Below are positions 1 to 64,000 of a DNA stretch of 64,000 nucleotides, piece after piece. The DNA is from Corynebacterium timonense (GTDB taxonomy: Bacteria; Actinomycetota; Actinomycetes; Mycobacteriales; Mycobacteriaceae), in assembly GCF_900105305.1 (NCBI RefSeq), contig NZ_LT629765.1:1054001-1118000 (forward strand), given 5' to 3'. Every line of letters starts with the position of its first letter. Positions within the stretch are counted from its first letter, which is position 1. The notes beneath the pieces were generated by a model. It did not search any database, was not told the DNA's origin, and was given only the letters and a program-made list of their open reading frames with translations. Position numbers and translations under genes: made by a program.

Positions 1-906
1 GTCATCGACGACGTCGCGAGCGACTACGACGACTACACCCGCGACGCTCTCTTCCGGCCGGCCGGCTCAGGCTTCGCGCCCTCGGACACGGCGCTCATCG
101 ACGAGCTCACCGAGCTCATCGGCCGCCCCGACGCGGAGGAGGAACGCGAGAGGGAACGCCAGGAGTGGCGCCAACGCGTGGCCGAGGCCGAAGACGCGCT
201 GGACGTCCTCGCCTCCTCGGAGGCGACCGACAATGACGACGACCAGTTCGAGGCCGAGATCCTTTCTGCCCGCGACGTCATCGACGCGGAGGCGTTGGCG
301 CAGCGCCAACGCGAAACCGACGTACGCTCGACCGCGCAGCGGGCCCGCGCCGACGCGTCGTGGGCCTACGGCCACGTCATCGTCGACGAAGCGCAAGAGC
401 TGTCCCCGATGGAATGGCGCATGGTGTTTCACCGCAGCCCGTCTCGCTGGATGACGCTTGTCGGCGACACCGCGCAGACATCCGCGCCGGCCGGCACCGA
501 CGACTGGGCTGCTGCGTTGGACCCTTATGTCGGCGGGCGCTTCCGCACCCACACGCTGACGGTGAACTACCGCACCCCGGTGGAAATCATGGAGGTCGCC
601 AACGCCGTGCTTGCCGCGATCGACCCGGCCGCGAGGCCGGCGACGGCGATCCGGTCGACCGCGCAGCCGGTCGTTTTTCTGCCCGCGGGCACCGACCCGG
701 CCAACGTGGTGCCGGAGGGCCCCGGCACCACCGCGGTGATCACTGCGCACAACGTCACGCAGCACAAAGGCCTCGAGTACGACCACGTCGTGGTGGTCGA
801 GCCCGAGGCCATCGTGGAGGCCTCGCCGCAGGGCTGGCAGGACCTCTACGTCGCCGTCACCCGCGCCACGCAGACGCTGACGGTGATCGGCGAGCTACCG
901 ATGTAG
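1..906 (+). CDS. HelD/HelR-like superfamily 1 ATPase, C-terminal part
   Basis: The frame is open from base 1, so the N-terminus and Walker A lie outside the window; 301 residues are visible. They carry the late superfamily 1 helicase motifs in order: VDEAQ (about residue 128, motif II), GDTAQ (motif III), NYRTP (IV), HKGLEYD (V) and YVAVTRAT (VI). The stretch before motif II is long and acidic. This resembles HelD/HelR proteins, which release stalled RNA polymerase from DNA, more than processive UvrD repair helicases, but that choice is inferred from general resemblance. The stop lies 2 bases from the end of the convergent stress-protein gene, with no obvious hairpin between them. Confidence 0.8.
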   Translation, partial: VIDDVASDYDDYTRDALFRPAGSGFAPSDTALIDELTELIGRPDAEEERERERQEWRQRVAEAEDALDVLASSEATDNDDDQFEAEILSARDVIDAEALAQRQRETDVRSTAQRARADASWAYGHVIVDEAQELSPMEWRMVFHRSPSRWMTLVGDTAQTSAPAGTDDWAAALDPYVGGRFRTHTLTVNYRTPVEIMEVANAVLAAIDPAARPATAIRSTAQPVVFLPAGTDPANVVPEGPGTTAVITAHNVTQHKGLEYDHVVVVEPEAIVEASPQGWQDLYVAVTRATQTLTVIGELPM

Positions 907-908
907 CT

Positions 909-1352
909 CTAGTTGACGGTGTGGACGATCATGACGTCGCAGTCGGACTGGCGGGCGACGTCGGCCGGCACGGAGCCCAACAGGCGACCAGTCAGGGAGT
1001 TGATCCCGCGGTTGCCCACGACGAGCAGGTCGGCCCTATTGTCGTTCACAATGGCCATGAGCGCCTCGACCGGGGTGCCCGGGCGGGTGGCCGTCTCCAC
1101 CTTCTCGGCGCCGGCCTTTCGGGCGTGCTCGGCGGCCGTCTCGAGGTTGGAGCGGGCCTGCTCGTCGCCGAGGATGGTCACAGAGTCCTGCCGCAGCGTC
1201 TTCGAGGCCTCATCCTCCGACTCGTAGTAGGCGGTGCCGATGATAAGGGTGGAATCAAAGGCCGCGGCGATCTTCGCCGCGCGCTCAACTGCGAGGAGCG
1301 AGGACTTCGAGCCGTCGCTGCCGACAACGATTTTTTCGTAACTGTTGGCCAT
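909..1352 (-). CDS. Universal stress protein, UspA family
   Basis: A single-domain Usp protein of about 147 residues, a soluble cytoplasmic nucleotide-binding fold. It opens with the typical first strand YEKIVVGSDGS and ends with the ATP-binding signature VVGNRGINSLTGRLLGSVP (G-2x-G-9x-G-S/T pattern). It probably helps cells survive stress or growth arrest; no specific partner is visible. The ATG at 1352 is used here. A TTG at 1358, 7 nt after GAAAGG, is an alternative start and has better ribosome-site spacing. A second Usp gene lies about 100 bp upstream on the same strand, so the two form a tandem pair. Confidence 0.9.
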   Translation of the reverse strand: MANSYEKIVVGSDGSKSSLLAVERAAKIAAAFDSTLIIGTAYYESEDEASKTLRQDSVTILGDEQARSNLETAAEHARKAGAEKVETATRPGTPVEALMAIVNDNRADLLVVGNRGINSLTGRLLGSVPADVARQSDCDVMIVHTVN

Positions 1353-1456
1353 GGGCAATCACTAACCTTTCATTGCATCATGGGCCACATGCGCGCTCAC
1401 AGGCGCACACGCACGCTGGCCCCTCTAAAACTGTCACCTAGTTTACCCAGATTCTG

Positions 1457-1915
1457 CTAGGCGTGACCCTGCGAACGAGTGTCCACGAGCATCACGTCGA
1501 CTGGTGCTTTCTTAGCCACGTTACCAGGGATGTTACCGAAAAAGCGGCCCGCCAACGAGCGCATTCCCTTGTTGCCCACCACCAGCAGGTCCACCCCAAA
1601 CTCCTGCGCGGCCTCCAACAGCACCTGGGCGGGCTGGCCCTCACGGGTCGTCAGCCGGACCTCCGGGGCCTCTTCCTCCTCGGCAATCTTGCGGGCGGAG
1701 TCGAGGATGTCCCTCGCCTCACTGTCGCTGACAATGTCGATCTTGGACAGCTCCGCGTTGGTGGCGTTGAGCATGGAGCCGCTCGCTGAATAGTGCGCGC
1801 AGATCACCGTCAAGGTGGCCCCGTAGACTCGGGCCAGGCTCGCGGCGACCCGCACCGCCATGAGGGAGGTCGCAGACCCGTCCGTGCCCACCGCGATTGA
1901 AGTGTAAGAGTGCAT
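1457..1915 (-). CDS. Universal stress protein, UspA family (second copy)
   Basis: A 152-residue Usp-domain protein. It starts with YTSIAVGTDGSATS and carries the ATP-loop signature VVGNKGMRSLAGRFFGNIP. It is clearly a paralogue of the neighbouring Usp gene but diverged over most of its length, so the duplication is old. It follows uvrB by 19 bp on the same strand and may be partly co-transcribed with it, which would link it to DNA damage or stress responses; that link is inferred from position only. Confidence 0.9.
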   Translation of the reverse strand: MHSYTSIAVGTDGSATSLMAVRVAASLARVYGATLTVICAHYSASGSMLNATNAELSKIDIVSDSEARDILDSARKIAEEEEAPEVRLTTREGQPAQVLLEAAQEFGVDLLVVGNKGMRSLAGRFFGNIPGNVAKKAPVDVMLVDTRSQGHA

Positions 1916-1934
1916 TCTGTATGAACGTCCTTCC

Positions 1935-4034
1935 CTAGTTTCCTGTTTCTTTCATACCACGCAGCTCGCGGCGCAGATCCGCGATCTCGTCGCGCAGCCG
2001 GCCGGCCAGCTCGAACTTGAGCTCGCGCGCGGCGGCTCCCATCTGGGACGTGAGGTCGTCGATAAGCTTCTGCACCTCGTCGGAGGCCATGGTGGACACG
2101 TCGGGGGCGTCGACGACGGCGGCCTCCCCCGACGAGCCAGCAGCGCCCTCCTCGTCGGTGTTCTCGTAGACCTGGTCGAGGATGTCCGCGATCTTTTTCC
2201 GCAGCGGCTGCGGGTCGATACCGTGCTCGTTGTTGTACGCGATCTGCTTCTCTCGGCGGCGTTCGGTCTCGTCGATCGCCGCCTGCATCGACTCCGTCAC
2301 GGAATCGGCGTACATGATCACCTCGCCGGAGACGTTGCGGGCGGCGCGGCCAATGGTCTGGATGAGCGAGGTGGTCGAGCGCAGGAATCCTTCCTTGTCT
2401 GCGTCGAGGATCGCCACGAGCGACACCTCCGGCAAATCGAGGCCCTCGCGGAGGAGGTTGATGCCGACGAGCACGTCGAACTCGCCGAGACGCAGCTGGC
2501 GCAGGAGCTCCACGCGCTGGAGAGTGTCAATGTCGGAGTGCAGGTAGCGCACCTTGATGCCGTTGTCCACGAGGTAGTCGGTGAGGTCCTCGGCCATGCG
2601 CTTGGTCAGGGTGGTGACCAGGACGCGCTCGTTTTTGTCCACGCGCTGGCGGACCTCGTCGATGAGGTCGTCAATCTGCCCCTTCGTCGGTTTGACGGTC
2701 ACCTTCGGGTCGACGAGCCCCGTGGGACGGATCACCTGCTCGACAAACTCACCGCCCGAGGCCTCCAACTCGTAGCCGCCGGGCGTCGCCGACATGTAGA
2801 CGGTTTGGCCGACACGCGCCTCGAACTCATCGAAGGTCAGCGGCCGGTTATCCACGGCGCTGGGGAGGCGGAACCCGAACTCGACCAGGTTGCGCTTGCG
2901 CGACATGTCGCCCTCGTACATGCCACCGATCTGGGGCACGGTGACGTGGGACTCGTCGATGATGGTGAGGAAGTCCTCGGGGAAGTAGTCGATGAGCGTC
3001 GCCGGCGCCGAGCCCGGCGGGCGCCCGTCCATGTGCCGGGAGTAGTTTTCGATGCCGGAGCAGAAGCCGACCTGCTGGATCATCTCCAGGTCATACTCCG
3101 TGCGCATCCGCAGCCGCTGCGCCTCGAGCAGCTTGCCGCGGTTTTCCAGGTCCTCGAGCCGGTCCGCGAGCTCCTCCTTGATCGCCTCGATGGCCTTCTC
3201 CATCCGTTCGTCGGTGGCCACGTAGTGGGTCGCAGGGAAGATACGGACCTCGTCTTCTTTGCTCAGGACCTCGCCCGTCAGCGGGTGGATGTAGTAGAGC
3301 TCGTCGACCTCGTCGCCGAAGAACTCGATGCGCACCGCAACCTCCTCGTACGCGGGGATGATGTCCACGGTATCGCCCTTGACGCGGAAGGTACCGCGCT
3401 TGAAGTCGACGTCGTTGCGCTCGTACTGGACGTCGACGAGCAAGCGAAGGAAGCGATCGCGCTCGACCTCCTCCCCCACCCGCAGCACAATGGAGCGGTC
3501 CAGATACGACTGCGGGGTGCCCAGGCCGTAGATACACGAAACTGAGGCCACCACCACAACGTCGCGGCGGCTGAGCAGCGCCGACGTGGCCGAGTGGCGC
3601 AGGCGCTCGACGTCGTCGTTGATCGAAGAGTCCTTCTCGATGTAGGTATCGGTCTGCGCGATGTAGGCCTCCGGCTGGTAGTAGTCGTAGTACGACACGA
3701 AGTACTCGACCGCGTTGTTGGGCAGCAGCTGGCGCAGCTCGTTGGCCAGCTGCGCAGCGAGCGTCTTGTTCGGCGCCATGACCAGCGTGGGCCGCTGCTG
3801 CTGCTCGATCAGCCAGGCCGCCGTCGCGGATTTACCGGTACCGGTGGCACCCATGAGGACAACGTCGCGCTCGCCGCGCTGCAGCCGCTCGTGGAGCTCG
3901 TGAATAGCCGTCGGCTGGTCGCCCGAGGGCTGGTACTCGGAGACGACCTCGAAGGGCTTCTCACGGCGCTCGATCTCGCCGACGGGGCGAAACTCGGACT
4001 GGGGGAGGACGGGATGTTCAGCAGCGAAAGCCAT
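1935..4034 (-). CDS. uvrB: UvrABC excinuclease subunit B
   Basis: UvrB, 699 residues, is the damage-verifying helicase-like subunit of nucleotide excision repair; it is loaded by UvrA and then recruits UvrC. Visible landmarks are Walker A GATGTGKS (about residues 62-69), the DNA-threading beta-hairpin region [10 protein letters not shown] (about 115-124), a DESH Walker B motif near 360, helicase motif VI around QTIGRAARN, and a C-terminal UVR motif (about 655-692) that contacts UvrC. Length and order are normal for the family. The gene is followed by the small DUF4259 gene's territory upstream (25 bp away) and a Usp gene downstream. Confidence 0.98.
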
Positions 4035-4059
4035 GCACCCATCCTATCGCTACTGCGTT

Positions 4060-4413
4060 CTAGTAAATGACCTTCCTCGTCTCCTTGAGCCACTCGGCCA
4101 GCTCCCCCGTCTCGTCCCAGAGGGCGTAGAGCTCGGACGTCCGCGGGTCCATCGCCTCGCGCACCTTCGAACGCAGCCAGTGGCGGTCGCGGAAGGTGAA
4201 GGTGTACCGCAGCGCGCGGCGGTCGCCGCCGCGCGGAAGGTGCCCGTTCATCACCGCAACGAGCGCGACGACGGTCTCGGCGCGGTCGGAGTCCAGCGGG
4301 GCATCACCGCAATCGAAGCGGAACTGGGCCATGTCAAAAGAACCGTCCGCCAAGTGGCGGACGGCGTCCCGGGCGCTGTCGTTGTCAAAGGGCCCATAGT
4401 TCCACGTACCCAT
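4060..4413 (-). CDS. DUF4259 domain protein
   Basis: A 117-residue soluble protein that opens with MGTWNYGPFDNDSARD, the hallmark start of DUF4259 (usually MGxWGxGPFxNDxAxD). The molecular function of this family is unknown. The rest is acidic with a C-terminal helix ending WLKETRKVIY. It lies between uvrB (25 bp downstream) and coaE on the same strand. Nothing shows a functional link to DNA repair. Confidence 0.85.
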   Translation of the reverse strand: MGTWNYGPFDNDSARDAVRHLADGSFDMAQFRFDCGDAPLDSDRAETVVALVAVMNGHLPRGGDRRALRYTFTFRDRHWLRSKVREAMDPRTSELYALWDETGELAEWLKETRKVIY

Positions 4414-4468
4414 GGACGGACACCGTAGCGGACGCAGATTAATGGGAATTGGCCAATAGTTGAACGTC

Positions 4469-5077
4469 TTAAGACAGTGCGTTGATCTGCTCGCACACAG
4501 TGTTCACCTGCCGGCGCAAGTCCTCCAAAGTGCCGTTATTGTCCAGCAGCACGTCGGCCTTTGCTCGGCGCACCTCGTCGCTCACCTGGCGGGCGATACG
4601 GTTGCGCACGTCTTCCTCGTCGAGGCCGCGCTGCTCCACGAGTCGGCGCACGCGCACGTCCACGTCGGCAACCACGGCGACGGTGAGGTCCATCGTGGCG
4701 TCAATCCCGAGCTCAAACAGCAGAGGCATATCGTAGACGGCTGCGCGGGTGCCCGCCTCCGCCAGCTCGGTCAGGCGGCGCTCCGCCTCCGTGCGAATGG
4801 CCGGGTGGGTAATCGCGTTGAGCTTCTCGGTCTCCGCCTCCGTGGCAAAGGCGCGGCGCGCCAGATCACCGCGGTTGAGTCGGCCGGTCTCGTCGATGAG
4901 GTCGGCGCCAAACGCTTCCGCCACCTTCTCTAGTACCGGAGAGCCGGGGTCCATGATGTCGCGCGCAACCTGATCCGCGTCGACGACGGGGAAACCAGCC
5001 TCCCCGAGAAGCCGCGCGGCCGTCGACTTGCCGCTGCCGATCCCGCCGGTCAATCCAATCCTGAGCATGCGGCCCAT
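4469..5077 (-). CDS. coaE: Dephospho-CoA kinase
   Basis: CoaE, 202 residues, phosphorylates the 3'-hydroxyl of dephospho-CoA in the last step of coenzyme A synthesis. It shows the P-loop GLTGGIGSGKST at residues 8-19, the conserved VVDADQVARDI segment and a LID-type RRLVEQRGL helix. The start at 5077 (MGRML) lies 12 nt from the rpsA terminator hairpin; an internal ATG at 5068 (MLRIG) is also possible. Many actinobacterial CoaE proteins carry an extra C-terminal UPF0157 domain; this one is the short form. coaD, the preceding step, lies elsewhere in the window at 29.6-30.1 kb. Confidence 0.96.
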   Translation of the reverse strand: MGRMLRIGLTGGIGSGKSTAARLLGEAGFPVVDADQVARDIMDPGSPVLEKVAEAFGADLIDETGRLNRGDLARRAFATEAETEKLNAITHPAIRTEAERRLTELAEAGTRAAVYDMPLLFELGIDATMDLTVAVVADVDVRVRRLVEQRGLDEEDVRNRIARQVSDEVRRAKADVLLDNNGTLEDLRRQVNTVCEQINALS

Positions 5078-5088
5078 GGTAAACGAAA

Positions 5089-5116
5089 ACCCGCCTCCCA
5101 GACACGGGAGGCGGGT
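5089..5116 (-). terminator. Rho-independent terminator of rpsA
   Basis: A perfect 11-bp stem, ACCCGCCTCCC paired with GGGAGGCGGGT, closes on a 6-nt loop. Read on the minus strand it is followed by TTTTCGTTT. It sits 15 bp past the rpsA stop and only 11 bp ahead of the coaE start, so it separates the two genes or sets a read-through ratio. Confidence 0.85.
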
Positions 5117-5131
5117 GCATGCGGCTAGCTC

Positions 5132-6586
5132 TTAGTTGCCGGCCAGCTTCTCGCGCAGCGCAGCCAGCTGCTCATCGGACGCAAGGGACCCGATGGACTC
5201 CTCAGCCTGGTCCGCTGCCGGAGCTGCAGCGGCAGACTCGGAGGAGTAGTCGGTGCCCTGCTCGGCGGCCTCGGCCGCGGCGGCGCGGTGGCGCTCGATC
5301 TGAGCGGTGTGGGCCTGGAAGCGGCGCTCCGCCTCAGCGTAGCGGGCCTCCCACTCCTGGCGGGCCTCGTCGTAGCCTTCCATCCACTCGTTGGTCTCCG
5401 GGTCGAAGCCCTCGGGGAAGATGTAGTTGCCTTGCTCGTCGTAGGAGTCGGCCATGCCGTAGCGCGACGGGTCGAACTCTTCGGAGTAGTCCTCGTCAGC
5501 CTGCTTGAGAGACAGGGAGATACGGCGACGGTCGAGGTCGATGTCGATGACCTTGACCATGACCTCCTCGCCCACGTTGACGACCTGGTCCGGCACATCC
5601 ACGTGGCGCTGAGCCAGCTCGGAGATGTGGACGAGGCCCTCGATGCCCTCCTCGACGCGGACGAAGGAACCGAACGGCACGAGCTTGGTGACCTTACCCG
5701 GGACGATCTGGCCCACAGCGTGGGTGCGGGCGAAGACGCGCCACGGATCCTCCTGGGTCGCCTTCAGCGACAGGGAGACGCGCTCGCGGTCGAGATCGAC
5801 GTCGAGGACCTCGACGGTGACCTCGTCACCCACGGTGACAACCTCAGACGGGTGGTCGATGTGCTTCCAGGACAGCTCGGAGACGTGAACCAGGCCGTCG
5901 ACACCGCCAAGGTCGACGAACGCGCCGAAGTTGACGATGGAGGACACGACGCCCTTGCGGACCTGGCCCTTCTGCAGCTGGTGCAGGAAGTCGGAGCGGA
6001 CCGCGGACTGGGTCTCCTCCAGGTAGGCGCGGCGAGACAGCACGACGTTGTTGCGGTGCTTGTCCAGCTCGATGATCTTCGCCTCGAGCTCCTGGCCGAT
6101 GTACGGCTCCAGGTCGCGCACGCGGCGCATCTCAACGAGGGAGGCCGGCAGGAAGCCGCGCAGACCGATGTCGAGGATGAGGCCGCCCTTGACAACCTCG
6201 ATGACGGTGCCGGTGACCGGCTGGTCGTTGGACTGCAGCTCCTCGATCGTGCCCCAGGCGCGCTCGTACTGTGCGCGCTTCTTGGACAGGATCAGGCGGC
6301 CTTCCTTGTCCTCCTTGGTCAGGACAAGCGCGTCGATCTCATCGCCGACCTCGACGACCTCGTCCGGGTCGACGTCGTGCTTGATGGACAGCTCGCGGGT
6401 GGGAATGACGCCCTCGGTCTTGTACCCGATATCGAGGAGAACCTCGTCGTGGTCGACCTTGACGACGGTGCCGGTGACGATATCGCCATCATTGAAGTAC
6501 TTGATGGTCGCATCGACAGCGGCAAGAAAGTCCTCAGCGCTGCCGATGTCGTTGACGGCAACCTGGGGTGCGTTAGAAGTGGGCAT
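5132..6586 (-). CDS. rpsA: 30S ribosomal protein S1
   Basis: S1 binds mRNA on the 30S subunit and helps initiation. The product is 484 residues with four S1/OB repeats: near GDIVTGTVVKVDHDEV, QPVTGTVIEVVKGG, GQVRKGVVSSIVNFGAF and GQIVPGKVTKLVPFGSF. The last two carry the canonical LVHVSEL/LVHISEL motif and the LDRERVSLSLK/LDRRRISLSLK ending. The tail is acidic and alanine-rich. Four repeats are usual for actinobacterial S1, against six in Escherichia coli. The start at MPTSNAPQ is preferred because the open frame further upstream runs through the promoter region and has no S1-like content. Confidence 0.97.
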   Translation of the reverse strand: MPTSNAPQVAVNDIGSAEDFLAAVDATIKYFNDGDIVTGTVVKVDHDEVLLDIGYKTEGVIPTRELSIKHDVDPDEVVEVGDEIDALVLTKEDKEGRLILSKKRAQYERAWGTIEELQSNDQPVTGTVIEVVKGGLILDIGLRGFLPASLVEMRRVRDLEPYIGQELEAKIIELDKHRNNVVLSRRAYLEETQSAVRSDFLHQLQKGQVRKGVVSSIVNFGAFVDLGGVDGLVHVSELSWKHIDHPSEVVTVGDEVTVEVLDVDLDRERVSLSLKATQEDPWRVFARTHAVGQIVPGKVTKLVPFGSFVRVEEGIEGLVHISELAQRHVDVPDQVVNVGEEVMVKVIDIDLDRRRISLSLKQADEDYSEEFDPSRYGMADSYDEQGNYIFPEGFDPETNEWMEGYDEARQEWEARYAEAERRFQAHTAQIERHRAAAAEAAEQGTDYSSESAAAAPAADQAEESIGSLASDEQLAALREKLAGN

Positions 6587-6738
6587 AGGTGAGAGTGCTC
6601 CGAAACGGATAGGAGGTCGAAAGTGTACATGAGCGCGTCTCTCGCAGGCGCCACGCGGGCGCTTCGATCTCGCCTCGGCCGCGTCCCCGGCCCTCCTATA
6701 CGACCCAGAACGCCCCTTAGCACAGACACGCACCCAGC

Positions 6739-6767
6739 ACTCTAGCCTCTTTCCCCAGCTCGAGCAA
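6739..6767 (-). promoter_or_regulatory. Probable rpsA promoter in the rpsA-polA gap
   Basis: On the minus strand TTGCTC (6762-6767) and TAGAGT (6739-6744) are separated by 17 bp, a good sigma-70/SigA-type spacing. It lies about 150 bp ahead of the rpsA start. The whole gap between rpsA and polA (6587-6900) is leader and promoter sequence; I see no gene or RNA motif there. A weaker TATAGG is present nearer to rpsA. Confidence 0.5.
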
Positions 6768-6900
6768 ATATTCGTGCCCCGCGCAAGGCTCACCCCTGCG
6801 CCGCCCGGGAGCTTTCGCACGCGTGACGACGTTCACCCGCCCGCAGAAGGCCGATGCCGTGCGTTGTCCACCGCGTGCGGCCGGGCATTTCCCGCGATGC

Positions 6901-9507
6901 TTAGTGCCCCGCCTCGTCCCAGTTCGCACCCGTGCCGGTGGAGACCTCGAGGGGAACTAGCAGCCGGATGGCCCCGTCCATCTCCTGCTCCACGATCTGC
7001 GTAACCTCGTCGAACTCGCCCGGGGCAACCTCGACGACGAGCTCGTCGTGCACCTGGAGCAGGACGCGCGAGCGCAGGTGCTCCAAAGCACCGTCCACAC
7101 GGATCATCGCCACCTTGATGATGTCGGCGGCGGTGCCCTGGATCGGCGCGTTGAGCGCGGCGCGCTCCGCGTTCTCGCGGGCGACGCGGTTGTCCGAGGT
7201 GAGCTCGGGCAGGTAGCGGCGCCTGCCGAAGACGGTCTCCGTGTAGCCGTCGCGGCGCGCCTGCTCCACCACCTCGTCGAGGTAGCGCTTGACCCCGCCG
7301 AAGCGCTCGAAGTAGCTTTCCATGATCTTCTTCGCCTCGGAGGCCGGGATATCCAGCTGCTGGGACAGGCCGTAGGCCGAAAGCCCGTAGACCAAGCCGT
7401 AGCTCATCGCCTTGACGCGGCGGCGTAGTTCCGGGGTGACCCTATCAATCGGCACGTCGAAAACGCGCGAGCCGACGAAGTTATGCAGGTCCTCGCCCGC
7501 CCGGTAGGCCTCGATGAGCCCGTCGTCCTGGGACAGGTGCGCCATCACGCGCATCTCAATCTGCGAGTAGTCCGCGGTGAGCAGCCGCTCGTAGCCCTCC
7601 CCGACGGTAAACGCCGAGCGGATGACGCGGCCGGCGTCGGTGCGGACCGGGATGTTCTGCAGGTTCGGATCGGTCGAGGACAACCTCCCGGTCGAGGCGA
7701 CCGTCTGGTTAAAGGTGGTGTGGATGCGGCCGTCGTCCTGCACCGCCTTAATGAGCCCCTCGATGGTCGACTTCATTTTCTGGTACTCGCGGTGCGCCAA
7801 CAGCGCGTCGAGGAAGGGGTGCGGGTTCTTCGCCGCCAGCGACTCGATCTCCTTCGCCGCGGTGGAGTAGCCGGTCTTGGTCTTCTTTGTCTTCGGCAGC
7901 TCGAGCTTGTCGAAGAGCACGACGGACAGCTGCTTCGGGCTGGACAAGTTGAGCTCGGGCTCATCGACGAGCCCGCGCGCGTGCTCCTCGACGTCCGCCA
8001 CCTTCTGCGTGAACGCCTCGAGCTCGCCCTCGAGCACGGAGACGTCGACGGCGATGCCGGCGTGCTCCATCTCCGCGAGGATGCGCACCAGCGGGATCTC
8101 CAGGTCGGCGTAGAGCTCGAAGGACTGGATCTCGCGCAGCCGCTCGGTGAGCTCGCCCGCCAGCTCCAGCACGGCACCGGCCGCGTCAGCGGGGCTCACC
8201 TCGCCGAGCTGGCGTTGGAGGTGGCGCTGGTAGACGTCGCCAAGATCGTAGGTCCGCTGCCCCGGCCGCAGCAGGTAGGCCGCGATCGCCGTGTCGTGCG
8301 CGATGCCGCGCAGGCTGATCCCCCAGGCGGCGAGCATGTGGTAGACGAGTTTCGCCTCGTGCAGGTACTTCGGCGCGTCCGAAGAAGCCCACTCGGCGAG
8401 GGCCTTCTCCTCCTCCGGGCTCAGATCCGCCGCGCGCTTTTCGACGCCCCGCCGCTGCTTATCCACAATCGCCAACGCCTCGACGTCCCCGCCGTACGGG
8501 GCGCCGTTGCCCGTGACGTAGAGTGCGAGCCCCTCCCCCTCACGGGCGGCGAGCCACTCGTCGAGCGGTTCCTCGGAGACCTCGACGGCGCTAAGCTCCA
8601 CCGTAGGCTCGGGCTCGTGGCCCTCCGTGGGCACGGCGGCGAGCACGCGCTCGCGCAGGTTGGCGCCAAACTCCAGGTCGTCGAAGGCCTTGGCCACGCG
8701 TGAAACGTCCGTCGGCTTGAGCTCAAGATCAGCTGGAGTAACGGGCAACTCAACGTCGGTGACCATGCGCGTGAGCTCTCGGTTGAGCTTGACTTGGTCG
8801 ATGCGCTCCCGGAAGTTGTTACCGGCCACGCCCTTGATCTCCTCGGCGTGCTCGATGAGACCGTCGAGGCTGCCGTACTGCAGGATCCACTTCGTGGCGG
8901 TCTTCTCCCCCACCTTCGGCACGCTGGGCAGGTTGTCGGAGGGGTCGCCGCGCAGCGCCGCGAAGTCGGGGTACTGCTGCGGTGTCAGCCCGTACTTCTT
9001 CTCCACCTCCTCCGGGGTAAAACGTGTGAGCACGGAGACTCCGCGGGTTGGGTAGAGGACGGTCGTGGTGGCGTCGACAAGCTGCAAATAATCGCGGTCG
9101 CCGGTGACGATGACGATCTCGTAGCCGCCCTCCGCGCGGGCCTCGGTGACAAGGGTGGCCACGATGTCATCGGCCTCGAAGTTCTCCTTCGACAGGGTGA
9201 CCACGCCGAGGTCGTTGAGCACGTCGTTGATCAGGGGAACCTGGCCCTTGAACTCCGGCGGCGCCGCCTCGCGCTGCGCTTTGTACTCGGGGAACTTCTC
9301 GGTGCGGAAGGTCGTGCGGCCGACGTCGAAGGCGACCGCGGCGTGGGTCGGTTCTTCCTCCGCCAGGATGTTGGCGAACATCGAAAGAAAGCCGTAGACC
9401 GCGTTCGTGTGCTGCCCGCCGGAGGTGGAGAAGTTCTCCGCCGGCAGCGCGTAAAAGGCCCGGAAGGCCATGGAATGTCCGTCGATAAGTAGGAGGCGCT
9501 TAGTCAC
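6901..9507 (-). CDS. polA: DNA polymerase I
   Basis: PolA, 868 residues, fills gaps and removes RNA primers in replication and repair. The N-terminal 5'-nuclease domain (about 1-300) includes IVTGDRDYLQL and the helix-hairpin-helix GDPSDNLPSVPKVGEKTA. The middle 3'-5' exonuclease-like domain lacks the DxE metal ligands, so proofreading is probably absent, as in mycobacterial PolA. The polymerase domain has motif A (LTADYSQIEMR), motif B (RRRVKAMSYGLVYG) and motif C (LLQVHDELVVE). It starts with GTG. The gene stands alone in its own transcription unit upstream of rpsA. Confidence 0.98.
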   Translation of the reverse strand: MTKRLLLIDGHSMAFRAFYALPAENFSTSGGQHTNAVYGFLSMFANILAEEEPTHAAVAFDVGRTTFRTEKFPEYKAQREAAPPEFKGQVPLINDVLNDLGVVTLSKENFEADDIVATLVTEARAEGGYEIVIVTGDRDYLQLVDATTTVLYPTRGVSVLTRFTPEEVEKKYGLTPQQYPDFAALRGDPSDNLPSVPKVGEKTATKWILQYGSLDGLIEHAEEIKGVAGNNFRERIDQVKLNRELTRMVTDVELPVTPADLELKPTDVSRVAKAFDDLEFGANLRERVLAAVPTEGHEPEPTVELSAVEVSEEPLDEWLAAREGEGLALYVTGNGAPYGGDVEALAIVDKQRRGVEKRAADLSPEEEKALAEWASSDAPKYLHEAKLVYHMLAAWGISLRGIAHDTAIAAYLLRPGQRTYDLGDVYQRHLQRQLGEVSPADAAGAVLELAGELTERLREIQSFELYADLEIPLVRILAEMEHAGIAVDVSVLEGELEAFTQKVADVEEHARGLVDEPELNLSSPKQLSVVLFDKLELPKTKKTKTGYSTAAKEIESLAAKNPHPFLDALLAHREYQKMKSTIEGLIKAVQDDGRIHTTFNQTVASTGRLSSTDPNLQNIPVRTDAGRVIRSAFTVGEGYERLLTADYSQIEMRVMAHLSQDDGLIEAYRAGEDLHNFVGSRVFDVPIDRVTPELRRRVKAMSYGLVYGLSAYGLSQQLDIPASEAKKIMESYFERFGGVKRYLDEVVEQARRDGYTETVFGRRRYLPELTSDNRVARENAERAALNAPIQGTAADIIKVAMIRVDGALEHLRSRVLLQVHDELVVEVAPGEFDEVTQIVEQEMDGAIRLLVPLEVSTGTGANWDEAGH

Positions 9508-9582
9508 GGCACCCCAGTCTAGACACCGGCCCCGACACCACCCCGAATTATGAGCGGAGATGCAGCCGTGGCAGGCGCCACC

Positions 9583-10416
9583 CTAGCGCTCGCTGCCCAC
9601 GGCGGCAGTCTCCCGCGACTGCGCCTCGGCACGCGGGTGCTCCCACCGCGGCACCACCAGCGGGCTACGCGACTCCGGATCCTCGATTACCCTGGCGTCG
9701 AGGCCAAAGACCTCGGCGACAAGCTCCTCGGTGATCACCTCCTGCGGTGTACCGGTGGCCACCACTTGACCGTCTTTCATCGCAATGATGTGGTCGGCGT
9801 AGCGCGCTGCCTGGTTGAGGTCGTGCAGCACCGCAACGAGGGTATGCCCCTGGTTGCGGTTGAGGCTGCGGCACAGCTCTAAAAGCTCGATCTGGTGGCT
9901 GAGGTCCAGGTAGGTTGTGGGCTCATCCAACAACAGAATCGGAGTCTGCTGAGCGAGCGCGACCGCCATCCACACCCGCTGGCGCTGCCCGCCAGAAAGC
10001 TCGTCGACGTAGCGGCCCGACAGCTCCCGCACCCCCGTGGACTCCATAGCGGCGGCCACCGCCTCCTCGTCCCTCGGCGACCAGGGAGAAAACATCCCGC
10101 GATGCGGGTAACGCCCGCGATTGACAAGGTCGACAACCCGCACCCCGTCGGGGGCGACCGGTCCCTGCGGCAAGAGGCCCACCTCCCGGGCAACCTGTTT
10201 TGTCGGCATCGTGTGCAATTGGCGCCCATCAAGGAGTACGCTGCCACGCGAGGGCGCAAGCAGGCGCGTCAGGCTTTTCAGCAACGTCGACTTTCCGCAC
10301 GCGTTCGGCCCGACGATGACGGTGAACTCCCCATCGGGGATAGGCGCGCTGATGTCCTCGCACACCACCTTGTCGCCGTACGCCAGGGCCACACCTGAAG
10401 CTTCGAGTCGTGTCAT
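9583..10416 (-). CDS. Fe3+-siderophore ABC importer, ATP-binding protein
   Basis: A 277-residue FecE/FhuC-type ATPase that powers uptake of ferric siderophores. Walker A is GPNACGKST (about residues 36-44), the signature is LSGGQRQRV, and Walker B with the catalytic Glu is ILLLDEPTTYLD; the switch region is VLHDLNQAARYAD. Its ATG overlaps the stop of the upstream permease gene by 4 bp, so the two are translationally coupled. It is the last gene of a four-gene operon (lipoprotein, two permeases, ATPase). The long open frame upstream of this start is read-through of the permease gene in another frame. Confidence 0.93.
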   Translation of the reverse strand: MTRLEASGVALAYGDKVVCEDISAPIPDGEFTVIVGPNACGKSTLLKSLTRLLAPSRGSVLLDGRQLHTMPTKQVAREVGLLPQGPVAPDGVRVVDLVNRGRYPHRGMFSPWSPRDEEAVAAAMESTGVRELSGRYVDELSGGQRQRVWMAVALAQQTPILLLDEPTTYLDLSHQIELLELCRSLNRNQGHTLVAVLHDLNQAARYADHIIAMKDGQVVATGTPQEVITEELVAEVFGLDARVIEDPESRSPLVVPRWEHPRAEAQSRETAAVGSER

Positions 10417-11453
10417 CGGTTCTTTCCTTCCCGTAAAAGCAACCACAAAAAATACAGTCCGCCGATAGAGACGGTGACGATGCCGACCGGAAGCGGCGAC
10501 ACCGGGTAAATACGCTGCGCAGTGACGTCTGCAAGCAAAAGAAGCAACGCACCAACGGCGGCGCTCGGCCCGAGCGCAAGCCCATCGGTGCGCGCAAGGC
10601 GGCGAGCAATCTGCGGGGATGCCAGCGCAATAAAGGAGATGGGCCCCACCGAGGCCGTGGCCACAGCGGTCAGGCCTATTCCCACCAGGAGCGCCGCTAC
10701 CTGCACCAACCGCACGTTCTGGCCGAGCGCCGTGGCAAAAGGCACACCGATTTGCTGCAGGCGCAACGGCCGTCCCAGCACGGCAGCCCCGAGAACGAAC
10801 GCACCCGACCCGACACCGACAACCACCACCGTCTGCCACGACGCACCCGACAGGTTGCCCGCTCCCCAGAGCCCAGCCATGGTCGCGTCTTCCACCGTCG
10901 CCGTCAGCATCAGCCACACGTTGAAGGACGAGAGCATAGCGCCCACACCGATACCGACGATGATCAGGCGCACCGCCTTCACCGCCCCCTGCGAAGAGGA
11001 CAAGAAAAACACCACGAGCGCCGTGGCGATGCCACCGGCCAGCGCGCCCATCATCGTCGCCGCCGCCCCGCCGCGCAGAACCAGCATGACCACGAGCGCG
11101 CCCGTAAACGCACCCGTTTGGAACCCGATCACATCCGGCGAGCCCAACGGGTTTCGCGTCAGATTCTGAAATATCGCCCCGCTCAGCGCCAAGCAGACGC
11201 CGAGGATAATCGCCAAAACGACCCGCGGCGCACGCCACTCGCCCACCACCATCGACGTGTAGTCATCACCGCGCCCTCGTATCACGTCGACGACCTCGCC
11301 CAGGCTTATCGACGCCGACCCTGTTGTTACAGCAAAGATCGCGAGCACGGCAATGATGCTCCACAGGATTGTGCACAGGACGAGCGAGCGGGCGTCGACA
11401 AGCATGCCTGGGCCCACCCGCATGACGCGGCGCCCGTAATCTAGCGTTGTCAT
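10413..11453 (-). CDS. Fe3+-siderophore ABC importer, FecCD-type permease
   Basis: A 346-residue inner-membrane protein with about ten hydrophobic segments, of the FecCD/BtuC family. Family landmarks are the W-R-A/L-P-R motif near residue 70 (EWRAPRVVLAI), SGAIFQNLTRNPLGSPDVIGF, and GPISFIALASPQIARRL, the coupling helix region that docks on the ATPase. It forms a heterodimeric channel with the upstream permease. It lies 4 bp after that gene and overlaps the ATPase gene by 4 bp. Confidence 0.93.
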   Translation of the reverse strand: MTTLDYGRRVMRVGPGMLVDARSLVLCTILWSIIAVLAIFAVTTGSASISLGEVVDVIRGRGDDYTSMVVGEWRAPRVVLAIILGVCLALSGAIFQNLTRNPLGSPDVIGFQTGAFTGALVVMLVLRGGAAATMMGALAGGIATALVVFFLSSSQGAVKAVRLIIVGIGVGAMLSSFNVWLMLTATVEDATMAGLWGAGNLSGASWQTVVVVGVGSGAFVLGAAVLGRPLRLQQIGVPFATALGQNVRLVQVAALLVGIGLTAVATASVGPISFIALASPQIARRLARTDGLALGPSAAVGALLLLLADVTAQRIYPVSPLPVGIVTVSIGGLYFLWLLLREGKNR

Positions 11454-11457
11454 CGTC

Positions 11458-12483
11458 TTACACCTCCGCGACCCGATAACGGCGCACCATGTAAATCAAC
11501 AGCGGCGCACCGATGAATGCCGTGACCACGCCCACCGGAACTTCACCGGTGGTGATCACCCGGCCAAGGACGTCGGCGAAACCCATCACTGTCGGCGCGA
11601 TAAGCACCGAGTACGCGATGATCCAGCCTTGGTGGGGTCCCACCAACGAGCGCGCCAAATGCGGGGCCATCAACCCGAGGAAGGCGATGGGACCAGCAGC
11701 GGCTGTTGCACCACCAGCGAGCAACGTGATGGACACAAGCGCCACGAGGCGCACACGCGTCGGGTCTGTTCCCAGCGACACGGCCGAAGCCTCGCCAAGC
11801 GCAAGCACATCAAGCGAGCGCGACGCGGAAATCGCGATGATGAGGCCCAGGATGATGAAGGGCACAATCACCAGCGTGTCGTTCAAGGGCTGCGACGCGG
11901 TCGTCCCCGCAGACCACCCTCGCATCTGCGCCAAGAGCTGCGAATTAGTCAGCAACACCGCGGACGTGAAACCAGACAGCACCGCGCCTAGGGCGACACC
12001 CGAGAGCGTCATCCGGACGGGGCTGCCGCGCACTGGGCCCGAATTTCCAATGGCGAAAACCACCACAGAGGTCACCATCGCACCTCCGAAGGCCCACCAC
12101 ATGTACTGGCGGATATCGGTCAACCCGAAGAAGGCGAGGCCCACCACCACGGCCAGCGAGGAACCAGCGTTGACCCCCAGGATGCCCGGGTCCGTCATCG
12201 GGTTACGCGTGACCGCCTGCATGAGCGCCCCGGCCACGCCGAACGCAGCACCCGCGACGAGGATGAGAACCGTCCGCGGCACTCGCGACAACCAGACGGT
12301 CTGCGACTCCGGGTCAGCGGGGTCTGGGTTAAGCAGCAGCGAGACAACGTCCGCAGCCTCGACATGACGGGAGCCGACCAGCATGCTCGCGACAAGCGCG
12401 CTCACACACAATACAGCGAGGGGCACGACACCAGCCCACCGAGTTTTGTCGCTTGGGCGCAGCCTCGTCGTCACCGTACTCAC
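11458..12483 (-). CDS. Fe3+-siderophore ABC importer, FecCD-type permease
   Basis: A 341-residue FecCD-family permease with about nine to ten membrane spans. It shows LSRVPRTVLILVAGAAFG, GALMQAVTRNPMTDPGILG and GPIAFLGLMAPHLAR, matching the conserved regions of the partner permease while differing elsewhere, as expected for a heterodimer. It follows the substrate-binding lipoprotein gene by only 5 bp. Confidence 0.93.
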   Translation of the reverse strand: MSTVTTRLRPSDKTRWAGVVPLAVLCVSALVASMLVGSRHVEAADVVSLLLNPDPADPESQTVWLSRVPRTVLILVAGAAFGVAGALMQAVTRNPMTDPGILGVNAGSSLAVVVGLAFFGLTDIRQYMWWAFGGAMVTSVVVFAIGNSGPVRGSPVRMTLSGVALGAVLSGFTSAVLLTNSQLLAQMRGWSAGTTASQPLNDTLVIVPFIILGLIIAISASRSLDVLALGEASAVSLGTDPTRVRLVALVSITLLAGGATAAAGPIAFLGLMAPHLARSLVGPHQGWIIAYSVLIAPTVMGFADVLGRVITTGEVPVGVVTAFIGAPLLIYMVRRYRVAEV

Positions 12484-12488
12484 GAAAG

Positions 12489-13451
12489 CTAGGCAACTTT
12501 CTCGGCCGAGGCAGCCAACTTCGTGACCTCACGAAGCCACTGCGCGTAACTGCGTGACGTCATCGCACCCTTCGACGCCCACGGCCCCAGCTGACCAGCC
12601 TGAACCGCAGGAAGTGTATTCCACAACTCATTATCAAAAGAATACGACTCGTCATACCCCTCAACTAGGAGAATATCCGCCGGATACGACGCGGCTTCCT
12701 CCCACGCAACTCGACCCCAGGGATTACCACTTTCCGGCTCAGGCGCGCCAACAATCCTCGCCCCCAAACTCTCCAAAAGATCAGCCTGCGGGAAACCAAC
12801 AGCGGTATACAACATCTCCTGCGTCGGGCTGACCAGCATGAAAGAAAGATCACCCCCTTCCATCACGTCCTGGAACTCGCCCTTCGCCTGCTCAAGCTCC
12901 TCATCCGACTGCTGCACCTGGGCACTATCTACATCCCCACCGAAAAAGTCCGCAAGATAACGCGTCTGCGCAATACTTTCTTCCACCGACTCATCACGCG
13001 GCAACGGTACAAAAGGAGCAACCGTAAGCAACTGCGCATTCACCGTCTCATCAAACCAACTCCACCCCTCCAACGAGCCATTACCAATAACTGCATCAGG
13101 CCCAATCTCCGCCAGCTTCTCCATATCAATCTCAGCATTGGTACCAATCCGCTCAATACCCGAAATATCAAGATCCCCCATGACGAAAGGATCCTCACAG
13201 TCATAACCAAACAACGCAGCCGGCGTCAGACCATACTCATGCAACGAACTGTAGGCATAACAATCCATCACAAGCTCCTCAGGCTGACTCTCAAACTCGA
13301 TTTCCGCCCCATCAAAAGACGGATGCGCAAGCGTCACCGGCTCAGAAGCTCCACTAGGCGCCGACTCAGAACGTCCCTGCTCCTCCCCAGCACACGAGCA
13401 AAGCGCCAACGAGGCTGCAGCAAGCACCACCAAAGAAACCTTGGAAGACAT
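12489..13451 (-). CDS. Fe3+-siderophore-binding lipoprotein
   Basis: The extracytoplasmic receptor of the importer, about 320 residues, FepB/FhuD-type periplasmic-binding fold. The N-terminus has a signal peptide ending in an atypical lipobox (ALCSC), so a membrane lipid anchor is likely. The domain includes PDAVIGNGS and a C-terminal PAVQAGQLGPW, a common ending in ferric-siderophore receptors. The ATG at 13451 gives the most typical signal peptide; an ATG at 13466 in frame is the alternative. Its codon use is visibly more A/T-rich in its first half than the permeases, which suggests replacement or recent transfer. The siderophore cannot be named from sequence. Confidence 0.88.
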   Translation of the reverse strand: MSSKVSLVVLAAASLALCSCAGEEQGRSESAPSGASEPVTLAHPSFDGAEIEFESQPEELVMDCYAYSSLHEYGLTPAALFGYDCEDPFVMGDLDISGIERIGTNAEIDMEKLAEIGPDAVIGNGSLEGWSWFDETVNAQLLTVAPFVPLPRDESVEESIAQTRYLADFFGGDVDSAQVQQSDEELEQAKGEFQDVMEGGDLSFMLVSPTQEMLYTAVGFPQADLLESLGARIVGAPEPESGNPWGRVAWEEAASYPADILLVEGYDESYSFDNELWNTLPAVQAGQLGPWASKGAMTSRSYAQWLREVTKLAASAEKVA

Positions 13452-13494
13452 AAACCCACCAATCATTCGACAACACTGACATCACCTAATTCAC

Positions 13495-13513
13495 TAAGGA
13501 TAGGCACTCCTAT
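13495..13513 (-). promoter_or_regulatory. Candidate DtxR (iron) operator
   Basis: The 19-mer TAAGGATAGGCACTCCTAT matches the DtxR consensus TTAGGTTAGGCTAACCTAA at 13 of 19 positions by my count and is an imperfect palindrome (AGGATAGG against AGAATAGG on the other arm). It overlaps the end of the -10 element and the expected transcription start of the siderophore operon, a classic repressor position. Iron-dependent repression is inferred. Confidence 0.65.
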
Positions 13514-13539
13514 TCTAGAAAGCACCAGTGAATTGTCAA
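13512..13539 (-). promoter_or_regulatory. Promoter of the siderophore importer operon
   Basis: On the minus strand a perfect -35 TTGACA (13534-13539) and a near-perfect -10 TAGAAT (13512-13517) are 16 bp apart. They lie about 60 bp ahead of the lipoprotein gene. The element is strong for a corynebacterial promoter and shares bases with the DtxR-like box. Confidence 0.8.
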
Positions 13540-13842
13540 GACCCCCGCGCAACGTAACACCGCGCTGAGCAGGTCACTGCGGGCACGCTGAGCGCCACAC
13601 ACCGGACCTCACCGTGCCCACGGCCGTGTCCACGTAGGGCCAGGGCTCATTGACACGATGATGTACACGCGCGGCCTCAACACCCCCTTCTTCTGGCTCG
13701 CTTTCTTCATCGCCCTGAACTGCGTGCGGGGGTGTTCTGTGCTCTGGCCTGGTCAGGACATCGCGGAGCGCTCGGCTGTGCCGGGGCGTGGGAGCATGTG
13801 CCGTTCGCTTGGGCAGCGAACGTTAAAGGCCTGTAGCCGGAT
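13540..13842. other. Gap with no convincing gene; left edge of the island
   Basis: This stretch lies between the siderophore promoter and the first island gene. It is GC-rich again, with short open frames on both strands that lack ribosome sites and recognisable content. It may hold debris of an element, but I cannot name one. Confidence 0.4.
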
Positions 13843-14259
13843 TCACGATTCGCCGTTGTTTTTGCGGATTACGGACCGGCCTATTTCCCACGCCTCGAAG
13901 AGATCCTTGGCCACCGCACCACTTGGGACAAAGGTTTTGAGCATGTCGATTGTCTGATCAGCTTCGATCACCGCCTTAGCTGAATACTCATTGAACAATT
14001 CGATGGTTTCCTTAGGAAAGGGCAACAAGCCTTTCCTAACATCAACACTATGGCCATCGTTGTGCGCAACCACTGCTCCCAGAAGCTTCTGGGATAAAAC
14101 TTCTTGTTCGAAAGTCAATGCAGCGAGCATCGCTGCTTTCCGAAACTCTACATAAGGTGGCGGAAATGGGTGATGCAGGGTTACAAGCCGTTCTACTTGA
14201 GCGGACAGGAATTCTATCCTTCGCTCTAGATCAGCTAGGCTCGCCGAATTATCTTCCAT
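13843..14259 (-). CDS. Small cytoplasmic coiled-coil protein, partner of the secreted protein upstream
   Basis: A 138-residue protein that I do not recognise. It has no signal peptide and no membrane span. Residues 5-30 (SLADLERRIEFLSAQVERLV) look like a short coiled coil; the rest is predicted helical with mixed charge. An AAGGTGG ribosome site precedes the ATG. It follows a secreted-protein gene by 28 bp, so the two are probably one transcript. By analogy with toxin or bacteriocin pairs it could be a protective partner, but nothing in the sequence proves this. Base composition is lower in G+C than the core genes. Confidence 0.6.
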   Translation of the reverse strand: MEDNSASLADLERRIEFLSAQVERLVTLHHPFPPPYVEFRKAAMLAALTFEQEVLSQKLLGAVVAHNDGHSVDVRKGLLPFPKETIELFNEYSAKAVIEADQTIDMLKTFVPSGAVAKDLFEAWEIGRSVIRKNNGES

Positions 14260-14287
14260 TGAGGGCCACCTTAAAAGAACACGAACA

Positions 14288-14761
14288 TCAGAGCGTCAGC
14301 GACGCCGAGGCTAGTGTGCCACCTACGATTGGAGTAAGGTTTTTAGTCAGCCTTTCCTTGATACCTTCTTCATAGTCACCGGCCACGCTCAATGTGTTGT
14401 CGATGGCATCTGCGATTTGATCTGGCCGTGCACTGATCGCGTTAGCCATATCATCATCAATGAATCCGCGCTTGCGAGCTGCATCGATAACTTCGGTGAC
14501 CCTGTGATTTCGAAGTAGCGAACTGACTAAACGCAGCGCTTGTTTGATCAAGAAGCCCCTTGCACCATAGGTTTGCACCTCTGGAGATTGCAATTCCTTC
14601 TGAGCCTGCAATGCCTTTGGAGTAACGTTCTGCTGCGCTTCTCGAACTGCGATCAAAGGCTCCGGCGCGGTCGCCGTTTTAGCATTAGCCACAGCGACGG
14701 GCGACAAGCCCACGGAGATGGCCACTATTGCCGCCAGCAGTTTACTGCTTTTCAATTTCAA
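14288..14761 (-). CDS. Secreted protein of unknown function, island pair B
   Basis: A 157-residue protein with a clean Sec signal peptide (residues 1 to about 27, cleavage after VAVANA). The mature part is about 130 residues: a polar linker, then an amphipathic section around GFLIKQALRLVSSLLRN, a HRVTEVIDAARKRGFIDDD segment and a glycine/serine-rich end (IVGGTLASASLTL). The start is TTG, supported by GAAAGG 8 nt upstream. I do not recognise a family. The small mature size, amphipathic helices and a tightly linked small downstream gene recall bacteriocin precursors, but this is inference. Confidence 0.65.
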   Translation of the reverse strand: MKLKSSKLLAAIVAISVGLSPVAVANAKTATAPEPLIAVREAQQNVTPKALQAQKELQSPEVQTYGARGFLIKQALRLVSSLLRNHRVTEVIDAARKRGFIDDDMANAISARPDQIADAIDNTLSVAGDYEEGIKERLTKNLTPIVGGTLASASLTL

Positions 14762-14881
14762 AATGTTTACCTTTCAGCCTTCGTTACATTCGGGCTACGT
14801 GCGGGTTCCCTCATGCAGGTTTAAACACAGGTTGAGGCTTTCAGCAGGACAACCCGAGCCTAGTATTGGCGCTTTCTCGAA

Positions 14882-15048
14882 TTACTTCTTGTAGAAATCC
14901 AGCATTTCGGCCTCGGCTGCGAGCGGCAGACCAGCCGCCCACGCGGGGTTCGTCTCCATGATCCCGACCTAGTCCGCGGCCTCGACGTCGGTCTCTACCT
15001 CGGCGACGATCTCGTCGTGGACGTGAAACACGGTGCGCACCCCAGCCT
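14882..15048 (-). pseudogene. Fossil C-terminus of a phage family A DNA polymerase
   Basis: Read on the minus strand this encodes AGVRTVFHVHDEIVAEV, then a TAG stop at 14969-14971, then VGIMETNPAWAAGLPL and an ending MLDFYKK before TAA. FHVHDEIV is polymerase motif C of family A enzymes, and the PAWAAGLPL-FY-K ending is typical of actinophage polymerases rather than of host PolA (whose gene is intact at 6.9-9.5 kb). It is joined in a different frame to the start of an IS1249-type transposase. It is a relic of a lost prophage. Confidence 0.7.
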
Positions 15049-15257
15049 GTTTTGGCAGCGGTGATTTTCAGACTGTCACCCGTGGTGACGTGAGTGATAA
15101 AGGCGTTGAAGGCGGCGGCGTTGGTGATATCGGGCCGTCGTTTCGTGACGGAGGCACCGCAGATCTTGCATCGCCACCGAGTGCGGTTCGCAGAGGTTTT
15201 CCCATTACGCTTCATTTCGCCGCCGCACACAGCGCAGCGGGGTCGGTTCTTCGGCAT
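15049..15257 (-). pseudogene. 5' fragment of an IS1249-type transposase
   Basis: About 70 residues from the start MPKNRPRCAVCGGEMKRNG. Two CxxC pairs (CAVC and CKIC, with WRCKICGAS) make the N-terminal zinc-binding head of IS1249-type transposases of the IS256/mutator group, followed by a helical segment ending SLKITAAKTGWG. The catalytic core is missing; the sequence runs into a phage polymerase fragment at about 15048. It cannot be active. Confidence 0.65.
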
Positions 15258-15447
15258 TGAGCCACCACACCACCGGCCCCTACCACATCAACCACGCCAC
15301 ACCGGAGATATACGACCACAACAGCGGATATACGCTCTTGAGGCATATACTTCCAGAAATCACCCAGGTCAGATACCGGAAACCACCAATTCCGGACACA
15401 CATTTTGTCGTTTAACCCGTTGAAGCTGTGTTCCGTCCTTGCTCCAA

Positions 15448-15759
15448 TCAGCCTTTCGGTGAGATAGTGTGCTCTGAGGACTCAGCGGGGGTAACCGAAT
15501 ACCAGGTCACCGCTATATAACCAGCAAAAGCGAAGACCAAAACTAGCGGAACGAATGCCCCTATAGCAATACAAATCGCAAGCAGGCCGACGGCCTTAAG
15601 GCCGCCTTTTGGCTCCGAAGGCGACGCAATTAGTAGTGCTGTCGGAATGGCAGCGACGAAGAGAAGAGTTACTAACAGAAGAGAAGGAGCTTCTTTTACA
15701 TACCCTGCAAGCAAAGTCCCGACGCCCGCGCAAATCCACAGGAATTTTCGTAGGCTCAT
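15448..15759 (-). CDS. Small membrane protein, partner of the secreted protein upstream
   Basis: A 103-residue hydrophobic protein with three probable membrane spans: about residues 6-20 (LWICAGVGTLLAG), 25-46 (LLLVTLLFVAAIPTALLIA) and 53-86. It has a short polar C-tail. GAGGAG lies 7 nt ahead of the ATG. It begins 16 bp after the stop of the secreted-protein gene, so the pair is one transcript. Size, topology and position fit an immunity or export helper for the secreted product, but no family is recognised. Confidence 0.6.
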   Translation of the reverse strand: MSLRKFLWICAGVGTLLAGYVKEAPSLLLVTLLFVAAIPTALLIASPSEPKGGLKAVGLLAICIAIGAFVPLVLVFAFAGYIAVTWYSVTPAESSEHTISPKG

Positions 15760-15775
15760 AGAACGGCTCCTCTAA

Positions 15776-16333
15776 TTACTCGTTAGGTGCAATCGCGACA
15801 GGAGCGATATTCGCACCAAGGATCGCCGCAGCGAGGCTGAACGCACCGACTTTCTTGAGGGCGGTGGCGATCATTTGCTTGTTATTCATAATGACTTGAA
15901 CGAGCTTAGCCTGCTGGGCTCCGGGAATGCAGCCGGTGAGTACGCCTGCGAGAGCCCACACAGCACTGTTCGGGTCCTCCCACGATTTTGTAAAGACTGC
16001 GCCCCCGATTCCTACCGCGCATCCGATCGCAGCCACGATGACGAGCGGTGCAACCCTCGGAGCTGTTCCGTCGTTGCGCTCAAGCGATTGAAGTTCGGCA
16101 TCCAGTTCATCCGCCGGTAGACTAGAAAGGTATTTAAGCTCAGAATCCAGCTGCTCATGGATGTCTTCGGTTTCCGTTTCGGAGCCACCAGAAAAATCTG
16201 GTTGCGAGAGGGTTTCGGAGGCTGGTTTGGCGGCTTTTGCAGCGGTGATTTCGGGCGTCGCAGTGTGGGCTGGTTGCATGGCCGCCACTGGCATGGCCAC
16301 GGCCAGACAGAGTGCGAGTAGTCGCTTGTGCAT
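15776..16333 (-). CDS. Secreted protein with hydrophobic C-terminal core, island pair A
   Basis: A 185-residue precursor. A Sec signal peptide (to about residue 25, PAHTA) is followed by a strongly acidic pro-like region (about 45-90, for example TETEDIHEQLDSEL), then a hydrophobic, glycine/alanine-rich C-terminal half beginning VAPLVIVAAIGCAVGIGG with two cysteines (AIGC and LTGC) and two later hydrophobic helices. GGAAGA 8 nt ahead supports the ATG at 16333 over one 48 nt upstream. The layout (leader, acidic propart, membrane-active core) resembles a pore-forming bacteriocin precursor. No known family is recognised. Confidence 0.65.
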   Translation of the reverse strand: MHKRLLALCLAVAMPVAAMQPAHTATPEITAAKAAKPASETLSQPDFSGGSETETEDIHEQLDSELKYLSSLPADELDAELQSLERNDGTAPRVAPLVIVAAIGCAVGIGGAVFTKSWEDPNSAVWALAGVLTGCIPGAQQAKLVQVIMNNKQMIATALKKVGAFSLAAAILGANIAPVAIAPNE

Positions 16334-16693
16334 TGCGGTTTTCTTCCAATCTGGGCTTATTGGCATGATGCGGGAATACACCCGACATCAAAATAAAGCC
16401 CGATGTCTAGTATTTCAGCGAGACTGCTACTCGAAGCACTTTCGTGCACACCTAGATGGTGGCGGCATGTGAACCAACCCCCGCCGCAGCATGACCCACG
16501 GCGGAGGTTGACGGTCTCCTCCTTCATCGCCGACACCACCGCGGCGTGACCGAGGGCGGTACGGTGGATAGGCACCGCGTCATCACCCGTCACTGGGCCG
16601 AGCGCGGAGACACGGCGCTGTCCCGACGGCGCGCACACGCCCGCGCCGTCGTCCGGCGCGGCGACGTAGCCCACACCCACCGCGGAGGAAGCG
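16334..16693. other. Gap: leader of pair A, then GC-rich sequence without a clear gene
   Basis: The left part contains A/T-rich leader sequence for pair A. From about 16450 the sequence becomes very GC-rich and keeps several overlapping open frames, none with a good start or recognisable content. One frame runs into the small HTH-like frame at 16694 but is cut by a TAG, so an eroded longer gene is possible. Confidence 0.4.
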
Positions 16694-16942
16694 TTGGCCG
16701 CGCTGTGCACCGCGCTGGCCCCGACCCCGGCCGAGCGCGCGGCGGCGCTGCGCCTGGCCGCGAGCCTGTGCATGGCTGGTGTCGCGGGCCGCGAAATTGC
16801 ACGTGCGCTGGGTGTGGCCGAGACCGAGCTCAGCCGCATGCTCACGCCCTACCCGGAGGCCTGCGTGACCCGCGCTAGCGACGTCGTTTTCGACGAGCAC
16901 ACGCAGCGGTGGACAGCACCAGACGCCGCCCCCACCGTGTAG
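16694..16942 (+). CDS. Small HTH-like protein, possibly a remnant
   Basis: An 82-residue frame starting with TTG. The centre GVAGREIARALGVAETEL reads as a helix-turn-helix (about residues 30-50). There is no good ribosome site, and an in-frame TAG lies just upstream, so it may be the end of a decayed gene. A strong rho-independent terminator begins 18 bp after its stop, which supports past or present transcription in this direction. Confidence 0.35.
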   Translation: MAALCTALAPTPAERAAALRLAASLCMAGVAGREIARALGVAETELSRMLTPYPEACVTRASDVVFDEHTQRWTAPDAAPTV

Positions 16943-16959
16943 CGCGACATCGTCTGTCA

Positions 16960-16991
16960 GCACCGCCGCGAGCAGTCGCGGTGGTGCTTTT
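16960..16991 (+). terminator. Rho-independent terminator
   Basis: GCACCGCCGCGA pairs with TCGCGGTGGTGC (11 Watson-Crick pairs plus one G-T) around a 4-nt loop, followed by TTTT. It is oriented to end transcription from the small frame at 16694-16942. Confidence 0.85.
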
Positions 16992-17403
16992 CTCATACGA
17001 GAGGTTTCCCGGGCCCGAGCGGGGTTTTCCAGGGGGTGTTTCCACGGTCTCTGCCCCGCCCGGGCACGAAGTCCGGGCGGGGTTGTCCGGGGTGAACACG
17101 GGCTTCCTGGCCGGCCGGGACATCATTTCAGGGGGTTTTCGCATCGCGTCGACCCCCACGCCGAGCACCACACACACCTCACCAGCCCGTGCACCAGCCC
17201 ACGCACCCGCTTTCGGCAGAGCGCGTGCGCGAGGCCCGTGGGCATGTGCTGGGGCATGTGCACGGGCGGGTCGCGGGCGCGAGCTGGTCACCCCGCGGCG
17301 TGTTCGGCGGGGTCGCGGACATAGCGCGCGGCTTATCCCCCGGCCTCGCCCTGACATAGCCCGAGGCATGGCCCGCGGCATGGCCTGGGCATAGCCAACG
17401 GTG
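16992..17403. other. GC-rich gap with hairpins and short repeats
   Basis: No gene is supported here. It contains a perfect 10-bp hairpin (17054-17063 CCCCGCCCGG with 17073-17082) and, near 17340-17395, short repeated units of the type GGCATGGCC. The composition looks like plasmid or phage non-coding sequence. It ends at the left terminus of the IS21-family element. Confidence 0.5.
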
Positions 17404-18302
17404 TGTCTGATCTGATGTAGTTGGTCCGGTTCGGCTTGGGAAGTAGGCCGTGTTGGCGGCCTGTTTTGGTCCGTTTCAGCGCGCAAAATTAGGCCACTTC
17501 TCCATGTGGCTGTGACTGGTGTGGCCCCTTTTTGGATAGAGAAAGGGCCATGCCGATAACCATCCCCCAGTAGGTTTCTGTTCCTGAGAAATGTCCCGCC
17601 TTCGTTTATTCGCGAGGTTCGGGACGTGGATGTTTCAGGAAAGGACCAGAAAGTAGATGACGATCAGCATGACCACGATCGAAACTATCAGGCAGCTCGA
17701 TGACGAGGGAATGTCCAGACGAGCGATTGCCAAAGCGGTAAACGTGGCGCGGGCCACGGTCGATAAGTACGTCAATCAGGAAGATTTCAGCCCCACTCCG
17801 CCGGTGACGGTGCGTAAACCCGGCTCGATCGTGCTGGGTGAGACGCTGTGCGCCGTGATTGATGGTTGGTGTGAGAATGATCAGCGCATGCCGCGAAAGC
17901 AGCGCCACACCGCGCGACGCATTTGCGACCGCCTCGTCGACGAGCACGGATATACCGGCTCGTATTCCCCGGTTCAGCGCTACGTCAAGCAGTGGAAACA
18001 GGACCACACATCCCCAGGGGATGGGTTCATGGAGTTGGAATGGTCACCTGGGGTCATCCAGGTCGATTTCGGCCAAGCCGAGGTCGTTATGGCGGGAACT
18101 GCTAAGGTGGTGCACCTTTTGGTGGTAACGTTTCCGTACTCGAATATGCGGTTTTGCAGGGCGTTCGCCGGAGAGACCGCCGAGTGCGTTATCACCGGCC
18201 TGTTGGACGTCATCGACACCGCCGGCGGGGTGCCGAGAGAGATGGTCTTTGGTTCGCCCCGGGTTTAATAGAGGGTAGGAATTTGGAAAAGGAGCCCTAC
18301 AC

Positions 18303-18615
18303 ATGCCCTCGAAGTACACGCCTGAGTTGAGGCAGCGCGCCATCGAACTGGTGCTGCACGCGCAAGCTGACCCTGACACGTCTCGTGGTGCGATATCCCG
18401 CATCGCTGTCGAGCTCGGAATGAGCAAGGAAACTCTGCGCGGCTGGGTCCGCGCTCATAAACAATCCGGCGCGGCAACCCCGGGTTGAATCGGTGGATTG
18501 TGCAGCAGAAAACCGCAGACTGCGAGCTGAACTGATTGAAGCGAAGCGCGCCAACGAGATTTTGAAAAGAGCATCAGCTTTTTTCGCGGCGGAGTGCGAG
18601 CGCCCACACACGTAG
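18303..18615 (+). pseudogene. IS3-family OrfA with frameshift
   Basis: OrfA supplies the DNA-binding part of the transposase. It starts MPSKYTPELRQRAIELVLH and has an HTH (AVELGMSKETLRGWV). It then hits TGA at 18486-18488. The proper leucine-zipper continuation (AAENRRLRAELIEAKRANEI) lies in a different frame from about 18480 to the TAG at 18613, so one frameshift near the CCCCGGG run has broken it. Confidence 0.8.
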
Positions 18616-19521
18616 TCGTCCGGTTCATCGACGACAACCGGGAGGAATTCGGGGTCGAGCCGATTATTCGCGCCCTTTCAGCAACCGACGCGACAATCGC
18701 CCTGAGCACCTACTACGCCCACAAATCCCGGCCTGAATCATCTCGATCTATCCGCGACCGACAACTACGCAAAGCTTTGCGTGCTATCTACGACGACAAC
18801 TACTCCTGCTATGGAGCGCGCAAACTATGGGCCGAGGTCAATCGCCGAGGCGATGTCTGTCACGTCGCCCGGTGCACCGTCGAGCGTCTCATGGCACTCG
18901 ACAACATCCGTGGTATCCGGCGCCGGAGGAAAAGGCCTTCCACCCGTGAGCGCTGCCCCCGATAACTGCCCAGTCGACTTGGTCGAGCGCGACTTTTGTG
19001 TCGATGCGCCGAACCGGCTGTGGGTCGCGGATATCACATACATCCCCACGCGTGCCGGGTGGGTGTACGCCTCGTTCGTCCTCGACGCGTATACCCGGGA
19101 GATTGTTGGCTGGCAGATCACCAACCACATGCGCACGTCACTGGCTAAAGACGCACTTGACATGGCCTTGTCAGCGCGCCTGCGTGCCGGTGAAGATGTC
19201 TCCGGTCTGATCCATCACTCAGACAGGGGCGTGCAGTACAGGTCGGTCGTCTACGGAGAGACCTTGGCCCAGTCGCAGGTTATCGCTTCGGTTGGCTCGC
19301 GGGGAGACTCCTGAGACAACGCGATGGCAGAAGCGCTGAACTCAGTGTTCAAAGCTGAACTCATCGACCGTAGGACCTGGCCGGCACTGCGAGATGTTCT
19401 CGTCGCGACGTCGACATGGGTCGGCTGGTACAACAACCGCCGCTTGCACTCGGCGCTAGGGTACCGCCCACCCCGCCAGGTCCATCAGGAATACACCGCC
19501 GCGAACACCCAAGCGGCCTAA
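18594..19521 (+). pseudogene. IS3-family OrfB (DDE integrase) with frameshift and stop
   Basis: OrfB carries the rve catalytic domain. The DDE residues are recognisable in WVADITYI, HHSDRGVQY and NAMAEALNSVFKAEL. A frameshift lies near 18930 (RRRKRPS becomes GKGLPPV) and an in-frame TGA at 19312-19314 replaces the usual Tyr in SRGDSYDNAMAE. The end is the usual YNNRRLHSALGYRPP. Confidence 0.82.
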
Positions 19522-20461
19522 TCGACAACAATAGGACCCTCTACAAAACTCGGGGCTTGACACTTCGACAACGCCACCGCCATTGGGCGCCGCTTGGGTC
19601 CCAACGTGGTGGAATCCGAACTCTTCGCCGCGTTTAAGGCGCACTATCGGACGAAGGCTCGCTACTGCAACCCGTACTCGGGCCATGAGAAAGGCAACGT
19701 GGAAAACGCGGTCGGTTTCATCCGGCGCAACCTGTGTGTGCCTGTGCCTGAAGTAGCCAGCCTGGCGGAGCTAAACGACTATCTCAGCTCCGGGTGCGCC
19801 GCGTTTGCCGACCAGATCCACTACAAAAAGTCGGCCACGATCGGGGAGCTATTCCAACAGGATCAGCAAGCGCTCAAAGCGTGCCCGTCGGTGAGGTTTA
19901 ACCCGGTGCGCTTCGAAGTGCGCCGCACCGATAAGACCGGGGTCGTCACAGTCGGCGGCAATCGCTACCTTGTGGGCCCTGCCTGGGCGGGAAGGCAAGT
20001 CACGGTGGAGCTATCGCATGACACCATCACCGTCTTAGACGACAACGCCCGACGCATCGTCGCACTGCCACGAGTCTTCGGCACCACAGAGGAAACGGTG
20101 ATCAACCCACTGAGTGTTTTGCCTTCGCTGGCGAAAAAGCCCGGGGCGTGGGCGAACTCACCACTTCGCCGCCACATGCCGGACGCTGTCGTGGGCTATC
20201 TCGACGCAGCAGATGCGACAACCCGCAGGGAGTTTTTCACCCACGCCGAAACCACCGCCACAGAATGCGGATTCGACACCACCGTCACCGCTGCCGCGGC
20301 ACTGCTGGAAACCAACGCGACACCGACCGGGCCACACCTCGGCATCGCCGCGCGCTACAGCGCCCCACCACCAACACAGCACGCGCGAGCGAATCTCACC
20401 ACCTACGATCAGCTGCTCGCCACCAGCACCACCACACCTGATCATGAGGAGGAGACCTAAA

Positions 20462-21202
20462 ATGAGCACCGACACCACCAACAGCAAAGACCGCGTGGTG
20501 GCACTCGGTCGCCAGCTCTACCTGACCACCGCGGTGCTACGCGAATGCGCAGACCATGCCACCCCACGCCAGTGCGACATACTCATTGAGCTTTTCGAAG
20601 CTGAACTTGAATCCAGATCCGCATCTAGAGCGCGCCGCCTGATGCACCGAGCACGAATCCCGGTACGAAAAACTCTCGACAACTACGACTGGTCCCCGGT
20701 AACTCTGCCCGCCGACATCACCCGCGAACACCTCACCACCCTCGACTTCCTCAACGGATGTGAAGACCTCGTCTTCTACGGTGATGTCGGCACCGGCAAA
20801 ACACACCTCGCCATCGCCCTGGTCACCGCGGCATGTCTCAGAGGCACTCCTGCAAGGTTTTTCACCGCCGCCAGCCTGGTCGACCATCTGCGCAACGCAA
20901 AACTTGTCGGCAAACTCGACAAAGAACTCGCACCCCTCGGCAAAAACGAACTGCTCGTCATCGATGAACTCGGCTACATCCCAATCGACACCGACGGGGC
21001 GAGGCTTTTATTCCAAGCCATCGCCGATGCCTACGAACAACGCAGCCTCATCATCACCACCAACCTCGCGTTTTCCCAATGGGGCCACGTCTTCGGCAGC
21101 GACGACATGGCAGCCGCCGCAATCGACCGCATCGTCCACCACGGCCGCATGATCACCTTCACCGGCCAGTCCTACCGCATGGCAAACGCCCTGATGAAAT
21201 AA
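20462..21202 (+). CDS. istB: IS21-family helper ATPase IstB
   Basis: A 246-residue AAA+ ATPase that assists IstA in target selection. Walker A is GDVGTGKTH (about residues 109-117), Walker B is LLVIDELGY, and sensor 1 is ITTNLAF. The gene begins 1 bp after the istA stop, with GAGGAG upstream, as usual for this pair. The frame is intact even though istA is not, so the protein could still be made and could act with a related IstA elsewhere in the genome. Confidence 0.92.
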   Translation: MSTDTTNSKDRVVALGRQLYLTTAVLRECADHATPRQCDILIELFEAELESRSASRARRLMHRARIPVRKTLDNYDWSPVTLPADITREHLTTLDFLNGCEDLVFYGDVGTGKTHLAIALVTAACLRGTPARFFTAASLVDHLRNAKLVGKLDKELAPLGKNELLVIDELGYIPIDTDGARLLFQAIADAYEQRSLIITTNLAFSQWGHVFGSDDMAAAAIDRIVHHGRMITFTGQSYRMANALMK

Positions 21203-21464
21203 CCCGAAAACCCAGCAACGCCCAAACGGCCCAAAACCACGCCACCCCGGCCTAAAAAACCGCGCCGAAACGGCCTACAACAACTTGACAAAACACAAAC
21301 GGCCGGGGCGGAGGGCGTCGCGGAGGGGTAGACGAAGCCATGCGCGGACACCCGGCCAGCCCCGGCCGTGGTTACTGTTCACGATGCACTCGATGTATAG
21401 ACGAAGCATGTGCGAGCGTGTTCGTGGGCACCCCCACGTGACACCGCGGAGGGAGGAGAAAGCA

Positions 21465-22859
21465 GTGCCCCAAGTTCCCTTGCAGCCGGGCGAGATGGGC
21501 GAGGTCGCCATCTCGACCCAGACCAAGGCTGACGGCTCGACCGTCTACGTCGGCATCGCGCCAGGTCGCCGCCTCGACGGACGTGCCATCCGTGCGAGCG
21601 GTCGTGGTGACTCCCCCACCGCTGCTCGGCGAGCAACCGCACAGCGGTTCGAGGTGAAGAAGCATGAAACTTCGACTTACTCCGCACCGCGCACCGCATG
21701 AGCCGATGGCAGTAGTGCTGTGCTCTCCCCTGACTCGTCTTTCACCGACCTGTGCCGGGCGTGGTTGACCGACGCTGAGGACGAGGGCCGAGGGCGTCCG
21801 CAGAGCCTCGCGCTCTATCGCGGCGTGCTCGACAATCACATCACACCCCACCTCGGCGAGCTGCGCGTCCGCGAAATCACCGCACAGCGCATTACCGTGT
21901 TCCTGCGCGAGCGGGCACGGTCGGAGTCGCCGAGCGCGGCCGACTCGACCTACAAGGTCATCCGCGCCGCGTGGCGTTTCGCGCAGCGGTCGGGTATCGC
22001 CGAGCGCGATGTTCTCGGCGGTGTCGTGCGACCCGCACGAGATTCCAAGACAGACCTCGGCGAGTACGCGCGCGTTGTCACTCCGCATCAAGCGAAGTAC
22101 TTCTTGGACTTGTGCTCCATGCACTCGCCTGCCCTCGGTCTAGCCATGCGCATCGCTGCGGAGACAGGCGCACGCATGGGTGAAATCATGGCGCTACATG
22201 AAGCCGCGCTCCACCCCGGCCCTGGCCCGTGGATTGAGCTGCGAGGCACCGAGGTGCAGCGCAAGGGCGGTGCAGTGCGAGAGCCCCACGGCAAGACACA
22301 GACTTCCTCGCCTGATGTGTCCGTCTCCGAGCTGGTCATGGACAGACTTTTCCTCGCGGTGGCCGAGACCAAGCGCGTGTGGGGTGGCGCACCGCCCCAC
22401 ACCGACGGTCTTGTGCCGGTGTTCCCGTCGACACGCGGCGGGTGGGCGTCAGTGCAGACCATCAATGCGTAAAGGCGCGCAGCGCTCGCGGACAGTGGCG
22501 TGGAGTGGGTCAGCGCGCGGGCGCTGCGCCGCGCGCTGGCTACATTCACCGCCGCCGGGCAAGGTGACCGGGTCGCCGCCGACCAGCTCGGCCACGCCCG
22601 CGTATCAGTAACCGCGAGGCACTACATCGACACCCACGGCGTTGTCCGCGACGCCGGCCGAGTGCTTTCGCCGCTTTCATCGACAGCGGCGACGAGACCG
22701 AGGAATGAGCCGGGGGGTCGCTCCCCGGAACGGGGACGTGACAATGCCCTCGCGCTAGTCGTGGCCCTGGCCGCGACCCCGCGTTCGGGGGTGGTCAAGT
22801 CGGTTTACACTCCGCGTAACACGGGCTACGAGGTGGCCGATGGCGGCCAAGGGAAATAG
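21465..22859 (+). pseudogene. Tyrosine recombinase (phage or island integrase) with two in-frame stops
   Basis: One frame runs from a GTG at 21465 (well-spaced GGAGG upstream) to 22859, broken by TGA at 21699-21701 and TAA at 22470-22472. The pieces read as an arm-binding N-terminus (GRAIRASGRGDSPTAARRA), a core-binding SAM-like domain (FTDLCRAWLTDAEDEGRG), the catalytic Arg region (AAETGARMGEIMALHEA) and, after the second stop, LGHARVSVTARHYID with the nucleophilic Tyr. The first stop might instead separate a small upstream gene from a GTG start at 21720. The gene ends 85 bp from the 3' end of a tRNA, the usual attachment-site arrangement. Confidence 0.8.
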
Positions 22860-22943
22860 TGCTGCACCAATCCAAAAAGTCAGCAAAGTGTCAACAGTTT
22901 GACTTGCACTCGCGGCGAAAAAGACCTTGACCAGCCACTTCAG

Positions 22944-23017
22944 TGCCCCAGGTGAGACTCGAACTCACACTGGACGGGTTTTGAATCCGTTGCCTCTGCC
23001 AATTGGGCTACTGGGGC
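22944..23017 (-). tRNA. tRNA-Leu (anticodon CAA), short variable loop
   Basis: A 74-nt cloverleaf on the minus strand. Acceptor GCCCCAG pairs with CTGGGGC, the T-arm is GTGAG-TTCGAGT-CTCAC, and the D-arm is GCC...GGC. The anticodon loop TTCAAAA gives CAA (codon UUG). The variable region is only about 5 nt, not the long arm usual for tRNA-Leu; I recall similar short-arm leucine tRNAs annotated in mycobacteria. The base pair closing the anticodon loop is A-C, a mismatch. No CCA is encoded. Its 3' end faces the integrase remnant. Confidence 0.85.
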
Positions 23018-23221
23018 GCTGCGAAAACTATAGCGTAGTCAGCCCGACTGCTATAAATCGTGCGGCCCCGGCAGATACAGCCCTTCGACGCGCCATGCCC
23101 ACCCCCTTCCACCCGGTCACGACATTCACCCAGACATTTGCCAGCCATTACCCGCCGTTTACCTGCATTCTGTGCAATGAGATCGTTCCTGTTCACAAAC
23201 TATGCACAGTTAAGGAATGCC

Positions 23222-25336
23222 ATGTCCCGCCGCTCACGTCTCGTCCCGGCCACCGTTCTGGCAACTCTTGCCATCACCGCCCCCGCAGTCACTCCCGTGG
23301 CTCAGGCCGCCGACACCCCCAACTACTCTTACCTGGATATCTCGGACCACCCGAAAGCACCGCAGCCCGGCTTCCGCATCCACCCCTACCTGCAGAAACC
23401 CGCGTCCGATCAGATGACCCTCAACTTTTTTGGTGAAATGGGCACGGATGCAACCGTGGTACTGACACGCAACGGCCAGGAAGTGGCCACAAAGACAATC
23501 ACGGGTGAGCTCCAGGACCACCTGCGATACACAGAGGCCGAGCGCGACCAGACCATCGAGGGGCTCGAGGCAGGCTCGTGGTTGAAATCCAACAACAACT
23601 ACAAGTACAGCGTGACATTTACGGACCTCACGCCGGGCACAACGTATGAGTACGTCGCAACGCTGGACGGCCGCACAGCAGGTAATTCCTTTACCACCGC
23701 CCCGACCCGCGACCACTGGGATCGCATCCGCATCGCTGCGTTCTCCGACACGGAAACTGAGCCCGCAGGCCGCCCGAAGGTGTCCGGCGCCCGCGAGTGG
23801 GAGCGCAACCGCACATTCGCCGAAGGCTCGCTCGATCGGCCCGGCCCGGGTTCTGCGTGGTTTGAGAAATTCGGCAGCAACAGGCGCCAAGGCACCGATG
23901 AGCCACGCTACCCCCTCACGCAGGACGAAGCGATGAAGTACAACGTTACCGAGATGGCCAAGCAGAAGCCCGATCTGCTTCTCGTTGCCGGTGATCTAGC
24001 TCAAGGTGGCGGCTACCAGCCTGGCTGGGATGAGTACTTCGGCTACCTCGCAGGTGAACACGGCAAACTCGCTGGTACAACTCCCATGCTGACCGCTCTG
24101 GGTAACTGGGAGACTTTCGGCGCGATGAACGGCAACTACCAGGATGCGGAAGGTGTTGCGTGGGGCGCCGCGAAGGGCCGCAAGGCGTACATGACGTACT
24201 TCGACACCTTCGGCTCGGACACGCCGGAGCACGAGGATTCTTATTACCGGGTTGATTACGGCCCCGTCACGGTGATTACGCTCGACTCCACCAACGGCGT
24301 ACCGGATGAGGATGCCGCGACGGAAAAGGAAAAGGACGTCCCCGGCAACGACAAGGACTTCTTCGGCGCTTACGGCAGCTGGGGAACGGACACGAACACC
24401 TCATATACGGCGGAGGGCATCCGCCGCGCGGGCGATCGTACCCAGCCCGATTTCAGCGAAAACTCCGCTCAGTGGCTGTGGGCGGAGAAGCAGCTGTCCG
24501 ACGCCCGCGATAAGGGCCAATTCATCATCGTGCAATTCCACCACACCCCGTACTCCTCGGGCGTGCACGGCACCGCGACAGCGTCGGCAACCCCGGACGA
24601 ACAGCCTGGGACCCCAATGCGCATCTACACCCCGATGTTTGAAAAGTACGGTGTAGCGGCAGTCATCACCGGCCACGACGAAATGTTCGAGCGTTCGTGG
24701 ATCGACGACGACGGCGACGGGATCGGCTTCCACAACTTCGACGTCGGTGTCGCGGCCGACGGGCTGCGCGGGGACTACCGCGTCCAAAACGAGGATGGCG
24801 CTCTCGAGCCGGTGGAGTTCAACTCTTACCGCGAATGGATGGCGCAGTCCGATGAACCCGAAATGTGGGTTGACGACGAAAACGGCGTTCGGCAGCTCAA
24901 GGACGGCGGTAAACACTACGGCCACCTGCAGATGGATATTGCGCCGGTGCGGTGCTCAAACGATGTAGTGGCAAAACTCACTACCACCCCCGTCTACCTC
25001 TTCCCCGTGCTGGACTCCGACTACAACCTGGTCGCCGTCGAACGCAGGGTGTACAACGACGTGCAGGAAATCCTGCTGACTAACGACGGCGCCCCGGCAC
25101 CGCGCGGCACCACGTGCGCATCGGGCACCGGTACCCCCCAGCCGTCGTCTGCATCGTCGTTCTCGTCGGACAGGAACCTCGCCTCCTCGGCGGCTGTGGG
25201 AGTGGGTGTGATCGCCGCTGTCGTTGCTATGCTCCTTGGCGCCCTCGGATGTGTGGCGCTGAACGCGGAGACCCTCCCGCTCCCGCACGCTGTCACTGAG
25301 GCCCTCAACCAGGCGCGCCGTACGCTTGGGCTTTAA
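23222..25336 (+). CDS. Secreted purple-acid-phosphatase-like metallophosphoesterase
   Basis: A 704-residue exported enzyme likely to release phosphate from organic esters outside the membrane. A Sec signal peptide (residues 1 to about 30, ending VAQAA) is followed by a fibronectin-like domain (TYEYVATLDG), then the calcineurin-like metal-binding series: AAFSDTE, VAGDLAQGGG, LGNWETF, QFHHTPYSSG and ITGHDEMFERS. GNWE and GHDE deviate from the usual GNHE and GHxH, so one metal ligand may differ. The C-terminus has a Ser-rich linker and one membrane span (about 665-690), giving a cell-surface anchor. AAGGAA precedes the chosen ATG; an ATG about 40 nt upstream is less likely. Confidence 0.88.
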   Translation: MSRRSRLVPATVLATLAITAPAVTPVAQAADTPNYSYLDISDHPKAPQPGFRIHPYLQKPASDQMTLNFFGEMGTDATVVLTRNGQEVATKTITGELQDHLRYTEAERDQTIEGLEAGSWLKSNNNYKYSVTFTDLTPGTTYEYVATLDGRTAGNSFTTAPTRDHWDRIRIAAFSDTETEPAGRPKVSGAREWERNRTFAEGSLDRPGPGSAWFEKFGSNRRQGTDEPRYPLTQDEAMKYNVTEMAKQKPDLLLVAGDLAQGGGYQPGWDEYFGYLAGEHGKLAGTTPMLTALGNWETFGAMNGNYQDAEGVAWGAAKGRKAYMTYFDTFGSDTPEHEDSYYRVDYGPVTVITLDSTNGVPDEDAATEKEKDVPGNDKDFFGAYGSWGTDTNTSYTAEGIRRAGDRTQPDFSENSAQWLWAEKQLSDARDKGQFIIVQFHHTPYSSGVHGTATASATPDEQPGTPMRIYTPMFEKYGVAAVITGHDEMFERSWIDDDGDGIGFHNFDVGVAADGLRGDYRVQNEDGALEPVEFNSYREWMAQSDEPEMWVDDENGVRQLKDGGKHYGHLQMDIAPVRCSNDVVAKLTTTPVYLFPVLDSDYNLVAVERRVYNDVQEILLTNDGAPAPRGTTCASGTGTPQPSSASSFSSDRNLASSAAVGVGVIAAVVAMLLGALGCVALNAETLPLPHAVTEALNQARRTLGL

Positions 25337-25515
25337 GTACCTCTCGTACCGAGCCCGTGCTGCCCGGGCTGCCCGAGCCTTTCGCACACGCACTCACCCC
25401 GCGATCTAAGCACCCGCAACCGGACCGCGGGGGTGCGCGTTTGCGGGCACCTTTGAGGAGACAACGATAACCGGGGCATTCCCCCGCCCCAGCATCGAAG
25501 TGGGCGTCACGGGCT

Positions 25516-25544
25516 TTGTTCAATCGTCACCAAAACGTTATGAT
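25516..25544 (+). promoter_or_regulatory. Probable promoter giving a leaderless transcript
   Basis: TTGTTC (25516-25521), a 17-bp spacer and TATGAT (25539-25544). The ATG of the next gene starts 6 nt after the -10 hexamer, so transcription would begin at or within a base or two of the start codon. No ribosome site is present, in line with leaderless translation, which is common in corynebacteria. Confidence 0.65.
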
Positions 25545-25550
25545 TCGTGC

Positions 25551-26096
25551 ATGCGTAAAATTCTGGCCTCGTCTCTCGCTGCTGCTCTCGTCGTGTCCGG
25601 CTCTGTTGCCGCCGCGGGCGCCCAGGAGGAGGGAAGCAGCGGTTCCAGCCGCCCCACCGAAGAGATTAATCGGATCAAGCAGACTGTTGGCACCCCCTCG
25701 GAGGGCCTGCAGCCCCTCAACCCGGATCCGGCCAACGACCCGCTCTACATCGACCCGGAGAAGAACCCACTCCAGAAGGTCTCCAGCTCCGACATGTTCC
25801 TGGATTGGACGATGGGCTCCTCCGATAGCGGCTTTAAGGAGTTCCTCCAGGGCTTTGCCGCCGGTTCCTCCATCCCGAACACCGCGAACCCGATCGAGCT
25901 ATTAAAGCAGGAGCTGCAGGGCAACCTCATGATGTCGTCCGGCCTGTTCACCGGCGACTTCGCACAGAGCTCTCGAGGCTCCAGCCAGGCTCTGTCGGTC
26001 TACCTTCCGATCCTGATCGGCGCCATCGCCATCGGCCAGCTCATCGAGGTCGTGGTGAGCAACCTGCGCAACGCGGGAATCACGCTTCCGCTCTAG
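25551..26096 (+). CDS. Small secreted, C-terminally membrane-anchored protein of unknown function
   Basis: A 181-residue exported protein. A signal peptide (1 to about 27, ending AAAGA) is followed by a polar Ser/Pro-rich region (NPDPANDPLYIDPEKNP) and one C-terminal hydrophobic segment (about 150-170, YLPILIGAIAIGQLIEVVV). It probably sits on the outer face of the membrane. I do not recognise a family. It lies alone between the phosphatase and an amino-acid importer, with its own leaderless promoter. Confidence 0.75.
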   Translation: MRKILASSLAAALVVSGSVAAAGAQEEGSSGSSRPTEEINRIKQTVGTPSEGLQPLNPDPANDPLYIDPEKNPLQKVSSSDMFLDWTMGSSDSGFKEFLQGFAAGSSIPNTANPIELLKQELQGNLMMSSGLFTGDFAQSSRGSSQALSVYLPILIGAIAIGQLIEVVVSNLRNAGITLPL

Positions 26097-26201
26097 CGGG
26101 CTCGACACCACAACAAGGCCGAATAATTCACGCCGCGGGGGCCCGAGGGTTTATTATGCATTCGAGCGTAATTTTTTAACTCAGAAGGTCCCGGACACCC
26201 A

Positions 26202-27110
26202 ATGCACATACGACCAGCACACGCCCGCCGCGCAGCGGCCGCCTGCACCGCACTCGCGGCGGCCTGCGGCCTGAGCGCGTGCGTGACTAACCAGGAGGGT
26301 GGCCTGCCCGAGGGGTGGCAGTCCGTCGACCAAGAGACCGTGCCCGAGATCGCCGCCATGGTCCCCGAGGAGGTCGCTGAGGACGGAAAACTCTCCATCG
26401 GCACCAACCCTCCCTTCGCCCCCTTCCAGTTCAAAGACTCACAAGGCACCTTGATCGGCTTCGAGCTCGACCTTGGGCGCGCCGCCGCGACCGTCATGGG
26501 GCTCGAATTCGACCCGCAGGAAATGGACTTCGCCATGATCCTGCCGGCCGTGCAGGCGGGCAGCCTCGACGCCGGGATGTCGGGCTTTACCGACAACGAA
26601 GAGCGCCGGCGCAGCTTCGACTTTGTCAACTTCCTCTACGCCGGCATCCACTGGGCCGCCCAGCCCGGCACCGACGTCAACCCCGAGCACCCCTGCGGGC
26701 TGACCGTGTCCGTGCAGCGCACGACCGTCGCTGAGACGGACGATGTGCGCCCGAAGAGCGAGGAATGCGAAGCGAGCGGCGAGGACCCCGTCACCGTGCT
26801 GGCCTTCGACACCGCGGACAACGCGGCTCTTGCCGCCCTCGTAGGCCGCGCCGACGCCGTCAGCGCAGACTCCCCCGTGACGGCCTGGGCTGTCGAGCGC
26901 TCGGACGGGGACCTCGAACTCACCGGCGAGATGTTCGACGCCGCGCCCTACGGTTTCGCGGTAAGGAAGGACTCCCCCCTCGGCCCGGCGCTCGCCGCTG
27001 CCATCCAACATCTCATCGACACCGGCGAGTACCAGCGCATCCTCGCACAGTGGAATATCCAGTCCGGTCTCCTCGACGAGGCGCTTATGAACGAGCAACC
27101 GGTGCACTAG
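26202..27110 (+). CDS. Polar amino-acid ABC importer, substrate-binding lipoprotein
   Basis: A 302-residue SBP family 3 receptor. The signal peptide ends in a good lipobox (GLSAC, Cys about 27). The fold is recognised from LSIGTNPPFAPFQFKD, the DFAMILPAVQAGSLDAGMSGFTD loop and the domain-2 hinge ALVGRADAVSADSPV. The C-terminal MFDAAPYGFAVRKDSPL is typical of glutamine/arginine-type receptors. The ligand cannot be fixed. Two cysteines (HPCGL and EECEA) could form a disulphide in the mature protein. The permease and ATPase genes follow. Confidence 0.9.
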   Translation: MHIRPAHARRAAAACTALAAACGLSACVTNQEGGLPEGWQSVDQETVPEIAAMVPEEVAEDGKLSIGTNPPFAPFQFKDSQGTLIGFELDLGRAAATVMGLEFDPQEMDFAMILPAVQAGSLDAGMSGFTDNEERRRSFDFVNFLYAGIHWAAQPGTDVNPEHPCGLTVSVQRTTVAETDDVRPKSEECEASGEDPVTVLAFDTADNAALAALVGRADAVSADSPVTAWAVERSDGDLELTGEMFDAAPYGFAVRKDSPLGPALAAAIQHLIDTGEYQRILAQWNIQSGLLDEALMNEQPVH

Positions 27111-27161
27111 GCAGCGAAACAGACACACAACCAGACCCAGAAAGGACGGGACACGGCCGCG

Positions 27162-28109
27162 ATGAGCACTCCCACGAACACGCCCCCGGAAAAGGTGCCG
27201 GACCCAATTAAGGCCAAGCCTCTGCGCCATCCCGGCCGATGGATCCTGGCCGCGGTGCTTGCAGCGCTGGTGATCTGGTTTGTCATCGGTGCGGCCCGCA
27301 ACCCCGCCTACGGCTGGGACACCTACTTCACGTATCTCTTTGACACGCGTATCGCTACCGCGGCGCTGCACACGCTGGCGATCACGCTGCTGAGCATGCT
27401 CATCGGCGTCATCGGCGGCGTCATCCTCGCTGTCATGCGTATGAGCCCAAACCCGGTCTTCGCCGGCGTCGGCTGGGTGTTTTTGTGGGTTTTCCGCGGC
27501 ACCCCGGTCTACGTCCAGCTCATGTTCTGGGGCCTGCTCGGCGCGATCTACGACTCGATCAACCTCGGCTTCGCTAGTATCTCCCTCGAGCCGTTCACCT
27601 CGTCGGCGTTTATGTTCGCGGTCGTCGGCCTGGGCCTCAACGAGGCCGCATATATGGCGGAGATCGTCCGCTCGGGCATCTCCTCGGTGCCGGAGGGCCA
27701 GGTGGAAGCCTCGAAGGCACTGGGCATGGGCTGGGGCCAGACCATGCGCCGCACGGTGCTGCCGCAGGCCATGCGCATTGTTATCCCGCCGACGGGCAAC
27801 GAGTTCATCTCGCTGTTGAAGACGTCCTCCCTTGTCGTCGCGGTCCCCTACTCGCTGGAGCTGTTCGGCCGTTCCATGGACATCGCCGCGGCGTTGTTCG
27901 AGCCGGTGCCGCTGTTGCTCGTGGCGGCCACCTGGTACCTCGTCATCACGTCGCTTCTCATGGTGGGACAGCACTACCTAGAGAGGTATTTTGAGCGCGG
28001 GGCGACGCGTCAGCTCACCGCGCGCCAGCTCGCCAGCCTCGCGGACGCGGAGGGCACGATCCCGGGCAACGTTGAAATCGTCGGGACGCCGGAAAGGAAG
28101 CGTCGATAA
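27162..28109 (+). CDS. Polar amino-acid ABC importer, permease
   Basis: A 315-residue HisM/GlnP-type permease with five or more membrane spans. It carries [14 protein letters not shown] and the EAA loop [27 protein letters not shown], which docks on the ATPase. A long N-terminal cytoplasmic stretch precedes the first span. It begins 51 bp after the receptor gene and ends 2 bp before the ATPase gene. Confidence 0.93.
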
Positions 28110-28111
28110 GC

Positions 28112-28873
28112 ATGACCCCCATGATTCACGCCAACGAGGTGTGGAAGTCCTTCGGCAACCTCACCGTACTCAAAGGCATCACTCTTGAGGTCGCGCCAGG
28201 CGAGGTGACCTGCCTCATCGGGCCGTCCGGCTCGGGCAAGTCGACCTTTTTGCGCTGCGTCAACCACTTGGAGAAGATCACCGCGGGCCGCCTGTACGTC
28301 GACGGCGATCTCATCGGCTACCGCGAGCGCGACGGCGTGCTCTACGAGATGAGCGAAAAGGAAGCCGCGAAGCAGCGCCGCGACATCGGCATGGTGTTCC
28401 AAAACTTCAACCTCTTCGGGCACCGCACCGTGCTCGAGAACATCATCGAGGCCCCGGTGCAGGTCAAGGGCGAGCCCGTGGAGCAGGCGAAGGCCCGCGC
28501 GATGGAGCTGCTCGCGATGGTCGGCCTGGAGTCCAAGGCGAGTGCCTACCCCATTCAGCTGTCGGGCGGCCAGCAGCAGCGCGTCGCCATCGCGAGGGCC
28601 GTGGCCATGGACCCGAAGCTCATGCTTTTTGACGAACCGACCTCCGCCCTCGACCCCGAACTGGTCGGCGAGGTCCTGCGCGTCATGCGCGACCTTGCCG
28701 CGCAGGGCATGACGATGCTCGTGGTCACCCACGAGATGGCCTTCGCCCGCGAGGTCGCCGACAAGGTCGTCTTCATGGCCGACGGGCGCATCGTCGAATC
28801 CGGCACCCCCGACGAGGTCCTGGGCAACCCCCGTGAGGAACGCACGAAGGCGTTTTTGTCCACGCTGTTTTAG
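28112..28873 (+). CDS. Polar amino-acid ABC importer, ATP-binding protein
   Basis: A 253-residue GlnQ/HisP-type ATPase. Walker A is GPSGSGKST (about residues 36-44), the Q-loop is [11 protein letters not shown], the signature is [14 protein letters not shown] and Walker B is [12 protein letters not shown], followed by the switch His in VVTHEM. The gene converges with the TSUP permease gene, 5 bp away. Confidence 0.94.
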
Positions 28874-28878
28874 ACTTT

Positions 28879-29625
28879 CTAGCCCAGCAGCCCCGCCAGC
28901 CCCCGCACGAGCGCCGTCGCCCCGCCGAGCACCGCCAGCCCCAGCGCAAGGGCGTGGGCCTTCGGCGCAGGCACGCGCGGCGCCACCGCCACGCCAGCCG
29001 CGATGCCCAGCACCATGCCGAGCCCGCCGGCGACCCAGAGCTCCGCGCCTATCGACGCCACATTCGCCGCCCCAGTCAGCTCCTTGATCAAAAACGACAC
29101 CGCGCCGCTGACCATAAAAATTGGCTGCAACGTCGCCGCGTACGTGCGCTGCGGCCAGCGCGCCGCCTCCGCGTAGACCGTGATGGCGGGCCCGGCGACC
29201 CCGGCAAGGGTGTTCATGAAGCCGCCAATGACGCCGGACGCCGCGGCGGGCGCGCGCCCCGACACAGTGGGAACGCGCTTCTTGCCCACGGTGACTGCCC
29301 CGAGCGCGAGAAGCAGCAGCACGCCCACCGTGACCAGAAGCGCGTCCGCCGAGGACACGGCCACCAGCACCGCACCCGGCACCGCTCCGACGACCAGGTA
29401 GGGCGCGATCGAGCCGAACCTGCGCCAGTCGACGTCGCCGCGCACCGTCAGCGTGGTCAGCCCCGCGTTGATGGTGGCAAGCACGTTGACGAGCACGATC
29501 CCCTCGACTGGGCCGATGAGGATGGACAGTACGGGGCCGGCGATCAGCCCCACGCCCATCCCGGAGACGCGCTGGAGCAACGAACCGATGAGAACGGCAC
29601 AGAACAGGATGACGGCGGCCGTCAC
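28879..29625 (-). CDS. TSUP-family (TauE/SafE) membrane permease
   Basis: A 248-residue integral membrane protein with about eight spans and the two-repeat TSUP architecture (VSGMGVGLIAGPVLS and GGFMNTLAGVAGPAITVYA). Family members export or take up sulfite, sulfoacetate or related anions; the substrate here is unknown. The GTG start at 29625 overlaps the coaD stop by 4 bp, so the two genes are translationally coupled. A longer frame upstream only re-reads coaD. Confidence 0.88.
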   Translation of the reverse strand: MTAAVILFCAVLIGSLLQRVSGMGVGLIAGPVLSILIGPVEGIVLVNVLATINAGLTTLTVRGDVDWRRFGSIAPYLVVGAVPGAVLVAVSSADALLVTVGVLLLLALGAVTVGKKRVPTVSGRAPAAASGVIGGFMNTLAGVAGPAITVYAEAARWPQRTYAATLQPIFMVSGAVSFLIKELTGAANVASIGAELWVAGGLGMVLGIAAGVAVAPRVPAPKAHALALGLAVLGGATALVRGLAGLLG

Positions 29626-30098
29626 CGCAGCTTCTCCTTCATGGCGGCCTCCACGGCCTCCGGGACAAGTCCCGTGACGTCGCCGCCGTACTTCACCACC
29701 TCCTTGCATAGGGAGGAGGAGGTGTAGCCGTACTTCTCGTCGGTGAGCAGGAAGTAGGTGTCCACGCCGGTGAGCCGGCGGTTCATTTGCGCCATCGGCA
29801 CCTCGTACTCGTAGTCGAGCGAGGAGCGCAGCCCCTTGACCAAGGCCGTGACGTGGTGGGCACTTGTGTAGTGCACCAGCAGCCCGCCCCAGGAATCGAC
29901 GCGAATGTTGGCGACGTCCTTGGTCACCTCGCGGATGAGGGAGACGCGCTCGTCGATGGTAAACAGCCCGGAGGTTTTCGTCGGGTTACCGGTCACCAGC
30001 ACGATGATCTCCTCGAAGTGCGTCGCGGCGCGGCGGAAGATGTCGAGATGACCGTTCGTGACGGGGTCGAAGGAGCCGGGGCAGACGGCGATGGTCAT
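29622..30098 (-). CDS. coaD: Phosphopantetheine adenylyltransferase
   Basis: CoaD, 158 residues, joins ATP and 4'-phosphopantetheine to make dephospho-CoA, the step before CoaE. It shows CPGSFDPVTNGHLDI (substrate-binding HxGH-like loop), ALVKGLRSSLDYEYE and the ATP-site SSSLCKEVVKYGGDV near the C-terminus. The length is normal. It lies 3 bp after rsmD. Confidence 0.97.
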   Translation of the reverse strand: MTIAVCPGSFDPVTNGHLDIFRRAATHFEEIIVLVTGNPTKTSGLFTIDERVSLIREVTKDVANIRVDSWGGLLVHYTSAHHVTALVKGLRSSLDYEYEVPMAQMNRRLTGVDTYFLLTDEKYGYTSSSLCKEVVKYGGDVTGLVPEAVEAAMKEKLR

Positions 30099-30101
30099 GG
30101 T

Positions 30102-30701
30102 TTACTCTCCTTGATCGGTGTCGGGCCCTGTACCAGGACCGGCGCTGTAGACCGCCATGTCCATCCGGGCGATGCCGTAGAGCCGCTTCTTCAGCTTCTG
30201 CGTCGTCGGAGTAAACGCCGCGGGCCAGGCCGTCTCGGGGCTGTCGCGGTGGCGCTCGATGACGACCACGGCGCCGTCGATAAGCGTCGGCTCGAGGGCG
30301 TGGAGCATCTCGACGACGGACTCGTCGGCGAGGTCGTAGGGCGGGTCCGCGAGCACCATGGAGAAGTGCTCGCGGGGGGCGCGGGCCAGGTACGTCGAGG
30401 CCTTGACCGGCTCGATGCGCACGTTCGGGTGGCCTACCACCCCGGCGTTGAACTCGATGACCTGAACCGCCCGCGGGTCATTTTCCACGAGGACCACCTC
30501 CGCCGCCCCGCGGGAGGCAGCCTCCAGGCCCAGCGCCCCGGAGCCGGCGAACAGATCGAGCACGACCTGGTCGACGATGCCGAAGCGAACCTGCAGCGAC
30601 GAAAACAGACCCTCGCGCGCCCTATCCGAGGTCGGGCGCGTGCCCTCCGGCGGCACCTTGATCTTGCGGCCGCGGGCCTCTCCCGAAATAATGCGGTTCA
30701 T
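30102..30701 (-). CDS. rsmD: 16S rRNA (guanine966-N2)-methyltransferase
   Basis: RsmD, 199 residues, a SAM-dependent methyltransferase acting on 16S rRNA G966. It shows the RIISGEARGRKI start, TSDRAREGLFSSL, the SAM loop LDLFAGSGALGLEA and the catalytic DPPYDL (family NPPY/DPPY). The start at 30701 matches the conserved N-terminus. It forms an operon with coaD and the TSUP gene and follows recG by 10 bp. Confidence 0.95.
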   Translation of the reverse strand: MNRIISGEARGRKIKVPPEGTRPTSDRAREGLFSSLQVRFGIVDQVVLDLFAGSGALGLEAASRGAAEVVLVENDPRAVQVIEFNAGVVGHPNVRIEPVKASTYLARAPREHFSMVLADPPYDLADESVVEMLHALEPTLIDGAVVVIERHRDSPETAWPAAFTPTTQKLKKRLYGIARMDMAVYSAGPGTGPDTDQGE

Positions 30702-30711
30702 TCCGACCACC

Positions 30712-32844
30712 TTAACTCTTCTCCAAGAACTCAAAGCGCTCCGGCACCAACGAATCCGCCACCTCGCGTGCCTTCTCCGGGTGCGCGGCGACAAACGCCG
30801 CGGCGTCCTCGTAGGCGCGCATCACCACCGGGTAATCCTCCACCAGGTTAATCAAGCGCAGCGTGCGCCGCGCCCCCGACTGGCTCGCGCCCAGCACGTC
30901 GCCCTCCTGCCGGTTGCGCAGGTCGAGCTCGGCGAGCTCGAAGCCGTCCGTTGTCGCGGCCACCGCGCTGACCCGCTCAAACGCGGCCGAGCCCGGCTCG
31001 GCACGGGTATGAAACAGGCACAGCGACGCGCTGCCGCCTCGCCCGACGCGCCCCCGCAGCTGGTGCAACTGGGACACGCCGAAGTTCTCCGACTCGCGCA
31101 CTACCATCACCGTCGCGTTGGGCACGTCCACGCCGACCTCGATGACCGTCGTGGATACCAGCACGTGGATCCCCCCGGCGACGAAGTCCGCCATCACCGC
31201 GTCCTTTTCTTCGCTTTTCATCCGGCCGTGCAACACACCCACCTCGAGGTCGCGGAACTCGGTGTCCCGGAGCCAGGAGGCGATCTGGGTGACGCCGCCG
31301 TCGCCGTCGATACGCGGGCACACGACGTAAGCCTGGTGGCCGGCAGCCGCCTCCTCGCGGATTTTCTCCCACGCACGCGCCACCCACGTCGGGCGGAACT
31401 CGGGCACCACCGACGACTGGATCGGTCGGCGCCCGCCCGGCAGCTCCCTCAGGGTCGACACCTTGAGGTCGCCGAAGACGGTGATTGCAATGGTGCGCGG
31501 GATCGGCGTGGCCGTCATCACGAGCAGGTGCGGGGTGTTATCCCCCGCTTTCGCGCGCAGCGCATCGCGCTGCTCCACGCCGAAGCGGTGCTGCTCATCG
31601 ACGACGACGAAACCCAGCCGGAAGAACTCCACGCCCTCCTGCAACAGCGCGTGGGTGCCCACGACGATCTCCGCCTCCCCCGTCATCGCCTGGAGAAGCG
31701 CCTGCTGCTTTTGCGCGGCGGGAAGCGAGCCGGTCAACGCGACGACGCGAGCGGGCACACCCGCGTTCATGAGCGTCTGCGTCAACGAGCGCGCATGCTG
31801 CATCGCCAGCACCTCCGTCGGCGCGAGCAGGGCGCACTGGGCGCCGTTGTCGACGGCCTGCAGCATCGCCAGAAGGGCCACGATCGTCTTCCCCGAGCCA
31901 ACCTCGCCCTGCAGCAGGCGGCTCATCGGGCGCGGCTGTGCGAGGTCCTCGCTGATCTGCGTGAGCACCTCGTTCTGCCCCGCCGTCAGAGGGAAGGGTA
32001 AGCGGCGCAGCAGCGCGTCCTGGTCGCGCCCCTCGACGCGCGGCAGCGGCGTCGCCGGGTCCGCTTCCGCGTCGGCGCGGCGCACCGCCATCGCCAGGGC
32101 CACGCCCATCGCCTCGTCGTATTTGAGCCTGTCGATCGCTTTCGTCGGCCCCGCGGGACCGGGCTCGTGGATTTCTCGGATCGCTCTGTCCAGCGGGATC
32201 AGGCCCGCCGGAACCTCCCCGAGCGGCTCTGCGACCGGCTCTAAGGAACGAAGCACGGCGTGGACGGCGCCCATGACCATCCACGTGCTCGCCTTGGAGG
32301 CCGCGGGGTATAGCGGTAGCCACTCGCGCCCCCGCAGGATCTCTCCGATGTCGCCGAAGTGCGCCAGCTGACGCAGCGCGCCGGTTGCCTCAGAGGGGGA
32401 GTCCAACAGCACGAAATCAGGGTGCTGGAGTTGCGGCTCTCCCCGGAAGGAACCGAGCTTTCCCGTGAGCATCACACGTTGGCCCCGCATGAGGGAGCGC
32501 CGGGCGTAGTCCGACCCGAAGAACGTCGCCGCGATGGTGGTCGAGCCGTCGTCCACAGTGACCTTGTACAGCGAGGAGGGCCTGCGTGTGCCGCGCGTGT
32601 CCGGCCGCTTGTTCTTCCGCGAAAACTCGTGCGTACCTACGACGCGCCCCACCACGCTCACCGTGTCGCCCTCGACAGCACCGTCCAGGTCGAGCGAGCC
32701 ACCCGAGCCGTAATGCAGGTAGCGGCGCGGGTAGTGGCGCAACAACTCCCCGCACGTGGAGATGCCCAGGTGTTTTTCCAGCGCGCGCGCCTGCCGCAGC
32801 GGGATGACCAGGTTGAGCGGGCGTGCGTCGTCGAACCCCAGCAC
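30712..32844 (-). CDS. recG: ATP-dependent DNA helicase RecG
   Basis: RecG, 710 residues, regresses stalled forks and branch-migrates Holliday junctions. It has an N-terminal wedge/OB domain (TCGELLRHYPRRYLHYG at about residues 27-43, VVGTHEF), helicase domain 1 with Walker A GEVGSGKT and VDEQHRFGVEQRD, and domain 2 with GRVGRGGSASLC and the C-terminal RecG region. The GTG at 32844 (VLGFDDARPL) is chosen because it aligns with the usual start and lies 4 bp past the preceding stop; the frame further upstream only re-reads the preceding gene. Confidence 0.96.
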   Translation of the reverse strand: MLGFDDARPLNLVIPLRQARALEKHLGISTCGELLRHYPRRYLHYGSGGSLDLDGAVEGDTVSVVGRVVGTHEFSRKNKRPDTRGTRRPSSLYKVTVDDGSTTIAATFFGSDYARRSLMRGQRVMLTGKLGSFRGEPQLQHPDFVLLDSPSEATGALRQLAHFGDIGEILRGREWLPLYPAASKASTWMVMGAVHAVLRSLEPVAEPLGEVPAGLIPLDRAIREIHEPGPAGPTKAIDRLKYDEAMGVALAMAVRRADAEADPATPLPRVEGRDQDALLRRLPFPLTAGQNEVLTQISEDLAQPRPMSRLLQGEVGSGKTIVALLAMLQAVDNGAQCALLAPTEVLAMQHARSLTQTLMNAGVPARVVALTGSLPAAQKQQALLQAMTGEAEIVVGTHALLQEGVEFFRLGFVVVDEQHRFGVEQRDALRAKAGDNTPHLLVMTATPIPRTIAITVFGDLKVSTLRELPGGRRPIQSSVVPEFRPTWVARAWEKIREEAAAGHQAYVVCPRIDGDGGVTQIASWLRDTEFRDLEVGVLHGRMKSEEKDAVMADFVAGGIHVLVSTTVIEVGVDVPNATVMVVRESENFGVSQLHQLRGRVGRGGSASLCLFHTRAEPGSAAFERVSAVAATTDGFELAELDLRNRQEGDVLGASQSGARRTLRLINLVEDYPVVMRAYEDAAAFVAAHPEKAREVADSLVPERFEFLEKS

Positions 32845-32848
32845 CGGC

Positions 32849-34357
32849 TTACTCCACCCCGAGCTCCGCGATCGAGCCCAGGCCGTCGGCCGGGTACGCG
32901 AGAACATCCACGCCAAGTTCTTCAGCGAGCGGGGTGGTGTCGAACTCTCCGCACTCCTCGGGGCAGTACAGCAGGACCACCTGCTCGCCGCCGTGCTCGA
33001 GCAACCGGCGGCACGCGGCAGCCACGGCCTCGCACGGGTCATCGGAGGCCGGGGTGCTCTCTCCATGCGTCACCACGACGAGCCCCTCCTCGCCGCGCTG
33101 GATCGCGGCGGTGCGCATCTCGCCGGCGGCCTCCGACATCGTGAACGCCATCGTCGACAGCGGCTGATCCGGATCGTGGACGGTCAGCGCCGCGATCCCG
33201 GACACGAGGCGCACCGTGGGCAGCACGGTCACCGTCTGTTCGAAGGCCCGGGCCGCCTTCTCGATGCCGCCGATCTGGCGCGAATCCAGCTGGCCGTTGG
33301 GCAGGAGGATCACCTCGGTGGCGGGGGAACGCCGGACGACGCTCAGCACCTCCGAGACGACGTCGTCGCCGGGTTCGACCGTCACCGCGCCCGCCTCCGT
33401 GTACAGCTCGGCGAGGGAACCCGCCGGGGTGAGCGCCACGATGAGGCGCTCGGGGTTTTCCGTCACCGGGGTTGGCGGTAGCACCTCGAGCCGGAGGTCG
33501 CCGACCTCGCCCATCGCGTAGGCCGTCTCGATGACTCGGCCGGCGTCCGCGGAGTGGATGTGGACCTTGCCGTGGGTGTCGTGCACCCGGGCGACGACGA
33601 GGCTCGTCCCCATGTGCGTGAGCGCGGCCTCCAGCTCGTCGAGCGGGCCGGAAAAGAGGAACATGACCTCCAGCTCGGCGGGCTGGGAGTGCGGCTCGTG
33701 GTCCTCGGGCTCCTCCGCCGACGCGGCGTCGCGGCCCGCGACCTCGCCGACAAACTCCTCGAGCAAGATCACTAGGCCAGCCCCGCCGGCGTCGACCACG
33801 CCGGCCTCTCTCAGCACCTCGAGCTGGGAGGGCGTCTTTGCCAGCGCCGCGCGCGCGGCGGACAGCGCGGCGTCCGCGACCTCCTCCAGCGGGGCGCCCT
33901 CGGCGACGTCGCTGGCGGCCCCGGCAGCGGCGCGCAGCACCGTGACCACCGTGCCCTCGACGGGGTCGGTGATCGCGCGGTCGACGAACTGCACCGCCGA
34001 GTTCAGGGCGGTGGCCACGTCGCCCGCGCTGAGAGGGCCCTCGCTCACGCTCTGGGCGATGGCCCGGATGAACTGCGATAACACGATGCCGGAATTGCCG
34101 CGGGCCCCGCGTACGCTCCCCACCGCGAGGGCCTCGGCGACCTCGCGCACGCTGGCGCCCGCGCCGCGACTTTCCGCCTCCGCGACGGCGGCCTTCATCG
34201 TGTGGGCCATGTTTGAGCCCGTGTCGGAGTCGCGCACAGGGAAGACGTTGAGCTCGTTGATCTCCACACGCCTGCGCTCGAGCTCCGTCGCCGATCGTCG
34301 CGCCCAGCTGAGCAAGCGGGCGCCATCGAAGACCGTGGGCGCGGCAGCAGTCACCAT
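32849..34357 (-). CDS. DAK2/FakA-like kinase-domain protein
   Basis: A 502-residue protein of the DAK2/YloV (FakA) group. The N-terminal DAK2 domain has the metal-nucleotide motif NVFPVRDSDTGSNM (about residues 34-47; usual form NVFPVPDGDTGTNM), SVRGARGNSGIV and DAGGAGLVILLEEF. The C-terminal half is the FakA-like region with VIRTAYAMGEVGDLR-type segments. FakA proteins phosphorylate fatty acids with a FakB carrier; whether this one does is inferred from the family. Asp-Gly is replaced by Asp-Ser in the motif. It is in the recG transcription unit. Confidence 0.85.
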   Translation of the reverse strand: MVTAAAPTVFDGARLLSWARRSATELERRRVEINELNVFPVRDSDTGSNMAHTMKAAVAEAESRGAGASVREVAEALAVGSVRGARGNSGIVLSQFIRAIAQSVSEGPLSAGDVATALNSAVQFVDRAITDPVEGTVVTVLRAAAGAASDVAEGAPLEEVADAALSAARAALAKTPSQLEVLREAGVVDAGGAGLVILLEEFVGEVAGRDAASAEEPEDHEPHSQPAELEVMFLFSGPLDELEAALTHMGTSLVVARVHDTHGKVHIHSADAGRVIETAYAMGEVGDLRLEVLPPTPVTENPERLIVALTPAGSLAELYTEAGAVTVEPGDDVVSEVLSVVRRSPATEVILLPNGQLDSRQIGGIEKAARAFEQTVTVLPTVRLVSGIAALTVHDPDQPLSTMAFTMSEAAGEMRTAAIQRGEEGLVVVTHGESTPASDDPCEAVAAACRRLLEHGGEQVVLLYCPEECGEFDTTPLAEELGVDVLAYPADGLGSIAELGVE

Positions 34358-34368
34358 GGGTAGAGAGT

Positions 34369-35037
34369 TTACAGCCCCTGATAAGCTTCTCCGGACAGGC
34401 TCCACTCCACGGGCTGCGCCCCCTGCTCGACCAGCGCCCGGTTCGCGCGCGAAAAGGGGCGGGATCCGAAAAACCCGCGGGAGGCCGACAGCGGCGAGGG
34501 GTGCGGCGACTCGATGCGGGGCGTGGTGCCCAAAAAGCGCGCCGCCGACTGGGCGTCACGGCCCCAGAGGATGGCCACGAGGGGCGTCCCGCGCGCCACG
34601 AGCGCGGTGATCGCCTGCTCCGTCACCGCCTCCCAGCCCTTGCCGCGGTGCGAGGCCGGGGCGCCCGGGCGGACGGTGAGCACGCGGTTGAGCAGGAGAA
34701 CACCTTGTTTCGACCAGGCGCTGAGGTCGCCGTCGTCACGCGCGGCGACGCCGAGGTCCTGCCCCAGCTCCCTGTAGATGTTGACCAACGAGCGCGGCGG
34801 CGCTACCCCCGGCTGGGTGGAAAAGGCCAGCCCCATGGGGTGCCCGGGCGTGGGGTACGGGTCCTGGCCGAGGATGAGCACGCGGACATCGTCGAAGGGG
34901 TCGTGGAAGGCACGCAGGATCTCATTGCCGCGCGGCAAAAACGCTGCCTCCGCGCGCAGGAACTCCCCCATCGCGTGGATCTGGTCCTCGACGGGAGCGA
35001 GCGGCTCCTTCCACGATTCGTGCACGGGCAGCACCAT
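34369..35037 (-). CDS. ung: Uracil-DNA glycosylase
   Basis: Ung, 222 residues, excises uracil from DNA. Family 1 motifs are [19 protein letters not shown] (catalytic Asp in GQDPY), [17 protein letters not shown], and the Leu-loop [19 protein letters not shown] in place of GQDPYH is the form I know from other actinobacteria. GGGGAG 6 nt ahead supports the ATG at 35037, which shares one base with the thiL stop. Confidence 0.95.
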
Positions 35038-35999
35038 TAGAAACTCCCCCATCCCGAGGTGTATGCGGGTTCCTCGCCGTCCACGGTGACGCCCGCGCCC
35101 TTGCGCACCGTGCCCACCGGGCGAAAGCCCACGGGCGCGTCGCCGTCGATGGTGCCGATGAGCGTGTGGTCTTCTCCCCCGCACAGCACCCACCGCCAGG
35201 GGTCGACGCCCAGCAGCTCGCCGGCGCGGCGCAGCAGGGTGTCCGGCGCGATCGCCCGGCTGTCGAGGTCAACGCACACACGCGAGCGCCCGGCGAGGAG
35301 GCCGACGTCGCGGACCAGGCCGTCGGAGTTGTCCGTCATCGCTGTCGCGCCCGCGGCCCGGGCCACCACCCCGCGGCCGGGAGTGAGCTCGGGCGCCTGG
35401 TGGGCGAGGACGAGCGGCTCGAGCTCCTCCGGGATCTCTCGCCCGGAGCGCAGCAGGTCCAGGCCCGCCGCCGAGTAGCCGAGCCGACCGTGGGCCACCA
35501 CGCGCTGCCCCGCTCGCGCCCGACGCAACGACAGCGGGCCCTTGTTGCCTCCGAGCGAGCCGATGGCCGACACCGAAATGACCAGGCACTCCCCGCCGGT
35601 GACGTCGCCGCCGACGAGTTCCGTGGAGTACTCCTCCATCTTCGAGTGGATGCCCCGGGCAAGCTCCTCCACCACCGCCAACGGAAGCGTATCCGGCGCG
35701 GACATTGCAAGCAGCGCCGCGATCGGGCGCGCGCCCATCGCCTCGATGTCGGCGAAGTTTTGCACCACGGCCTTGCGCCCGAGCAGGTAGGCGGTGGTGT
35801 ACTCCGGCAGGAAGTGGCGGCCTTCGACGAGCATGTCCGTCGTAGCCACGACGCGCGAGTTCGGCGCAGCCGGGGTGAGGACCGCAGCGTCGTCGCCGTT
35901 GATGGTCGACGGGGCGGAATCCACGATCGCGCGGATCACCTGCTCCTCGCCGACATCGCCGAGCGTCGGGCCCGAAGCGGGAAAACCTGTGCGAATCAC
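35037..35999 (-). CDS. thiL: Thiamine-monophosphate kinase
   Basis: ThiL, 320 residues, converts thiamine monophosphate to the active diphosphate. Conserved regions are [53 protein letters not shown] and [11 protein letters not shown]. The GTG at 35999 gives the usual N-terminus ([16 protein letters not shown]). An ATG at 36035 in frame would add 12 residues and would sit on the same CATG as the start of the divergent DUF3515 gene. Confidence 0.94.
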
Positions 36000-36033
36000 G
36001 AGCAGAAACGCCCTTTCAGTAGAGTTATTCGGC

Positions 36034-36999
36034 ATGACGGGATTGAACGACAGGCCGCAAACGGCACCGGGCAGCACGGCCGCCACGCTCAATGCCCCCC
36101 AATTTAGCCGGGGCCTCGTTATCGCCATCCTCGCCCTCGCGCTCGCGCTCGTCGGGGGCGTGCTCATCGGGGCAAGAGTCGTCTACGACCGGGTCAACAA
36201 CCAGCCCGTCGCGATGACGCCGCTGCCCTCGCCCCTCGCCGACTCACCGGAGTGTGCCGCCTTCGTTGACCAGCTGCCCGACCGCGTGGACGGGCACCTC
36301 CGCGCCGAGCTCGCCGAGCCCGCCCCCGACGGCGCCGCGGCCTGGCAGGCCTCGCCCACCGAGCGCATCACGCTTCGCTGCGGGGTGGACCTGCCACAGC
36401 AGTACAACGAGTACACCCCCACGACCGAGTCGCAGGGTGTGCGGTGGATGCGTGTCGACGACCCCACGGCCGGCTCCACCTTCAGCACTTGGTACACCGT
36501 CGATCGCGTCCCAGCCGTCGCCGTGACCTCAGAGGAGACGGGCGGCTTTCGGGAGGACCCGCCGTCCGGCATCGGCGCGCAGGCTCTCCCGCGGGACGAT
36601 ATCCAGCCCGCCCCCGCCCCGCTGTCCGGCCTGGCGCCAGGGCCCGCCGAGGGCTGCTCGGCGCTCATGGCTGACCTGCCCGAACAGATCGCAGACGGCT
36701 TCGAGCCGCTCGACGTCGACCACCCGGATACCGCAGTGTGGGTCGCCGAGGGCCGCGAGCCCATCGTCGTGCGCTGCGGCGTCGCCGAACCGGAGAACTA
36801 CGAGGCCGGGGCGCAGCTGTACCAGATCAACGACGTCACCTGGTTCGAAGACACGACGCTGGCCAACGGGACGACCTCCTCGACGTGGTTCGCCCTCGGC
36901 CGCACCAGCACCGTCGCTGCCCACCTGCCGCAGGCCGAGGGCAACGAGGCCGTCACGGCGCTGACAGAGGCTATCTCCCGGACCGTGCCAGAGCGGTAG
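36034..36999 (+). CDS. Membrane-anchored protein with two DUF3515 domains
   Basis: A 321-residue protein of unknown function. One N-terminal membrane span (about residues 28-50, LVIAILALALALVGGVLIGA) leaves the rest outside. Two homologous repeats follow: CAAFVDQLPDRVDG ... ITLRCGVDLPQQY ... STFSTWYTVDR (about 70-165) and CSALMADLPEQIAD ... IVVRCGVAEPENY ... TSSTWFALGR (about 208-300). The family usually has one such domain, so this looks like an internal duplication. The first Cys and the RCGV Cys of each repeat could pair as disulphides. It converges on ddl and overlaps its 3' end by 29 bp. Confidence 0.85.
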   Translation: MTGLNDRPQTAPGSTAATLNAPQFSRGLVIAILALALALVGGVLIGARVVYDRVNNQPVAMTPLPSPLADSPECAAFVDQLPDRVDGHLRAELAEPAPDGAAAWQASPTERITLRCGVDLPQQYNEYTPTTESQGVRWMRVDDPTAGSTFSTWYTVDRVPAVAVTSEETGGFREDPPSGIGAQALPRDDIQPAPAPLSGLAPGPAEGCSALMADLPEQIADGFEPLDVDHPDTAVWVAEGREPIVVRCGVAEPENYEAGAQLYQINDVTWFEDTTLANGTTSSTWFALGRTSTVAAHLPQAEGNEAVTALTEAISRTVPER

Positions 37000-38026
37000 C
37001 GATCATCGTGTCGAGAAGCTCGCTGTAGCTCACGCCCGAGGCGAGCCACATCTGCGGGTACATGGAGATCGAGGTGAACCCGGGCATGGTGTTGACCTCG
37101 TTGAGCACCGGCCCGCGCTCGGTGAGGAAGAAGTCCACCCGCGCCAGCCCCGTGCAGCTCAGCGCACGGAACGCCCGCACCGCCAGCTCGCGCAGCTCCT
37201 CGACCACCTCCGGCGCGTACGGCGCGGGGATGGACGCCGTGACGTTGTTCTCCAGGTACTTCGTTTCAAACCCGTAGAAGCCTTCGTGGCTGTCCTCGGT
37301 GCCGTTGAGCCGCGCCGGCACCGAGGCGCTCACGCGCCCGTCGGGGTATTCCAACACGCCGACCTCGACCTCGTCGCCGACCAGCTCGGCCTCCACGATC
37401 ACCTTCCCGTCGGATTCGCGCGCCAGCGCGATCGCTTCGTCGAGCGCGCCCCAGTCGGTCACCTTGGACACGCCTATCGACGACCCGCCGCTCGCCGGCT
37501 TCACAAAGACCGGCAGGCCGAGGCGCTGCTTGGCGGCGTCGTCAAGCACCTGCCCTGGTCCGAGGACCGCCTCCTCCGTGACCGCCATGCCCGCGAGCCT
37601 GACCAGCTTCTTTGTGTACTCCTTGTCCATCGCGCAGGCCGAGGCGAGGACGCCGGGGCCAACGTAGGGCACGCCAGAGAGCTCGAACATGCCCTGGATC
37701 GTGCCGTCCTCGCCGAACTTGCCGTGCAGGACCGGCAGCACGACGTCCACGGTGGCGAGCGCCTCGCCGCTGCGGGCGTCGGCGAACTGGCCGCGGCGCT
37801 GCGGGCTCACGGACAGCGCCACCTCGCGCCCCCCGGTCACCTCGGGCAGCGTTTCGCCGCGGACGGGGTCGAGCTCCCCGAGAACCCAGGCTCCCTCGCG
37901 GGTGATGCCCACGGGGAGGACCTCGTAGCGCTGCGGGTCGAGGTTGGCCATGATGGAGCCCGCCGAGATGCAGGAGATCGAGTGCTCGGTGGAGCGGCCA
38001 CCGTAAATGACAGCGATGCGAATCAT
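36971..38026 (-). CDS. ddl: D-alanine-D-alanine ligase
   Basis: Ddl, 351 residues, makes the D-Ala-D-Ala dipeptide for peptidoglycan. It shows the N-terminal VIYGGRSTEHSISCISA, the ATP-grasp motifs VFVKPASGGSSIGVSKV and VIVEAELVGDEVEVGVLEY, and the metal-site LNEVNTMPGFTSISMYP. The start is ATG at 38026. It follows gpsA by 20 bp in the same operon. Confidence 0.96.
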   Translation of the reverse strand: MIRIAVIYGGRSTEHSISCISAGSIMANLDPQRYEVLPVGITREGAWVLGELDPVRGETLPEVTGGREVALSVSPQRRGQFADARSGEALATVDVVLPVLHGKFGEDGTIQGMFELSGVPYVGPGVLASACAMDKEYTKKLVRLAGMAVTEEAVLGPGQVLDDAAKQRLGLPVFVKPASGGSSIGVSKVTDWGALDEAIALARESDGKVIVEAELVGDEVEVGVLEYPDGRVSASVPARLNGTEDSHEGFYGFETKYLENNVTASIPAPYAPEVVEELRELAVRAFRALSCTGLARVDFFLTERGPVLNEVNTMPGFTSISMYPQMWLASGVSYSELLDTMIATALARSGR

Positions 38027-38046
38027 TGTGCCCACTCTACCGGCGT

Positions 38047-39045
38047 TTACTCTGACTTCTTGGAGCGCCCCATCAAAGCAGCGATGCTGTCGGACACGGC
38101 TTGGCCGTTGTGGCACACCGAGAAAACCGAGTGGGTGATCGGCATATCCACCCCGTGCATCCGCGCCATCTCGTGGATGCTGCGCGAGGAGATCACGCCC
38201 TCTGCGACCTGCCCCTTCGTAGCCTCGGCGGCCTGCTCAACCGTTGCGCCCTCGCCGAGGGCCGCGCCGAAGGTCCTGTTGCGAGACAGCGGCGAGGAGC
38301 ACGTGGCCACCAGGTCGCCCATGCCCGCCAGGCCCGAGAAGGTGCGCGCATCGGCACCGAGCTCCGCGCCGAGGCGGGCGATCTCGGCTAAGCCGCGCGT
38401 GATCAGCGAGGCCTGGGTATTCTGCCCCAGCCCCATGCCCGCGGCCATCCCGCAGGCAAGGGCGATGACGTTTTTGCACGCCCCGCCGATCTCGCAGCCG
38501 ACGACGTCCGTGTTGGTGTAGGGACGCAGGTAGGGCGTCGCGCACGCGGCTTGCACCAGCTTCGCGCGGTTCAGGTCCGTGCAGGCGATGACGGTGGCCG
38601 CCGGCTGCTCCTTGGCGACCTCTTTGGCCAGGTTCGGGCCGGTGAGCACTGCGATGCGTTCGGGGCTGGCGCCGGTGACCTCCGCGATGATCTCGCTCAT
38701 GCGCATGTAGGTCTGCGCCTCGATGCCCTTGGAGATGGACAGCAGCGTCGCGTCCGCTTCGAGCCGTGGCGCCCACGCGGTGAGGTTGTCGCGCATGGTC
38801 TGGCTGGGCACGGCGAAGACGACGATCGCCGCCCCGCTCAACGCCTCATCCGCCTCGGAGGTGGGCACAATCGACTCGGGCAGCGCGATCCCCGGCAGGT
38901 AGTCGGGGTTTTCGTGCGTGGCGGCGATCGCCTTCGTCAGCTCGGGCCGGCGCGCCCAGAGCGCGACCGCGTTGCCCGCGTCGGCGAAGACCTTCGCCAG
39001 CGTCGTCCCCCACGACCCAGCGCCCATGACCGCTACGTTGACCAT
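38047..39045 (-). CDS. gpsA: Glycerol-3-phosphate dehydrogenase [NAD(P)+]
   Basis: GpsA, 332 residues, reduces dihydroxyacetone phosphate to glycerol 3-phosphate for phospholipid synthesis. It has the Rossmann motif [20 protein letters not shown] (residues 6-25), [12 protein letters not shown], and the catalytic Lys in [19 protein letters not shown]. The length is typical. Confidence 0.96.
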
Positions 39046-39175
39046 TCGTCGGCTCCTCCATCGAATCCAGTTGGCTGCGTTGGTTGCGTTGCCTGTGCCT
39101 GACGCGCCGCGCGCGAAGCAGCGCGAAACAAAACAAGCTTAAACCAGTTCGCGCCGGCGCCGGAAGTGAGACAAA

Positions 39176-40249
39176 ATGGGGCGCATGGCCAAGGACTCTC
39201 AGAAGGCAGGCGGCGCCGACGCTGCGCACGCGCCCCGCAAGGCGACACTGCACGAACAGGACAAAGACGACCAGGGGGAGATGTTCCTCACCGGCCGCCA
39301 CCAGGAAATTCCCCGCCACCCCGAGAAGGAGTTTCACAAGACCACCCTCGCCGCCGGAGCCGTGCTGTGGCGCGGCAGCGTCCCCGCCGAGGGCGACGAC
39401 GTCTCGAACATCGAGGTCGCCTGCATCCACCGCCCCCGCTACGACGACTGGTCGCTGGCCAAGGGCAAGGTCGACCCGGGCGAATCCCTCGTGTCCACCG
39501 CCGTGCGCGAAATCCGCGAGGAGACGGGCTACCACGTGCGTTTGGGCAAGCTTCTGGGCAAGACCGTGTACCCGGTGAAAAACACCACGAAGGTGGTCTA
39601 CTACTGGACGGGCGAGGTCACCGGCGGAGAGTTCGTCCCCAACGACGAGGTCGATGAGATCCGCTGGCTTGCCCTCCCCGAGGCGAAGGAGCTTCTCACC
39701 TACGACCTCGACCGCGAGGTGCTGGAGAAGGCGGAAAAGCGCTTCCGCCTGCCGACCCACGCGCGCGTCCTCTACGTCCGCCACGGCCGCGCCCACGACC
39801 GCGAGAAGTGGTCCGGCGACGACAACCTGCGCCCCCTGGACAAAAAGGGGCTACGTCAGTCGGAGATGCTCGTGCCCCAGCTGGCGCCTTTCGCTCCGAC
39901 ACGCATCTACTCGGCGGTGCCCGACCGCTGCCAGAACACCGTCGCCCCTCTCGCGGACGAGCTCTCCCTCGAGATCACCGTCGACGCGCGCTTCGGCGAC
40001 GACGGCTGGGCGGCAAGCCAGGTCGAGGCGCAGAAGGCGTTCATGGAGGTCGTCGAACAGGGCGGCACGAGCGTCATCTGCGCCCAGGGCACAGTGATGC
40101 CGCAGATGATCGCGTGGCTCTCGGCCCAGGGCCGGCTGCCTATCGACGACGAGATTCGCGTCAAGAAGGGCGGCGTGTGGGTGCTGTCCTTCCATCGCGG
40201 AGAGCTGACCGGGGCGGACTACCTGCCGTCTGCGCTGCCGGTGCACTAG
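39176..40249 (+). CDS. mutT1: MutT1-type Nudix hydrolase with histidine-phosphatase domain
   Basis: A 357-residue two-domain sanitising enzyme. The Nudix box GKVDPGESLVSTAVREIREE with following TGY (about residues 98-120) fits Gx5Ex7REUXEEXGU and would hydrolyse oxidised nucleotides such as 8-oxo-dGTP. The C-terminal domain has the phosphoglycerate-mutase-type LYVRHGRAHD (about 200) and removes the terminal phosphate in characterised mycobacterial MutT1. The second catalytic-region His is replaced by CAQGTV. GGAAG is 9 nt from the ATG at 39176; an ATG at 39185 is also possible. It is divergent from gpsA. Confidence 0.9.
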   Translation: MGRMAKDSQKAGGADAAHAPRKATLHEQDKDDQGEMFLTGRHQEIPRHPEKEFHKTTLAAGAVLWRGSVPAEGDDVSNIEVACIHRPRYDDWSLAKGKVDPGESLVSTAVREIREETGYHVRLGKLLGKTVYPVKNTTKVVYYWTGEVTGGEFVPNDEVDEIRWLALPEAKELLTYDLDREVLEKAEKRFRLPTHARVLYVRHGRAHDREKWSGDDNLRPLDKKGLRQSEMLVPQLAPFAPTRIYSAVPDRCQNTVAPLADELSLEITVDARFGDDGWAASQVEAQKAFMEVVEQGGTSVICAQGTVMPQMIAWLSAQGRLPIDDEIRVKKGGVWVLSFHRGELTGADYLPSALPVH

Positions 40250-40268
40250 CCGCCGCGAGTGCGCGTCG

Positions 40269-40856
40269 CTAAACGCTCGGCTTGAACGCTGGGCGGCGCG
40301 CCTCGAAGGCGTCGATGGCGTCCTCTTGGCGCAGGGTCAAGCCGATGTCGTCGAGGCCTTCCATGAGCCTCCATCGGGTGTAGTCGTCGACGTCGAAGGT
40401 GTAGGTCGACTCCCCGACCGTCACGGTGCGGCTTTCCAGCGAGACGGTGACGTCCTGGCCGGGGTTGTTCTCCAGCTGCTTCCACACCAGCTCGATGTCG
40501 GCGGCGCTCATGATGCCCGCCAAGAGGCCCGCCTTGCCGGCGTTGCCGCGGAAGATGTCCGCGAAGCGCGGGCTGAACACGGCGCGGAAGCCGTAGTCGT
40601 TGAGCGCCCACACCGCGTGTTCGCGGGAGGATCCGGTGCCGAAGTCGGGGCCGGCGAAGAGGACGGAGCCGTTCTTGTACGCCTCCTGGTTGAGCACGAA
40701 ATCGGGCTCGTTCTCGCGCCAGTTGGAAAACAGGCCGTCCTCGAAGCCGGTGCGCGTCACGCGCTTGAGGTAGCGGGCCGGGATGATCTGGTCGGTGTCG
40801 ACGTTGGAGCGGGTCAACGGCACCCCAACGCCGGTGTAGGTGGTGAATTTTTCCAT
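40269..40856 (-). CDS. leuD: 3-isopropylmalate dehydratase small subunit
   Basis: LeuD, 195 residues, is the small subunit of isopropylmalate isomerase in leucine synthesis. It shows [23 protein letters not shown] near the start region, [17 protein letters not shown] and a family-type C-terminus. It lies 17 bp after leuC. The frame ahead of the ATG has leuC-antiframe content and is not coding. Confidence 0.96.
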
Positions 40857-40873
40857 GGCAATGCTCCTTACCC

Positions 40874-42301
40874 TTACACGGACAGGTCTGCGGGGCTGGC
40901 GAGGTGGCCGGCGACGGCGGTCGCGGCGGCGACAAGCGGCGAGACGAGGTGGGTGCGCCCGCCGGGGCCTTGGCGGCCCTCGAAGTTGCGGTTGGAGGTG
41001 GACGCCGAACGCTCGCCGGGCGCAAGCTGGTCCGGGTTCATGCCCAGGCACATCGAGCAGCCGGCGGTGCGCCACTCCGCGCCGAAGTCGGTGAAAATCT
41101 TGTCCAAGCCTTCGTTCTCTGCCTGCTGCTTCACCATGGTCGACGAGGGCACGACCATCATGCGGGTGCCCTCCGCGATGCGCCGGCCCTTGAGCACCTC
41201 GGCGGCGGCGCGCAGGTCCTCGATGCGGGCGTTGGTGCAGGAGCCGAGGAAGACGGTGTCGATCTTGATGTCGCGCAACGGGGTGCCGGGGCGCAGGTCC
41301 ATGTAGCGCAATGCCTTTTCGGCCGCGGCCTTGGCGGTCTCGTCGCTGAAGGACTCCGGGTCGGGCACGGCCTCGCCGAGCGGCAGGCCCTGGCCGGGGT
41401 TGGTGCCCCAGGTGACAAATGGGGTCAGGGCGGAGCCGTCGATCTCGACGACGGTGTCGAAGGCCGCGCCCTCGTCGGTCGGCAGCGTCTTCCAGTACGC
41501 GACAGCCTTGTCCCATTCCTCGCCCTTCGGCGCGTATTCGCGCCCCTCCAGGTAGTCGAATGTCTTCTGGTCGGGGGCGACCATGCCGGCGCGGGCGCCT
41601 GCCTCGATGGACATGTTGCAGATGGTCATCCGCGCCTCCATCGACAGCTTCTCAATAGCCTCGCCGCGGTATTCGATGATGTGGCCCTGGCCGCCGTTCG
41701 TTCCGATCTTCGCGATGATCGCGAGGATCAGGTCCTTCGCGGTAACACCCTCACGCAGCTCGCCGGAGACGTTGATCGCCATCGTCTTGAACGGCGCGAG
41801 CGAGAGCGTCTGGGTGGCCATGACGTGCTCGACCTCGGAGGTGCCGATGCCCATCGCGATGGAGCCGAAGGCGCCGTGGGTCGAGGTGTGGGAGTCGCCG
41901 CACACGATGGTCATTCCCGGCTGAGTGATGCCCAGCTGCGGGCCGACGGTGTGCACGATGCCCTGCTTGACGTCGCCCATCGAGTGCAGCTTTACGCCGA
42001 ACTCTTCGCAGTTCTTGCGCAGGGTTTCCACCTGGGTGCGCGAGGTCGGCTCGGCGATCTCGAGAAGGTTGCCGCTGGTGATGCCCAGGGTGGGCACGTT
42101 GTGGTCCTCGGTGGCCAGGTGCTGCTCCGGGTGGCGGAGGGTGCGCCCGGACATGCGCAGGCCGTCGAAGGCCTGGGGTGAGGTAACCTCGTGGAGGAGC
42201 TGGAAGTCGATGTAAATAAGGTCGGGATCGCCGTTCTCACCGGGCATCACCACGTGGTCGCGCCACACCTTCTCGGCGAGTGTCAGGGCCGTGTCAGACA
42301 T
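40874..42301 (-). CDS. leuC: 3-isopropylmalate dehydratase large subunit
   Basis: LeuC, 475 residues, carries the [4Fe-4S] active site of isopropylmalate isomerase. Cluster cysteines are in [12 protein letters not shown] and [11 protein letters not shown]; substrate-site regions include [20 protein letters not shown] and the end [23 protein letters not shown] precedes the ATG. It is divergent from the ltbR-like regulator, whose operator-like palindrome lies between them. Confidence 0.97.
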
Positions 42302-42330
42302 CGCTGTTCTCCTTTGATCGCTACGCGCAT

Positions 42331-42367
42331 TCTCATTATGCGGGATGTTATCATCCATTACGTGAGA
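42331..42367. promoter_or_regulatory. Candidate LtbR operator between leuC and ltbR
   Basis: Two nested inverted repeats share a centre at about 42349: inner GGATG (42343-42347) with CATCC (42352-42356), outer TCTCA (42331-42335) with TGAGA (42363-42367). They fill the 60-bp divergent gap and reach the regulator's start codon. Control of leuCD and of the regulator itself is inferred. Confidence 0.5.
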
Positions 42368-43051
42368 CAGTATAGCGAAGACTCCGGCATCAAAGTGCTC
42401 GACCGCGCAGTCGTCATCGTGCGGTCCGTCGCCGCCGGCGACAAATCCCTGGCAGAGCTAAGCACCGATACCGGCCTGCCACGAGCAACGACCCATCGCA
42501 TCGCCACGGCTCTCGAGGTCCACCACATCCTCGCACGCACCCCCGCCGGAGCGTGGACGGTTGGCTCGGCGCTCGCTAGCTACGCCACCCGCACCCCGCC
42601 GCAGCTTCTCTCCGCCGCGGGGCCACTCATGCGCGACCTCGTGCGTGAGACCGGCGAATCCGTGCAGCTCTACCAGCTGACGGGCGACACGCGCACGTGC
42701 ATCGCCGCGGAGGAACCAACCAGCGGCCTGACGTACACGGTTCCCGTCGGCTCGCAGCTCAGCCTCACGGCGGGCTCGGCCGCGCGCGTCTACGCGGCTT
42801 TTTCGCTGATCGACGCCCACCCTTTCCCCGCCGACGAACTCGCCGCCGTTCGCGACAGCCTCGTCGCCGAATCCGTCGCCGAGCGCGAGGTAGGCCTGGC
42901 CAGCCTGTCTACCCCCGTCTTCGACCCCGAGGGGGAGATCGTGGCGGTGTTGTCCATCTCCGGACCTGTCGAACGCCTCGGCCCCCACCCCGCGCAGAAG
43001 TGGGGCGCGCAGCTCACGGACGCGGCCCGCACGCTGCGCGAGGCTCTTTAA
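42362..43051 (+). CDS. ltbR: IclR-family regulator, LtbR-like
   Basis: A 229-residue IclR regulator. An N-terminal winged HTH ([20 protein letters not shown], about residues 30-50) is followed by the IclR effector domain with [19 protein letters not shown] and [16 protein letters not shown]. Its position divergent from leuCD matches LtbR of corynebacteria, which represses leucine and tryptophan genes. The GTG at 42362 aligns with the known start region; an ATG at 42338 in frame would add 8 residues. Its stop overlaps the convergent fusion gene by 4 bp. Confidence 0.88.
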
Positions 43052-45801
43052 CCTGCGGCGTCGATCGCGTCGAGCTCGCCCGCCGGCCACACCACATTGC
43101 GCGCCAGCGGGATCTGGTGCGAGGCAGACTCCAAGATATGCATGAGGTAGCCGGCCGTGTTCGGGATCGCGACGATATCCCCCGGGGCGACCCCGGAGGG
43201 GAAGCGCACCTTCCGGCGGAGGATCAGCTCGTCCTCGATGCAGTACGCGCCAACGAGAAAGGCCTCGAGCTCCTCGCCGGGTTCGCTGGCACGAATGAGA
43301 ATCGGGTCGACGAGGTAATCGTCGGAGGTGCTGCGGCACTGCGTACGGTTCATGTACAGGCCCACCAGCGGCACACCGTCGCTACGTTCCTTGACAAAGG
43401 CGACCTCGGCGAGGGTCAGGCCGCAGCCGTCGAGCAGCGCGCGCCCGGGCTCGAGGTGGAGGCGCAATCCGCGCTCGCGCAGCGCCGCCGCGGTGCCGCC
43501 GCCGAGGACCTCGCGCAACCACGCCCCGCGCGTGGGGCTCTGCCAGTAGGGGTACACGGTGGTCAGAGGGTCGGCCTTCCACGTGAACGGTTCGGCGTAG
43601 CCGTGGGGCTGCGCGGCAATCGCCTGCTCGTAGGCGCGCCACTGCTCCTCGTGGGCAAGGTAGCTCATGGGCACGCCCCCGCCGAGATCAATGAACTCGA
43701 GCTCATGGCCGGCGTCGCGCAGGCCGTCGACAAGCCGCACCGCCTCCTCGAGCGCGACGCGACGGTCGGCCGCCGCGTAGCCGTTAAGGTGCACGTGCAC
43801 CCCCACCACGCGCACCCCGGCGCGCGCGCTGGAACAGCAGCGCAGCCAGGTGTCCTTGCGCTCCCCGAAGCGGGTGGGCGCCACGGCCGCGGGGTCGGGG
43901 GCCAGGCGCGGCGCGACGCGAACCGTCCGGCCCGCCGCGAGGTCCGCGATGCGCTCGTACTCCCCCGCGTTATCTACGGAGATGACCACCCCGCTGTCAA
44001 TCGCGAGGCGCAGAAGCGCGTCCGGCTTCACCGCCGCCGTGAGGATGATGTCCCTGCCGCGCACCCCGCGCTCGAGCACCTGCCTCAGCTCGTTCTCGCT
44101 GGCCACGTCCACGCCGTGACCAGCGTCGCGCACGGCGTCGACAAAGGCGAGGGCTTTGTTTGCTTTGCGGGCGTAGTAGAGCCGCAGCTCGACCCCTTCC
44201 GCCGCCGCGGCCTCGACGAGCTCGGCGGCGTTTCGCTTCAGAGGCTCCGCGTCGACCACGTTGACCGGGCTGGAAAAATCGCGGATGAGCCCGCGGCACG
44301 CCTCGTTGTCGGCCAGAAGCCGCTGTGCCCACGGCTCGAGGCAGGCCCGCAGCGGGGGCATCCCGTGGACGCGCTCTGGGTCGGCGAGAGCCGCGCGGCT
44401 GACCCTGCGCGCCCACGCCGGGATGACCTCGTGCTCGCCGCGCCGCAGGGTGTCGTGGCCGAGGATCCACCCCTCGCTCATCCGGCCGGCCGCCGCGAGG
44501 TGCTGCTGCCCGACGAGCGTGCCGTCGCGCTCCACCATGATCGCGCCCGTCTCGCCGTGAACTCGGGCGATGCCGCGTTCGACGAGCAGGCCGGCGACAG
44601 TTCCCTTCACCGGGCCCGGAGGTGCGTTGACCGCGTCGACGACGGCGGTGGCGCCCACCTCCCGCGCCAGCGCGGTCAAGTCCTCGTCCCCGCGCCCCAG
44701 GAGGTCCGTGCGGATCCGGCCGGATTCGATCATCCCGAGCACCTGCCCGGCCGTCTCGGCCGGCGGGCCGAAGGCGACGCGCTCCAGGGTTGTGGTCAGC
44801 TCGCCGAAGCGCTCACCGCCCAGCGAATCGCGCCCTCCGAAGGAGGCGCGTTCGACAACCGCCCCATAGGCGGCGCGGAAGGCGTAGCCGACGGCGGCGG
44901 CGGGAGTCCAGGCGCGGCTGCCCACGGCGACTTCGTAGGAGGCGCGCAGGTCCTCGACGGGGTCTGTGCCGTCGCGGCCAGCGAGCACGGCGCGCACTCC
45001 CGCCTTGTCGCCTGCGCCCCCCGCGGCGGCGAGGACGTCGAGGGACAGGTCGGCGAGGGCGTCGATAAGCTCAGTGAAACCTGCCGCCCCGCGGATGGAG
45101 TCCTCGGCCGCGCGCAGCGCCGGGCGAAGCTGCGCGGCCTGGTCGGGCGCGAGGTGGCACTTGACGTCCATGAACCGCCCTCCGCGCGCGACCGGGTAGA
45201 AGATGCCGGCGCGGCAGTAGCGCACGACATCCACGAACGTTAAGGCCGCGCCCCTGACCAGAGCGGTATCGTGCGCGCCGATGGCGTCGAGGTTGCCCGG
45301 AGGGAAGGCCCGCACCACAGTGTTCACGCCCTCGACCGAGTCTGGTGCGAGGGCCCCCGGCCAGTCCTCGGCGTGGCCGGTGGCAAGAAGCGCCTCGTCG
45401 TAGCGCGTCCCGTCGACCGCCACGCCGCCGTCGGCGGGGATGATCTCATCCACGCGGTGGTCGACGATCTGCACCGTGCAGCCGGCGGGCACCCAGTGCG
45501 CGAGCGCGGACCACGAGGCCGCGATGAACCGCCCCACCACGCGACGGGACGGGTACTCGTCGTCGTCCCCCCGCCACTCATTGAGACCGCCGAGGCGGGT
45601 GTGCACCGTCTCCGCGGGCACGTTGAGCACCCATTCGGCGGGAAGGTCCGGCTGGTACGAGCCGAGCCCTCCCGCCGTGGCCACCGGCCCGTCGTTGTAC
45701 ACGCTGAGCTCGATGGCCGCGCCACGTTCGCGGGCCCGGCTGAACAGTTCCTCGGCCGCCCACAGCCCGCGGGGCCCGGCCCCAATAATCGCGACTTTCA
45801 C
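43048..45801 (-). CDS. Fusion: FAD/NAD(P)-binding module + Y4yA-like PLP decarboxylase module
   Basis: 917 residues, GTG start. The N-terminal part (about 1-510) has a dinucleotide-binding start VAIIGAGPRGLWAAEEL and LLATGHAEDWPG, as in FAD/NAD(P)-binding proteins of the NAD_binding_9 type. The C-terminal part (about 515-917) is a fold type III PLP enzyme: LYYARKANKAL with the PLP-binding Lys, HVHLNGYA, FIDLGGGVPMSY, HLEPGRALL, and an ending like the Y4yA group (GAYCIEDELILRRKV, NTAGYLMHILES). It probably oxidises or hydroxylates and decarboxylates an amino-acid-like substrate; the substrate is unknown. The SbnA-like gene lies 4 bp upstream in the same operon. Confidence 0.85.
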   Translation of the reverse strand: MKVAIIGAGPRGLWAAEELFSRARERGAAIELSVYNDGPVATAGGLGSYQPDLPAEWVLNVPAETVHTRLGGLNEWRGDDDEYPSRRVVGRFIAASWSALAHWVPAGCTVQIVDHRVDEIIPADGGVAVDGTRYDEALLATGHAEDWPGALAPDSVEGVNTVVRAFPPGNLDAIGAHDTALVRGAALTFVDVVRYCRAGIFYPVARGGRFMDVKCHLAPDQAAQLRPALRAAEDSIRGAAGFTELIDALADLSLDVLAAAGGAGDKAGVRAVLAGRDGTDPVEDLRASYEVAVGSRAWTPAAAVGYAFRAAYGAVVERASFGGRDSLGGERFGELTTTLERVAFGPPAETAGQVLGMIESGRIRTDLLGRGDEDLTALAREVGATAVVDAVNAPPGPVKGTVAGLLVERGIARVHGETGAIMVERDGTLVGQQHLAAAGRMSEGWILGHDTLRRGEHEVIPAWARRVSRAALADPERVHGMPPLRACLEPWAQRLLADNEACRGLIRDFSSPVNVVDAEPLKRNAAELVEAAAAEGVELRLYYARKANKALAFVDAVRDAGHGVDVASENELRQVLERGVRGRDIILTAAVKPDALLRLAIDSGVVISVDNAGEYERIADLAAGRTVRVAPRLAPDPAAVAPTRFGERKDTWLRCCSSARAGVRVVGVHVHLNGYAAADRRVALEEAVRLVDGLRDAGHELEFIDLGGGVPMSYLAHEEQWRAYEQAIAAQPHGYAEPFTWKADPLTTVYPYWQSPTRGAWLREVLGGGTAAALRERGLRLHLEPGRALLDGCGLTLAEVAFVKERSDGVPLVGLYMNRTQCRSTSDDYLVDPILIRASEPGEELEAFLVGAYCIEDELILRRKVRFPSGVAPGDIVAIPNTAGYLMHILESASHQIPLARNVVWPAGELDAIDAAG

Positions 45802-45805
45802 TCTG

Positions 45806-46741
45806 CTAGTTCACGTTCCTTTCCACCCAGTCGTCGTTGTAAATCGTATCGAGGTAAGCGCGCCCGTCGTCGTGGAAAATGGCCACGATCTCAGCCCCCG
45901 GGTGCGCCCGGGTGATCGTGTCGACGCCCACACACACCGCGCCGCCGGACGCCCCGGGAAGAAAGCCCGTCAGCCGCGCCGCGCGGCGGGCGGCGGCGAC
46001 GGCATCCGCGGCCCCGACGCGTACCACCTCCTGCGGGGCGAGCCCGCGCGACAGCTCCGTTTCCACTCCCGCCCCGTACCCGGGCAGCACCCGCTCGCCA
46101 CGCGCGCCGCCGAAAAGTACCGAGCCCTCCGCGTCGACCGCGATCACGCGGGTCCCCAGCCCGCGGCCGTTGATGTAGCGCAGGCACCCGCCGAGGGTGC
46201 CCGTGGTGCTCACCGCCACAACGAGGAAATCCGGGGCGTGGCCGAGCTGTTCCACGATCTCGCTCATCGTCCCCTCCGCGTGAGCGGTGAACGCGGCCGT
46301 ATTTGAGTACTGGTCCAGGTTCACCGCCCCCAGCTGCTCCACCAGTTCGGCGACGCGGGCGCGCCGCGCCGTCAGCCAATCCCCCGTCGCTGGGTCGGGC
46401 TCGGAGACCGGGTGGATGTGCGCTCCCAGCGCCTCCATGTGGGCCAGCGTGACGTGGTTCGTTCGGGGGTCGACAACGCAGTGAAACTCGAAGCGACCGA
46501 CGACAGCCTCGCGGGCGAGCGCCACCCCGAGGTTTCCAGAGCTCGACTCCACCACGACGCTGCCGGGGCCGAGCACGCCGCGAGCGATGGCGTCGGCCAC
46601 GAGCGCCCGCGCCGTGCGGTCCTTCGCGCTGCCGCCCGGATTGAAGGACTCCAGCTTCGCCCACGCCCCGAGCTCGTCGAGGAGAACAAGCGGGGTGGCG
46701 CCGATGGCCCCGAGGATCCCGGGTTCACGCACAGATTTCAT
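45806..46741 (-). CDS. Cysteine-synthase-family PLP enzyme, SbnA-like
   Basis: A 311-residue fold type II PLP enzyme. It has the PLP Lys motif NPGGSAKDRTARAL, the Asn loop SSSGNLGVALA, the phosphate loop VSTTGTLGG and the C-terminal LPGASGGAVCVG. It is closer in feel to SbnA (which makes a diaminopropionate precursor) than to CysK, because of the AKDR motif and the decarboxylase-like neighbour; this is inference. A TATAAA on the minus strand (46751-46756) lies 9 nt ahead of the ATG at 46741, so the transcript may be nearly leaderless; an ATG at 46747 is the alternative. Confidence 0.85.
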   Translation of the reverse strand: MKSVREPGILGAIGATPLVLLDELGAWAKLESFNPGGSAKDRTARALVADAIARGVLGPGSVVVESSSGNLGVALAREAVVGRFEFHCVVDPRTNHVTLAHMEALGAHIHPVSEPDPATGDWLTARRARVAELVEQLGAVNLDQYSNTAAFTAHAEGTMSEIVEQLGHAPDFLVVAVSTTGTLGGCLRYINGRGLGTRVIAVDAEGSVLFGGARGERVLPGYGAGVETELSRGLAPQEVVRVGAADAVAAARRAARLTGFLPGASGGAVCVGVDTITRAHPGAEIVAIFHDDGRAYLDTIYNDDWVERNVN

Positions 46742-46826
46742 GCGCATCAGTTTATACTTCGTGTGTGGGTGGCCTCTGCCCGTCTTTTCGTTTTCGTTAT
46801 ACATCTGGCGGAGGTACGCTCACGCG

Positions 46827-49460
46827 GTGCGACAAAGCGGACAGATTCTCAGCCGGGACATCCGGCGCCTTGTGCGCGTTCCTCGCGCCTTCATCATCAT
46901 CCTTGGCGTTCTCATCACCCCGGCGCTCTACGCGTGGTTTAACATCAACGCCTTCTGGGACCCGTACTCCAACACCGAGAACATCCGCATCGTCGTGGTC
47001 AACCAGGACCGCGGCGCCGTCATCGAGGGCGACGGCGCCGACGAAGAGGACCGCGAGATTGACGTCGGCAAGCAAATCAGCGAGCAATTAGAGGAAAACG
47101 ACACCATCGGGTGGGAGTTTTTGCCCGAGGACGAGGCGCGCGACGCGCTCATGCGCGGCGAGTACTACGCCATGTTCCTCATCCCGCCCTCGTTTAGCGA
47201 GGACATCCTGAGCCTCGCCGAGGAGACCTACGTCCAGCCGACGTTGCAGTACTACGCCAACGAAAAAATCAACGGCGTCTCCCCCACCATCACCGACGCC
47301 AGCGCCTCCGTCATCGACTCCACCATCGCCACGACCTTCAAGCAGCAGGTCGCCGAGGCGGCGGCCTCCGAGCTACGCGACGCGGGCCTCGAGCTGCGCC
47401 ACGACACTAACACCGCGCGCGACAACGCCACCGGCGGGCTCGAACAGGTCGCGCAGAGCCTCGACTCCGCCAGCGAACGCGTCCAGGAGATGAGATCCAC
47501 CGTCAACGGCGCCCGCCCCGTCGTCGGCGAGCTGCGTAACCTCGTCATCTCCGTGGACGACACGCTCGGCAGTGTCGGCACGGCGCTCAACGACATCGAA
47601 GGGCTTTTGCGCAGCCTCGAAGCCTCCTCCGCCGACTTTTCGGCGTCGGCGTCAACCGCCCTCCTCGAATCGACGAACGCCCTGAGCACGGGCGCCGCCT
47701 CCGCGAACGCCTCGATCACGTCCGCGACCGACGAGCTGAAAACGGCGCAGGCCCGGGCGCGTTCCGCCCTCAGAGAGGTCGAGGGAGTTCTCTCCCAGGG
47801 CGAGGCCGCCACCGCCCAGCTGCGCTCTCTCGCCGACGGGGCGCCCATCTCCCCCGCGATCTCGGCGGAGATCGACAGCGTGATCAGCGCCCTCGAGGAG
47901 CGCACCGGCGCCTCACGCGAGATTATCGACGGGCTGGGCGACCTCGACCGCACGACCGGCACCGCGCTCGACTCGCTGGGCGCGCTGGGCGATTCGTTGG
48001 AGCAGGCGGCTGGCGATTCCGCGTCGAACGCCCGCCTCGCCCGCGATGAACTGGCGTCAACCGTGCCCGCAATCAACGCCGCGTTGTCCCGACTGTCCGG
48101 CAGCGTCGCCTCCGTGCGCGGCGCTGTGACCAGCCAGCAGGCCCTCACTGACGAGACGCTGGTGCTGCTCGCCGGCGTGGACAACCAGCTCACCTCGTCA
48201 CTCAGCGTGCTCAACCAGGTGAGCGGCAACCTGGTGACGCTGGCCGACGGCGCCCGCACCGCGCAAAACGACATCGCGACCCTGTTGTCCACCTCCGACT
48301 CCGAGACGCTCAACAACGTCACGAGCCTGAACTCCGTCCAGATCGGCGAGTACATCGCCGAACCCGTGAGCGTCGAACAGCACGAGGTCTTCCCCGCGGA
48401 CAACTACGGCAGCGCCATGGCGGCCTTCTTCACCAACCTCGCGCTGTGGATCGGCGCCTTCGTGCTCACGATCATCTTCCGCGTCGAGGTCGACATGGAG
48501 GGCTTCCGCCGCCTCACTGTCGGGCAGGCGTACCTGGGGCGTTTCTTCCTCTTTGCCACCCTGTCCGCCCTGCAGGCCATCGTGGTCTCGGTGGGCAACC
48601 TCGCGTTCGGCGTGCAGATGGAATCGATCGCCGCGTTCTTTGTTACGGCGATCCTCACCGGCATCGCCTACACCGCCATCATTTACGCCATCGTCTCCGC
48701 CTTCGGGCACCTCGGCCGGGGGCTTGCGGTGCTACTTGTTGTCATCCAGATTCCGGGCGCCTCCGGCCTCTACCCCATCGAGCTGATGCCCGGCTTCTTC
48801 CGCGCCCTCTATCCCCTCCTGCCGTTTAGCTACGGCATCAACGCCATGCGCGAGACTATTAGCGGCTTCTACGGCGGCCATTACTTCCGCTATATGGCCG
48901 TTTTGTTCGCCATTGCGGCGCTCGTCATGGCCCTGGGGTGGCTGTTCCGCCGCACCTCCTCGCACGCGAACCTGCTGTTCAACCGCCAGCTGGCTACGAC
49001 CAACCTGATCACCAGCGAGAAGGTCGAAGTGATGGGCTCGCCCTACCGCATTTCCGACATCATGGCGGCGCTGTCGGACCGCAAGGAGTTCGGTGAGGCC
49101 GTGGCCAAGCGGGCGCGCTTCCTGCACGAGAACTACAAGACCCTCATCTTCGCAGGGATCGGAGCCGGCGTCATCGGCGTGGCCATCATCACCGGCCTGA
49201 CCATGCTGCTGCCCACCGACAAATCGGTCATGCTCGCGATCGCGGTAGCGTGGTCGCTTCTGGTCATCCTCTACCTCGGCGGCGTCGAGTACTTCACGCA
49301 GAGCCTCGTCGACGCCCAGCAGGTCACGAGGCTTGGCGACGCCGAGCTCCGCGACGCCGTTGTCCACCGCCACGACTCCACAGGCACCGCGGTCACCATC
49401 GCTGGCATACCCGCTGACGGCCACGAGGAGGACCACCACGAGGAAGGGGAACGCTCGTGA
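46827..49460 (+). CDS. YhgE/Pip-family membrane protein (first of pair)
   Basis: An 877-residue membrane protein. One N-terminal span (FIIILGVLITPALYAWFNI, about residues 22-42) precedes the Pip N-terminal domain (AFWDPYSNTENIRIVVVNQDRG). A long extracellular, Ala/Ser/Asp-rich coiled-coil region (about 190-510) follows, then a cluster of five or six spans in the ABC-2-like C-terminal domain. A last hydrophobic pair near 760-820 sits before a charged tail. The family includes phage-infection and envelope proteins; some members act in secretion. The start is GTG, with GGAGG 12 nt upstream. It overlaps the next gene by 4 bp. Confidence 0.85.
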   Translation: MRQSGQILSRDIRRLVRVPRAFIIILGVLITPALYAWFNINAFWDPYSNTENIRIVVVNQDRGAVIEGDGADEEDREIDVGKQISEQLEENDTIGWEFLPEDEARDALMRGEYYAMFLIPPSFSEDILSLAEETYVQPTLQYYANEKINGVSPTITDASASVIDSTIATTFKQQVAEAAASELRDAGLELRHDTNTARDNATGGLEQVAQSLDSASERVQEMRSTVNGARPVVGELRNLVISVDDTLGSVGTALNDIEGLLRSLEASSADFSASASTALLESTNALSTGAASANASITSATDELKTAQARARSALREVEGVLSQGEAATAQLRSLADGAPISPAISAEIDSVISALEERTGASREIIDGLGDLDRTTGTALDSLGALGDSLEQAAGDSASNARLARDELASTVPAINAALSRLSGSVASVRGAVTSQQALTDETLVLLAGVDNQLTSSLSVLNQVSGNLVTLADGARTAQNDIATLLSTSDSETLNNVTSLNSVQIGEYIAEPVSVEQHEVFPADNYGSAMAAFFTNLALWIGAFVLTIIFRVEVDMEGFRRLTVGQAYLGRFFLFATLSALQAIVVSVGNLAFGVQMESIAAFFVTAILTGIAYTAIIYAIVSAFGHLGRGLAVLLVVIQIPGASGLYPIELMPGFFRALYPLLPFSYGINAMRETISGFYGGHYFRYMAVLFAIAALVMALGWLFRRTSSHANLLFNRQLATTNLITSEKVEVMGSPYRISDIMAALSDRKEFGEAVAKRARFLHENYKTLIFAGIGAGVIGVAIITGLTMLLPTDKSVMLAIAVAWSLLVILYLGGVEYFTQSLVDAQQVTRLGDAELRDAVVHRHDSTGTAVTIAGIPADGHEEDHHEEGERS

Positions 49461-51634
49461 GGACGATTCTTTCCATTGCCTTCAACGATCTGCGACGCCT
49501 GTACACCAACGTCATGGCCGGCATCGTCATGGTCGGGCTCATCGCCATCCCCTGCCTGTTCGCCTGGTTCAACATCCTGGCCACCTGGGACCCCTTCGGC
49601 AACACCGAACGCCTCAAAGTCGCGGTGGCCAACACCGACGAGGGCCACACCAGTACCATCACTCCGCTGTCGGTCAACGTCGGCGACATGGTCTTGTCCC
49701 AGCTCTACCGCAACGACGCGATGGACTGGGTCATCACCAGCGAAGAGGACGCGATCGAGGGAGCACGCTCCGGCGAGTACTACGCGGCCATCGTCTTGCC
49801 GCCGACGCTGAGTGACAACATGCTCACCTTCTACACCGGCGCCGCCGAGCCGAGCACCATCGACCTCTACGTCAACGAGAAGAAGAACCCGATCTCCCCG
49901 CTCATCGTCTCCGCGGGCGGCGAAGGGGTCGGCTCGCAGATCAACGAGACCTTCACGCGCACGCTGTCCGAGGTGGCCTTCGGGCTGATCGAGACCGCCA
50001 ACGACTTCCTCAACGAGGACGAGACGATACGCGCGCTCGACTCGATTGAACAGCGCACGATCAACGTCCGCGACCAGCTTCTATCCGGGGCGGACACCGT
50101 CGACGCGCTCGCCGCGCTGACGGAATCGAGCGTCCCCCTCGTCGACGGCGCGCAGCGCATCGCCGACGCGTTCGACGCTTCTCTCAACCAGATCCAGCCG
50201 GCGGACCTCGGCGACCTAGGCACGCAGCTCGGCACCGGGGCGGGCTCGCTCGGCGCGGCGCTCGCCGCCACCGCTGACAGCTACTCGCAGGTCGGCGACC
50301 GCGTCGACGAGCTTCTCGCCGACGCGGGAGCGACCTCGCAGGCGACGGCCGGGACCCTGAGCGACATCGCGGCGCGTATCGACGTCCAAGCAACGCAATA
50401 CACCACCCTGCGCGACCGACTGAATAACGAGGTCATCCCGGCGCTGCCCGCCCCGGCCCAGCCGCCGCTGCGTTCCGTGGCCGCCAGCCTCGACGACACG
50501 ATCGCCCGCCAAACCACGGTGCGCGACCACCTCAACGACGCCGCCGCCCGCATCGGCGCCGGCCGCGGTAGCGACGACGACCGCCGCGCCATCGCCGAGT
50601 CGATCGGCGCGGCCCGGGACGCCGCGGACTCTGCACGCCAGACCTTCGACACCACCGTGCGCCCCCAGCTCGAGTCCCTGGCCGGATCTGTCCAGGGCGT
50701 CCAGTCGAGCGTCGATAAGGCGCGCTCCGACATGGCCGGCGTGGCTACCGCGCTGGATAACTCCCCCGGCTCGTTGCGGGCCACCCTGGCAACGACGGGC
50801 GAGGACCTGCGTTCGATGGCGGAGTCGATGCGCGACAGCGCCGCGACGATGCAGGACGCGCAGCGCTCCATCGCGCAGGCGCGCGCCGAGGGCGACGTGA
50901 GCGAGCTCGCCGACCTCATCGCCAGCCGCCCGGAGGAGTTGGCGGACGCGTTGGTGGAGCCGATCGCGATCGATCGCCAGGCCGTTTTCCCTCGCGCCAG
51001 CTTCGGCGCCGGTATGACCCCTCTCTACACCGTCATCGCGCTGTGGGTCGGCGCGCTGCTGAGCGCTGTCGCGCTGCGCACGGACAAGGAGTCCGTGGTG
51101 CAGAACGTGGTCGACCCGGAGGACGTGACCACGGCGCAGGAGTACTTCGGCCGCTACCTCACTTTCGTGGTCACCGGCCTGGCGCAGTCGACGCTGATTA
51201 TGGGCGGGCTGATCCTCTACGTGGAGATCTCGCCCGCGCATCCCTTCCTGCTCTTCGTCGCGGGGTGGGTGTCCAGCCTTGTGTTCCATATGATCTGTTA
51301 CACCCTCGTGCTCTCGTTAAGCAACGCTGGCAAGGCGATCGGCGTGATCCTGCTCGTCCTGCAGGTCTCCGCAGCCGGCGGCGCCTACCCGCTCATGATG
51401 CTTCCCGAGTGGGTGCAAAACACCAGTCCGTGGTTGCCGGCAACATACTCGGTGTGGGCGATGCGTGCGGCCATCTTCGGCACCTACGACGGCGACTTCT
51501 GGAAGGCGATCGGCATGCTCCTGTTGTTCACCCTGCCGTTCCTCCTCCTCGGGCTGTGGCTGCGCAACCTGCTCGCCACGCCGATCGGCAAGATGGACGA
51601 CGCGGTGGCGAGGACGAAGGTGCTCCAAGGCTAG
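49457..51634 (+). CDS. YhgE/Pip-family membrane protein (second of pair)
   Basis: A 725-residue paralogue of the preceding gene with the same plan: N-terminal span (VMVGLIAIPCLFAWFNI), the ATWDPFGNTERLKVAVANTDEG domain, a shorter helical extracellular region (about 170-500) and a C-terminal block of about six spans. The GTG start overlaps the upstream stop by 4 bp, so the products are probably made in equal amounts and may form a heterodimer. Its stop codon TAG is the CTAG that borders the IS481-type element, so the insertion hit the very end of the gene without changing the protein. Confidence 0.85.
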   Translation: MRTILSIAFNDLRRLYTNVMAGIVMVGLIAIPCLFAWFNILATWDPFGNTERLKVAVANTDEGHTSTITPLSVNVGDMVLSQLYRNDAMDWVITSEEDAIEGARSGEYYAAIVLPPTLSDNMLTFYTGAAEPSTIDLYVNEKKNPISPLIVSAGGEGVGSQINETFTRTLSEVAFGLIETANDFLNEDETIRALDSIEQRTINVRDQLLSGADTVDALAALTESSVPLVDGAQRIADAFDASLNQIQPADLGDLGTQLGTGAGSLGAALAATADSYSQVGDRVDELLADAGATSQATAGTLSDIAARIDVQATQYTTLRDRLNNEVIPALPAPAQPPLRSVAASLDDTIARQTTVRDHLNDAAARIGAGRGSDDDRRAIAESIGAARDAADSARQTFDTTVRPQLESLAGSVQGVQSSVDKARSDMAGVATALDNSPGSLRATLATTGEDLRSMAESMRDSAATMQDAQRSIAQARAEGDVSELADLIASRPEELADALVEPIAIDRQAVFPRASFGAGMTPLYTVIALWVGALLSAVALRTDKESVVQNVVDPEDVTTAQEYFGRYLTFVVTGLAQSTLIMGGLILYVEISPAHPFLLFVAGWVSSLVFHMICYTLVLSLSNAGKAIGVILLVLQVSAAGGAYPLMMLPEWVQNTSPWLPATYSVWAMRAAIFGTYDGDFWKAIGMLLLFTLPFLLLGLWLRNLLATPIGKMDDAVARTKVLQG

Positions 51635-51635
51635 G
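51619..51635. repeat. 17-bp direct repeat, left copy
   Basis: GGTGCTCCAAGGCTAGG occurs here, across the last codons of the Pip gene, and again at 55986-56002. The two copies bracket the whole IS481-bounded segment. Confidence 0.85.
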
Positions 51636-52727
51636 TGTACTTCCCCGGGAGGTTGTGAACGGTGTGAGCGGATGGGGGAATCCTCCGGTAGTGGTGTAGG
51701 TATCCACACGAACACCGATCCGGAAGGCTTCCATGACACACCGTAACGCACCTTTGACCCCGACCGGCAGAGCAAGGATGGTTGAGCTGGTCATCACCCA
51801 CGGATGGACGCAGCGCCGGGTCGCTGAACGCTTCCAGGTCTGACCAGCCACCGTCAACAGGTGGGTGAGCCGGGCACGCCGTGGCGAAGTGCTCACTGAC
51901 CGGTCACACCGTCCGCGCACGTGCCCGCACCAGCTGCCGGTGCGCACCCAGCGCCGCATCATCAAACTGCGGTTTACCCGCCAGTGGGGCCCACACCGTA
52001 TTGGCTACCACCTGGGAATTCCCCGTTCCACGGTTGGTCGGGTGCTGGCGCGCTACAACATGCCGAAACTAGTCTGCATCGACCAGGCCACCGGCCTGCC
52101 GGTGCGCACAGCACCACCAGTGCGCTATGAGCGCAGCCAACCCGGGGACATGATCCATGTCGACATCAAAAAGCTCGGTCGCATCCCCGACGGCGGGGGC
52201 TGGCGCGTGCACGGGCGTGGCTCTGAACAGGATCGCCGGGCGGGCCGCGCCCGCAACGCACAAAAACAGGCTGGTGCACCCGCCGGGCGCGAGTATTCCT
52301 ACCTGCATCACGCCGTGGATGACTACTCACGGATGGCGTACTCGGAGATCCTTCCTGACGAGAAGAAGCACACCGCCGCCGGTTTTATGCGGCGTGCCTG
52401 CGCGTTCTTTTCCCTCCACGGTGTCGAGGTCACCCGGGTGATGACCGATAACGGAGCCTGCTACCGTTCCACGGCGTTCAACGCTGCCCTGGGCACGATT
52501 AAGCATGTCTCCACCAAGGCGTACCGGCCGCAGACCAACGGCACGGTCGAGCGGTTTAACCGCACCCTGATGCAGGAATGGGCCTACATCCGCCCATACA
52601 CCAGTGAAAAGGCCCGGCAGCAGACGTATGCGGAATTCATCCACGACTACAACTACCATCGAGCCCACACCGCCATCGACGGCCTCACCCCCGCACAACG
52701 CGTTCACAACGTCACGGGGAAGTACAC
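51635..52727 (+). mobile_element. IS481-type insertion sequence, copy A
   Basis: 1093 bp. Terminal inverted repeats are near-perfect: GTGTACTTCCCCG...GTTGTGAACG on the left and the same sequence inverted on the right. CTAG flanks both ends (51631-51634 and 52728-52731) as a 4-bp target duplication. It encodes one DDE transposase, which has an in-frame stop. Confidence 0.88.
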
Positions 52728-52731
52728 CTAG
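51733..52731 (+). pseudogene. IS481-type transposase with an early in-frame stop
   Basis: A 332-codon frame with TGA at 51841-51843 inside the N-terminal HTH (ERFQV-stop-PATVNRWV), where a Ser is expected. Past the stop it is intact, with DDE residues in MIHVDIKKL, VMTDNGACYRS and TVERFNRTL. Its own stop codon comes from the flanking CTAG, not from the element. A protein starting after the TGA would lack the first HTH and is probably inactive. Confidence 0.85.
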
Positions 52732-52805
52732 CGTGCTTGCGGGCCTGAGCGCCCGCGAAATGAGAGCGCGGCGAGCCGGGCCGCGCCCCCAAGAAAGGAT
52801 CTTCC

Positions 52806-53399
52806 GTGCGCCCATCCGCCGCCCTCGCCACCGCCGCTGTGCTCTGCCTCGCCCTCGCGGGCTGCTCCACCGCCGCGCCCGCCACGACGAAGAAGGCGGA
52901 GGCAAAGGAGGAGAAGGCCAAGGAGGAGAAGGCCAAGGAGACGAAGGCGAAGTCCTCCACCGGCAAGAGCACCAGCAAGAGCACGAGCAAGAAGAAATCC
53001 ACCACGAAGTCCTCCTCCGCCGCGGCCGCACCCGCCCAGGAGCCGAAGGAGGCGGCGCAGGCGCCCGGCGCTGCCGCCGCCCCGGCTGAGGTCGTCACCG
53101 AGTGCGCCTGGCCCAAGCAGGCGGAGGCGGGTCAGGGCGAGGAGTTCCAGCGCTTCTGCGACGGCACCTGGGCGCGCACCACCTTTCCCGAGGACGGCGA
53201 CTACGTCTGGAAGGCGCAGGGCACCAACTGGGTGAGCATCACCCCCGCCGGGGAAACCGAGTCAGGCGAGGTCTGCTTCAACGAGGCGGCCCCCGGGGCG
53301 CCCCCGAAGCGGTGCGCAAGGACCTGGACCTTTGCCCCGCCGAGCCAGCCGAGAGCTAGGCGCCCGCCCACGTCTCCCAGCGCGCCTTGCCCTCCCTGA
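52806..53399 (+). CDS. Lys/Ala/Ser-rich lipoprotein, possible 3' frameshift
   Basis: An exported lipoprotein of about 185-197 residues. Signal peptide and lipobox LAGC (Cys about 20) are clear. Residues 25-80 are a low-complexity Lys/Glu then Ser/Thr/Lys linker (KKAEAKEEKAKEEKAKE). A small C-terminal domain follows with cysteines in TECAWPK, RFCDGTW and GEVCFNE. After about 53300, next to a CCCCC run, the frame as read gives an unlikely Arg/Pro-rich tail; the -1 frame gives EAVRKDLDLCPAEPAES and stops at 53359, which looks more natural. A one-base change there is likely. Function unknown. Confidence 0.7.
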   Translation: MRPSAALATAAVLCLALAGCSTAAPATTKKAEAKEEKAKEEKAKETKAKSSTGKSTSKSTSKKKSTTKSSSAAAAPAQEPKEAAQAPGAAAAPAEVVTECAWPKQAEAGQGEEFQRFCDGTWARTTFPEDGDYVWKAQGTNWVSITPAGETESGEVCFNEAAPGAPPKRCARTWTFAPPSQPRARRPPTSPSAPCPP

Positions 53400-54642
53400 A
53401 CGCCAGGGGAACCGCCCGGAGAATCTCCTCCGCAGTGGTGGGGGCGCCGTCGGCCGCGATACCCGCGGCCAGGGCATAGAGGCCGACAGCCTCGTCCGGG
53501 GCGTAGCCCGGGGAGGGGTCCTCCGGAACCACGCGGGGGCGGTCGGCGAGGAACCTCTCCATGGAGACCTCCATCCGGGCCAGAGAGGCGGCGATGAGCC
53601 CGATGAGGACGTCCCGGCCGCCCGGGGTGTCGACCCACGGCACCCCGGCGTCGTGAACCGTCCAGATCCCCGCCGGTTCCTCTCCGCTCTGTTTCCGCAG
53701 CGGCTGGACCACCAGCGCCCTTTCCCCCGGCACCACGATCACGACCTTCTCGTCCCTCGCACGGCGCAGGGCCTCCTCCCGGGTCAGGCCGTCCACGAGC
53801 AGAACCCGCCCGAAGGACCCCACGATCTCATCGCCGCTGACCCGAACGCGGGCATCGCCGAAAGGCTCGACCCCGGGGTGGTCGACGCCCGCGCGTACCG
53901 CCCCGGCGCCGGCGCGCAGGGCGGCCTCCGCGCGCAGCCGGGCCGCCGCCCCGTCGCCGTCGACGCGCACCGAAGCCTCCGGCTCGACGGTGCGCGGCAC
54001 GTGCACCGCCGAGAGCGGCCGGCGCAGGGGGTTCGCGCCCGCGTTGTAGCGGGCGTACTGGCCCAGCAGGTCCGGGGAGAGACTGCCCTCTCCCCGGGCC
54101 ACGACGACCTGGCCGCAGGCGGGGTGCAGCGCGTGGGCCGCGTTCAGCCCGTGCGGGGCGACGGTGACGTCGGCACGGACGAAGGCAGGTTTGCGCACGT
54201 GGGCGTAATCACCGTGGGCGGGGTGGCTACCCCGTTCCCGCACCACGCGGAATCCCGCATCGGTGTGGCTGTCGGCGGCGATCCCGGCCGGGGTGCCCAC
54301 CGACACAACCGTGGAGCTGGCGCGGGAGCGGTCCAGGTAGTCGATCAGGGCGTCGGGCAGCTCAGTGGCGCCGAGGGCCTCGACGATGATGGCATGGTGG
54401 GGGTCGGCGGGGACGTCGTCAAGCGTGCGGGCGCCGTCGCCGAGGATGTCGACCTCCCGGCCGCGCCCGGCCAGCTCCTCTGCGGCCCCGAGCACAGCCG
54501 AGCGGTAGGGCGAGTCCCCCACCGCGACGAGGGCGGCGCCGGTGTTGTCCGCCACCTCCTCCACCACAGAGACGATCTCCTCCGTGAGGCGCGGTGGCAC
54601 TCCAGCGTCGAGGATAGTTTGGGAGCTGGAAACGAGCAGCAT
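53356..54642 (-). CDS. Protein of unknown function, linked to YibE/F
   Basis: A 428-residue protein that I do not recognise. No signal peptide or clear membrane span is present. The N-terminus (MLLVSSSQTILDAGVPPRL) and the segment ALVAVGDSPYRSAVLGAAEELAGRG look like an alpha/beta (Rossmann-like) fold. A middle part has a His-rich stretch (THPAHGDYAHVRKP-like, ending HGLNAAHALHPACG). The C-terminal half has VLLVDGLTREEALRRARDEK. It begins 5 bp after the YibE/F stop, so it is the second gene of that operon. Confidence 0.7.
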   Translation of the reverse strand: MLLVSSSQTILDAGVPPRLTEEIVSVVEEVADNTGAALVAVGDSPYRSAVLGAAEELAGRGREVDILGDGARTLDDVPADPHHAIIVEALGATELPDALIDYLDRSRASSTVVSVGTPAGIAADSHTDAGFRVVRERGSHPAHGDYAHVRKPAFVRADVTVAPHGLNAAHALHPACGQVVVARGEGSLSPDLLGQYARYNAGANPLRRPLSAVHVPRTVEPEASVRVDGDGAAARLRAEAALRAGAGAVRAGVDHPGVEPFGDARVRVSGDEIVGSFGRVLLVDGLTREEALRRARDEKVVIVVPGERALVVQPLRKQSGEEPAGIWTVHDAGVPWVDTPGGRDVLIGLIAASLARMEVSMERFLADRPRVVPEDPSPGYAPDEAVGLYALAAGIAADGAPTTAEEILRAVPLAFREGKARWETWAGA

Positions 54643-54647
54643 GGGTG

Positions 54648-55485
54648 CTAGCGTACCCGCGCGCGGCCCGCCGTCAGGGCGGCGATGACCGTGGTGGCGG
54701 GCACCGCGAGCGCCAGGCCCATCGCGCCGACTGCGGAGCGCAGCAGCTCCGTGGCCACCACGTCGGAGGCCAGGACCTGCCCCAGGGGCCGGTCCACCAC
54801 GGCGAGCAGCAGCGTCATCGGCAGGGCCGCACCAACGTAGGCCAGCACCAGCGTGTAGACCATCGAGGCGATGTGGTCGCGCCCCACGCGCATCGCCGAG
54901 GAGAACAGCTGCGCCGGGCCGGCCCCCGGGTTCGCCTCCGCCAGCTCCGCAACGGTCGACGCCTGGGCGACGGTCGCGTCGTTGAGCGCTCCCAGCGTCC
55001 CGATGATGAAGCCGGCGAGCATGAGCCCGGTGACGCTCACGGTGGGGAGGTAGAGCTGGATGAGCAGGTTCGAGTCGTCGGCAAGCCCGCGCAGGCTCGT
55101 CGAGCGGATGACCACGTGCGCCAGTCCCGCCGAGGCGGCCAGCGACGCCAGGGTCCCGCCCAGGGCGGAGGCGGACTTCCAGTTGGCGCCGTGGACCAGG
55201 AACATGACGGGAAACAGGATCGCGGACCCGGCGACGACGGCCAGGGGGATCGGCGGGCCGCCGCGCAACAGGGCGGGGACGAGGAAGACGCCGATGGCCA
55301 GCAGCGTCCATGCCAGGCCGGCGAGCGCCCGTGCGCCGCGCCACGCGCCCGCGGCGATGACCGCTGCGGCCGTCACCGCGAGCCACAGGGCGAGCGGCGT
55401 TGAGCGGTCCATGTCCAGGAAGGAATAGGAGGGCTGCCCGCTCTGGCGCGCGAGCCGGATGCGCTCGCCGATGGCGAAGGAAGGC
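54648..55485 (-). pseudogene. YibE/F-family membrane protein, 5' end lost at the IS481 copy B junction
   Basis: The remaining about 279 codons encode the YibE/F C-terminal part: YSFLDMDRSTPLALW, then about seven membrane spans, with GTLGALNDATVAQAST and the ending LALAVPATTVIAAL. The N-terminal span and soluble domain usual for the family are missing; the frame runs straight into IS481 sequence at about 55486. An ATG at 55412 (MDRSTPL) could still start a shorter membrane protein. Confidence 0.8.
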
Positions 55486-55980
55486 TCGCCGGGCGGGCCG
55501 CGCCCGCAACGCACAAAGGCAGGCTGGTGCGCCTGCGGGGCGGGGATATTCCTACCTGCATCACGCCGTGGATGATTACTCACGGATGGTGTACTCGGAG
55601 ATCCTGGCCGATGAGAAGAAAGATACCGCGGCCGGGTTTATGCGGCGCGCCTGCCAGTTCGTCACCGAGCAAGGCATCGAGGTCACACGGGTGATGACCG
55701 ATATCGGAGCCTGCTACCGTTCCAAGGCGTTCAACGCTGCCCTGGGCACGATTAAGCATGTCTCCACCAAGGCGTACCGGCCGCAGACCAACGGCAAGGT
55801 CGAGCGGTTTAACCGCACCCTGATGCAGGAATGGGACTACATCCGCCCATACGCCAGCGAAAAGGCCCGGCAGCAGACGTATACGGAATTCATCCGCGAC
55901 TACAACTGTCATCGAGCCCACACCGCCACCGGTGGCCTCACCCCCCGCACAACGCGTTCACAACGTCACGGGGAAGTACA
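55486..55980 (+). mobile_element. IS481-type insertion sequence, copy B (3' part only)
   Basis: About 495 bp, closely similar to the second half of copy A and in the same orientation. It starts at CGCCGGGCGGGCC inside the transposase gene and ends with GGGAAGTACA followed by G-CTAG. Further decay is visible: DNGAC is changed to DIGAC, and an extra C near 55945 shifts the last codons. It has only the right terminal repeat and cannot move by itself. Confidence 0.88.
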
Positions 55981-55985
55981 GCTAG

Positions 55986-56002
55986 GGTGCTCCAAGGCTA
56001 GG
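55986..56002. repeat. 17-bp direct repeat, right copy
   Basis: An exact second copy of GGTGCTCCAAGGCTAGG (first copy 51619-51635). It re-creates the end of the Pip gene, then continues into the sequence ahead of the oxidoreductase gene, which was presumably the original downstream flank. Confidence 0.85.
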
Positions 56003-56075
56003 GCCGCGACGGTCCCCTCGCCTCGCGCGTATGGTCGGTGGAGGAACTACACGCGAAGCGCAAAGGAGATTTTTC

Positions 56076-57074
56076 GTGACCACGACCACCCAATGGGTCC
56101 TGGCCTCCCGCCCGCAGGGCACCCCGACCGCGGAGAACTTCCGCCTGGAAACGGCGCAGCTGCCCGCCCTCGAGGACGGGCAAATCCTCGTTGAAAACAC
56201 CCTCGCCAGCGTGGACCCCTACATGCGCGGGCGGATGAACGACGAAAAGTCCTACATCGAGCCCTTCCAGATCGACGAGCCGCTCACCGGCACCGCGATC
56301 GGCACCGTCACCGAGTCGCGTTCCGACGCCTTCGCGGTCGGCGACACCGTCCGCCACTTCCAGGGCTGGCGTTCCCACGCCATCCTTCCCGCCGAGAAGG
56401 CCGAGGCGATCGACACCGACGCCGCGCCCGCCGAGGCGTACTTGGGCGTGCTGGGCACGACGGGCCTGACGGCCTACGCCGGCCTCACCGCGGTCGGCGA
56501 GATGAAAGAGGGCGACGTCGTCTTCATCTCCGGCGCTGCCGGCGCGGTCGGCTCCGCCGCGGGGCAGATTGCCAAACAGCTCGGCGCGTCCCGCGTCATC
56601 GGCTCCGCCGGCTCGCCCGAGAAGGTCGACTACGTCACGAGCCTCGGCTTCGACGCCGCCTTTAACTACAAGGACGGCGACGTCACCGAGCAGCTCGGCG
56701 AGGCCGCACCGGAGGGCATCGACTTCTACTTCGACAACGTCGGCGCCGACCACCTCGAGGCCGCGATCCACCACATGAACACGTTCGGCCGTATCGCCAT
56801 GTGCGGCGCGATCGCGCAGTACAACAACCGCGATAAGGCTACGGGCCCGCGCAACCTCTTCCAGGCCGTTGGCAAGTGCATCACGCTGCGCGGTTTCGTG
56901 CTGGGCCAGTACCGCCACCTAGACACGGAGTTCCAGGAGCGCATCGCGCCGCTCGTCCTCGACGGCTCCATCACCTACGAGACCACGGTGCGGGAGGGAC
57001 TGGAGAAGATGCCGGAGTACTTCCTTGAGCTCTTCGAAGGCACCAATACCGGCAAGATGGTCGTCAAGCTGTAA
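56076..57074 (+). CDS. NADP-dependent oxidoreductase, MDR / leukotriene-B4-dehydrogenase type
   Basis: A 332-residue zinc-independent medium-chain reductase that probably reduces enones or quinones with NADPH. It shows SVDPYMRGRM near residue 45, the NADP-binding VFISGAAGAVGSAAGQIAKQ and the later FDNVGADHLEAAI. Structural-zinc cysteines are absent, as usual for this subgroup. GTG start, with AAAGGAGA 6 nt ahead. It is followed by a DJ-1 family gene 10 bp downstream, probably in one operon for reactive carbonyl or oxidant defence (inference). Confidence 0.9.
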   Translation: MTTTTQWVLASRPQGTPTAENFRLETAQLPALEDGQILVENTLASVDPYMRGRMNDEKSYIEPFQIDEPLTGTAIGTVTESRSDAFAVGDTVRHFQGWRSHAILPAEKAEAIDTDAAPAEAYLGVLGTTGLTAYAGLTAVGEMKEGDVVFISGAAGAVGSAAGQIAKQLGASRVIGSAGSPEKVDYVTSLGFDAAFNYKDGDVTEQLGEAAPEGIDFYFDNVGADHLEAAIHHMNTFGRIAMCGAIAQYNNRDKATGPRNLFQAVGKCITLRGFVLGQYRHLDTEFQERIAPLVLDGSITYETTVREGLEKMPEYFLELFEGTNTGKMVVKL

Positions 57075-57084
57075 GGAGGTTCCC

Positions 57085-57768
57085 ATGCCCCGCGCGCTCT
57101 TTGTTCTGTCGGCCGCGAAGCACATCACGCTTAACGACGCCACAACCCACCCCACCGGGTTTTGGGCCGACGAGTTCGCCACCCCGTACCGCACCTTCGC
57201 CGACGCGGGCTGGGACATCGACGTGGCCACCCCCGCCGGCCGCGCCCCCACCCCGGACCCTGTGAGCCTGGACCCAGAGACGGGCAACCCAGACGCGCTC
57301 GACGGCCTCGACGAGGTGCTCGATACCCCGCTCGCCCTTGAGAAGGTAACCTCTGCCGATTACGACCTCGTCTTCTACCCCGGCGGCCACGGCCCCATGG
57401 AAGACTTGGCCGTCAACGAGGACTCGGCGGCCCTTCTCACCGCCCGCCTCGAGGACAACGCCCCCGTGGCGCTTCTGTGCCACGCCCCGGCCGCGGTCGT
57501 GGCCACCGCCGACGGCGAGGGCGCTTCGCCCTTCCAGGGCCGCGCCCTGACGGGCTTTTCCAACGAGGAGGAGCGCGCTGGGGGCCTCGCTGACAAGCTG
57601 GAGTGGCTCGTGGAGGACCGCCTCATCGAGCTCGGCGTGGACTATATCAAAGCCGACGAGCCCTTCGCCGCGCGCGTCGTCGCCGACGGGGCACTCTACT
57701 CCGGCCAAAACCCCGCGTCCGCCGGCCCGCTCGCGCAGCTGATCCTCGACGACTTCAACGAGGAGTAA
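57085..57768 (+). CDS. DJ-1/PfpI-family protein (type 1 glutamine amidotransferase-like)
   Basis: A 227-residue protein. The nucleophile elbow ALLCHAPAAVV carries the conserved Cys (about 132), and YPGGHGPMEDL and FSNEEE fit the Hsp31/HchA-like branch. Family members act as glyoxalases, deglycases or chaperones. AAGGAGG is 5 nt ahead of the ATG. It is co-transcribed with the oxidoreductase. Confidence 0.9.
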   Translation: MPRALFVLSAAKHITLNDATTHPTGFWADEFATPYRTFADAGWDIDVATPAGRAPTPDPVSLDPETGNPDALDGLDEVLDTPLALEKVTSADYDLVFYPGGHGPMEDLAVNEDSAALLTARLEDNAPVALLCHAPAAVVATADGEGASPFQGRALTGFSNEEERAGGLADKLEWLVEDRLIELGVDYIKADEPFAARVVADGALYSGQNPASAGPLAQLILDDFNEE

Positions 57769-58250
57769 GCCCGCGGGCTCGACTGCGAAAGGTGCCCCGT
57801 TTCCGCTCTCCCGAGGGCGCACGGCCTCCGGGAAGGGCGAAGGAGCAGAACGCGTGTCTGATCTCCAGGGTTGTTACTGGCCAGCAGGCATAAACCGGAA
57901 TGGCACCCGCATGTGCTCGGCGGGTGCTGGCGAGCTTTCCCCGTGAAGAGAGACCGGCCACGATGCTTCGGCCGCGCTGTGCGCGTGGAGAAAAACGGCA
58001 ACACCTATAAGGGACGCCACGGTGGCGTTGCACACGTCCCCGCCGACCGCGCTCAGGCCGGTGACCTTCACGTTTTCTTTTCGTCGTGCCGCCTCCACGG
58101 CGGCATCGCCCGGCGGGGCCCGGCACCACGGGTAAACCGTTGTGGCTCGTCCACGTGCCCACCCGTGGCGATCCTCACCGCGTCTACGACCACGTTGGAC
58201 CACGTTGGGCTGCTTTTCGCTCTTGGTCCGCCCACCAGAAGGAGATAAAC
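57769..58250. other. Gap with no supported gene
   Basis: About 480 bp between the DJ-1 gene and tRNA-Glu. Several frames of about 100 codons are open on both strands, but none has a good ribosome site or familiar content. One minus-strand frame has a hydrophobic segment (VCNATVASLIGVAVFLH) that could be a decayed coding remnant. I cannot support a feature. Confidence 0.4.
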
Positions 58251-58287
58251 GAGCGGGGCGGCCGGTTCATCACCGGCCGCCCCGCTC
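58251..58287 (-). terminator. 15-bp perfect hairpin downstream of tRNA-Glu
   Basis: GAGCGGGGCGGCCGG pairs perfectly with CCGGCCGCCCCGCTC around a 7-nt loop. On the minus strand it begins 8 bp after the tRNA 3' end and is followed by GTTTATC. It is likely the tRNA transcript terminator, although the T-run is short. Confidence 0.65.
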
Positions 58288-58295
58288 CTGCTCTG

Positions 58296-58368
58296 TACCC
58301 CGTACGGGATTTGAACCCGTGTTACCGCCGTGAGAGGGCGACGTCCTAGGCCGCTAGACGAACGGGGC
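58296..58368 (-). tRNA. tRNA-Glu (anticodon CTC)
   Basis: A 73-nt cloverleaf. Acceptor GCCCCGT pairs with ACGGGGT (one G-T), the anticodon arm is TCGCC-CTCTCAC-GGCGG with CTC at positions 34-36, and the T-arm is ACGGG-TTCAAAT-CCCGT. No CCA is encoded. Confidence 0.95.
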
Positions 58369-58447
58369 GCGTTCGCTTGTCGTTTGCGACTCGTTCACCT
58401 TAATCCACCCCGCGCCGGTTCAACAAATCACGTGTTCAGAGCGCCTT

Positions 58448-59728
58448 TTATTCCACTCCGAGCGCGGGCCCAATGGTGCGCCAGCTCGCGCGCAGCTCGT
58501 CTTCGAACAAGCCCCAGGTGTGGGTGCCCTCGGGCACCTCGTACCAGTCGACGTTCAACCCCGCGTTCCGGGCCTCGTTGACGAAGTGCGCCGAGCAGGC
58601 GTAGGAGGCGCCCTCGAGGACCATCGGGAAACCGAGCCGCTGCACGCGCGACGACAGGGGCGAGCCGCCGTCGATGGGGCCGGGCACGCCCATGGACGCC
58701 GCGACGAACAGGTCGACGCCGCGTAGCGCCTCGAGGTTGAGCAAGGGCGAATGCTCTACCCAGGCGGGGTTGCCGGGAAGTCCCCACATCTTCACCGGGT
58801 TGCCGCCGTTCATGGTGACGGCGGACGACGTCCACGCGCCCCCGATCGCCCCGGTGGTTGCGGGACAGCCGGAGAACGAGCCCGCGGCGACGTAGCGCTC
58901 CGGGGCGTAGCTAGCGATGGACAGAGCCGGTCCCCCGGACATGGAGACCCCAGCGATCGCGTCGCGTCCGGTGCCGTGGAACATGGCGTCGACAAGCGCG
59001 GGAAGCTCCCGCGTCATGTACGTCGACCAGCGGTTGATGCCCGTGGCGGGGTCCTCGTCGTACCAGTCGGCCTGCATGGACGAGACCGATCCCTTGGGGG
59101 TGACCACGTTGACCAGTTTGTCGGCGAAGAAGCCCTCGTAGTCGGTGGCGGTGCGCCACGTGATGCCGCCGCTCGCGCCGTCCGCGCCCATCATCAGGTA
59201 GAGCGTGGGCCGCGGCTCGGTGTTCTCAGGACCGCCCGGCAGCAGGATTTCGTTTGCCACCTCGCGCTGCATCGAGGGGGAGAAAACGGTCAGCTCGTAG
59301 ACGTTGCCCTCAAGGTGGGTCAGGTCGACGAACTCCGCCGGCGGCGCGCTCAGGTCCGGGTGGGTCGGCGTGGTGTCGACGATCCCCGAGCTCAGCGTCT
59401 GACCGCTCGAGCCGATCCCCTGGTAGAGGCTGGACCCGAAGATGCCGCGGCCCAGGATCGCGAGCATCACAGACGGCACGGCAAGAACGGGTACCTCGGA
59501 CAGCATGCTAAGCGACGCAAACGGCACGCTCGCCGCATCGATCACGCTCGAGCCCGTGTAGCTGGGTTGCCCGGTAACGACAGACGACAGGGGGTTGACC
59601 GTGGACAGGGTGACGGTGTCCGGCGGCAAAGCCTGGGCGTTCGCGGCGGGCGCCGCCGCGGCGGCGGCAAGCGCGAGGGCAGTGGCGAGGGAGGCTGCAG
59701 CACAGCGGTTGACGTATCCACGACGCAT
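58448..59728 (-). CDS. Secreted mycolyltransferase (antigen 85 / Cmt family)
   Basis: A 426-residue exported esterase-fold enzyme that transfers mycolic acids between trehalose monomycolate and other acceptors in the outer envelope. Signal peptide to about residue 31 (AANAQA). The catalytic Ser is in GVSMSGGPALS, and the His is probably in EVPEGTHTWGLFED. The oxyanion region fits PTLYLMMGADG. An N-terminal insert with hydrophobic patches (VPVLAVPSVMLAILGRG) precedes the hydrolase domain. It marks the host as a mycolic-acid bacterium. Confidence 0.88.
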   Translation of the reverse strand: MRRGYVNRCAAASLATALALAAAAAAPAANAQALPPDTVTLSTVNPLSSVVTGQPSYTGSSVIDAASVPFASLSMLSEVPVLAVPSVMLAILGRGIFGSSLYQGIGSSGQTLSSGIVDTTPTHPDLSAPPAEFVDLTHLEGNVYELTVFSPSMQREVANEILLPGGPENTEPRPTLYLMMGADGASGGITWRTATDYEGFFADKLVNVVTPKGSVSSMQADWYDEDPATGINRWSTYMTRELPALVDAMFHGTGRDAIAGVSMSGGPALSIASYAPERYVAAGSFSGCPATTGAIGGAWTSSAVTMNGGNPVKMWGLPGNPAWVEHSPLLNLEALRGVDLFVAASMGVPGPIDGGSPLSSRVQRLGFPMVLEGASYACSAHFVNEARNAGLNVDWYEVPEGTHTWGLFEDELRASWRTIGPALGVE

Positions 59729-59754
59729 TATGCAACAGTAACGCGGCGCGCCGC

Positions 59755-60978
59755 TTAGAAGAAAATTGCCCCGAGTGCGGCTGCTGCGATGACCACCGCC
59801 CACGCCGGGATCTTCCACCCCTGCAACGCGGTGAACGCCGCCACAGCGAGCGCCATCGTGGCCGTGCCGGTAATGCCGGCGGTGAAAACTGGGTCGTACA
59901 ACGCGGCGCCGAGGATGCCCACGACGGCGGCGTTTGCGCCCGCGAGCACCCCGGCCGCGGCGCGGTGGTGGCGCAGCGTCTCCCAAAACGGCATGGCCCC
60001 GATGACGAGCAAAGCGGCGGGCGCGAAGATCGCCACCGTGGCCACGATCGCACCCCACCACCAGCTGATCCCCTCGGCGCTCGCGCCGAGGAAGGAGGCG
60101 AAGGTAAACAGAGGTCCCGGCACCGCCTGGGCGGCGCCGTAGCCGGCGAGGAACGTGTCGTGGTCGACCAGCCCGGTCGGCACCGTGGCCTGCTCCAGCA
60201 GCGGCAGCACCACGTGGCCGCCGCCGAAGACGAGGGCGCCGGCGCGGTAGAAGGTGTCGAAGATTTGCACCCCGACCGCGCCCACGGCGCGGCTCAGGAC
60301 GGGCAGCAGCACAAGGCCAGCAGCAAAGAGGACAAGGCAGGTCACCGCAATCGGGCGCGACACCCGCGAGGGGGCCCGCTGCTCCGCCTCCCCATCCGGC
60401 GCCGGGGTATTCGCGCCGCGCAGGAGCGCCCAGCCGCCGAACGCGCCGAGGACGATCACGCCAACCTGCACGAAGGGTGTGGACATCAGCAGGACCGCAA
60501 TAGCGGCGGCCGCCGCGATGAGGGCTCGCCACTTGTCGGTGACCAGGTTGGTCGCCATGCCGAGCACCGCGTGGGCAACCACGGCCACCGCGGCCGCCTT
60601 CAGGCCCGTGAGCCATCCGGCGCCCTCGATGTCCCCGAGGGTGGCCACGCCGAGCGCGAACACCACCATGAGCAGCACGGATGGCAGTGTAAACGCCACC
60701 CACGCCGCGGCCATGCCAAGGTACCCGGCGCGGCGCAGCCCGAGCGCCATGCCCACCTGGCTCGAGGCCGGGCCGGGCAGGAACTGGCACAGGGCCACCA
60801 GGTCCGCGTATTCCCTCTCCCCCAGCCACTGGCGGCGCTGGACGAATTCTTCGCGGAAGTAGCCGAGGTGGGCGACGGGCCCGCCGAAGGACGTCAGGCC
60901 CAGGCGCACAAAAGCGCCGAAGACTTCCCCACCACTGCCAGTTTTCTGTTCAGCCACCGCTCTAGAGTGCCACATCAC
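59755..60978 (-). CDS. chrA: Chromate transporter, two-domain type
   Basis: A 407-residue integral membrane protein with about ten to twelve spans and two CHR domains. Domain 1 has LTSFGGPVAHLGYFREEFV and CQFLPGPASSQVGMALG; domain 2 has FGGGHVVLPLLEQA and AAQAVPGPLFTFASFLG. Chromate efflux is the family function. GTG start at 60978 overlaps the nadS stop by 4 bp (an ATG is at 60975), so it is coupled to the nad operon. Confidence 0.92.
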   Translation of the reverse strand: MMWHSRAVAEQKTGSGGEVFGAFVRLGLTSFGGPVAHLGYFREEFVQRRQWLGEREYADLVALCQFLPGPASSQVGMALGLRRAGYLGMAAAWVAFTLPSVLLMVVFALGVATLGDIEGAGWLTGLKAAAVAVVAHAVLGMATNLVTDKWRALIAAAAAIAVLLMSTPFVQVGVIVLGAFGGWALLRGANTPAPDGEAEQRAPSRVSRPIAVTCLVLFAAGLVLLPVLSRAVGAVGVQIFDTFYRAGALVFGGGHVVLPLLEQATVPTGLVDHDTFLAGYGAAQAVPGPLFTFASFLGASAEGISWWWGAIVATVAIFAPAALLVIGAMPFWETLRHHRAAAGVLAGANAAVVGILGAALYDPVFTAGITGTATMALAVAAFTALQGWKIPAWAVVIAAAALGAIFF

Positions 60979-62093
60979 CCATTCGCGCGCTCGACCTCAC
61001 GGCGCAGCACCTCGACGATGCGGGAAATCTCGGCGCTGCTCAGCGGGGCGGGCAGCGTGAAACGCAGCGCGGACCGGGCGAGGTCGGCGTCGACGCCCAT
61101 GGCCAGCAGGACGGGCGAGGGCTCGGACTGCCCGGCGCGGCAGGCGGAGCCCGAGCTGACGGCGTAGCCGGCGACGTCGAGGGCAACGAGCAGTGCCTCG
61201 CCGCTGACGCCGTCGACGACGAAGGAGGCGTGGTTGGGCAGGCGCTGCTCCCTGTGCCCGGTCAGACGCAACCCGGGCACGCCGTCCTCGACGGCGCGGA
61301 TTAACTCGTCGCGTGAGCGCATGAGCGCGACGGCCCGGGTGCCGGCGCGGGCCGCGTGGGCGGTGACGGCCGCGGCGAAGCCCGCGATGCCGGCGACGTT
61401 GTGGGTGCCGGAGCGCCTCCCGGCTTCCTGCCCGCCGCCGTGGATGACCGGCTCGAGTGCAACGTCGCGCGGCAGGATGAGCGCGCCGACGCCTTGGGGC
61501 CCGCCGAATTTGTGGGAGGCGATGGCCATGCTGGCTACGTTGGGGCCGGGCCAGCCGCTGGGGCCGAGGCTGAGCGGCAGGTTCGCCGCGGCCTGGACGG
61601 CGTCGACGTGGCAGGGCGCGGCGGCAGGCAGCTCGCCGAGGTCGGACACGGTGCCCACCTCGCCGTTGGCGAGGCCGACGGCGATGAGCGAGGCGTCGGC
61701 GGGAGGGCGGGTGTCCACGGTGGCGTCGCTGTCGACAGGGAGGTAACGCACCTCGAAGCCGTGGACGCGGGCGAGGTAGTCGCAGCTGGCCAGGACCGAG
61801 GAGTGCTCGACGCGGGTGGTGTAGATGCGCCGGGTGCCGGGCGCAGCGAGGGCGCGGCCGATGATGCCCAGGTTGTTTGCCTCCGTCCCGCCGGCGGTGA
61901 AGATCACTCCGTCGGGGCGCACGCCGAAGGCGGCGGCGACCTGCTCGCGGGCCGACTCGACCTCGCGGGCGGCCCATTGCCCCGCCGAGTGCACGCTCGA
62001 CGGGTTGGCGTTTCCTGCGTCCCAGACGCGCAGCATGGCCTCGCGAGCCTCGGGGTGCAGCGGGGCTGTGGCGGCGGCGTCGAGGTAGGTCAT
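60975..62093 (-). CDS. nadS: Cysteine desulfurase of the NAD-synthesis cluster (NadS)
   Basis: A 372-residue NifS/IscS-like PLP enzyme that supplies sulfur, probably for the Fe-S cluster of quinolinate synthase NadA. It has TAGGTEANNLGI, the PLP Lys in ASHKFGGPQGVG and the catalytic Cys in SSGSACRAGQSEPS. Its start overlaps nadC by 4 bp. Corynebacteria need a dedicated NadS for NAD synthesis, which fits this location. Confidence 0.93.
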   Translation of the reverse strand: MTYLDAAATAPLHPEAREAMLRVWDAGNANPSSVHSAGQWAAREVESAREQVAAAFGVRPDGVIFTAGGTEANNLGIIGRALAAPGTRRIYTTRVEHSSVLASCDYLARVHGFEVRYLPVDSDATVDTRPPADASLIAVGLANGEVGTVSDLGELPAAAPCHVDAVQAAANLPLSLGPSGWPGPNVASMAIASHKFGGPQGVGALILPRDVALEPVIHGGGQEAGRRSGTHNVAGIAGFAAAVTAHAARAGTRAVALMRSRDELIRAVEDGVPGLRLTGHREQRLPNHASFVVDGVSGEALLVALDVAGYAVSSGSACRAGQSEPSPVLLAMGVDADLARSALRFTLPAPLSSAEISRIVEVLRREVERANG

Positions 62094-62941
62094 AGGGCGG
62101 CTTCTGTAATCTCGTCGAGCCCCAGATCGAGCGCGCCCGCGCTGTGGGTGAGCTTGCCCACGGAGATGACGTCGACCCCGGTCGCGGCGATCGCGGCCAC
62201 GGTGTCGAGGCTGACGTTGCCACTCGCCTCGGTGGCGGCGCGGCCGCCGATCAGGGCGACGGCCTCGCGCAGCTGGTCGGGGGCGAAGTTGTCCAGCATG
62301 ATGCTGTCGACCCCGGCGGCAAGGACGGGTTCGATCTGGTCGATGCGGTCAACCTCGACCTCGATGTGGGTGGTGTGACCGACGCGAGAGCGGATGAGGC
62401 GCAGCGATTCGGTGACGGTTCCGCCGAGTGCGGCCAGGTGGTTGTCCTTGACCATGACGGCGTCCGACAGGCCGTGGCGGTGGTTGTGTCCCCCGCCGGC
62501 GCGCACGGCGTGCTTTTCGAAGACGCGCAGGCCCGGCGTGGTTTTGCGGGTGTCCACGATGCGCACGTCGTAGCCCTCGGCGGCCGCGACGTAGCGCGCG
62601 GTGAGCGTGGCCACGGCGCACATGCGTTGCGCGAAGTTCAGGGCGACGCGCTCCGCGGTGAGGATGCCGCGGGCGGGGCCTTCGATGAGCGCTAGGCGGT
62701 CGCCGGCGTCGAAGCGCGTCCCGTCGGCGGCGAGCCCGGTGACGGCGATCGCGGGGTCGGTGAGCGCGAACGCGGCGCGCACGACCTCTCCCCCGGCGAA
62801 GACGCCCGGCTCGCGGGCGACGAGCGCGACGCGCAGGCGGGCGTCGGCGGGGATGGCGGCGTGGGCTGTGATGTCGCCCCAGGGCGCGTCCTCGTTTAAG
62901 GCTGCGGTGACGGCCGCGGTGATGGCGTGGTGGGTGAGCAT
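62090..62941 (-). CDS. nadC: Quinolinate phosphoribosyltransferase
   Basis: NadC, 283 residues, converts quinolinate and PRPP to nicotinate mononucleotide. It has LNEDAPWGDITAHA, ERVALNFAQRMCAVATLTA, VDTRKTTPGLRVFEKHAVRAGG, VMVKDNHLAALGG and EASGNVSLDTVAAIA. The ATG at 62941 gives normal length. It lies 17 bp after nadB and overlaps nadS. Confidence 0.97.
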   Translation of the reverse strand: MLTHHAITAAVTAALNEDAPWGDITAHAAIPADARLRVALVAREPGVFAGGEVVRAAFALTDPAIAVTGLAADGTRFDAGDRLALIEGPARGILTAERVALNFAQRMCAVATLTARYVAAAEGYDVRIVDTRKTTPGLRVFEKHAVRAGGGHNHRHGLSDAVMVKDNHLAALGGTVTESLRLIRSRVGHTTHIEVEVDRIDQIEPVLAAGVDSIMLDNFAPDQLREAVALIGGRAATEASGNVSLDTVAAIAATGVDVISVGKLTHSAGALDLGLDEITEAAL

Positions 62942-62958
62942 GGTGGCCTCCTTAGACC

Positions 62959-64000
62959 TTAGACGGCGCGCAGGTAGATCGGTCGCGCCTGGGCGGGGTC
63001 GGTGTCGGGGTGGTCGAGGCGGCGGTGGGCGCCGCGCGATTCCGTGCGGTGGGCCGCGGCTGCGGCCATGAGCAGGCCGGTTGCGGCGGCGATGCTCCCG
63101 TTGCCGCGCAGGGCGCGGGCGGTGCCTGTGATCGTCTCGCCGGTGCGCTCGACGGCAAGGCCGGCGCCGATAGCTTCGCGGGCGGCGCCAGCGTCGCCGC
63201 GACGATTCGGATCCGGTAGGGCCACGTCGAGGACCTCGCCCGCGATCTCGGGCGCGTGCCACGGTTCCCCGGCCGCCGCGGCCCGCCCGGCGGCGGCGCC
63301 GAAGACGAGGCCCTCGAGAAGCGAGTTCGAGGCCAGCCGGTTCGCCCCGTGCACCCCGGTGCGCGCGACCTCGCCGACCGCGTACAGCCCAGGCACGCTC
63401 GTGCGCCCGGCAAGGTCGGTCACGATCCCTCCCATCGAGTAGTGCGCGGCCGGGGCGACGGGGACGAGCTCGCGCGTCCAATCGAGCCCGGCCTGCGCCA
63501 ACCGTGCGCTGATCCCGGGGAAGCGACGGGATAGGTCGTCGACGTGGCGGGCGTCGAGGTACACGGCTCCGGTGCCGGTGCCGGTATCGGTCTGGCGCTC
63601 GCGGTGGACCCCCGCGGAGACGACGTCGCGCGGGGCCAGCTCGCCGCGCGGGTCAACCTCGAGCAGGAATCGGGTGCCATGGCCGTTGATGAGGTGCGCC
63701 CCGGCACCGCGCACGGCCTCCGAGATGAGGGCGCCGGTGCCCTCCAGCACCGTCGGGTGGAACTGGACGAACTCCATGTCCGCCAGCAGCGCGCCGGCGC
63801 GGGCGGCGGCGACGATGCCCGCACCCGTCGCCTCGGGCGCGCCGGTCGAGAGGGGGTAGACGCCGCAGTAGCCTCCCGTGGCGAGGATGACCGCGTCCGC
63901 GCTGAGGGTGGTCAGGCCGGTGATGTGGCCGTCGACACGCGACAAGCTCAGCTCCTTGCTTCGCGGAGCGTGGTGAATGCGCGGGGTGGAGAGCGCGCGG
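62959..64000 (-). CDS. nadB: L-aspartate oxidase, partial (5' end outside the window)
   Basis: The frame is open to the window edge; about 346 C-terminal codons are visible. NadB oxidises aspartate to iminoaspartate, which NadA condenses to quinolinate. Recognised regions are VILATGGYCGVYPLST, EFVQFHPTVL, AHYSMGGIVTDLAGRTSV and GVHGANRLASNSLLEGLVFG, all conserved in the FAD-dependent fumarate reductase/aspartate oxidase family. It leads the nadB-nadC-nadS-chrA unit. Confidence 0.95.
   Translation of the reverse strand, partial: RALSTPRIHHAPRSKELSLSRVDGHITGLTTLSADAVILATGGYCGVYPLSTGAPEATGAGIVAAARAGALLADMEFVQFHPTVLEGTGALISEAVRGAGAHLINGHGTRFLLEVDPRGELAPRDVVSAGVHRERQTDTGTGTGAVYLDARHVDDLSRRFPGISARLAQAGLDWTRELVPVAPAAHYSMGGIVTDLAGRTSVPGLYAVGEVARTGVHGANRLASNSLLEGLVFGAAAGRAAAAGEPWHAPEIAGEVLDVALPDPNRRGDAGAAREAIGAGLAVERTGETITGTARALRGNGSIAAATGLLMAAAAAHRTESRGAHRRLDHPDTDPAQARPIYLRAV

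Follow-up and report, generated by a model that had tools for sequence, protein, structure and literature searches.

A 64,000-nucleotide stretch of the Corynebacterium timonense chromosome (here, the window) carries a two-gene cassette in which an SbnA-like PLP enzyme is followed by a 917-aa protein that joins a flavin N-monooxygenase-like module to a fold type III PLP decarboxylase. Known enzyme folds are combined here in a new fused, autonomous arrangement, the cassette is a heritable unit, and we put the chances at about even that its two genes constitute a complete, autonomous three-reaction route to a decarboxylated, N-oxygenated ethylenediamine-type compound. The original prediction, made from the DNA of the window, of a compact route to an unusual amine holds up as plausible. 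It knew of no described product for the fused form, and we likewise found neither such a product nor any description of the cassette in the open-access literature searched.

Cassette organization and the SbnA-like enzyme

Both genes are on the minus strand of a closed, 2.63-Mb chromosome and lie where they had been placed: the sbnA-like gene (positions 45806 to 46741; 311 aa) comes first and the fusion gene (43048 to 45801) follows after a 4-bp spacer (45802 to 45805). A putative -10 element (TATAAA; 46751 to 46756, minus strand) is located 9 nt ahead of the sbnA-like ATG. A -10-like xxTAA(A/G) closely precedes this ATG at 25 of 36 loci compared with 41 of 465 other genes, with the pattern having been set after inspection of the sequences and the stretches searched not being identical for the two sets; the 36 loci are those kept after dropping six SbnB-type loci, and 11 of them are without the pattern. 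The proximity of the element to the ATG suggests that the sbnA-like mRNA is leaderless. Zinc or iron control was considered; no shared operator was seen when the regions upstream of sbnA-like genes were read by eye.

Elsewhere in the window, two large ABC-2-type (YhgE-like) membrane proteins are encoded divergently from the cassette (46587 to 51634), a pair that also adjoins the cassette in several relatives and is missing in others. An integrase-core (rve) transposase ORF is present at 51865 to 52731, and clustering places a second relative near 55.3 kb.

The assignment of the first gene product as an SbnA-like fold type II enzyme with an AKDR motif is borne out by its PALP Pfam domain, by the motif itself (GGSAKDRTA), and by its nearest solved structure, Staphylococcus aureus SbnA (5d84; E value, 4.6e-53); the nearest named relative is from C. 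auris (87% identity). Arg132, Tyr152, and Ser185 of SbnA are reported as the residue set for O-phosphoserine (PMC12414870), and they align with R126, Y145, and S178 of the window protein. This set is conserved in all 119 listed relatives and at all eight other loci coding for the trio of SbnA-like enzyme, flavoprotein, and decarboxylase, and we predict an O-phosphoserine-dependent beta-substitution enzyme. The protein scores 300.2 bits (E value, 1.4e-89) against the SbnA model TIGR03945, below the curated cutoff of 349.95. We therefore refrain from classing it as SbnA, although judged by its residues it should work similarly. Among the trio relatives, an orthologue from another class (L064; 361.4 bits) passes this cutoff, and L063 (343.6), L018 (338.1), and L068 (337.6) fall short.

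A genuine fusion of two enzymes

The joining of the two domains does not stem from a frameshift or a misassembly, either of which would have refuted the original prediction. Pfam places NAD_binding_9 (residues 4 to 143; E value, 1.8e-14) and Orn_Arg_deC_N (residues 538 to 726; E value, 2e-24) on the same 917-aa chain, in keeping with the FAD/NAD(P) module and type III PLP decarboxylase first proposed, and 91 of 99 listed proteins (the window's own included) cover 66 to 100% of the fusion. Among the matches listed, the fusion family is present in 69 of 151 Corynebacterium genomes at a threshold of at least 324 bits, the next best genome reaching 158 bits; an earlier tally of 130 of 151 was set aside, as it contains weak cross-matches to ordinary LysA. 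Again among the matches listed, both halves share a single open frame in 45 of the 69 genomes (27 as one match and 18 as separate pieces within one frame of at least 800 aa), and they form two adjacent open frames in 13 and two frames with stops in 2; in the other 9 they are interrupted, displaced, or truncated where a contig ends. AlphaFold2 models the entire chain with a mean pLDDT of 93.7 and a pTM of 0.90.

Possible traces of a joining event are visible at the junction. In split relatives such as L018, each of the three genes overlaps its neighbor by 4 bp, and the decarboxylase start motif, HGTVPL, is still seen at the fusion junction as HGMPPL, as would be expected had a stop codon been lost between neighboring genes. 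In the decarboxylase tree, the fused rows fall into two groups that lie among unfused ones (21 rows, support of 100/98; 6 rows, 96/98); the bootstrap is rough and not settled and the 6-row group includes one unfused row, and the fusion may have arisen once or twice.

The N-terminal module (residues 1 to 474, an approximate boundary; 44380 to 45801, minus strand) has the fold of a class-B N-hydroxylating monooxygenase of the FzmM/CreE aspartate N-hydroxylase type, with the FAD, NADP, and helical substrate domains all present. This sharpens the "oxidising module" of the original prediction: judged by its fold, the flavin half would N-oxygenate its substrate. The catalytic Asn62 of the FzmM/CreE type corresponds to N60 of the fusion and is found in 103 of 105 rows, the other two being gaps; R409 is retained as R309, and R276 has no assigned counterpart. 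In a profile alignment the aspartate-binding residues R412, N413, and R416 are replaced by Y312, G313, and V316; across the 105 rows, the first of these sites is Y in 100, the second P or D in 95, and the third V or I in 101. We note that the genome codes for two more FzmM-like NAD_binding_9 proteins (L077:1419-3326 and L078, at 411.9 kb and 1792.1 kb), the first of which matches aspartate N-hydroxylase along its entire length (E value, 1.4e-62).

The C-terminal module (residues 475 to 917; 43048 to 44379, minus strand) appears to be a Y4yA-type PLP decarboxylase, as had been proposed: its standalone relatives carry the source name "Y4yA family PLP-dependent enzyme," and the NCBIfam matches of the fusion include no Y4yA model. 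The lysine of ARKANK (residue 546) is probably the PLP lysine, and the cysteine of YCIEDE (residue 854) is probably the catalytic cysteine.

Distribution and genomic context

The sbnA-like gene (E value of ≤1e-60) is present in 67 of the 151 sampled Corynebacterium genomes, and the flavoprotein-decarboxylase is in the same 67; two further genomes, G002 and G038, keep remnants only. The two are within 200 bp of each other in 65 of the 67 genomes and 1,644 bp apart in G020 and G125, with an RtcB-like gene sitting between them in G020. In G016, G049, G077, G121, and G069 (L014 to L017 and L035), a second cassette that is incomplete or interrupted by stops lies about 7 to 15 kb from the intact one. 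These copies suggest duplication followed by decay and point to a cassette that is mobile or dispensable.

Beyond Corynebacterium the full-length flavoprotein is rare. It is found in 3 of 249 genomes of an order sample (E value of <1e-55; two are Corynebacterium), in 4 of 394 of a class sample (two are Corynebacterium), and in 5 of 346 of a phylum sample (the source genome counted), the three samples overlapping in part. At eight loci read outside the genus, genes for SbnA, the flavoprotein, and the decarboxylase occur in that order at five; one of the others ends inside the flavoprotein after SbnA, one has the flavoprotein alone, and at one none of these three queries gives a match at 1e-8.

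The genes flanking the cassette include leuCD and the gene for its IclR regulator, genes for YhgE-like ABC-2 membrane proteins, and cytochrome-bd genes; the flanks differ between genomes and look like insertion-site neighbors. An ABC-2-type exporter is encoded downstream of the cassette at L052 and L053 and is absent from most loci read, and no regularly linked transporter was seen at the cassette loci read.

A proposed pathway and its alternatives

What is observed or computed is the gene content and the fusion, the conservation and co-inheritance of the genes, the folds, and the conserved residues, and it is from these that we infer a pathway, with its reactions, their order, and its product. 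The SbnA-like enzyme would let an amino acid displace, through its amino group, the phosphate of O-phospho-L-serine, a reaction that S. aureus SbnA performs with glutamate, to yield an N-substituted 2,3-diaminopropionate. The flavin half would then use NADPH and O2 to oxygenate a nitrogen of this anionic intermediate; in a variant of this step, a secondary amine could be cleaved by way of a nitrone, yielding a 2-oxo acid together with the hydroxylamine of diaminopropionate and so making SbnB unnecessary. Lastly, the fused PLP decarboxylase would take off the alpha-carboxylate of the diaminopropionate part, and its fusion to the flavin half would allow an unstable N-oxygenated intermediate to be channeled to it, with a small, decarboxylated, N-oxygenated compound of the ethylenediamine type as the end product.

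A rather unlikely alternative, although the best of those we considered, is that diaminopropionate is converted to ethylenediamine with no N-oxygenation at all. The flavin half would here be an oxidase or dehydrogenase that replaces SbnB and frees diaminopropionate and a 2-oxo acid, and the decarboxylase would make ethylenediamine or an N-(2-aminoethyl)-amino acid, a product that might bind metal in the manner of EDDS. An [S,S]-EDDS (aes) zincophore under Zur control has been described. This alternative shares the same SbnA logic and is consistent with a flavin core that also resembles reductases, as well as with the lack of SbnB, which is absent from the cassette and was not found among the window genes; the genome's only PF02423 (ornithine-cyclodeaminase family) protein is encoded elsewhere and reaches 62.9 bits against the SbnB model cutoff of 326.9. 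Against it stand the closest whole-length fold, which is an N-hydroxylase fold, and the near invariance of the catalytic Asn.

The reverse order of reactions, for which valanimycin is a precedent, is less probable still: the decarboxylase would generate an amine, the flavin half would N-hydroxylate it, and the SbnA-like enzyme would couple the hydroxylamine to phosphoserine. No enzyme types beyond these three would be needed and a decarboxylase/N-hydroxylase fusion would suit channeling in this direction too, but sbnA comes first in the loci read, and the flavin half carries basic residues that favor an anionic acid over a bare amine.

It is very improbable that an NIS siderophore receives a diamine made by the cassette in the fashion of staphyloferrin B, the analogy on which the original prediction drew. 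The SbnA and SbnH fold resemblance and the presence of one NIS synthetase in the genome speak for it, but IucA/IucC (NIS) synthetases occur in 19 of the 151 genomes and show no association with the cassette (6 of 67 with it versus 13 of 84 without it; Fisher p 0.32), and none is present in the locus or in the neighborhoods read, by cluster and by eye; the genome's single NIS gene is about 750 kb away, at about 1851 kb (L001/L033). With 61 of 67 cassette genomes having no NIS synthetase, and with no SbnB or regularly linked transporter, a staphyloferrin B role is unlikely and the analogy is not sustained; a metallophore role for the cassette is conceivable. Finally, an ordinary lysine-pathway diaminopimelate decarboxylase carrying an unrelated fused domain, which is the name given to fusion relatives in several source annotations, can be dismissed, since the LysA model TIGR01048 gives the fusion only 110 bits against a cutoff of 297.9 and a bona fide LysA (436.7 bits) is encoded elsewhere in the genome.

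The NIS synthetase of this genome is itself fused behind an acetyltransferase-like domain and adjoins, as read by eye, the C-terminal piece of a lysine N-hydroxylase-like protein and ABC genes; this is a probable hydroxamate siderophore locus. Clusters of an SbnB type in six other Corynebacterium genomes (L023 to L028) were considered as a version in which SbnB replaces the flavoprotein, and were dropped as strong support because the phosphoserine residues are missing from all five of their SbnA-like proteins that were checked, the one that was scanned scores best as a cystathionine beta-synthase, and their SbnB-like proteins reach just 74 to 79 bits of the required 326.9. These clusters (e.g., L026:6696-14185) code for an ornithine-cyclodeaminase-like protein, a distant fold III decarboxylase (24 to 32% identity), a CysK/CBS-like enzyme, and a MATE exporter; an ABC importer of the metal or peptide type is encoded close to several of them, and L026 also has a TauD-like dioxygenase. 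No NIS gene was recognized by eye among the genes called in these 20-kb stretches, and two of the six genomes (G043 and G067) have NIS genes elsewhere. This could be an undescribed metallophore cluster.

Implications and relationship to known systems

Returning to the route through N-oxygenation, we tentatively propose, with more doubt than attaches to the route itself, that the cassette is a minimal portable pathway shared by corynebacteria (human-associated ones included, from the names of relatives) and scattered other actinobacteria. One bifunctional protein would N-oxygenate and decarboxylate phosphoserine-derived diaminopropionate to give an undescribed N-oxygenated ethylenediamine-type metabolite (a hydroxylamine, oxime, nitro compound, or N-N bond precursor) that may act as a diffusible metal ligand or antimetabolite. 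If so, the cassette would contain a natural N-hydroxylase-decarboxylase fusion and be one of the shortest routes to an N-oxygenated diamine, and it occurs in 67 of the 151 Corynebacterium species sampled. The cassette provides a two-gene, directly testable system for a metabolite of common bacteria, and it corrects annotations such as "diaminopimelate decarboxylase" and "FAD/NAD(P)-binding protein."

Diaminopropionate is also joined with flavin N-oxygenation in L-alanosine biosynthesis, which the available portions of two reports describe as combining DAP, an FzmM-type aspartate N-hydroxylase, and a second N-hydroxylation (PMC11705231, PMC7347517). That route differs in its carrier-bound DAP, its acyl-CoA-dehydrogenase-like hydroxylase, and its cupin NNzyme candidate, and those portions describe no decarboxylase fusion. 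S. aureus SbnA and the window protein have in common their fold, whole-length similarity, and the residues selecting O-phosphoserine, and they differ in that the window protein scores below the curated cutoff and has no SbnB or NIS genes alongside. With the FzmM/CreE L-aspartate N-hydroxylases (8cp2/8cp5) the flavin half shares the three-domain FAD/NADPH/helical fold, the catalytic Asn, and several basic pocket residues, but it is shorter, fused to a decarboxylase, and devoid of the three aspartate-binding residues, and no nitrosuccinate lyase gene was recognized beside the cassette when the genes there were read. The decarboxylase half has the fold and active-site motifs of the Y4yA family and of the fold III decarboxylases LysA, ODC, SbnH, BtrK, and FslC, from which it is set apart by not being LysA by score and by its fusion, in most of the Corynebacterium genomes that carry it, to a flavin module.
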